Shown one piece after another: positions 1 through 36,645 of a stretch of 36,645 nt of DNA (position 1 is the first letter of the stretch; the number at the start of each line of letters is the position of its first letter). The translations under genes and the position numbers were made by a program. The notes under the pieces are model-generated. The model was not told where the DNA came from. It saw only the letters and a program-made list of their open reading frames with translations, and made no database searches. The DNA comes from Alphaproteobacteria bacterium. Its GTDB lineage: Bacteria; Pseudomonadota; Alphaproteobacteria; Rhizobiales; JAJRRF01. The stretch lies in contig JAJRRF010000270.1 in assembly GCA_024279735.1 (NCBI GenBank), positions 1-36,645 on the forward strand, in the 5' to 3' direction.

Positions 1-1
1 A

Positions 2-121
2 CGAAAATCCAACGAACACCTGCTCAAAACCTTTTCTTCCATGTTAGGTTTTGAGTTGAACTCCATTAAATCACAACCTGAATTCAAGAAGCTGTGTAAC
101 TACGGGACTATAGCAGCATGA
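2..121 (+). CDS. Possible C-terminal fragment of a CDS that begins upstream of the window
   Basis: Frame 2 is open from the window edge to TGA at 119-121: RKSNEHLLKTFSSMLGFELNSIKSQPEFKKLCNYGTIAA*. Composition looks protein-like, but it is only 39 codons. Confidence 0.4.
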   Translation, partial: RKSNEHLLKTFSSMLGFELNSIKSQPEFKKLCNYGTIAA

Positions 122-204
122 AACTGTCCAAACTATTGATCATATGCACTGATAAAAGCACTTCAGGAAAAGTGCATCGCGGTTTCTGTTGCTGTACCCA
201 TTAT

Positions 205-771
205 TCAGCACGGGTCAAGCCGCACCCCTTCACTCTGTCCTGAAAAGGTGCGCCTGTCATAGTCGGCCTGCCAGTGATGGGTGCGCCGGGCTGCGGCTTC
301 CATGGCAGCGTCGAGCTGGACATGCATCTGGGGGCAGCTAAAGTGCGGCCTGACCCGTTCCAGTGCTTTCTCAATGTCAGTCTGCATGGTAATATAGCGG
401 TTCTTGTGATTGGTCTCATGCCTGACCAGTGCGTCCCTCATGGTTTTCCATCTTTTTTGCAGGCAATTTCTACCCTGGTTCTTGTTGATCCAGCGCGGCA
501 GGGTCATGATGATGCTGACGGTCACACGCAGGGAGCGGATATGGCATAATCCGTCTGCGGCACTCATCAGTCTGGCATTATAGTGGTAACGGGCCTTGGT
601 TACAGCCCAGACATTTCTGCCAATGGCCTGTGAAAACGGGCCGTTCTGCCCCATTTGCCTGATCAGTTGCTGTGCGCTGAAACCATAGACAGGGTAGTCT
701 TGCTGCACGAAACTGGCACTGTGGGCAGGGACACTCAGCAACAACAGGACAGTCAGGAAGGCACGGTGCAT
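205..771 (-). CDS. Secreted DUF922-like protein (putative Zn-protease-like fold)
   Basis: 188 aa with N-terminal signal peptide (MHRAFLTVLLLLSVPAHSA); contains RHETNHKNRY, resembling the HExxH-like motif of DUF922 proteins. Confidence 0.75.
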   Translation of the reverse strand: MHRAFLTVLLLLSVPAHSASFVQQDYPVYGFSAQQLIRQMGQNGPFSQAIGRNVWAVTKARYHYNARLMSAADGLCHIRSLRVTVSIIMTLPRWINKNQGRNCLQKRWKTMRDALVRHETNHKNRYITMQTDIEKALERVRPHFSCPQMHVQLDAAMEAAARRTHHWQADYDRRTFSGQSEGVRLDPC

Positions 772-1276
772 TATTGGGTCTCCAGTGATGCAAATAAAAA
801 AACATTATAGGGCAGTCATGAGTTGGTGACCAGAAGTTTGCCTGGGACTGTAAATATTATAAGCTGTTGTCCTTCAGTATTTCTGACGGCACACGTAACG
901 CTACCAATATGTCAGGTATGAATGGCCTGCCCCTGGCCAGCTTTACGGTCAGGGCAGGGGAACAGGAATTTTGCGGTGTCCCCAGGGTAAGGGTTTGTCC
1001 TTGGGCTTTCTTTGCGGGAATGAGGATGTTTCCCGTTCCCCACGTTCATGTCAAACTTTGCCACCTAAAAATCATAGTACACGACTAATTTGCATAAGAC
1101 ATTGAAAAAGCGTTAAGATTTTCTGATTTGTTTCACGACATAATGAGGAAATCTGATGAAACACTTGATCAATGCCCTGCAAGGTTTGAAAACAAGCTGG
1201 GGAGTTACGAAAAAACATGAATTGATTCACCCTGATTAACCCCCATTTAAACAAAAAACTTGAAATGGGGATAAAA

Positions 1277-1447
1277 ATGCCATACTATGCTTATACTCAT
1301 AATGAGCAAAACCATGAATATGTGTTGTTATCAGGTCTTTTAAGAAAGGATTGGGCTGACAGGGCAGTGTTGGTTTTGTTAGGATATGACAAGGATCACT
1401 TTGGTCGTCCTAAAGTTGTCCAAATGTTTGGATATAGTGATAAGTGA
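1277..1447 (+). CDS. Small hypothetical protein (~56 aa; ORF extends to 1265)
   Basis: ORF MPYYAYTHNEQNHEYVLLSGLLRKDWADRAVLVLLGYDKDHFGRPKVVQMFGYSDK; GGGG ~8 nt upstream of ATG 1277; followed by a terminator-like hairpin. Confidence 0.55.
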   Translation: MPYYAYTHNEQNHEYVLLSGLLRKDWADRAVLVLLGYDKDHFGRPKVVQMFGYSDK

Positions 1448-1466
1448 TAAGTGAATGTAAATTCTA

Positions 1467-1492
1467 GGCCGGTTTGAAAATCGGTCTTTTTT
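1467..1492 (+). terminator. Rho-independent terminator of the small ORF
   Basis: GGCCGGTTTGAAAATCGGTC hairpin (one G-T pair) followed by TTTTTT. Confidence 0.75.
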
Positions 1493-1502
1493 AAGGTCTC
1501 TC

Positions 1503-1523
1503 TTATACTCATATAGAGTATAA
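1503..1523. promoter_or_regulatory. Palindromic operator candidate upstream of nadA
   Basis: TTATACTC-ATATA-GAGTATAA: perfect 8-bp inverted repeat ~90 bp before the nadA start. Confidence 0.55.
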
Positions 1524-1614
1524 CTAGTTCGTTCCATGAGGGGGGCTCAAAACAGGGAAACATGTTTTGCGGTTGCGCAAAACCTCTGAAGCCCTGGGCG
1601 TAAGGAGAAAGATT

Positions 1615-2724
1615 ATGGTTTTGGTTATGGATAATACTGCAACTGTTGATTTGCCTAGCTGTGAACTGTCAAGGGCAGAGAGGGCAAGTGCTGCCTTCAG
1701 GCAGAAAGTGAAAAATTACGCTCCAGAGATTGAGCTGGACTATACGCCTGCCATCGCTCGGGAAATGCGCCCGCTCTATAACAAGCTGAAATCCCTGTTC
1801 TCTGAGCAGGAATGGGCGGTTCATGCGCCTTATATAAAGGCGATTAATGAGCTGAAAAAACAGCGTAATGCAGTCATTCTGGCGCATAACTATATGACCC
1901 CTGAAATCTTTCACGGTGTATCTGACTTTGCGGGCGACAGTCTGGCACTGGCCAAGGAAGCAGCCAGGTCTGATGCCAAGGTGATTGTCCAGTGCGGTGT
2001 GCATTTTATGGCTGAGACCTCTAAAATCCTCAGTCCTGAAAAAACTGTACTTATTCCTGACAGTAAGGCGGGCTGTTCTTTGGCCGAAGCCATTACCGCT
2101 CAGGATGTGCGTGACTTGCGCAAGCAATATCCTGGTGTGCCAATTGTCAGCTATGTCAATACCTCTGCCGCAGTGAAGGCGGAAGTTGATATTTGCTGTA
2201 CCTCTGCCAACGCCGTCCAGATTGTGGAATCCATGAACGCGCCGCGTGTGTTGCTGGTGCCTGACAAATATCTGGCTGAAAATGTCAACAACCAGACTGA
2301 TGTTGAGGTCATTCCGTTTGAGGGCCGCTGTGAGGTGCATGAGCAGTTTACTGCGCCGATTATCCGCTCTTTCCGTAACGCCGAGCCGGATATGAAGGTG
2401 ATTGCCCATCCGGAATGCCCTGCCGAAGTGCTGGAAGAGGCCGATTTTACAGGCTCTACAGGCGGCATGATTGATTGGGTGAAGGACAATCAGCCTGAAA
2501 AGGTGATGCTGGTGACAGAATGCTCCATGAGTGACAATGTAGCGGTCGAAAACCCAAATGTTGAGTTTATCCGCCCCTGTAACCTGTGTCCCTATATGAA
2601 GATGATCACTTTGCCCAAAATCCTGGACAGCTTGCTGTTCATGAAGGAAGAGGTTTTCGTTGATCCTGCCATTTCTGCCAAGGCCTTGCGCTCTGTGCAG
2701 CGCATGATTGATGTGAAAATCTAG
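1615..2724 (+). CDS. nadA: Quinolinate synthase A
   Basis: AVILAHNYMTPEI, VQCGVHFMAE and CNLCPYMKMITL motifs with conserved Cys residues; AAGGAG upstream of ATG 1615 (ORF track begins at 1567). Confidence 0.97.
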   Translation: MVLVMDNTATVDLPSCELSRAERASAAFRQKVKNYAPEIELDYTPAIAREMRPLYNKLKSLFSEQEWAVHAPYIKAINELKKQRNAVILAHNYMTPEIFHGVSDFAGDSLALAKEAARSDAKVIVQCGVHFMAETSKILSPEKTVLIPDSKAGCSLAEAITAQDVRDLRKQYPGVPIVSYVNTSAAVKAEVDICCTSANAVQIVESMNAPRVLLVPDKYLAENVNNQTDVEVIPFEGRCEVHEQFTAPIIRSFRNAEPDMKVIAHPECPAEVLEEADFTGSTGGMIDWVKDNQPEKVMLVTECSMSDNVAVENPNVEFIRPCNLCPYMKMITLPKILDSLLFMKEEVFVDPAISAKALRSVQRMIDVKI

Positions 2725-2812
2725 TGTTCATTCATCTCTGCCAAATCCTCAGTGGCCAGGTGTTGCTGAGTGATATGGGCCGGGAGATATTGATATGGAG
2801 GAATGGAATGGT

Positions 2813-3355
2813 ATGGGACTTTATGAAAGATTTTTTAGAAAGATTCTAGACTTTTCGAGCCAAGGTTGGAAACCAAACCAAGTTATCAAATTATTGGAGG
2901 GTAAGCGTGATAAAAGGGAAAAGGATTATGCTTACCGTAAACATATTGGTCAGTGGCGTTGTTTAACACGTTCTGGGTCTTTGGGCTATAGCATGACAGG
3001 GACTGCTGACCATGTAACCCGTATTGGTTTTAGTAACATGGTTTATGGAAGCCCAGGTAAAGATTTTACAGATCCTGGCTTCCATAAATATTTTTATAAA
3101 AGAGCCAAGAGGTTAACACAAAAACTCACTGGTCAAGAGATACCAAAACAAGTCGCAGCTGATATCCTTTCACTCCAATTGGAAGAGGCAACCGAGAGAA
3201 ATCCTTTTAGGTTTTCGAGTTTTGGTAAGGGGGCAGAGGATTTACAATGTGGGTTTTCGTTTCGCGTGGTTTCAGCTCCTATACATATGCATAACCCAGG
3301 GTATTCTGTTTATTTTGATGTTTTGTGCCCTGATCTTGCCCGAAAACAGGGATGA
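2813..3355 (+). CDS. Hypothetical protein inserted between nadA and nadB (ORF extends to 2795)
   Basis: ~180 aa ORF; GGAGG at 2797-2801 suggests start at ATG 2813. No family recognised. Confidence 0.65.
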   Translation: MGLYERFFRKILDFSSQGWKPNQVIKLLEGKRDKREKDYAYRKHIGQWRCLTRSGSLGYSMTGTADHVTRIGFSNMVYGSPGKDFTDPGFHKYFYKRAKRLTQKLTGQEIPKQVAADILSLQLEEATERNPFRFSSFGKGAEDLQCGFSFRVVSAPIHMHNPGYSVYFDVLCPDLARKQG

Positions 3356-3507
3356 AAACTGTTCAGGATAATTCATTCGCAGGTGTAGTTCGGGGTTAGC
3401 GCAGATAACTGCTTATTTTTCCCGTGGATATTTTATCCCATTTATTTCATCTATGAATTAGGCTAATGCTCTATCCAAATGTGTAGTGCAAAGCGGAAGG
3501 TGTTGTT

Positions 3508-5217
3508 ATGGTTCAGGTTCAGCGCGCCCCCAAAACGGGCAAAATGAAAACATTTCGCTCTGACCTGGTCATTATTGGCGGCGGCCTGGCAGGGCTTTAC
3601 ACTGCCCTGAAACTTGCGCCGCTTCCTGTCACTGTCGTTATGAGTAGTCCTCTTGGAGAAGGCACAGCCAGCCTGCTTGCCCAGGGTGGGATTGCTGCGG
3701 CTATGGGGGAGGATGACAGCCCTGCCTGTCATGTTGAAGATACCAAAAAGGCAGGTGGCAGGCTGGTCGATGAAAAGATTGCCTGCCTGACAGCCAGGGG
3801 AGCGCGTCAGCATATTGAGACCCTGTTGGAATATGGTGTCCCGTTTGATCATGACAGTAACAATGCCCTGAAGCTGACCCGCGAGGCGGCCCATTCCAAA
3901 AAACGTATTGTCCATGTGATGGGTGACAGTGCCGGCAAGGCCATTATGGCAGCCCTTATTGACAAGGTGCGCCAGACCCCTTCCATCAGGATCGTTGACA
4001 ATGCCATTGCCCGAAAATTCAGGACAAGTGGCCAGCAGGTGACAGGGGTTTACCTGTGGCCCAATGATGAGGAAAACCATGATGGGGATGCGCCTGCAAA
4101 GGTCTTGCTCAAGACAAAGGCTGTGGTGCTGGCAACAGGCGGCATTGGCGGGCTGTTTTCCAAGACCACCAATCCGCTTGGCGCAAATGGCGAGGCTCTG
4201 GCGATGGCGGCCCGGGCCGGGGCAGTGATTGCAGATGCCGAATTTGTCCAGTTTCACCCTACCGCGATTGATGCAGGTAAAGACCCTGTGCCGCTGGCAA
4301 CCGAGGCCTTGCGCGGTGAGGGTGCGCATTTGGTGAATAATACAGCTACGCGCTTTATGTTAGAGATACATCAGGACGCTGAATTGGCACCGCGTGACAT
4401 TGTGGCCCGCGCAGTGTTTAGGGAGATCCAAGAAGGACATGGTGCTTTTCTGGATTGTCGCACCACGATTCCTGACTTTGCGAAGCATTTTCCGTCTGTC
4501 TTTCAACATTGCCAGGATATGGGACTTGACCCTGCCCATGACCTGATCCCTGTTGCGCCGGCGGTGCATTACCATATGGGCGGGGTCTTTACCGATGCAC
4601 TGGGGCGGACAACCCTGAACGGCCTGTGGGCTTGCGGCGAGGCGGCTTCTACAGGACTTCATGGCGCAAACAGGTTGGCCTCCAATTCCCTGCTGGAGGC
4701 GATGGTTTTTGCTGGCAGGGTGGCTGATGACATCAGGAGACAGTATCCAGATCAATATCTTACCAGTGCAGCTTTGCCACGTAACTTGTTTGTCAGGATG
4801 GGAGAGAATGACAACTTGAATGATGACAAGAGGCTTGGGGCACAGGAAAAACGGGACACTATATTGAAAATCAGGACGTTGATGTATAGTGCAGCAGGCC
4901 TGATACGTAATGGGGAAGATCTGGCAAAAGCCTTGATCCAATTGGCAGATATTGGTGAACGTCACAGCACTGACATGACGGTTACCAATATGGTTTGCGC
5001 AGGGCAGTTTATTTTGGCCGGAGCCTGGCAACGTGAGGAAAGCAGGGGCGGTCATTTTCGCTCAGACTTTCCAAAGACAGGGGAGAGTATGACCAGGCAT
5101 ACCTATCTGACATTGAAACAGATGAAACGCCTGCTTGATAAAATCCTGAAAAATAATGGAAGAGATAAGGGCGATGCCATTCCTGAAACGCCCCTCAGAC
5201 TGGTAGCGAGCCAATGA
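3508..5217 (+). CDS. nadB: L-aspartate oxidase
   Basis: N-terminal FAD motif VIIGGGLAGLYTAL; LAQGGIAAA, HPTAID, HYHMGGV, GEAASTGLHGANRLASNSLLEA typical of NadB. Confidence 0.97.
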   Translation: MVQVQRAPKTGKMKTFRSDLVIIGGGLAGLYTALKLAPLPVTVVMSSPLGEGTASLLAQGGIAAAMGEDDSPACHVEDTKKAGGRLVDEKIACLTARGARQHIETLLEYGVPFDHDSNNALKLTREAAHSKKRIVHVMGDSAGKAIMAALIDKVRQTPSIRIVDNAIARKFRTSGQQVTGVYLWPNDEENHDGDAPAKVLLKTKAVVLATGGIGGLFSKTTNPLGANGEALAMAARAGAVIADAEFVQFHPTAIDAGKDPVPLATEALRGEGAHLVNNTATRFMLEIHQDAELAPRDIVARAVFREIQEGHGAFLDCRTTIPDFAKHFPSVFQHCQDMGLDPAHDLIPVAPAVHYHMGGVFTDALGRTTLNGLWACGEAASTGLHGANRLASNSLLEAMVFAGRVADDIRRQYPDQYLTSAALPRNLFVRMGENDNLNDDKRLGAQEKRDTILKIRTLMYSAAGLIRNGEDLAKALIQLADIGERHSTDMTVTNMVCAGQFILAGAWQREESRGGHFRSDFPKTGESMTRHTYLTLKQMKRLLDKILKNNGRDKGDAIPETPLRLVASQ

Positions 5218-6080
5218 GCAAACAAAATAATTTAGCCCTGTTGCCTGAATATGAAGTCAGGCAAAGCGTCAGCAATGCCCTGGGCGAAGATTTGGGCATG
5301 GTCGGGGACATTACTTCCCAGTTGACCATACCAGCTGACATGGAGGCCAGTGTTGTCATAAACAGCCGTGAAAACGGGGTGCTGGCAGGGATGCAATATG
5401 CCCGCGCCGCCTTTGACGTGATTGACAGCAGCCTCGAGTTTGAACAGCTGAAACAGGATGGTGACGCGCTAGGGGCAGGGGACATTATTGCCAGGGTGTC
5501 AGGTAATGCCAGGAATTTGCTGACAGCTGAACGCGTCGCTCTCAATTTTTTGGGGCATATGAGCGGGATAGCCAGCAAGACAGCCCTGTTTGTCAAGGCT
5601 GTGGCAGGGACAAGGGCAAAGATTGCTGACACCCGCAAGACCACGCCAGGACTGCGGATGGCAGAAAAATTCGCGGTCAAGGCAGGGGGCGGGGTCAATC
5701 ACCGCTTTGGCCTGGGGGATGCGGTGCTGGTGAAAGATAACCATATTGCGATAGCGGGCGGCATTGATGCTGCGCTGAAAACGGTGGTTGCCAATGCGGG
5801 ACATATGCGCAAGATTGAGGTTGAGGTGGATACACTGGAGCAGCTGGAACAGGTGCTGGCTTACGGGATTGATACTGTGCTGCTGGATAACATGCCCCCT
5901 GAAATATTGAAGAAGGCTGTGGCTATGATTGATGGACGGGTCTTGGCGGAAGCCTCAGGCGGCGTGAATCTGGGCAGTGTGGCGGCGATTGCTGCAACAG
6001 GCGTTGACCTGATTTCAGTCGGGGCGCTGACCCATTCTTCCGCGACCCTGGATATTGGCCTGGATTTTCATCGGGGTTAG
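5214..6080 (+). CDS. nadC: Nicotinate-nucleotide pyrophosphorylase (quinolinate phosphoribosyltransferase)
   Basis: RKTTPGLRMAEKFAVKAGGGVNHRFGLGDAVLVKDNHI, VEVDTLEQ, LLDNM; ATGA overlap with nadB. Confidence 0.97.
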   Translation: MSKQNNLALLPEYEVRQSVSNALGEDLGMVGDITSQLTIPADMEASVVINSRENGVLAGMQYARAAFDVIDSSLEFEQLKQDGDALGAGDIIARVSGNARNLLTAERVALNFLGHMSGIASKTALFVKAVAGTRAKIADTRKTTPGLRMAEKFAVKAGGGVNHRFGLGDAVLVKDNHIAIAGGIDAALKTVVANAGHMRKIEVEVDTLEQLEQVLAYGIDTVLLDNMPPEILKKAVAMIDGRVLAEASGGVNLGSVAAIAATGVDLISVGALTHSSATLDIGLDFHRG

Positions 6081-6084
6081 GTCG

Positions 6085-7047
6085 TTACCGCTTGTTGTCC
6101 AAAGCTGTGATAATTTCTGTGAACAGTTTTTTGGCATTGCCATAATCCCTTTCAAAACAGTAGGCGGCAAGGGTTTTGCGCTTTTTCCTTAACATTTCAA
6201 GCGGCTTGGCGGTCAGTCCTGACTGGTTGATGGCCTTGAAGAGGTAAGTATAGGCCTGGCGGCAATTTTTAGTGTTGTAGTGTTCGGCCTGCCGTTTCAG
6301 TTCGGGATCTATTTCATCATTCAGAAATGTTGCATAGTCACCCAGAACGCTTTGGTACTGACGCTCTGCCTTGGCAAACTTCTTTTGTTTGCACAGGCCA
6401 AAAATTTCCTTGGTGCTTTTCCTGATCCACACCCTCATGCGCCCAGACAGTTTCTTCTTGTTCAGGCGTTTGTTCAAATTTCTGATCTTGTTGCGACAGC
6501 CAATTATGGACTTGAAATTGGCAAGCTGTGCCACCTTTTTTTCCTGCACTTGTTTCAGGACATGTAGCAGCCTTTTATGGTCTTTCAGAGCCTTGCCAAA
6601 TTGCTTCAGGCGGCAATTGTTTTGCATGTTAAGGCCAATATTCTTGAGGGTCTGGCGATCCTGCGCTGACAAACTGCTGTCCTGCATTTCATTGCGGTGG
6701 GATGCCAGTTCCTGAAGGCATTTATCAATCCCGCCAACCTTCTGGTCATGGGGAGGCATCATTGTCGGCTTGTTAGTCAGCATGACAGATGCCTTCATTT
6801 TTTCCAGTAGGTCATGGGCTGATGCAAACCTCTTTTGCTGGCACAGGACAGACACCTTGCCAGCTCCTTTTCTGAGCTGGTAAACCTGGCGTTCAGAGGG
6901 GGCATGACTTGCAATCAGCTTGCCTAGCGTTGCCAGTTGCCGCAAGCATTCTCCCCTGCTTTGTGATACCTTGTCAGCGGTGTCATTGGCACTGGCCAGA
7001 ACAGATGCACAAAGGAGATATATTATGGCTGTAAATATTGTTTTCAT
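6085..7047 (-). CDS. Secreted protein with four tandem C-x34-C repeats, unknown function
   Basis: Signal peptide MKTIFTAIIYLLCASVLASA from ATG 7047 (ORF track starts 7074); four repeat units each C-x34-C-x2-[KR]-x-[FY]-x2-A. Confidence 0.8.
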   Translation of the reverse strand: MKTIFTAIIYLLCASVLASANDTADKVSQSRGECLRQLATLGKLIASHAPSERQVYQLRKGAGKVSVLCQQKRFASAHDLLEKMKASVMLTNKPTMMPPHDQKVGGIDKCLQELASHRNEMQDSSLSAQDRQTLKNIGLNMQNNCRLKQFGKALKDHKRLLHVLKQVQEKKVAQLANFKSIIGCRNKIRNLNKRLNKKKLSGRMRVWIRKSTKEIFGLCKQKKFAKAERQYQSVLGDYATFLNDEIDPELKRQAEHYNTKNCRQAYTYLFKAINQSGLTAKPLEMLRKKRKTLAAYCFERDYGNAKKLFTEIITALDNKR

Positions 7048-7092
7048 GAAAGTCAGCCCCCAATGCGTGACCAAATAATACCATAGGGCAAA

Positions 7093-7237
7093 TAGACCTC
7101 TTGCATAACCTTCTTCCTATGCACCAAATCAACATTATTTTGTCTCCTCAAATGCTCATGTACCCAAGTACACTGCGCTTTTCGTTAACAAAACAATGCC
7201 GCCTTGTCACAAAATAATCGGTTATGCAAGAGGTCTA
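7093..7237. mobile_element. MITE-like non-autonomous element (145 bp)
   Basis: Perfect 18-bp terminal inverted repeats: TAGACCTCTTGCATAACC (7093-7110) and GGTTATGCAAGAGGTCTA (7220-7237); terminal TA could be the target duplication; no coding capacity. Confidence 0.75.
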
Positions 7238-7427
7238 ATGTATAAATAACTCTCATTAATACCAAAGGGGCGGCGCATATCAAGCAAATAAAGTTTTTAG
7301 GCCAATCCTTTCAGAAAATCCTGACAACACCAAGAGACAGATATATTTTAGTGGGGTTTTTATAGTTTTCATAAATCAGGTATATTATAGGGACGAATCA
7401 GTTGCGGACTGCCTTACTTCGTCATGG

Positions 7428-8099
7428 ATGAAGATCATTTTATGGATGATGGGCAAAGCCGCAAAAACAGGGATTGCCCAAAAAACAGGTTTTCAGTTGA
7501 TGAACGGAATGCTGAACATTGTGATGGTTATTGCAACAGTTATTGTTGCAGTGGTGACCTATCAGGCCAAGTTCAGGGCGCGTGCCCTGGAACTGGAAAT
7601 CCATGTTCTGAACCAGACAAACCGTTCTATCCGGAATGACCTGACGGTGCTTCGGGCAGAACAGGCCTATCTTTCACGGCCAGAACGGATAGAGCGGCTG
7701 GCCAGAAAATTTCTGACACTGACCCCAAACGAGGCAGGGCGCAACCTGACTGGGGCAAGCCTGTTGTCAGGGCGCGAGGATATGGAATCCAGGCGTTCTG
7801 CGATGCAGGTGCTTGAAAAAATGCGCAGCCGTGACAAGGCGCGGGTTTTGGAAGCCAGGACAGAAGCTCAAAAAATGGGCATTGCGACAGTCTTGGTGCG
7901 TCCCCTTATCGCCAGGAAGGCCGTTCCACAGCAACGAGCGGTTTCGGCAGCTCAGGTGATGGGTGTAACACACTATAGCAGGGACAGGGCAGGGGACGCA
8001 CAAAGCCCACCTAAAGAACCTTTGGAAAAATTGCGCAGCAGGCCAGAAGTACCAAAACCAAAGTGGACATATCATGGAGGCATAGGGGATGATGACTAA
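7428..8099 (+). CDS. ftsL: FtsL-like cell division protein
   Basis: Short cytoplasmic N-term, one TM (MLNIVMVIATVIVAVVTY), coiled coil and LRAEQAYLSRPERIERLARKFLTLTP, typical of alphaproteobacterial FtsL; overlaps ftsI. Confidence 0.8.
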   Translation: MKIILWMMGKAAKTGIAQKTGFQLMNGMLNIVMVIATVIVAVVTYQAKFRARALELEIHVLNQTNRSIRNDLTVLRAEQAYLSRPERIERLARKFLTLTPNEAGRNLTGASLLSGREDMESRRSAMQVLEKMRSRDKARVLEARTEAQKMGIATVLVRPLIARKAVPQQRAVSAAQVMGVTHYSRDRAGDAQSPPKEPLEKLRSRPEVPKPKWTYHGGIGDDD

Positions 8100-9888
8100 C
8101 CTTAGCCTACGGTTTGGGAAGCTGGCGGGTTTCGGCCTGCCTAAGAAAAACAAGCTGGCCAGGAAAAAATCTGTTTCGGTTGACAGTGAAAACCTGAAGG
8201 CAGTCGGTGCTGACAAGGGTATCTGGCTTCACAGTGCACCCTGGCGGTACTGGATGGTTTTTCTGGTGTTTGGCCTGATTTTTCTGGTGATTGGCGGAAG
8301 GCTGATCCTGCTGGGAGTCAGCTCAAATGACTATGCCGGATACCGCTTGCCCACACAGGGCAAGGTGGCTGTTGACCGTCCTGAAATGGTGGATCGCAAT
8401 GGTGTCCTGCTGGCGACAGACATCAGGACGGCCTCGCTTTTTGCAGAGCCGCAAAAAATTATTGATATAGACGAGGTGCTGGAGAAACTGGCACCGCTAT
8501 TCCCTGGCCTTGACATGAAAAGGCTGGAAAAACGTCTGCGTAGCAAGGCACGTTTTGCCTGGATCAAGCGCAAGCTGACACCTGCCCAACAGGCCAGGGT
8601 CTATGCCCTTGGTTTGCCGGGACTGAGTTTCACGGATGAGCCGCAGCGCGTCTATCCGCAAGGGATCACAGCTCCGCATATCTTGGGCAGTGTCAACCTG
8701 GATAACAGGGGGGGGTCTGGCATTGAGAAATTTATTGACCGCCAGATTGCGATTGAGGGAGACGGCACCGATGGCCACTATATCCGCGATGAGGGTGATG
8801 GCCGCCGTATTATCACGCTGTCTGTTGACAACAGGATGCAATATTTGATGCGCCAGGAATTGCTCCAGGCCAAGAAGAAATATCATGCCATTGGCGCGGC
8901 AGCGATTGTGATGGATATCCATAGCGGTGAGGTGTTGGCGATGAGCAGTGTGCCGGACTTTGACCCACTAAAGCCAAAACAGGTATTGCAGCGCAAACGC
9001 TTTAACCGTATGAGTCGTGGGGTGTTTGAGCTTGGTTCAGTGTTCAAGACCTACACCATGGCCTTGGGGATGGAAGTTGGCAAGGCAAGTTTCAGGTCGA
9101 CCTATGATGTGACTGGGCCAATCCAGGTTGGCCCCAGCAGGATCAAGGATTTTCATGGCCCGAAGGGGTGGCTGAACCTGGCTGAAATATTTACCCATTC
9201 CTCAAATATTGGCTGTGCCCGCATTGCAGACAGTGTTGGTATTGCCAGGCAAAAGTCTTTTCTGAAAAAACTGGGGGTGTTGGCACGGCTACAGACAGAA
9301 ATCGGTGATGTGGCGACCCCGTTGTTGCCACGCCGCTGGAAACGGGTCAATATGATGACCATTGCTTTTGGGCATGGTATTTCTGTTGCCCCGTTGCAAT
9401 TTGTCGCCACCAGTGCCGCCTTGTATAATGGCGGCTTCCAGGTCAGGCCGACTTTCCTGAAGGTCAACAAACGCCATAACCCCAACAAAACCTCCAGGCG
9501 GGTGATTTCAGCCAGAACCAGCGAAAAAATGCGGGTGCTGATGCGGCTCAATGTGATAAAGGGGACAGGACGGGGCACAAATGTAAAGGGTTATGATGTT
9601 GGCGGCAAGACGGGAACAGCTGACAAGCCAACGCGTGGCGGCTATGGCCCAGACGTGATCAGTTCCTTTATCTCTATTTTTCCAGCCCAAAACCCCAAAT
9701 ATATCATGTATGTCATGATTGATGCCCCCAAGGGCATTGCTGAGACCGGGGGCAAGAAATATGCTAGCGTCAATGCTGTCCCAATGACCGCCAGCCTGAT
9801 CCGCCGCCTTTCTCCCTTCCTGGGTCTTCAGGCCAAGGAGAAGGATGCGCTGTGGTTTGATATGGAACAGTTTGCAGATATGCGCTAG
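8089..9888 (+). CDS. ftsI: Penicillin-binding protein 3 / FtsI transpeptidase
   Basis: SxxK (GSVFKTYT), SxN (HSSNIGC), KTGT (GGKTGTADK) motifs; N-terminal TM. Confidence 0.93.
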   Translation: MMTNLSLRFGKLAGFGLPKKNKLARKKSVSVDSENLKAVGADKGIWLHSAPWRYWMVFLVFGLIFLVIGGRLILLGVSSNDYAGYRLPTQGKVAVDRPEMVDRNGVLLATDIRTASLFAEPQKIIDIDEVLEKLAPLFPGLDMKRLEKRLRSKARFAWIKRKLTPAQQARVYALGLPGLSFTDEPQRVYPQGITAPHILGSVNLDNRGGSGIEKFIDRQIAIEGDGTDGHYIRDEGDGRRIITLSVDNRMQYLMRQELLQAKKKYHAIGAAAIVMDIHSGEVLAMSSVPDFDPLKPKQVLQRKRFNRMSRGVFELGSVFKTYTMALGMEVGKASFRSTYDVTGPIQVGPSRIKDFHGPKGWLNLAEIFTHSSNIGCARIADSVGIARQKSFLKKLGVLARLQTEIGDVATPLLPRRWKRVNMMTIAFGHGISVAPLQFVATSAALYNGGFQVRPTFLKVNKRHNPNKTSRRVISARTSEKMRVLMRLNVIKGTGRGTNVKGYDVGGKTGTADKPTRGGYGPDVISSFISIFPAQNPKYIMYVMIDAPKGIAETGGKKYASVNAVPMTASLIRRLSPFLGLQAKEKDALWFDMEQFADMR

Positions 9889-9939
9889 TGCTATAGTGTG
9901 AGCAAATCGTTACGATTTGCGGGTTAAGATATGCGCCAT
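9885..9939 (+). repeat. Dispersed hairpin repeat family 3, copy A
   Basis: CTAGTGCTATAGTGTGAGCAAATCGTTACGATTTGCGGGTTAAGATATGCGCCAT; near-identical to 22837-22890; its left end overlaps the ftsI stop codon. Confidence 0.85.
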
Positions 9940-10004
9940 ACCCCAGAAGTTAATGTGAGGAAGAGTGAATACCTTCAAAACATAACAAAATCCTGGGGTT
10001 ATGG

Positions 10005-10025
10005 ATCCTGAACCAAGTTCAGGAT
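10005..10025. repeat. Small palindromic sequence of the ATCCTGAA...TTCAGGAT type
   Basis: ATCCTGAA-CCAAG-TTCAGGAT, perfect 8-bp stem. Confidence 0.6.
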
Positions 10026-10146
10026 GACAAAGTTATATATCAATGGGTTAACGATCTTCTTAAACAAGGTTGGGGTATAGTAGATAGTTACATAGTGCAT
10101 TATGAATTATGAGTGGTATTCATTTTGGCTGGTGAGGGGACGTAAG

Positions 10147-10172
10147 AAAGCCTGGATTCAACGAATCCAGGC
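10147..10172 (-). terminator. Probable Rho-independent terminator of the Spy/CpxP-like gene
   Basis: Minus strand AGCCTGGATTC-GTT-GAATCCAGGCT followed by TTCTT; perfect 11-bp stem just downstream of the gene ending at 10207. Confidence 0.65.
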
Positions 10173-10206
10173 TCTGCTGTATACTATCTGTATACTACTA
10201 TATGTA

Positions 10207-10704
10207 TTAGTTTGTGCCCAGGCCTTCACTAGGATAGGCCACAGAAACATGCTTGATGTGGTCTATCTTATAGAGGGTAACCAGTTTTTTCCACTGGAAA
10301 TCAGTCAGCACAGAGCGGACATTGTCGCGGCACGCCAGTTTGTTGCTGGCAATTTCCTTGCGCAGCTTGGTAGCCTGGTCAATCTTGGCCATAATTTTAT
10401 TTTTGTCCGTGCCTTTAAGGGCGTGTTTTCGGGAGCTTTTTTCAAGAACAGCTGCCTTGTGGATCAGGAAACGCATATGCCTGGCATTGTCTTCCTGGTA
10501 CAGGGCGAGGGCTGCCTGTTGCTTTTCGCTCAGTTCCAGTTCCGTTTTGTGGTTCAGGACGGTAGACATAAAGCTTGGTGTTGAGGCATCTTCTTGGTGA
10601 GTCACAGAAGGCCTTGTGTTGTCTTCAAAATAACCTGTAATCTCAGCCTGTGCAGGGGTGGCCAGGGCTGCCGAAAGGATAGCAAGAGTAATAATTTTTT
10701 TCAT
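10207..10704 (-). CDS. Periplasmic Spy/CpxP-like (LTXXQ-type) small protein
   Basis: Signal peptide MKKIITLAILSAALATPAQA; helical Lys-rich protein ending in VLTDFQWKKLVTLYK, reminiscent of LTxxQ proteins. Start at 10704, not 10791. Confidence 0.55.
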   Translation of the reverse strand: MKKIITLAILSAALATPAQAEITGYFEDNTRPSVTHQEDASTPSFMSTVLNHKTELELSEKQQAALALYQEDNARHMRFLIHKAAVLEKSSRKHALKGTDKNKIMAKIDQATKLRKEIASNKLACRDNVRSVLTDFQWKKLVTLYKIDHIKHVSVAYPSEGLGTN

Positions 10705-11033
10705 GGTAACCTCATAATGGTTATGGTTTGTCAAATTCGTTTTTAGCATATTCGCATATTTGAATGCAAATTGCACCAGCTCTTTTTGCATAGCTGCTAT
10801 GCACTGGCCAGAATAAATAGCTTAATAATGACCTCGTTACTGGACTATAGCCAGTTAAGTCATATTCGTATATTCGAATATTTACCTAAATGGATTTACC
10901 TATGACATTTCGTCCTGCTTTGATCAGCAAGGTGTGGGATAGTGCAGGGCTTTTTGAAACAGCACTGGATTAATAACTGTTTCATTGCTAACACTTTGGG
11001 CAATCTACTCAATTCAGCTAGCGGATAAAAGTG

Positions 11034-14000
11034 ATGGCAAAAACTGACGGCAAAAATGGTTCGAGGGACAATGGTGAAGAGACTGGTCGTGACTGGCGCG
11101 AGACCCTGTTTTTGCCCAAGACTGATTTCCCGATGCGGGCTGGCCTGCCGAACAAGGAGCCTGGCCATATTGAGCGTTGGGCAGAAATGAACCTGTACCA
11201 ACAGCTGCGTGAGCATGGCAAGGGACGTGAAAAATTCGTGCTGCATGACGGCCCGCCCTATGCCAATGGCAATATCCATATTGGTCATGCCCTCAATAAA
11301 ATCCTGAAAGATATTATTATCCGCTCAAAACAGATGAGCGGCTATGATGCCAACTATGTGCCTGGTTGGGATTGCCACGGTCTCCCGATTGAATGGAAGG
11401 TGGAAGAAAAATACCGCAAGAAGAAGCTTGATAAAGACGAAGTGCCTGTGAATGAGTTCCGCCAGGAATGCCGCGATTTTGCCAAAGGCTGGATTGATGT
11501 CCAGAAACAGCAGTTTCAGCGTTTGGGCATTGAGGGTGACTGGGACAATCCTTATCTCACCATGAACTTTGAGGCTGAACGCATTATTGCTGACGAGCTG
11601 ATGAAGTTTGCCATGAATGGCTCACTCTATCAGGGGTCTAAGCCTGTGATGTGGTCAGTGGTCGAGCGCACCGCATTGGCTGAGGCCGAGGTGGAATATC
11701 AGGTTAAAGCCAGCCCGACGATTTGGGTGAAGTTTCCTATTCAAACGGGAAGAATTAAAAATTTAACCCATGAGATTAATACGGCTGGTCAAGATCTTGA
11801 TAATATGATGTATTCAGATGCGTCTGTCGTGATCTGGACAACGACTCCTTGGACGATTCCAGCCAATAGGGCGATTGCTTTTTCTAAGCGCATTAATTAT
11901 GGCCTGTATGAAGTGGCTTCTGTGGAGGAGGAAGGTTTTGCAAAGGTTGGTGAGAAATTGGTGCTGGCTGATGCCTTGGCGGAGTCCGTGCAAAAAGCAG
12001 CTAAAATTGAAGAGTTAAAACGCCTTGGAGATGTTGATCCATCTGATATTGAAACCTGTAGCCATCCTTTCGTAGGGCAAGGCTATGATTTCCCTGTCCG
12101 TCTTTATGAAGCCAATTATGTTACGGATGATGCAGGCACAGGCTTTGTCCATATCGCGCCTGGTCACGGCGCAGATGACTATATTGTCTATATGGCCAAC
12201 CAACGCCAGTTTGCCGCTGATGGCATTACAGAAGTGCCGCTCACGGTGGGCGCAGACGGCTATTATATGCCCGATGTGCCGTTATTTGGCGGCGATGACC
12301 CTAAACTGGTGATTAACCAGAAGGGCAAGTTTGACAATGCCAACCCTGTCCTGATTGAGGCAATGATCGAAGCGGGCGCATTACTGGCGCAAGGCAAGCT
12401 CAAGCATGACTATCCGCATTCGTGGCGGTCAAAAGCCCCCGTGATTTTCCGCAATACACCGCAATGGTTTGTCGCTGTCGATAAGACGATAGAGGTTGGC
12501 AACACCAAGGGCACGTTGCGCGACATTGCAATGAATGAGCTAAAGGAAGTCCAGTTTATCCCTGAAACGGGGCGCAACCGCATTACTGCGATGGTGGAAG
12601 GGCGGCCTGACTGGGTATTGTCGCGCCAACGCGCCTGGGGCGTGCCGCTGACCCTGTTTGTCAAAAAAGGCACAACGAAATATATCCCGTCTGCTAATTT
12701 TGCCAATAGTGACAAGCTGATGAATAATATCAATCAGGCTTTTGCCAAGGATGGCGCGGATGCGTGGTTTGAAGACGATATTAAAGAACGTGTGCTTGCG
12801 GGGCTTGTTGACAATCTTGATGATTGGGAGAAAGTCACTGATATTCTGGATGTCTGGTTTGACAGTGGCTGTACCCATAGTTTTGTGGTTGAGCAGCGCG
12901 AAAGCCTGAAGCGTGAAGCAGGCAAGCGCACTGCCAATCTTTATCTGGAAGGCTCTGACCAACATCGCGGCTGGTTTCAGTCTTCATTGCTGGAAAGCTG
13001 CGGCACAAGAGGGCGCGCGCCTTATGATGCGGTGTTAACCCACGGTTTTACGCTGGATAAAAACGGGCGTAAAATGTCGAAATCGTTAAATAATGTGGTT
13101 GACCCTCTAAAGATCATCAAGCAGAGCGGCGCGGATATTTTGCGGCTTTGGGTGGGCAGTGTCGACTATCAGGATGACCAGAAATTTGGCCAGGAAGCGA
13201 TCAGGACGGCTTCGGATGCTTACCGCAAGATCAGAAATACCATCCGCTTTATGTTGGGCAATTTGGCGCATTATGATGAGGCGCGGCGGGTGGGTAATGT
13301 GGCGGATATGCCAGAGCTGGAACGCTACATGCTGCACCGCCTGCATAACCTGGACAAAAGCATTCGAGAAGATTATGCGGCCTATGACTTTAAAAAGGTG
13401 TTTGCCACCTTGCTGAATTTTTGCACCACAGACCTGTCGGCGTTTTACTTCGATATTCGCAAGGATACGCTGTATTGTGAGGCAGAAGATAATGCTGACC
13501 GCCTGGCGGCTCTTACGGTGATGGATGAGATTTTTAACTGTATCACCGCCTGGCTGTCGCCAATCCTGGCCTTTTCAATGGAAGAGGTATGGTTGTCACG
13601 TTATGACGAGGCTGCCAACCCTAAATCTGTCCATTTGCGCCAGTTCCCTGACGTGCCTGACACCTGGCATGACATTGAGATTGCCAAGAAGTGGCGCAGG
13701 ATACGCAAGGTGCGCCGCGTTGTAACAGGCGCGCTGGAAGTGGAGCGGCGCGAAAAACGCATTGGGTCTTCGTTGGAATCCGCGCCTGTGGTCTATTTTG
13801 AAAATGTAAATGTCCAGGAATTGTTTGAGGCCTTTGAAGGGCAGGAGGCTGCTGATATTTTCATCACGTCCCAGGCCAGCCTGAAGATGGAAAAGGCTCC
13901 TGGAGGGGTGTTCAGGCTGGATGATGTGGCTGATATTGCGGTGTTACCTGACATGGCACAGGGCAAGAAATGCGCCCGTTCCTGGAAGGTCTTGCCGGAT

Positions 14001-14081
14001 GTGGGCAGCGACGCAGACTATCCTGACCTGAGCATCAGGGATGCAGCGGCGGCAAGAGCCTATGACCAAAAGCACTCATGA
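11034..14081 (+). CDS. ileS: Isoleucyl-tRNA synthetase
   Basis: PPYANGNIHIGHALNKILKD (HIGH), KMSKSLNN (KMSKS), WTTTPWTIPANRAI editing-domain motif. Confidence 0.98.
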   Translation: MAKTDGKNGSRDNGEETGRDWRETLFLPKTDFPMRAGLPNKEPGHIERWAEMNLYQQLREHGKGREKFVLHDGPPYANGNIHIGHALNKILKDIIIRSKQMSGYDANYVPGWDCHGLPIEWKVEEKYRKKKLDKDEVPVNEFRQECRDFAKGWIDVQKQQFQRLGIEGDWDNPYLTMNFEAERIIADELMKFAMNGSLYQGSKPVMWSVVERTALAEAEVEYQVKASPTIWVKFPIQTGRIKNLTHEINTAGQDLDNMMYSDASVVIWTTTPWTIPANRAIAFSKRINYGLYEVASVEEEGFAKVGEKLVLADALAESVQKAAKIEELKRLGDVDPSDIETCSHPFVGQGYDFPVRLYEANYVTDDAGTGFVHIAPGHGADDYIVYMANQRQFAADGITEVPLTVGADGYYMPDVPLFGGDDPKLVINQKGKFDNANPVLIEAMIEAGALLAQGKLKHDYPHSWRSKAPVIFRNTPQWFVAVDKTIEVGNTKGTLRDIAMNELKEVQFIPETGRNRITAMVEGRPDWVLSRQRAWGVPLTLFVKKGTTKYIPSANFANSDKLMNNINQAFAKDGADAWFEDDIKERVLAGLVDNLDDWEKVTDILDVWFDSGCTHSFVVEQRESLKREAGKRTANLYLEGSDQHRGWFQSSLLESCGTRGRAPYDAVLTHGFTLDKNGRKMSKSLNNVVDPLKIIKQSGADILRLWVGSVDYQDDQKFGQEAIRTASDAYRKIRNTIRFMLGNLAHYDEARRVGNVADMPELERYMLHRLHNLDKSIREDYAAYDFKKVFATLLNFCTTDLSAFYFDIRKDTLYCEAEDNADRLAALTVMDEIFNCITAWLSPILAFSMEEVWLSRYDEAANPKSVHLRQFPDVPDTWHDIEIAKKWRRIRKVRRVVTGALEVERREKRIGSSLESAPVVYFENVNVQELFEAFEGQEAADIFITSQASLKMEKAPGGVFRLDDVADIAVLPDMAQGKKCARSWKVLPDVGSDADYPDLSIRDAAAARAYDQKHS

Positions 14082-14223
14082 AAAATATTATCCATTCACA
14101 AAATGGATAAATGTTCTTAAGGTAGAGGTATGGCACAGGACTAATACTAGATCACAAAGGGCGCGACTTTTTGCCAAGCCGCCAGATTGCACCAGCCTAA
14201 GGATATTGATCGCATGGAAAGAT

Positions 14224-14251
14224 AAGATCCCCTTTGTGATTTGGTATAACC
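14224..14251 (+). repeat. Dispersed repeat family 4, copy 1
   Basis: AAGATCCCCTTTGTGATTTGGTATAACC; inverted near-copy at 22805-22832, more diverged direct copy at 15726-15751. Confidence 0.6.
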
Positions 14252-14330
14252 TCTGTGAATATGGGATGGATGGACTTTGAAAATTATCCTCCTGTTTTGT
14301 TGTTAAGGTTTTCGCCAAATACTATACTTT

Positions 14331-14492
14331 GTCACTGTCATACCGCAGAAATGCGGTATCCATGCCGTGAGTTCGGTAGAAAATGGCAAGGTTTGTTTGG
14401 GTATCATGAAATTTTGTGGGGTAAAATGGTAGATATTTTCGTGTTGACAATACACGGCATGGATACCGCGTCGTAGCGCGGTATGACAGTGG
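14331..14492 (+). mobile_element. MITE/BIME-like ~160 bp element, copy 1
   Basis: Begins GTCACTGTCATACCGCAGAAATGCGGTATCCATGCCGTGAG and ends CACGGCATGGATACCGCGTCGTAGCGCGGTATGACAGTGG: terminal hairpins in inverted orientation; second copy in reverse orientation at 31959-32122. Confidence 0.75.
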
Positions 14493-14576
14493 ATGAGGTC
14501 TTGTTAGATGGCTTTACTCAAAAAATAGTCACATACTCAGATAAAGAGATATTTTAGGTATTAGGGGGCGGTTCTG

Positions 14577-15113
14577 ATGGAAGAGGAACAGAAACAGGGT
14601 AGTTTTCTGGCAAGGGTATTTTGGGGGCCGTTCAGCCTGATAGGAATGTCTGTTGCGGTTGCCGGTTTCCTGGTAGACCAGGGACACAAGTTTTATATGG
14701 TGGATATTTACCGTCTTGGTGAAAAGGGGCGGGTTCAGTTGTTGCCTTTTTTTGATCTGGTGCTGAGTTGGAACAAGGGCGTGTCCTATGGCATGTTTCA
14801 GCAGTCAAGCTGGCTCGGTGCGCTTGGTTTGTCACTGTTCGCGCTGTTTGCGGTTATTGGCCTGGTGGTTTATCTGGCGCATGTCGAAAACAGGGTGGCC
14901 GCAATTTCCCTGGGATTGATTATCAGCGGCGCGCTTGGCAATGGTATGGATAGGTTGCATTGGCCGGGGGTTGCGGACTATTTTTCCTTCCATATCGGCA
15001 GCTTTGAGTGGTATATTTTTAATATTGCTGATGTGGCCATTGTGGCAGGTGTTGTCGGGCTAATTTATGAGGCATTATTCATGAGTCCTAAAAATGTCTC
15101 AAAGTCCCCCTAA
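14577..15113 (+). CDS. lspA: Lipoprotein signal peptidase (signal peptidase II)
   Basis: Conserved GNGMDRLHWPGVADY and FNIADVAI catalytic Asp motifs; hydrophobic helices; located after ileS. Confidence 0.93.
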   Translation: MEEEQKQGSFLARVFWGPFSLIGMSVAVAGFLVDQGHKFYMVDIYRLGEKGRVQLLPFFDLVLSWNKGVSYGMFQQSSWLGALGLSLFALFAVIGLVVYLAHVENRVAAISLGLIISGALGNGMDRLHWPGVADYFSFHIGSFEWYIFNIADVAIVAGVVGLIYEALFMSPKNVSKSP

Positions 15114-15149
15114 ATATGGTAGAAAGAGGAAAACCGATTGCCTAAAATG

Positions 15150-15165
15150 TTAAGAACAGGTTAAC
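15150..15165 (+). promoter_or_regulatory. Candidate CtrA-binding box
   Basis: TTAA-GAACAGG-TTAAC, exact TTAA-N7-TTAAC, 39 bp upstream of the DUF3035 ATG. Confidence 0.5.
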
Positions 15166-15203
15166 ATGGGAGCGAATCAATTGAGGATGGAGCTTGGGAT
15201 ATT

Positions 15204-15647
15204 ATGCAGGTTAAAAGTAGAAAGCTGAAAATCGCTATCGTTCTGGTGTGTGCAACTGGGTTTTCTGTTTCCCTTGGTGGGTGCAGCGGTTTTGACGGCG
15301 TTGATATTAATCTGCCTGTTGTCGGTAATATCATGGCAAAGACCAAAAGGACAGAATCCAGGATTGCCGAGCGCGGCAAACTTCTCCTGCCGCCCAAGGC
15401 TGCCCTGGGTGCTTTGCCTGCGCCAGGTTCTGGCCAGACTGCCCTTAACTCCCAGGCCTGGCCTGATGATCCTGATTTACGTGCCAAGCGCATGGCACAG
15501 TTGAAAAAGGCGAAGGCTGATAAGGAACGCAGGGAGGGTAACTTTAAGAACTATAGCGGCCAGGAAGGGTTTGACAGGGCAACTGACAGTTTTGAGCGTC
15601 AGGAAGGCGTGCTTAATAAATATTACAATAAGGGCAAGGCACAATAA
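15204..15647 (+). CDS. DUF3035-like lipoprotein
   Basis: Lipobox-like LGGC at N-terminus; Pro/Lys-rich small protein located between lspA and M16 peptidases as in other alphaproteobacteria. Confidence 0.7.
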   Translation: MQVKSRKLKIAIVLVCATGFSVSLGGCSGFDGVDINLPVVGNIMAKTKRTESRIAERGKLLLPPKAALGALPAPGSGQTALNSQAWPDDPDLRAKRMAQLKKAKADKERREGNFKNYSGQEGFDRATDSFERQEGVLNKYYNKGKAQ

Positions 15648-15955
15648 TACTCGTTCACAAAAGAAGGGGCTCTTAATAACTGCTGGAATTTCTCTGCTTG
15701 TCAGGATTGCCATCACTTAAAAAGCAAGCTCCCTTTTATGAACTGGTATAATATATGGATAAAAGGCCTTGCAAGGCATTATTACCATTTTTTAACTTGC
15801 AGTTCTCTCGTTAGCAGACACATAATACCATTTTTAGAAGACAGGCCTGTTCTGGCTGTTTCTCTGGAAATGGTTTTTTGTTTTTTGGTTTTTCTTGTCG
15901 CTACACCGCAACTGGAATACCATTTTTGTCAAATGTATATCAGGTAAGATGAAAT

Positions 15956-18445
15956 ATGGATAAGAATCAAGGTCAGAAAAACAGCGTTGCTGATAAGGCA
16001 AAGCAGCTTCAGGAAAAAGTGCAACCTCATTTCACAGTTGGTAAAGGACTCGCAGTATTGGGAGTAGGTGTTGTGCTGTATTCCTTGGGCGGCGTTGAGC
16101 CTGCAAAGCAGGTTTCTGACCAAAAAGCTGGCCAGACTGTTTCTGGAACACAAGTGGTAGACAGCCTGAAGGCAAAGACGGGACAAGCCAAGGACAGTAT
16201 CGGTTTACCACAGGCAGCACAGAAGGCTGCGTCACCATCTGGCCTGGCATCGCCAAAACAGACAGCAAAAATTATTGATGGGCAAAAACCGCAAGTCTCA
16301 AAGCCGCAGACCCAAAACCCACAAGCCCAAAACCCACAGGACAAGGTTGGCAGTGTTGCTGGGAACAGCATAGTTGCGACAGAAAAAAAGCAGGTGGTTT
16401 CCCCAAAACTCGATAAGGCGAAAAAACCACAAAAACCACAAAAGACAGTAGGAACAGCAACCAATGTTCTGGCCGAGACTAAAAATGATCAGGGCAGCGT
16501 CTTGCAGGAGCTGAAAAAGTGGGCAGCGCAACCGGAATTGAAGCAGTTTGGTAAGACAAAAAGTCACGATGCAGGAGAGCAGGACGGTATTGGTAATCAC
16601 AGTACTGCAATTATTGATGGTAAGCAGGCAACAAACGATGATGAAGGTGAGCTTACTGCTGAACCCAAAATTGCAGACGCGCCAACAGAATTTTCTCCAG
16701 GCGATAATGCTGGCAGCACCACTGGCGTGAAGGCTGCTGCAAAAGCAGACAAGGGTGTGAAGGCTTCTGGAAAATTACCTGAAGAAAAGGTAGTTACTGG
16801 CCTGGCAGATACTAATGAAGAGAGTGCTGCCCAAGGCAACACCAAGAAAAAACTCCCAACAGGTTTGTTATCTGTACCTTTGCCAAAAGAGGTCGAGAAA
16901 CAGCTGGTGACGGCCATTGAGAAGAAGGCCAAGAAAAGAAAGTCAACAGGTCTTCTCTCTGCTCCTCTCGCTTCGGAAAAAGCAGAGGCTGGGGTAACCA
17001 AAACAGTGAGCAAAGACGCGCCCAAACTTAAAAACGGCAAACCTAAAAATGCCAAACCTGAAAATCTGGGTAAGGCAGCCTTGGCAAAAGGGAAACAGAC
17101 TATGAGTAAGGCAGCAGCCCTGGCCAGCACAGTAAAGGCTGGCAGCACGAATGACACGGTTTCAAAAAGCAAGGTCTCTGAATTTACCCTGGCCAATGGC
17201 ATGGAGGTTGTTGTTATTCCTGACCACCGTGCTCCGGTTGTGACCCATATGGTCTGGTATAAGATGGGGGCGGCTGATGAAGAACCTGGCGTTTCCGGCG
17301 TAGCCCATTTTCTTGAACACCTGATGTTTAAGGGGACAGACAAGATCAAGTCAGGGGAATTTTCCAAGATTATTGCTCGAAATGGCGGCCAGGACAATGC
17401 CTTTACCTCCCAGGATGCGGTGGCCTATCACCAACGGGTGGCAAAGGATCGTCTTCGTCTGGTGATGGAGATGGAGGCAAACAGGATGCGCAACCTGAAG
17501 CTGACAGAAAAGGATATTGAGACAGAACGTGATGTCATTTTGGAGGAACGTCGTTCCCGTACAGATAATGATCCGCGTGCCCAGTTTAGGGAACAGATGG
17601 ATAGCGCGCTCTACATGAACCATCCCTATGGCATACCCGTCATTGGTTGGTATGATGAGATGAAAAAGTTGTCCCGTGAGGATGCCATGAAGTTTTATAG
17701 CCGCTATTACGCGCCAAACAATGCCATTTTGGTTGTGGCCGGCGATGTGACTCATGAGGAAGTGAAGAAACTGGCAACAGAGATTTATGGTGTCATAAAG
17801 CCAGTTGAGGGTGTAGCAAGGTCTGTCCGTCCCCAAGAGCCGCCGCACCGGGCAGCCCGCAGGATTGCCATGTATGACAAGCGTGTTGCAAAGGCGACAT
17901 GGCAACGTTCCTATCTGGCTGCTGGCTATAATGATGCCGAGCCGGGAGAGGCAGAGGCACTTGACCTGCTCCTGAAAATCATGGCATCCGGTACAACTGG
18001 CCGCATTTATAAGTCCCTGGTCATCAAGGACAAGATAGCCAGTAGTGCTGGCGGCGGTTATTCTGGAAGCTCATTGGACAGCGGAAAAATTTCCTTTTAT
18101 GCCATTGGTACAAAGGGTGTCCCACTCGCCAAACTTGAAGAAGAAATTGACAAACAGATTGCCCTGATCAAGGAAAAGGGTGTGACACAGCAGGAACTGG
18201 ACAGGGCGCGCAATTCCTATACGGCAGATTATGTCTACGCCAATGATAACCAGGTTTCCCTGGCGCGCCGTTATGGCTGGGCAAAAGTGGTTGGCCGCAC
18301 CATTGCGCAGGTTGAAGGCTGGCCTGCCATGTTGGGCAAGGTGAGCGTGGCAGATATCCAAAAAGTGGCCAAGAAATATTTAGTGATTGAGAAGAGTGTC
18401 ACTGGAGAGCTGTTGCCCGAAAAGAAAATGGCTTCTAAAAAATAA
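15956..18445 (+). CDS. M16 family zinc metallopeptidase with long N-terminal anchor/linker
   Basis: GVAHFLEHLMFKGTDK (HxxEH), downstream ETERDVILEERRSR; preceded by ~400 aa low-complexity Lys/Ala/Pro/Gln region with an N-proximal TM. Confidence 0.93.
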   Translation: MDKNQGQKNSVADKAKQLQEKVQPHFTVGKGLAVLGVGVVLYSLGGVEPAKQVSDQKAGQTVSGTQVVDSLKAKTGQAKDSIGLPQAAQKAASPSGLASPKQTAKIIDGQKPQVSKPQTQNPQAQNPQDKVGSVAGNSIVATEKKQVVSPKLDKAKKPQKPQKTVGTATNVLAETKNDQGSVLQELKKWAAQPELKQFGKTKSHDAGEQDGIGNHSTAIIDGKQATNDDEGELTAEPKIADAPTEFSPGDNAGSTTGVKAAAKADKGVKASGKLPEEKVVTGLADTNEESAAQGNTKKKLPTGLLSVPLPKEVEKQLVTAIEKKAKKRKSTGLLSAPLASEKAEAGVTKTVSKDAPKLKNGKPKNAKPENLGKAALAKGKQTMSKAAALASTVKAGSTNDTVSKSKVSEFTLANGMEVVVIPDHRAPVVTHMVWYKMGAADEEPGVSGVAHFLEHLMFKGTDKIKSGEFSKIIARNGGQDNAFTSQDAVAYHQRVAKDRLRLVMEMEANRMRNLKLTEKDIETERDVILEERRSRTDNDPRAQFREQMDSALYMNHPYGIPVIGWYDEMKKLSREDAMKFYSRYYAPNNAILVVAGDVTHEEVKKLATEIYGVIKPVEGVARSVRPQEPPHRAARRIAMYDKRVAKATWQRSYLAAGYNDAEPGEAEALDLLLKIMASGTTGRIYKSLVIKDKIASSAGGGYSGSSLDSGKISFYAIGTKGVPLAKLEEEIDKQIALIKEKGVTQQELDRARNSYTADYVYANDNQVSLARRYGWAKVVGRTIAQVEGWPAMLGKVSVADIQKVAKKYLVIEKSVTGELLPEKKMASKK

Positions 18446-18539
18446 CAGGCATTGTCAGGTTAACGCGATTGCTTCCCAGGTGAAGACTGCTCTGGGGAGA
18501 AGAAATATCGTGTCTTGGTAAAAGAGTGAGAATATTGAT

Positions 18540-19880
18540 ATGGTCATGCAGGCGAGAAAAAAAATTGGAATTGCAGGATATTATTGTGCAATATTATTGC
18601 TTGCACTTGGTGTAGTGTTGGGCGGTTCCCTAAGGGTTTATGCAATGAAAATACAGGAAATAACGACCCCTGGCGGCATCAAGGCCTTGTTGGTTGAGGA
18701 GCACAGCATTCCGCTGATGGCCATGCAGTTTGCCTTTAAGGGCGGTTCTGTCCAAGAAGATGATGGCAAGGAAGGGCTGGCTTACCTGTTGTCTGCCCTG
18801 CTGGATGAGGGGGCAGGGGACATGACCTCTGACCAGATGCAGGCAACCCTTGATGAACTGGCAATCCGGATGAGCTTTGATGCCAGCCGAGACCTGTTTT
18901 CAGGCAGTTTCCAGACCCTGACCAAAAACCGTGACAAGGCTGTTGAAATCCTGAAGCTTGCCTTGACCAAACCACGGTTTGACAGTGATGCCATTGAGAG
19001 AATGCGCAAACAGATATTGGTTTCCCTGAAGATGGGCGAAAAAAGTCCAGATACAGTGGTTGGCAAGGCATGGTTCAAGGCGGCATTCCCAGATCATCCC
19101 TATGGTAGGCCAACAAAGGGGACAACGCAGTCTGTCAGCAGCCTGACCCGTGATGACCTTGTTGGCTTTGTCAAAAAGAATTTTGCCAGGGATAATTTAA
19201 CTGTAGCCGTTGTCGGAGATATTGATGCCAAGGCATTGAGCGATATTTTAGACAGTGTTTTTGGCAGCCTGCCTAAGACTGCGAAGCTCAAGACTATCCC
19301 CGAAGCCAAAAGCCCTGCCGGCCCCATGCGCAAGGTGATTGAAATGGATGTGCCGCAATCAGTTGCCCAGTTTGGCCACCAGGGTATCAAGCGTCATGAC
19401 AAGGATTTTATTGCGGCCTATGTGCTGAATTATATTCTTGGCGGCGGTGGCTTTTCTTCCAGGCTTATGGAAGAGGTGCGTGAGAAAAATGGCCTGGCCT
19501 ATTCTGTCTACAGCTATCTTTATCCGCTGAACCATGCCTCGCTTTTCATGGGAGGGGTTGCTACCAAAAACAGCTCTATGAACAGGTCCATGAAATTGAT
19601 TGAGGCCGAGATACGGAAGATGGAGGAAAAAGGCCCGACGGAAGAGGAACTGAAGGATGCCAAACTCTATTTGACTGGTTCTTATGCCTTGCGTTTTGAT
19701 ACCAGCAGCAAGATTGCCAACCAGCTGATGTGGATTCAGATTGAGAAACTTGGGCTGGACTATTTTGACAAACGTAATGATATGGTCAATGCCGTAACCC
19801 TGGAGGACATCCGCAGGGTTGCCAAAAGGCTTTTCCAGGCTGATAAGCTGATTACGGCTATTGTTGGCAAACCGGGCTGA
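18540..19880 (+). CDS. M16 family peptidase-like protein, non-catalytic partner
   Basis: M16 architecture but HxxEH position replaced (EGLAYLLSALLDEGAG); C-terminal GGGGFSSRLMEEVREKNGLAYSVYSY. Confidence 0.92.
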   Translation: MVMQARKKIGIAGYYCAILLLALGVVLGGSLRVYAMKIQEITTPGGIKALLVEEHSIPLMAMQFAFKGGSVQEDDGKEGLAYLLSALLDEGAGDMTSDQMQATLDELAIRMSFDASRDLFSGSFQTLTKNRDKAVEILKLALTKPRFDSDAIERMRKQILVSLKMGEKSPDTVVGKAWFKAAFPDHPYGRPTKGTTQSVSSLTRDDLVGFVKKNFARDNLTVAVVGDIDAKALSDILDSVFGSLPKTAKLKTIPEAKSPAGPMRKVIEMDVPQSVAQFGHQGIKRHDKDFIAAYVLNYILGGGGFSSRLMEEVREKNGLAYSVYSYLYPLNHASLFMGGVATKNSSMNRSMKLIEAEIRKMEEKGPTEEELKDAKLYLTGSYALRFDTSSKIANQLMWIQIEKLGLDYFDKRNDMVNAVTLEDIRRVAKRLFQADKLITAIVGKPG

Positions 19881-19986
19881 TTTTTCAAAGTTCTTGTTAA
19901 GAGCAGTTAAAAACTGTAGGCCAGTTGCCCCAGTAGGGCAATTCAATTCATAGATATTAGGGATTTTAAACAGGTCTAAAAAGTAG

Positions 19987-20006
19987 AGACAAGGCATGCC
20001 TTGTCT
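19987..20006. repeat. 20-bp perfect palindrome
   Basis: AGACAAGGCATGCCTTGTCT. Confidence 0.9.
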
Positions 20007-20047
20007 TAAAATGTATCAAAAACAACCGTTTTATCATCTGGCAAGCA

Positions 20048-20067
20048 AGACAGGGCATGCCCTGTCT
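20048..20067. repeat. 20-bp perfect palindrome, variant of 19987-20006
   Basis: AGACAGGGCATGCCCTGTCT; with GTAGAG.../...CTCTAC extensions the two palindromes form an inverted pair. Confidence 0.9.
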
Positions 20068-20357
20068 CTACAATTCTATACTCCCCCAACATCAAAACCC
20101 AGATTTTCAGCTGGCTCTTTTGCACTCTGGAGTCGTTCCGCTCTTCTCCCAATGCTAAGGCATTGCAGCGAAGAACGCGCCTATCCAGATCACAAAATTT
20201 CTCACCTGAAAAAAGCTGGGTTTTCACGTCGTGTGAGTATAGTGAAAAATATGAATTGAATCGCCCTGTTGCCCCAGTAGTTGAGTGGAACGTTACAGCA
20301 AAGCACCGCAGTAACGTTTCTGTTCAGAATAGAGCCAGCTTACATCAAAAAGATCGC

Positions 20358-22280
20358 CTAGCCCTCATAATCTGGGGCGCGGCCTTCTTCTACCAAAGCT
20401 TGGATGGCTTCATGCAATGGCTCAACCTTTGAGCCTTTTGAGCCAAGGCGGCGGATGGAGACCGTGCCGTCTTCCATTTCGCGCGCCCCGCAGACAAAAA
20501 TGGCCGGCACTTTTGCCAGGCTGTGTTCGCGCACCTTATAATTGATCTTCTCATTCCGCAGGTCAATCTCGCAGCGCAGGCCTGCCATCTCGCAGGCTTC
20601 CTTTACCTTTTGTGCATAGTCATCATATTCGTTGACAATGGTGGTCACAACCACCTGAACCGGGGCGAGCCAAAGCGGCAGGCGGCCCGCATGATGCTCA
20701 ATCAATATGCCTGTAAAGCGTTCCAGTGAGCCGAACATGGCGCGGTGAATCATCACAGGTTCATGCTTGTCACTGTCAGAGCCGATATAGAAGGCACCCA
20801 GGCGGCCAGGGAGGTTAAAGTCGAGCTGGAGCGTGCCGCATTGCCAGTCACGGCCAATGGCATCACGCAGCACATATTCCAGTTTGGGGCCATAAAACGC
20901 ACCTTCGCCGCTGTTCAGTTTCCATTCCACGCCCGCTTCATCCAGCACTGTGCGCAATGCGGCCTCAGCCTCATCCCAGATTTCATCAGAACCAACGCGC
21001 TTTTCAGGACGGTCAGAAAACTTGACCACAACATCTTCAAAACCAAATTCCTTATACATATTCAGCATCAGGGTATTGATCTTGATACATTCTTCTGTGA
21101 TTTGCTCACGGGTGCAGAAAATATGGGCATCATCCTGGGTAAAGTGGCGCACCCGCATAATGCCGTGCAATGCCCCTGACGGTTCGTAGCGATGCACCTT
21201 GCCAAATTCAGCAATTTTCAGGGGCAAATCACGGTAGGATTTCAGGCCGTTCTTAAAAATCTGGACATGGCCTGGGCAGTTCATCGGTTTGCAGGCAAAT
21301 ACCCGTTCGTCAGGGGTGGTTGTGGTGAACATGTTGTCGCCAAACTTTTCCCAGTGACCAGACTTTTCCCATAGGGTGCGTTCCATCATGTCTGGGCTGT
21401 TGACCTCAATATAACCCGCTTCCTGCTGACGGCGGCGCATATATTCGATCAGCTGCAAAAACAGCGTCCAGCCCTTGGCGTGCCAGAACACAGCCCCCGG
21501 AGCCTCCTCCTGAAAATGAAACAGATCCATCTCGCGCCCCAGCTTGCGGTGGTCACGTTTTTCGGCCTCTTCCAGCCGTGTCAAATAGGCTTTGAGCTGC
21601 TTCGGGTTTTGCCAGGCTGTGCCATATAGCCGTTGCAGACCAGCATTGTTGCTGTCACCGCGCCAATAGGAGCCAGCAATCTTCATCAGTTTAAACGCCG
21701 TGCCAACTTTGCCGGTTGAGGACAGGTGAGGCCCAAGGCAAAGGTCAAGCCATTCGCCCTGGCGGTAAATGCTGATTTCCTCGTCTTCTGGCAGATCCTC
21801 AATAAGTTCGGCCTTATAGGTCTCGCCAATGCCTTTAAAATAGTCAATTGCTTCTGCGCGCGGCCAGACCTCGCGGACGATCGGTTCATTGCGCTCAATA
21901 ATCTGGCGCATTTTCTTTTCAATCTTGGCCAGGTCATCTGGGTGAAACGGTTCGTCCTTGGCAAAGTCATAATAGAAGCCGTCCTCTATAGACGGGCCAA
22001 TCGTCACTTGTGTCCCTGGCCACAGCGACTGGACAGCCTCGGCCATTACATGGGCGCAGTCATGGCGGATCAGGTCAAGTGCGTCCTCGTCATCGCGCAT
22101 CACCAGTTCAACGGCAGCATTGCCGGCTATCTCAGCAGCCAAATCTTTCAGCTTGCCGTCAAGCCTGATCGCCACAGTCTTTTTGGCCAAGGACTTGGAA
22201 ATGGATGTCGCCACATCCAGGCCAGTGATGCCGTCCTCATAGTCGCGCTTTGCGCCGTCAGGAAAAGTCAGTTCTATCAT
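20358..22280 (-). CDS. thrS: Threonyl-tRNA synthetase
   Basis: N-terminal TGS domain, [42 protein letters not shown] class II motifs. Confidence 0.98.
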
Positions 22281-22543
22281 CTCAAAAGTTCCTCAGTCGC
22301 TGCAAACAAGGCAGGTAAGTCCCGCAAGCGGGTTATGGTTTTTTTAATGGATAAGGAGTGCCCAATTTCAGGGCAGCAAGTCAAGGAGATTTTTGCGATA
22401 TGGGCGGGAAAACAGGTGTACAGCGAAAATGGCCGAAAAATTTCCGTATACAGCCCCCTTGCCGGGCACGGTGCACCTGAATCCAGCACAATGGCATGGA
22501 GATGGGTTAAAAAGGTTGCGCCAAGGAGAAAACTCTATTTTGA

Positions 22544-22726
22544 TGTCTTGGCTTCCCTGAAAATACGGACAATTTGCAAAATGTTGCCGTTCTCAATACC
22601 AATGGTGCGGACAGTTTTCAGAAAGTCAAAGCCAATGAAATCAATAACTTAAAACCTCAAGAGTATTTAATTCAAGGTCTAGAGTATCCTGCACCTAATC
22701 AGAATCGATTTTCTTCCTTTTCTTGA
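22544..22726 (+). pseudogene. Possible gene remnant (start-less reading frame)
   Basis: 60-codon open frame ending TGA: ...GFPENTDNLQNVAVLNTNGADSFQKVKANEINNLKPQEYLIQGLEYPAPNQNRFSSFS*; no ATG in frame. Confidence 0.2.
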
Positions 22727-22804
22727 TTTAAATGCAGGTTGCTCTAGTGGCTGTGCCTTATTGGTTTGTAGCTTTTTTCTGTAATTGCTTTTATAGTCTG
22801 ACCA

Positions 22805-22832
22805 GGTTATACCAAACCACAAAAGGGATCTT
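22805..22832 (-). repeat. Dispersed repeat family 4, copy 2 (inverted)
   Basis: GGTTATACCAAACCACAAAAGGGATCTT = reverse complement of 14224-14251 with 2 mismatches. Confidence 0.6.
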
Positions 22833-22836
22833 GTTT

Positions 22837-22890
22837 CTAGTGCATAGTGCGAGCAAATCGTTACGATTTGCGGGTTAAGATATGCGCCAT
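22837..22890 (+). repeat. Dispersed hairpin repeat family 3, copy B
   Basis: CTAGTGCATAGTGCGAGCAAATCGTTACGATTTGCGGGTTAAGATATGCGCCAT. Confidence 0.85.
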
Positions 22891-23110
22891 ATATAGGGAT
22901 AGGGCAAGATCGCCCGATCGCAATTGCTTGCAATTTGCCCTAGACTGAAGACAGCCCTTAACCTGGGGTTGACGGCCTAAAAATGGGTAAGGATCTTTTG
23001 TGGTCTATATCGTATTTGTGGGGCAGTCTGGTATTGCCAGGCTATAACCGCTCCAGGTGTGACCTGTAGATATATTGGGTATGTCCCAAAGTTGAGGAAA
23101 GCAGTGTTTT

Positions 23111-25789
23111 ATGACAGGCCTGAATGAAATCCGTTCTATCTTTCTGGATTATTTTGCCAAACAGGGACATGATATTGTCGCCTCAGGTTCACTGGTGCCC
23201 CATAACGATCCCAGCCTGATGTTTACCAATGCTGGAATGGTGCCTTTCAAGAATATCTTTACCGGGCAGGAAAGCATAGCCAATCCACGTGCGACTTCAG
23301 CGCAAAAATGTGTCCGTGCCGGTGGCAAGCATAATGACCTGGATAATGTTGGCTATACAGCGCGGCATCATACCTTCTTTGAAATGATGGGGAATTTTTC
23401 CTTTGGGGACTATTTTAAGGAAGATGCCATTGCCTTTGCCTGGGAACTGATTACCAAAGAATATGGATTGCCAAGGGATAAGCTGCTTGTGACAGTCTAT
23501 CATGAAGATGACGAGGCATACAGGCTATGGCAGAAGATAGCTGGATTACCTGACCGCCAGATTATCAGGATTGCGACCAGTGACAATTTTTGGTCTATGG
23601 GGGAGACTGGTCCGTGCGGCCCGAGTTCAGAAATTTTTTATGACCATGGGGAACAAATTTTTGGCGGCCCTCCTGGCAGTCCTGATGAGGACGGGGACCG
23701 TTTTGTTGAAATCTGGAACCTGGTCTTCATGCAGTATGAACAGGTTGACAGGGACACCCGGATTGACCTGCCAAAACCCTCAATTGATACGGGAATGGGG
23801 CTGGAGCGGATGGCTGCGGTTCTGCAAGGGACGCATAACAATTTTGAGATTGACCTGTTCCGTAACCTGATCAGTGCCTCGGTTGAAAAAAGCGGTGTCG
23901 CTTCGCAAGGGGAGCATGTCTTTAGTCACCGTATCATAGCTGACCACCTGCGTTCTGCCAGCTTCCTGATCGCTGATGGCGTGTTGCCTTCCAATGAGGG
24001 GCGGGGCTATGTTTTGCGCCGCATCATGCGCCGGGCCATGCGCCATGCCCACCTGCTTGGCACGAGTGAGCCGCTCATGTATCAGCTTGTTCCTGCCCTG
24101 ATCAGGGAGATGGGGGATGAATATACTGAGCTTGGCCGTGCAGGTGCCCTGATTACAGAAACCTTGAAGCTTGAGGAAAGCCGCTTTAAAAAGACGCTGG
24201 AACGCGGCCTGAACCTGCTGGAAACCGAGATGACAACCCTGAAAAAAGGCGGTCAGCTTCCAGGAGATGTGGCCTTTAAGCTTTATGATACTTATGGCTT
24301 TCCTGTTGACCTGACAGAAGACGCCTTGCGCAGTCATGACATTTCAGTTGACCGTAAGGGTTTTGAGGAAAAGATGGAAGGCCAGCGTGAAAAGGCGCGC
24401 AAGGCTTGGTCAGGATCTGGCGGGCAGGCGACTGACAGTGTCTGGCTTGATTTGCGTGAAAAGCTTGGCGCGACTGAATTTTTGGGTTACCAGAGTGAAA
24501 ATGCGGAAGGCAAGATTGTTGCCATCCTGGTTGATGGAAAACAGGTCAGGCAAGTCAGCAAGGGGGCAGAAGCTCTTATATTGACAAACCAGACCCCATT
24601 TTATGCAGAATCCGGTGGCCAGGCTGGGGATATAGGTCGGATGACTGGTGTGGGCGGTGCGCAGTGCAGCGTCAGCGATACTTTGAAACAGGCAGGGGCG
24701 TTGCATTGCCATGTTGTTTCAGTCACGGAAGGCAGCTTTTCAGAAGGTGACGTGGTTGATCTGGAGGTTGACCATGAAAAGCGGCGTGCTGTGAAGGCAA
24801 ACCATTCTGCCACCCACCTCCTTCATGAGGCCTTACGCCAGGTTCTTGGCGAACATGTCGCGCAAAAAGGCTCGCAGGTTACTGCGGAACGCCTGCGGTT
24901 TGACTTTTCCCATAACAAGCCAATGAGCGTCGCCGATGTGCAGCAGGCAGAAGACCTGGTCAACGATATTATTTTGCAGAATAATGCTGTGACAACGCGG
25001 CTGATGGACATGGAAGACGCTGTTGAGGCCGGGGCCCTGGCCTTGTTTGGTGAAAAATATGACAGTGAGGTCCGGGTCGTTGCAATGGGGCAGAGTGACA
25101 GTGGACGTGGCAACGACAAGCATTATTCTGTGGAGTTGTGCGGAGGCATTCATGCCGAGCGGACAGGTGATATTGGCTTGCTGAAGATTATCAATGAAAC
25201 GGCTGTCGCTTCGGGGGTTAGGCGTATAGAGGCTCTGACAGCCAAACAGGCACGCCATTTCCTGACGGGTGAAGAAATGGGGTTGCGCATGGCGGCAGAC
25301 CTGCTGAAGACGACACCCAAAGAGGTTTCCGTTCGTCTTAAGGCATTGATCCAGGATAAAAAACAGTTGGAACGCGACCTTTCTGAAGCCAAAAAGAAAC
25401 TTGCTATGGGCGGCGGTGCAGATGAAGGGGAAGCCGTGCGTGACCTTGGTGCTGTCAAGATGATGGCCAGGGTTGTTCATGGCATTGCGCCAAAAGACCT
25501 GCGTTCTCTCAGTGATGCTGGCAAGCAACAGATTGGATCAGGTATCGTTGTGATTATTGGCATTTCTGAGGATGGCCGTGCGGCGATCATAGTCGGGGTC
25601 ACCAAGGATCAGTCATCACGCTTTAATGCTGTTGAGCTTGTTCGTACAGGGTCTGCCATTCTGGGCGGGAAGGGCGGCGGCGGACGGCCAGAAATGGCGC
25701 AGGCTGGCGGGCCTGATGGCAAAAGAGCTGAAGAGGCACTTGATGCCATTGAAAAGCAGCTTGTGAGCCAGTTGGGGGGCGACAGCTGA
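23111..25789 (+). CDS. alaS: Alanyl-tRNA synthetase
   Basis: N-terminal [70 protein letters not shown]-terminal [16 protein letters not shown]. Confidence 0.98.
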
Positions 25790-25858
25790 CGAAAATGGTG
25801 GATGTTTTGCGCTTTTGCTGTTGCTCACACCACACCACACCACACCAACTTGCAAGTA

Positions 25859-25903
25859 ATTGCGCATAACTTAACCTGCAAACCGATTCGGTTTTCTCGC
25901 CCA
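25859..25903 (-). repeat. Dispersed hairpin repeat family 3, copy D (partial)
   Basis: ATTGCGCATAACTTAACCTGCAAACCGATTCGGTTTTCTCGCCCAC; reverse orientation to copies A/B. Confidence 0.65.
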
Positions 25904-25954
25904 CCACACCAAAAGACCTGCCACCTTGAAAGTGACGGGTCTTTTGGTGTGGTG
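25902..25954. terminator. Long hairpin between convergent alaS and herA-like genes
   Basis: CACCACACCAAAAGACC (25902-25918) pairs perfectly with GGTCTTTTGGTGTGGTG (25938-25954): 17-bp stem; no long T-tract, so terminator role is inferred from position. Confidence 0.45.
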
Positions 25955-26015
25955 TGGTTGCGAGACAGAAGTAAATTGCAGGAAAATATGCCTGCAATTT
26001 ATGTAAATCCTGACC

Positions 26016-28430
26016 CTATTTTTTCTTCCGCAAGATGTTCCGCAGGGATGACATTGAACCGCGTTTCCCTTCTTCCTGGGCAGCAGGAAGTGCGCTGGAC
26101 ATTTGCTTGCGCAGGCTATGCATTGTCTGCTGTTCTTCAGCCACGACAGAAGGTTGCTGCTGATTCACAAGGTTCTGTGGTTGTGCTGTTGCGGTTTGTG
26201 CCTGAGCCTGAGCCTGCTGCATTAGTTCTTGCTGCTGGGCGGCGGCGGTTTGTGCCTGAAGCTGAGCCAACTCCTGCTGTGCTGCTGCGGCCTGTGCCTG
26301 AACCTGTGCCAACTCTTGCTGTTGGGGTGTTGGTGTTTGGTATTGCTCTTCTGCAACGGCCAGCATTTGCGGGCTTTCTTCGAAGAGATAGGCAGGCTGT
26401 TCCTGAACCTGTTCAGTCATGACGTGCCGGGTGTCCACAGGGGAAGGCTGTTCAGCATAGTGTTGTGCAAGATTCTGTTCGAGGGGAGCCTCATCAGCAG
26501 GCATTTCAATCCTTTTTCTTCTGAGAGTCGGCCGTGATTCTGGTTCAGTTTCTCTTGCTGTTGAAGGGGCGCATTGGTCCTCAGGCGGTGCTTCACAGCG
26601 GCCATCGGGTTGACTGCATCCAGCCTGTGGCTCTGCTGCGAGTGCATTGCTGTCCATAAGTCGGCCAGCCCTGCTTGCCACGGTTGCAGCAGAAGGGGAA
26701 CTTACAGAACTCTGCGTTGTTGTTGCAGGAACAGCATTGGGGTCAGACAGCTTGTCATCGGCATTGTTGCGCCACTTCTTGATAATGACATCAAGGAAGT
26801 TGTCATCCTCAATCTCCTTGCTCCAGCATTCTGAGAAAGAGGTTGTGCCGCCATTTGGCAAGGCATCATCCGGCAGGCGTGAAAAACGGATACGCTGCGG
26901 CAAGGTTACACCGTCACCAAATACAATGGCTTCGCCTGTACCAAGGGATGGCAGGAAGGCCAGCATACTGGCGGCAGCATCTGAAATCGCTGCGCTTACA
27001 ATATTCTGGTCTTTCTCGTTGGCCATCCGCATGGCAAAGACAGTATTGCACATGGACAGGATGGTGGCATCCAGTTCCGAAGGTCTTTGGGTAATAATGG
27101 CAATCGAGACCCCATATTTCCGTCCCTCTTTGGCAATCTTGGCAATTGAGCGGCGGGTAGGCCCAAAACCTGAAACCTTGTCATTCGGAATATAGCGATG
27201 AGCCTCTTCACAGACAAGGGTGATCGAAACCTTGCCACCAGACAACTGGGCAATATCAAAGCTGAGGCGGGCGAGAACCGAGACAACCACATTCACGATT
27301 TCCAGCGGCAGTCCAGTCATTTGCAGAATTGCAATTGGCTTGTCATTGACCGGAATCCTGAAAAGACGACCAAGAATTTCGCCCATATGATCCTGGACAG
27401 CCATCGAGCCAAACATAAAGGTATAGCGTGAATCCTGGGAGATGGATTCCAGTTTCATCTTCAGGGCCTTGTAGGGGCCAAGTGTCTTTTTGTGTTCCAG
27501 GCTACCCATTTTTTCCTTGATGATGTCAATAATATCAGCAAGGCGGTAAGGCGTTGGTGTGTCAACAGTAATGTGGCTGTTCTTCTGTGCCCTGACACGC
27601 AACAGGTCAGTTGAGGCCGCAACCTTGTTGTTGTCAGCGATATAGCGGTGTTTTGCCAGAGGAATAAGATCCGCCAGTATCTCAATCTGCGCCTCGTTCT
27701 TTTCAGGCTCGTTAATCAGAACCTCAATAATTTCCTCAAACGTCAGAAACCAGTATGGCAACTGTAGGTCTGAGGGGGTAATGATTTCGGCCATTTCCTT
27801 GAATGAATTGGCATATTCATTATGTGGGTCAAGCAAGAGAATATGAGCCTTGGGGTTCTGTTGCAGAATTCTGCGCAAGATCAGGGCTGTGGTATAGGAC
27901 TTGCCGGCACCTGTTGTGCCAAGAATGGCAAAATGTTTGCCAAGCAGGTCATCAGTCCGAACCATGGCAGGAATTTCTGGTGCCTGTGAAATGGCCCCGA
28001 CCTTCAGTGTTTTGGAACCGCTCCAGCTATAGGCCATTTCCAGGTCATGCCCAATGGCAAGAAAGGCAATGTCACCAAGACGGGGATAGGAGGAAACGCC
28101 GCGACGGAATGAAATGGCATGGTCATTGGCATCCTTGACCAGCTCGCCAACAAGTTCAACCTCTGCAATCCAGATCTCCTTTTCTTCTTCAGAGGTTACT
28201 GGGGCAGGGGCACTCAGGGCAGAAATCAGGCCAAGTGTGGTCGTATGCTTGGCATCAATCTTGATCAGGGTACCCATATCCGGACGGTTTTCCAGGTGGA
28301 CAGGGGACATGACTGCATCAAGGTCAAGCATGATGACAGCCTGTGATCCGGTTACAGAGACAATGCGGCCAATGGCAGGCTGGCTTTCAATAGCACTTTG
28401 ATGCCCGGCATCTATTTTTTCCATCCCCAT
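26016..28430 (-). CDS. HerA/DUF87-type ATP-binding protein with Q-rich C-terminal tail
   Basis: N-terminal beta-barrel-like region, Walker A AILGTTGAGKSYT, SITLVCEEAHRYIP Walker B, RPSELDATILSMCNTVFAMRM, GTGEAIVFGDG; C-terminal Gln/Ala repeats. Confidence 0.85.
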   Translation of the reverse strand: MGMEKIDAGHQSAIESQPAIGRIVSVTGSQAVIMLDLDAVMSPVHLENRPDMGTLIKIDAKHTTTLGLISALSAPAPVTSEEEKEIWIAEVELVGELVKDANDHAISFRRGVSSYPRLGDIAFLAIGHDLEMAYSWSGSKTLKVGAISQAPEIPAMVRTDDLLGKHFAILGTTGAGKSYTTALILRRILQQNPKAHILLLDPHNEYANSFKEMAEIITPSDLQLPYWFLTFEEIIEVLINEPEKNEAQIEILADLIPLAKHRYIADNNKVAASTDLLRVRAQKNSHITVDTPTPYRLADIIDIIKEKMGSLEHKKTLGPYKALKMKLESISQDSRYTFMFGSMAVQDHMGEILGRLFRIPVNDKPIAILQMTGLPLEIVNVVVSVLARLSFDIAQLSGGKVSITLVCEEAHRYIPNDKVSGFGPTRRSIAKIAKEGRKYGVSIAIITQRPSELDATILSMCNTVFAMRMANEKDQNIVSAAISDAAASMLAFLPSLGTGEAIVFGDGVTLPQRIRFSRLPDDALPNGGTTSFSECWSKEIEDDNFLDVIIKKWRNNADDKLSDPNAVPATTTQSSVSSPSAATVASRAGRLMDSNALAAEPQAGCSQPDGRCEAPPEDQCAPSTARETEPESRPTLRRKRIEMPADEAPLEQNLAQHYAEQPSPVDTRHVMTEQVQEQPAYLFEESPQMLAVAEEQYQTPTPQQQELAQVQAQAAAAQQELAQLQAQTAAAQQQELMQQAQAQAQTATAQPQNLVNQQQPSVVAEEQQTMHSLRKQMSSALPAAQEEGKRGSMSSLRNILRKKK

Positions 28431-28659
28431 TTGTAGCTCCTGTCAAATTTCATTTTGCGGCTTGTCGAAAGGATTATAAGTCCTGTGATTTTCATTTCTG
28501 TCAACAGCTATGGTTAATCCTGGTTTTTTATCAGGACTATAATAGTCCGTGATCATTTAGGCATTAACTGGTTAACAAAAAGTTTAGTTTACACATAATC
28601 TATAGTACTGGATTGCTGTATGGTTCAAATATTGTCTCATAGTGGTGACATGTCTTAAT

Positions 28660-29565
28660 CTAGTGTGTCAACGGGTTGCCTGGCTGATAAACCCCTGTTC
28701 TGTCAGGTGATGACGGAGTACCTGCCTGCTGGTTGCTCATTTTTTTTGCCGGCTTTATAGGCAATATAATATCAAAGATACTGCCGACACCCTTTTCAGA
28801 ACTGACCTCAAGGGCACCCCCGTGAAGTTCGACCAGTGATTTGGCGATAGGCAGCCCAAGACCTGTTCCCTGAAAATCACGGCTCAGATCCCCAATGACC
28901 TGTCCAAAGGGTGTCAAGGCAAGGCCGATATCTTCCGCTGTCATGCCAACGCCATTATCTGCAATGGAAATTTGAACCTTATTATTTTCCAGCAAATGGG
29001 CGAAGACAGTAATACTGCCTTTGTTAGGGGTAAACTTGATGGCATTTCCCAAAATATTGGTAAAGACCTGGCGCATTTTTCCTGGATCAAGTCGCATTTC
29101 AGGGATATTTGGCTCTACTGAAAAAATAAGTTCAAGTTCTTTCTCGGCGACCTGGTTTTTCAGCATGATGAGACAGTCATCAAGTAACTCACTCAAATAA
29201 ACATTTTCAATGTTCAGCGTATGTTGGTCGCTCTGGATGCGTGATATGTCCAGGATTTCATTAATGATGGCAAGCAGCTGTTCGGCTGACTGGTTGATAA
29301 TTCCACCATATTCCTGTGGGTCAAGGTTCGTGTGCTTGTCTGCATCACTCAGCATGGCGGAAAAGCCAATAATGGAATTAAGGGGCGTGCGTAGCTCATG
29401 GCTCATATTGGCAATAAACTGGGAAGTAATCTTGTTGATTCGCTCAGCCTCAGCCAGCTTGGCCTTTTCGGCCTTTTCGACTCGGTTCCGGTCAAGTGCA
29501 CTGCCCAGGTTGGCAGTGTATTCGGACATCAGTGAGCTTTTCTTCTTGCGTCTATACCCTGCCAT
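28660..29565 (-). CDS. Sensor-less histidine kinase
   Basis: H-box FIANMSHELRTPLNSIIGFSAML; N-box GNAIKFTPNKG; G-boxes IADNGVGM and GTGLGLPIAKSLVELHGG; no TM or recognisable sensor domain. Confidence 0.9.
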   Translation of the reverse strand: MAGYRRKKKSSLMSEYTANLGSALDRNRVEKAEKAKLAEAERINKITSQFIANMSHELRTPLNSIIGFSAMLSDADKHTNLDPQEYGGIINQSAEQLLAIINEILDISRIQSDQHTLNIENVYLSELLDDCLIMLKNQVAEKELELIFSVEPNIPEMRLDPGKMRQVFTNILGNAIKFTPNKGSITVFAHLLENNKVQISIADNGVGMTAEDIGLALTPFGQVIGDLSRDFQGTGLGLPIAKSLVELHGGALEVSSEKGVGSIFDIILPIKPAKKMSNQQAGTPSSPDRTGVYQPGNPLTH

Positions 29566-29894
29566 GTGCCTGCATAAGCCCCCATATAACGGTTCTCATA
29601 GAATGATAAAGATGTAGCCAAAATTATCTTGTTGCAATGAGCGGTACATGAAAGAAACAATGATAGCAGAACTAGTGCCTTACCATTAACAATTGGTAAA
29701 CCTATAGATTGATTTGCTGCCTGTAAGCAAGGTGGAAGTTGGGGAACTGTGGCATTCTTGCCCTTTGTTGGGGCTGGGCCAACATGTTTTGCCAGACATA
29801 TACGATGCGTTGCCTGGCAGGTTTTGTGTTTTGTAGGGGCACGGCGAGACGCGCCCCAGCGGTGTGTGTGGGTCAATGACCTTGATATTTTCCT

Positions 29895-31115
29895 TTAGGA
29901 AGTACTCATTGCCTTTTGCAGGTTTTGGTCAATCTTGTCGAGAAATCCGGTTGTTGATAACCATGCCTGTTTGTCGCCGACCAACAGGGCGAGATCCTTG
30001 GTCATGAAACCGTCTTCAATGGTATCAACGACAACCTTTTCCAAAGTCAGGGCAAAGTTTTTCAGCTCCTGGTTGTCATCAAGCTTGGCGCGGTGCGCAA
30101 GGCCGCGTGTCCAGGCAAAAATGGAGGCTGTTGAGTTGGTGGAGGTCTCCTCACCGCGTTCATGGGCACGGAAATGCCGTGTCACTGTACCATGGGCTGC
30201 CTCTGCCTCAACGGTTTTGCCGTCAGGTGTGACCAGCACAGAGGTCATCAAACCAAGCGAGCCGAAGCCCTGGGCAACGGTATCTGACTGCACATCACCA
30301 TCATAGTTTTTACAGGCCCACAGGAAACCGCCGGACCATTTCAGGGCTGCGGCCACCATGTCGTCAATCAGGCGGTGTTCATAGGTGAGGCCTGCCTCAT
30401 CAAACTTTTCCCTGAACTCCGCATCAAACACTTCCTGGAACAGGTCCATGAAGCGGCCATCATAGGCCTTCAGGATAGTGTTCTTGGTGGAGAGGTAGAC
30501 AGGAAACTTTCGGTTATAGGCATAGTTCATGCTGGCCCGGGCAAAGTCCCTGATGCTGTCATCAAGGTTATACATTCCCATGGCTATTCCCGCAGACGGG
30601 AAATCAAAGACTTCATGTTCAATACTGTCTGAACCATCTTCAGACTCCCATTTCATGGTGAGCTTACCCTTGCCAGGCACCTTGAAGTCTGTGGCGCGGT
30701 ATTGGTCTCCATAAGCATGACGGCCAATAATCATGGGCTGGGTCCAGCCAGGGACAAGGCGCGGTACATTCTTACACAAAATAGGTTCGCGGAATACAAC
30801 GCCGCCCAATATGTTCCGGATCGTTCCATTGGGGGAACGCCACATTTCTTTTAGGCCAAACTCTTCAACGCGGCTTTCATCAGGGGTGATTGTGGCGCAC
30901 TTGATGCCAACCCCATGTTTCTTGATGGCATTGGCAGAGTCAATGGTGATCTGGTCGTTGGTCTCATCACGCTTGGTGACGGACAGGTCATAATATTCAA
31001 TATCAAGATCCAGGTAGGGGTGGATCAGCTTGTCCTTGATAAAGGTCCAGATGATGCGTGTCATTTCATCGCCGTCTAGTTCAACAACAGGATTGGCTAC
31101 CTTGATTTTGCTCAT
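29895..31115 (-). CDS. icd: Isocitrate dehydrogenase (NADP+)
   Basis: [74 protein letters not shown]; start reassigned to 31115 ([17 protein letters not shown]). Confidence 0.97.
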
Positions 31116-31396
31116 AAATTTTTCCGTATTTTTAGGATTGCTTTGGCGCGGACTATAACGTTGCAAACTGGGGGTCACAAGGGGGCCGGGGAAAATATTT
31201 GGCTGTGACTGTTTGGCCTGTGACTGCATGTCCCTTTGAAAAAAAAATAAGATATGGGAAGCTGGACTGAAAAATGGATGAACCATACACACTCCTGTGA
31301 CAAAGATGACATGGTGATGGCTGGCCGGTACAGTGCAATTTGCCTATCTGCTATCCTGTTATTGGATGTTAGTATTTTTAAAGAGAAATTGGTCTG

Positions 31397-31846
31397 ATGC
31401 TAGAATTTATTCTTTTTCATGAAAAGCCTCTGGAACTGTTCAGGAAATTTCTGGAAGAAAAAGGCCTGGGGGCAGTCTATACCAAAGAGGACGAATATTA
31501 TCAGGTTGCTTTGCCAGATGATCTGGATGATGACCTTTGGGATGAGGTTGAGGAAAAACATGCCGAGCTTCTGGAAATGAACCAGGCCCTGCATTATAAG
31601 GAAAACCCGGAAGAAATGCCGCTGGCCTCTATTGTTGTCACCCTCAAAGAGGGGCAAAAGGTAGATGCAATGGTTTCGCCTGATATCCTGATGCGGCTGC
31701 TGGACAGTATCTCCTTTGAAGAACTTGATGAGGTGGTGGCTGCCATTACCTATGCTGTTGAGAACCCCAATGCTCCCTCCTTTTGCGATACTGTCCTGGA
31801 CAGGCGGCAGCAAAAATTGGACAAGGAGAACAAGACAGAAGAATAG
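31397..31846 (+). CDS. Conserved-looking acidic hypothetical protein
   Basis: 149 aa ORF MLEFILFHEKPLELFRKFLEEKGL..., strongly acidic; no specific family assigned. Confidence 0.75.
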   Translation: MLEFILFHEKPLELFRKFLEEKGLGAVYTKEDEYYQVALPDDLDDDLWDEVEEKHAELLEMNQALHYKENPEEMPLASIVVTLKEGQKVDAMVSPDILMRLLDSISFEELDEVVAAITYAVENPNAPSFCDTVLDRRQQKLDKENKTEE

Positions 31847-31958
31847 TCAGGCTGGTCTTGGGAAAAAGGGAAGTTTCTGTTTATTTCCTGCTTTGGGTTT
31901 ACGACACTGTTGTGAGTGGCCTATATTTCTATATATTACCAATGCAGCCTACTAACCA

Positions 31959-32122
31959 CTGTCATGCCGCGCTCCGACGCGGTATCCATGCCGTGTAGTG
32001 TCAGCATGAAAAAAGACCAGCAATTTTACGTCTCAGAATCTCTCTACACCAAAACAAACATTGCCATGTCCAACGCAAATCTCACGGCATGGATACCGCA
32101 TTTCTGCGGTATGACAGTGACA
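31959..32122 (-). mobile_element. MITE/BIME-like ~160 bp element, copy 2 (inverted relative to copy 1)
   Basis: CACTGTCATGCCGCGCTCCGACGCGGTATCCATGCCGTG ... CTCACGGCATGGATACCGCATTTCTGCGGTATGACAGTGAC; right end is the exact reverse complement of copy 1 left end. Confidence 0.75.
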
Positions 32123-32227
32123 GGGGTATCGTCTGTTGTGTAAAAGTGAAAGATAGAATCAGGTAGCTCATTTTACAATTCCATGACATTCCCCATTCTC
32201 CCCATTCTAAAGGTTCGTCATGTATGA

Positions 32228-32638
32228 TTACTTATCTTTCTTTAGGTCAAGCGCAGCCCCGTTAATGCAATAGCGCAGGCCTGTTGGCTGTGGGCCATCG
32301 GGAAAGACATGCCCAAGATGGGCATCACAGTTGGCGCAGCGCACTTCTGTCCTGGTGGCAAACAGCTTTTTGTCAGTATATTCACTGATTGCAGACGGGC
32401 TGGCAGGCTGGAAATAGCTTGGCCAGCCAGTTCCTGAATTAAACTTGGAGTCTGATGTGAAAAGGGCTTCGCCACAACAGATACAGTTATAGCTGCCGCT
32501 TGTCTTTTCGGATTCATAAGGGTGGGTAAAGGCGCGCTCTGTGCCATGTTTGCGGGTGACCTGATAGGCCTCTTCGCTGAGCTGTTCCTGCCACTGGGCA
32601 TCAGTTTTTTTTATATTGATTTTCTTTTCTTCGGTCAT
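32228..32638 (-). CDS. msrB: Peptide methionine-(R)-S-oxide reductase
   Basis: [55 protein letters not shown]. Confidence 0.95.
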
Positions 32639-32869
32639 GGCATTTCTTTCCAGTTGTTGCAACAGATAGTGTCAAAAACGTCCTGGACGCAAGATGAAAA
32701 TGGAATAGTTTCTAGATAATCTCAATAAGGACTTGTATCTGGCGCAATATTTCCCTAATTGGTTTGCAGTCGATTGTTTATAACATTGTTTGGGCCTTAA
32801 ATACAGTTCTGGTTACTGTGTTTGTTGTTTGCATGGCCATATTATCAGGTTGGGGGAGTATCGGGAAAT

Positions 32870-34351
32870 ATGAAACATCTGGGTCATTTTTTGAGTTCGG
32901 GGATTGCAGGGAGGGGACAACGTGTCCTGTTCCTGTTCCTGTTCCTTTTTGATCTCCTTGTCTTGTCAGGTTCACTTGCCTTTGCGGCCACTGGCACTGC
33001 TGAAGCTGTTAGGCTCAACCTGACAACCCATTGGGTTGGCTATACTTCCATCGCCATATTTGTGTTTGCCTATATTTTGGTGATGCTGGAAGAGGTGATT
33101 CACCTGCGCAAGTCCAAGCCTGTGATTATTGCGGCAGGCCTTATCTGGGCACTGGTGGGCTATGTTTATTCTGTTGAGGGCGGGGCAGCCCATACCCATA
33201 CGACCGAAGCTGCCTTCCGGCATTTCTTCCTGGAGTTTGCAGAGCTGTTCCTGTTTTTGCTGGTTGCTATGACCTATATCAATGCCATGACCGAGCGCGG
33301 TGTGTTTGATGCCCTGCGGGCTTGGATGGTCAATAAGGGGTTCAGCTACAAGCAACTGTTCTGGATCACAGGCGGTATGGCCTTCTTCCTGTCTCCGATC
33401 ATTGATAATCTGACAACCGCCCTGGTGATGTGCGCGGTAGTGCTGGCTGTCGGCGGAACCAACAAGAACTTTATTGTTGTCGCCTGTATCAATATTGTGG
33501 TTGCAGCCAATGCGGGCGGGGCATTCAGTCCCTTTGGTGATATTACGACATTGATGGTATGGGTGGCGGGGAAAATCCCGTTTGCAGGTTTCTTTGCCCT
33601 ATTTATCCCGTCAGTGGTCAACTATATGATTCCGGCATTGCTGATGTACCGTGTGTTGGGGGATGGAAAACCAGAGGCCTCAAAAGACACGGCAGTGCTG
33701 AAGGAAGGGGCTTTGGGGATTATCTTTTTGTTCGCAATGACCATACTGACCGTTGTCCTGTTACATAACATCACTCATCTTCCGCCAGTCCTTGGGATGA
33801 TGACAGGTATGGGCTATCTCCAGCTTTATGGGTTTTACCTGCGCCGCTTCAGGCATAGAGGGCCTGAAACGGCCTCAGGTCATTCTGCTGTTGGTTCTCC
33901 GGTTGCTTTTGATGTCTTCCAAAAAGTGGCGCGCGCTGAATGGGATACCCTGTTCTTTTTCTATGGCGTGGTGCTTTGTGTGGGCGGCCTGGGCTTTATT
34001 GGCTATCTGTCATTACTCTCGACCGCACTTTACGATAACGGGGCAACCATGGCCAATGTGACCCTTGGTCTGTTCTCAGCAATTGTTGACAATATCCCTG
34101 TGATGGTGGCGGTGTTGCAAATGTCTCCCGAGATGACCAACGCCCAATGGCTGCTGATTACTCTGACAACAGGTGTGGGCGGCTCTATGCTGTCCATCGG
34201 GTCAGCTGCCGGCGTTGCCCTGATGGGGCAGGCGCGGGGCATCTATACCTTTGGGGCGCATTTGAAATGGACTTGGGCGATTGCCCTTGGCTATTTTGCT
34301 TCCATTGCGGTGCATCTGGCGATCCAGTGGCTGCTGGGTAACCCATTATAA
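32870..34351 (+). CDS. nhaD: NhaD-type Na+/H+ antiporter
   Basis: Multi-TM; SPIIDNLTTALVM, NAGGAFSPFGDITTLMVW, DNIPVMVAVLQM, GGSMLSIGSAAGVALMG; start reassigned to ATG 32870. Confidence 0.9.
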   Translation: MKHLGHFLSSGIAGRGQRVLFLFLFLFDLLVLSGSLAFAATGTAEAVRLNLTTHWVGYTSIAIFVFAYILVMLEEVIHLRKSKPVIIAAGLIWALVGYVYSVEGGAAHTHTTEAAFRHFFLEFAELFLFLLVAMTYINAMTERGVFDALRAWMVNKGFSYKQLFWITGGMAFFLSPIIDNLTTALVMCAVVLAVGGTNKNFIVVACINIVVAANAGGAFSPFGDITTLMVWVAGKIPFAGFFALFIPSVVNYMIPALLMYRVLGDGKPEASKDTAVLKEGALGIIFLFAMTILTVVLLHNITHLPPVLGMMTGMGYLQLYGFYLRRFRHRGPETASGHSAVGSPVAFDVFQKVARAEWDTLFFFYGVVLCVGGLGFIGYLSLLSTALYDNGATMANVTLGLFSAIVDNIPVMVAVLQMSPEMTNAQWLLITLTTGVGGSMLSIGSAAGVALMGQARGIYTFGAHLKWTWAIALGYFASIAVHLAIQWLLGNPL

Positions 34352-34382
34352 TCAGGATTTGTATACGGTATGGAGCGAAATT

Positions 34383-34412
34383 GTGGGCTACCATTTTGGT
34401 AGCCCTTTTTGC
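34383..34412 (+). terminator. Rho-independent terminator of nhaD
   Basis: GGGCTACC-ATTTT-GGTAGCCC followed by TTTTT. Confidence 0.9.
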
Positions 34413-34559
34413 GTCTGCAATTGTTGCGGGTGTCCTTAGGACAGGAGCTGTACCATTCAAAAAGCAGGGTAAAGTATGAGTTGATAGAGAGTAGTTCTTG
34501 AGTTCTCTTGGGGCAACTCAATAGAGTGTGTATTCTTCATGCTTAAACTATAAGTCGTG

Positions 34560-34990
34560 TTAAACTATAGCGGCAATAAGTTGTCCGTGAATAAAATATA
34601 TGTGTAAAATATATTTTTATATTACTTATTTTAAAAAAAATATGATTAGTTCATAAAATAAAATATAGGGAACGGAAGACCAGGCCATGGTTTTGTCAGA
34701 ATTCCCCTGTCCTTATACAATAGACAGGATGTATCAAATCTTCCTGTCTTGCTGAATACATGGTTTTATATAAGGGTTTTTATATATGGCTATGTATATT
34801 TACGAGGGGTATCACATTTTATAGGCTGCGACACTTTATGCAAATATTGTTGTTTACGAATGTAAGTAGTGTATTTATAAAGAATATATTCATGAATTTA
34901 TTTGTAATTTGTTTGCAGTAATAATATATCTCACTATATATATTGATATAGACTTGTATATTTTGTTTGTTATTTATTTTTTACTAGGGA
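34560..34990. other. AT-rich non-coding tract upstream of mucR
   Basis: Extended A/T-dominated sequence with many TpA steps (e.g. AATAAAATATATGTGTAAAATATATTTTTATATTACTTATTTT), unlike the rest of the window. Confidence 0.7.
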
Positions 34991-35151
34991 TGGGTTGTTG
35001 CGGGCTATGAATGAACAAGTCGTAGATTGATGGGCATGGTGGCTTGTTGAAAGGGTCGCATCTTTTGTGATTTTCTGTCAGCAGTATGTGTGGTTAACCT
35101 ATAACAAAGGCTAAGAATACTTCTTGTCTTGTGGAAAGCGGGCTTGGTAAA

Positions 35152-35577
35152 ATGGAAGAAGAGAATTATAGTCAGGTCGAACTGGTGCACCTGACAGCAG
35201 AGGTTGTGTCTGCCTATGTCAGCAAGAACAATGTTGTCACAAGTGAGTTGCCTACACTGATCGGGGAGGTTTACGAGGCTCTGAGCAAGGCAGCTATGAG
35301 TGCTTCAACTCCTTCTTCTGAAGACTTGAAACCGGCGGTTCCCATTAAGAAATCCGTCACAGATGAATATCTGGTTTGCCTGAATGACGGGAAAAAATTC
35401 AAGTCACTGAAGCGGCATTTGCGGACTCACTACAACCTGTCACCGGAACAGTACCGTGAGAAATGGGGGCTTGCAGCTGACTACCCTATGGTTGCTCCCA
35501 ATTATGCTAAAAAACGCTCTGCACTGGCGAAAAAGATGGGGCTTGGGCAACGCCGCAAGACTGATAAGGAAGAATAG
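35152..35577 (+). CDS. mucR: MucR/Ros family zinc-finger transcriptional regulator
   Basis: SVTDEYLVCLNDGKKFKSLKRHLRTHYNLSPEQYREKWGLAADYPMVAPNYAKKRSALAKKMGLG; ATG at 35152 (ORF track uses GTG 35131). Confidence 0.95.
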   Translation: MEEENYSQVELVHLTAEVVSAYVSKNNVVTSELPTLIGEVYEALSKAAMSASTPSSEDLKPAVPIKKSVTDEYLVCLNDGKKFKSLKRHLRTHYNLSPEQYREKWGLAADYPMVAPNYAKKRSALAKKMGLGQRRKTDKEE

Positions 35578-35612
35578 TCATACTGTAAGGGTGTGATATT
35601 GAACGGCCAGTG

Positions 35613-35646
35613 CTGCAGTCATATTTCTGAAATATGACTGTTTTTT
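35613..35646 (+). terminator. Rho-independent terminator of mucR
   Basis: CAGTCATATTTC-TGA-AATATGACTG stem-loop followed by TTTTTTTT. Confidence 0.9.
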
Positions 35647-36029
35647 TTGTGCTGTCTGGCAGGGGGGTTCTCGGAGGGCTGCTGTTCAGCCAGGCTTGAT
35701 GGATTGGGCAGGGAATGGGGTAGGGGGCTGCGCCAGGGTGTCCTGAATGTGCTCATATGTTTTGCTGTGTTTTGCTTAAGTATTACCTGTTCGGCTTTAA
35801 GAGCTTTGAGAAGTGACATATGTCTGGCCAGGCTATAGGTCCAGTGTCCAGCCTTGCCTCTGCGCCGTTCGCCGCGCAAGGCCTTTTCAATCTGGGCAAC
35901 GACATTGAGGCAGCCCTTTTCTGAAAAATCAGCAATTTCACGCGGCCACATGGCTACAAGTGGTGGCAGTTCCCTGTGCCTGTCATAAGGTTTTGCTGTC
36001 GGGGTTGTGGCCTGCTGTCTATGGATCAT
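35619..36029 (-). CDS. Hypothetical protein (possibly DUF6477-like)
   Basis: 136 aa ORF; central IEKALRGERRRGKAGHWTYSLARHMSLLKALKAEQ looks like a conserved helical domain; stop codon lies inside the mucR terminator stem. Confidence 0.55.
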   Translation of the reverse strand: MIHRQQATTPTAKPYDRHRELPPLVAMWPREIADFSEKGCLNVVAQIEKALRGERRRGKAGHWTYSLARHMSLLKALKAEQVILKQNTAKHMSTFRTPWRSPLPHSLPNPSSLAEQQPSENPPARQHKKNSHISEI

Positions 36030-36092
36030 GACTTATCCTCTTTCCTGTTATTCCAATCGTCATAAGTTATGACGCTTTCTTACATCTCCTGC

Positions 36093-36126
36093 ATTGTCAC
36101 CCCGCAGAAATATGGGATGACAGTAA
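36093..36126. repeat. Degenerate half of the MITE/BIME-like terminal hairpin
   Basis: ATTGTCACCCCGCAGAAATATGGGATGACAGT resembles GTCATACCGCAGAAATGCGGTATCC.. ..GGTATGACAGT ends. Confidence 0.4.
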
Positions 36127-36338
36127 TAGGCAGTCAGGCCTATTTCGCTACAGCAAGAGTCAGCTATTTGGACGATTGGTGTTATATGCCTGGAAAGTAT
36201 ATGGCGGGTACATGCTAAGGGGAATAAATTCCTTTTTCTTGTCTCTGTGATATATAAAATGATACTTATTTTTCTGCTGAATTACTCTAGCGTAACCTGC
36301 AAGCAGGTTCGGTCAGTAGACCTTGCTCTATTCCCTTA

Positions 36339-36392
36339 ATTGCGCATATTTTAACCCGTAAACCGTTTTTGTTTACTTGCACTATGTACTAG
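36339..36392 (-). repeat. Dispersed hairpin repeat family 3, copy C
   Basis: ATTGCGCATATTTTAACCCGTAAACCGTTTTTGTTTACTTGCACTATGTACTAG; reverse complement aligns end to end with copy B. Confidence 0.75.
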
Positions 36393-36619
36393 ATTCTTTA
36401 TCTTAACTGATTTTTATGGGCTTATGATCCAGTCCAAAGATGCTGGATGTGAGAGAAAAAAGCTGTCTGATAGAAAATACTTCTTGATGTGTAGGAATAT
36501 ATTCTTATTATATAGGCAATAGTTCGGACAGTTTTCACCCAACAAAAAAATAAGTGAGCCCTCAATTTGTGGGAAGATGGTGTTGTAAACGACATCAATC
36601 CTTCAAAACGGAGGAACTC

Positions 36620-36645
36620 ATGGACATTGTAACAACTGTTCTGGA
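36620..36645 (+). CDS. Start of a CDS truncated by the window edge
   Basis: GGAGGAACTC-ATG: good RBS followed by ATGGACATTGTAACAACTGTTCTGGA (MDIVTTVL...). Confidence 0.55.

Follow-up and report, generated by a model that had tools for sequence, protein, structure and literature searches.

The locus at positions 6085..7047 (minus strand) of the analysed window, a stretch of 36,645 nucleotides from contig JAJRRF010000270.1 of the alphaproteobacterial assembly GCA_024279735.1, raises the question of what a protein may be whose cysteines recur in pairs at one fixed distance, and whether it represents, as proposed in an initial annotation, a secreted array of an undescribed repeat domain. The coding sequence starts with an ATG at 7047 and terminates with a TAA ending at 6085; it specifies 320 amino acids, the stop codon being included in the coordinates, and its reading frame is intact. 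GC3 is 0.56, in keeping with the 0.54-0.60 of the adjoining genes. The first 20 residues (6988..7047, minus strand) read as a signal peptide of the Sec type with a probable cleavage site after A-S-A, in support of the secretion originally assumed; the residues up to Cys13 (Y-L-L-C) do not form a lipobox. The product is strongly basic, with a net charge of +35 and a pI of 10.1.

The mature chain contains eight cysteines, arranged in the pairs 34/69, 110/145, 184/219 and 262/297, each exactly 35 residues apart, i.e. C-x34-C four times; Cys13, within the signal peptide, is the sole other cysteine. The pairs define four tandem units, all on the minus strand: unit 1 (residues 31-90, C34-C69; 6778..6957), for which three helices, A, B and C, are predicted, unit 2 (residues 107-166, C110-C145; 6550..6729), unit 3 (residues 181-240, C184-C219; 6328..6507) and unit 4 (residues 259-318, C262-C297; 6094..6273). 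They follow each other at a pitch of 74-78 residues, and unit 3 is the most basic, with a net charge of about +15 over 59 amino acids. As judged with a relaxed DNA pattern, each of the units carries the strict motif C-x34-C-x2-[KR]-x-[FY]-x2-A, including the part that follows the second cysteine.

The regularity was evaluated against random expectation. When eight cysteines were randomly placed on a mature chain of 300 amino acids, none of 100,000 trials yielded four pairs at the 35-residue distance, and 36 yielded four pairs that shared a spacing, whatever its length. Ungapped superposition of the four units gave, after removal of the cysteine columns, a summed BLOSUM62 score of 93, compared with -235 +/- 37 for shuffled sequences, none of which reached that value in 20,000 attempts; the best of 13,235 register-shifted controls scored 6. 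The four C-x34-C units and their common motif, as described in the initial annotation, are thus confirmed, and so is their strong divergence outside the pattern, since identity among them, cysteines excluded, is 14-21%. Such low identity, along with the presence of a MITE-like element just upstream of the gene, would fit a pattern arisen by chance in a Lys-rich helical protein, or a decaying gene. The shuffling and register tests, and the exact spacing conserved in dozens of relatives, refute a chance origin of the pattern and, together with the unbroken open reading frame, make this explanation extremely unlikely. The units are no nearer to one another than to the single-domain relatives described below; given this divergence, either the duplication is an ancient one or each unit was recruited independently of the others.

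Comparison of the window protein with Pfam, NCBIfam and PHROGs revealed no model passing its cut-off or significant beyond a short stretch, and no confident match to a Pfam repeat family. Similarly, no Pfam or NCBIfam model was over cut-off for seven single-domain relatives, and a description of the family was not found in the literature searched. The domain is, as judged by these profile comparisons, uncatalogued in the family libraries searched, in keeping with the earlier remark that no named family could be recognised.

The fold was predicted with AF2 on an alignment of unit 1 with 12 other sequences, namely the three remaining units and nine relatives. A three-helix bundle was obtained (pLDDT 87.6, pTM 0.71), with helices at positions 7-24, 28-46 and 50-66 and cysteines at positions 10 and 45. 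The small modules foreseen initially would therefore be helical, as stated, and three-helix bundles rather than simple hairpins. The near-invariant positions of the alignment are the two cysteines, the Ala following F-x2, a Leu at the loop between helices A and B, and a Phe. In two antiparallel helices connected through a loop of three residues, position 10 would lie opposite a position around 42, about one turn from residue 45, and the geometry is thus compatible with a disulfide linking helices A and B. From the co-conservation of the cysteines and the predicted topology, disulfides within each unit are considered highly probable; DsbB is encoded in the genome. A model of the full-length protein, computed without relatives, was weak (pLDDT 66.7, pTM 0.27), although it already suggested three helices per unit. 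Foldseek searches gave no match below E 0.001 for the unit model, and were uninformative for the full-length one, owing to the weakness of the model.

A different assignment is suggested by the region that leads from helix B, at its end, via the turn to helix C and is similar, along some 20 residues, to the core of one PPR motif, the second cysteine and the F-x2-A turn after it recalling the middle part of such a motif. Weak matches to the Pfam models PPR_2 (5e-4) and PPR (1e-3) were found over residues 66-87, and the family profile aligns with 20 residues of PPR structures. The protein might then be an exported alpha-solenoid of the TPR/PPR/Sel1 type, its cysteines decorative, with an uninterrupted groove in which proteins or peptides would be bound. 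The scores lie under the Pfam cut-offs (20.6 versus 30 bits and 19.4 versus 25 bits), as do the matches to TPR models, and the similarity is confined to those 20 residues or so. Compared with PPR and TPR models (PF13041, PF01535, PF07719), the window units have three helices, a pitch of 74-78 residues in place of 34-36 and a conserved cysteine pair; moreover, the unit also stands alone as a secreted protein. A solenoid is accordingly judged quite unlikely. The preferred anatomy, an exported protein made of four three-helix beads of one family, is held with high confidence.

Additional members of the family were sought within the parental genome. A profile built on the four units alone detected proteins on contigs C176 (E 8e-5), C254 (0.03) and C87 (0.09), all containing an exact C-x34-C. 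The first and the last are exported single-unit proteins of 92 and 91 amino acids, respectively, while that on C254 is 231 amino acids long and carries one unit at its C-terminus. A further relative on contig C2 (L035, positions 1171-2088, minus strand) is a frame of 309 codons with three cysteine pairs, 37, 36 and 36 residues apart, and an in-frame TGA which falls inside the second pair. Because TGA acts as an ordinary stop in this genome, where nadB, ileS and alaS all end in it, the likely explanation is a disrupted gene or an error in the sequence. Close by (L035, 447-869) lies the gene for a small thioredoxin-like exported protein containing a C-x2-C motif. With a second profile, nine units in all were confirmed for the genome; the initial cysteine pair of the C2 protein had no match. 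A strict DNA pattern gave 12 matches in addition to the four units, part of which were inspected individually; one of them, C254:2984-3114, is a true single unit.

The profile made from the units of this genome was then the basis for comparisons with other genomes, and matched single-domain exported proteins elsewhere in the order, with a best E value of 7e-8. The named relatives belong to Hyphomicrobium, Filomicrobium, and other Hyphomicrobiaceae or Hyphomicrobiales, each with an exact C-x34-C. Taking a match at E 0.001 or better as positive, 44 of the 103 Hyphomicrobiaceae genomes, spread over 16 of 25 genera, contain a single-unit exported relative. The domains located by the profile number 57, a figure that includes genomes fetched twice and hence does not correspond to 57 independent proteins; 54 of them keep the 34-residue interval, two have x32, and one, a partial match, has a single cysteine. 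None of these proteins contains more than one domain. The match of the whole-unit profile to these relatives holds also without the cysteines, and in hhalign the window units align with the Hyphomicrobium single units with a probability of 80% and an E value of 1.5e-5. Against the window units, the register anchored on the cysteines scored best in all of 31 single units, cysteines excluded (mean z 5.3), although most of the 31 were chosen by C-x34-C-x4-[hydrophobic]-x2-A, so that the hydrophobic and Ala columns were partly selected. The repeat domain of the initial annotation is real in the window protein, where four units stand in tandem, but it is not primarily a repeat: elsewhere, in Hyphomicrobiaceae, it is the single domain of an exported protein of about 90 amino acids.

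The search for further members, proposed at the outset, returned a C-x34-C family in Hyphomicrobiales; class-wide and phylum-wide profile searches revealed nothing convincing beyond the order. Scanning of IMG/VR and of genome contigs with the whole four-unit protein found no relative; in protein searches covering 61 relatives and, from the order, 398 genomes, only chance-level matches turned up, and tblastn of the single-domain relatives against plasmids gave none. No four-unit orthologue was found in the collections searched, and the four-copy array was seen in the window protein alone. In the collection searched, the family to which the window organism belongs is represented by this genome alone; unsampled relatives might therefore commonly possess the four-unit form. 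Three small exported proteins from another family of the order (L082, L085, L088) also contain C-x34-C and end in C-x-A-G-N, and lack the F-x2-A motif; they are plausible kin, possibly a sister family.

The single-domain proteins of Hyphomicrobiaceae, such as those of Hyphomicrobium sp. bin.114 (L107), Filomicrobium insigne (L109) and H. zavarzinii (L115), share with the window protein a signal peptide, and with its units the C-x34-C spacing, the F-x2-A after the second cysteine and an ungapped match to the profile. They differ in having one domain of about 60 residues instead of four, and in charge. Among the single-domain proteins checked two were near neutral or acidic and one was mildly basic, and the C87 protein and the Hyphomicrobium single-domain proteins are slightly acidic, whereas the window protein is strongly basic; the strong positive charge is therefore not a trait of the family. 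They differ also in genomic location. A phosphoglycolate-phosphatase-like motif is encoded upstream, on the same strand, in 23 of 30 Hyphomicrobiaceae loci (L118-L147), and the single-domain genes at L107-L115 are likewise mostly located just downstream of a phosphoglycolate-phosphatase-like (gph-like) gene. This conserved position suggests that the gph-linked genes form a single orthologous group passed on by vertical inheritance.

The window gene, in contrast, lies between nadC, which is convergent and ends at 6080, and a divergent ftsL-like gene followed by ftsI. Examination of the neighbourhood, as recommended in the initial annotation, thus yielded a conserved gph-like neighbour in the relatives and no functional clue for either them or the window gene. 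Genomic context was rejected as an indication of function, the window gene being flanked by nadC and ftsL and the relatives by gph-like or unrelated housekeeping genes. Between the four-unit gene and ftsL a MITE-like element of 145 bp is located (window 7093-7237), bordered by perfect 18-bp inverted repeats (TAGACCTCTTGCATAACC) and ending 46 bp upstream of the ATG of the four-unit gene, whose expression it may have altered; other copies, partial or diverged, are found on contigs C53 (97% over 107 bp), C255 and C196. The window also contains an ORF of 186 amino acids between nadA and nadB (2795-3352), for which no Pfam match was found.

About 3 kb from the four-unit gene, at 10207-10791 on the minus strand, an exported protein is encoded which shows a weak match to LTXXQ (Spy/CpxP-like; E 3e-4, just below cut-off). 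A stretch similar to this protein is contained in contig C234 (L025). Chaperones of the HdeA and Spy kind are, in general appearance, small helical exported proteins, and paired cysteines are found in HdeA as well as in PsiF repeats, which are also small and exported, with a spacing and a motif different from those of the window units. The units being small, helical, exported and with a probable disulfide, the four-unit protein could be an envelope or acid-stress chaperone of this kind, binding unfolded proteins through stapled helices, with the LTXXQ-like neighbour as a further hint. This role is rated unlikely: the Pfam families HdeA, Spy and LTXXQ are unmatched by the window protein, none of the LTXXQ/Spy-CpxP, PsiF repeat and HdeA models being listed for it at E values up to 10, and no link between four-unit and LTXXQ-like genes was seen in the relatives.

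Structural comparison of the unit brought in a metal-handling periplasmic protein, like LanD or UrcA, as a model, in which the small domain would bind metal and the array would serve to store or buffer it. Landiscernin, a small protein of the periplasm, binds lanthanides (PMC11996626), and LanD of Methylorubrum (PDB 9c8w), helical, periplasmic, small and from the same order as the window protein, is among the Foldseek matches, with TM values of 0.57-0.68; furthermore, L082, one of the distant C-x34-C proteins, weakly matches the UrcA model (E 0.03). The LanD match is not significant (E 3.7, with TM values of 0.61 and 0.68), and three-helix bundles are common; 9c8w is absent from a profile search of PDB sequences at E values up to 10. 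The UrcA model (TIGR04433) is unmatched by the window protein, and L082 scores 14.5 bits against a cut-off of 25. The near-invariant residues, Cys, Ala, Leu and Phe, include no acidic or His ligand common to the proteins, and the four-unit protein has a large positive charge. A metal-handling function appears very unlikely, and the lanthanide reading raised by LanD was dropped, given the lack of conserved ligands and the non-significant match.

The near-invariant residues are structural, which points to a stable scaffold and to a non-enzymatic role, in structure or in binding. Such a role, in the cell envelope, is the probable one for the four-unit protein. In the mechanism proposed, a mature chain exported by Sec would consist of four tandem three-helix bundles of 60 residues, in each of which helix A would begin around the first cysteine, helix B end at the second and helix C start with F/Y-x2-A. 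In the oxidising periplasm one disulfide per bundle would connect helix A, in its N-terminal part, with the C-terminus of helix B. Normally single-copy in Hyphomicrobiales, the domain has been multiplied in the lineage of the window organism, both as separate genes and as arrays. Through avidity, the four rigid beads of the window protein would then bind an acidic envelope partner, for example LPS or a polysaccharide or protein of acidic character.

The single steps of this proposal deserve different degrees of trust. The tandem units, the exact cysteine spacing and the kinship with single-domain proteins are direct observations, export and the three-helix fold are predicted, and the disulfide and the binding role are inferred. 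Taken as a whole, the best explanation, an exported array of four three-helix beads from an uncatalogued family acting as an envelope binder, is an evenly balanced judgement. That the family is disulfide-stapled and was arrayed in one deep lineage as a multivalent envelope binder is a conceivable but somewhat doubtful reading, and the action of the four-unit protein on acidic partners in the envelope is a tentative suggestion.

A domain missing from the family libraries searched is present in close to half of the Hyphomicrobiaceae genomes covered, with the same metabolic gene as the usual neighbour. The maintenance of exactly 34 residues between the cysteines, across 15-20% identity, offers a good test of a one-disulfide fold, and the four-unit protein is an example from nature of how an exported protein with one domain turns into an array. 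In practice, a family definition would be gained for proteins which match no current model.
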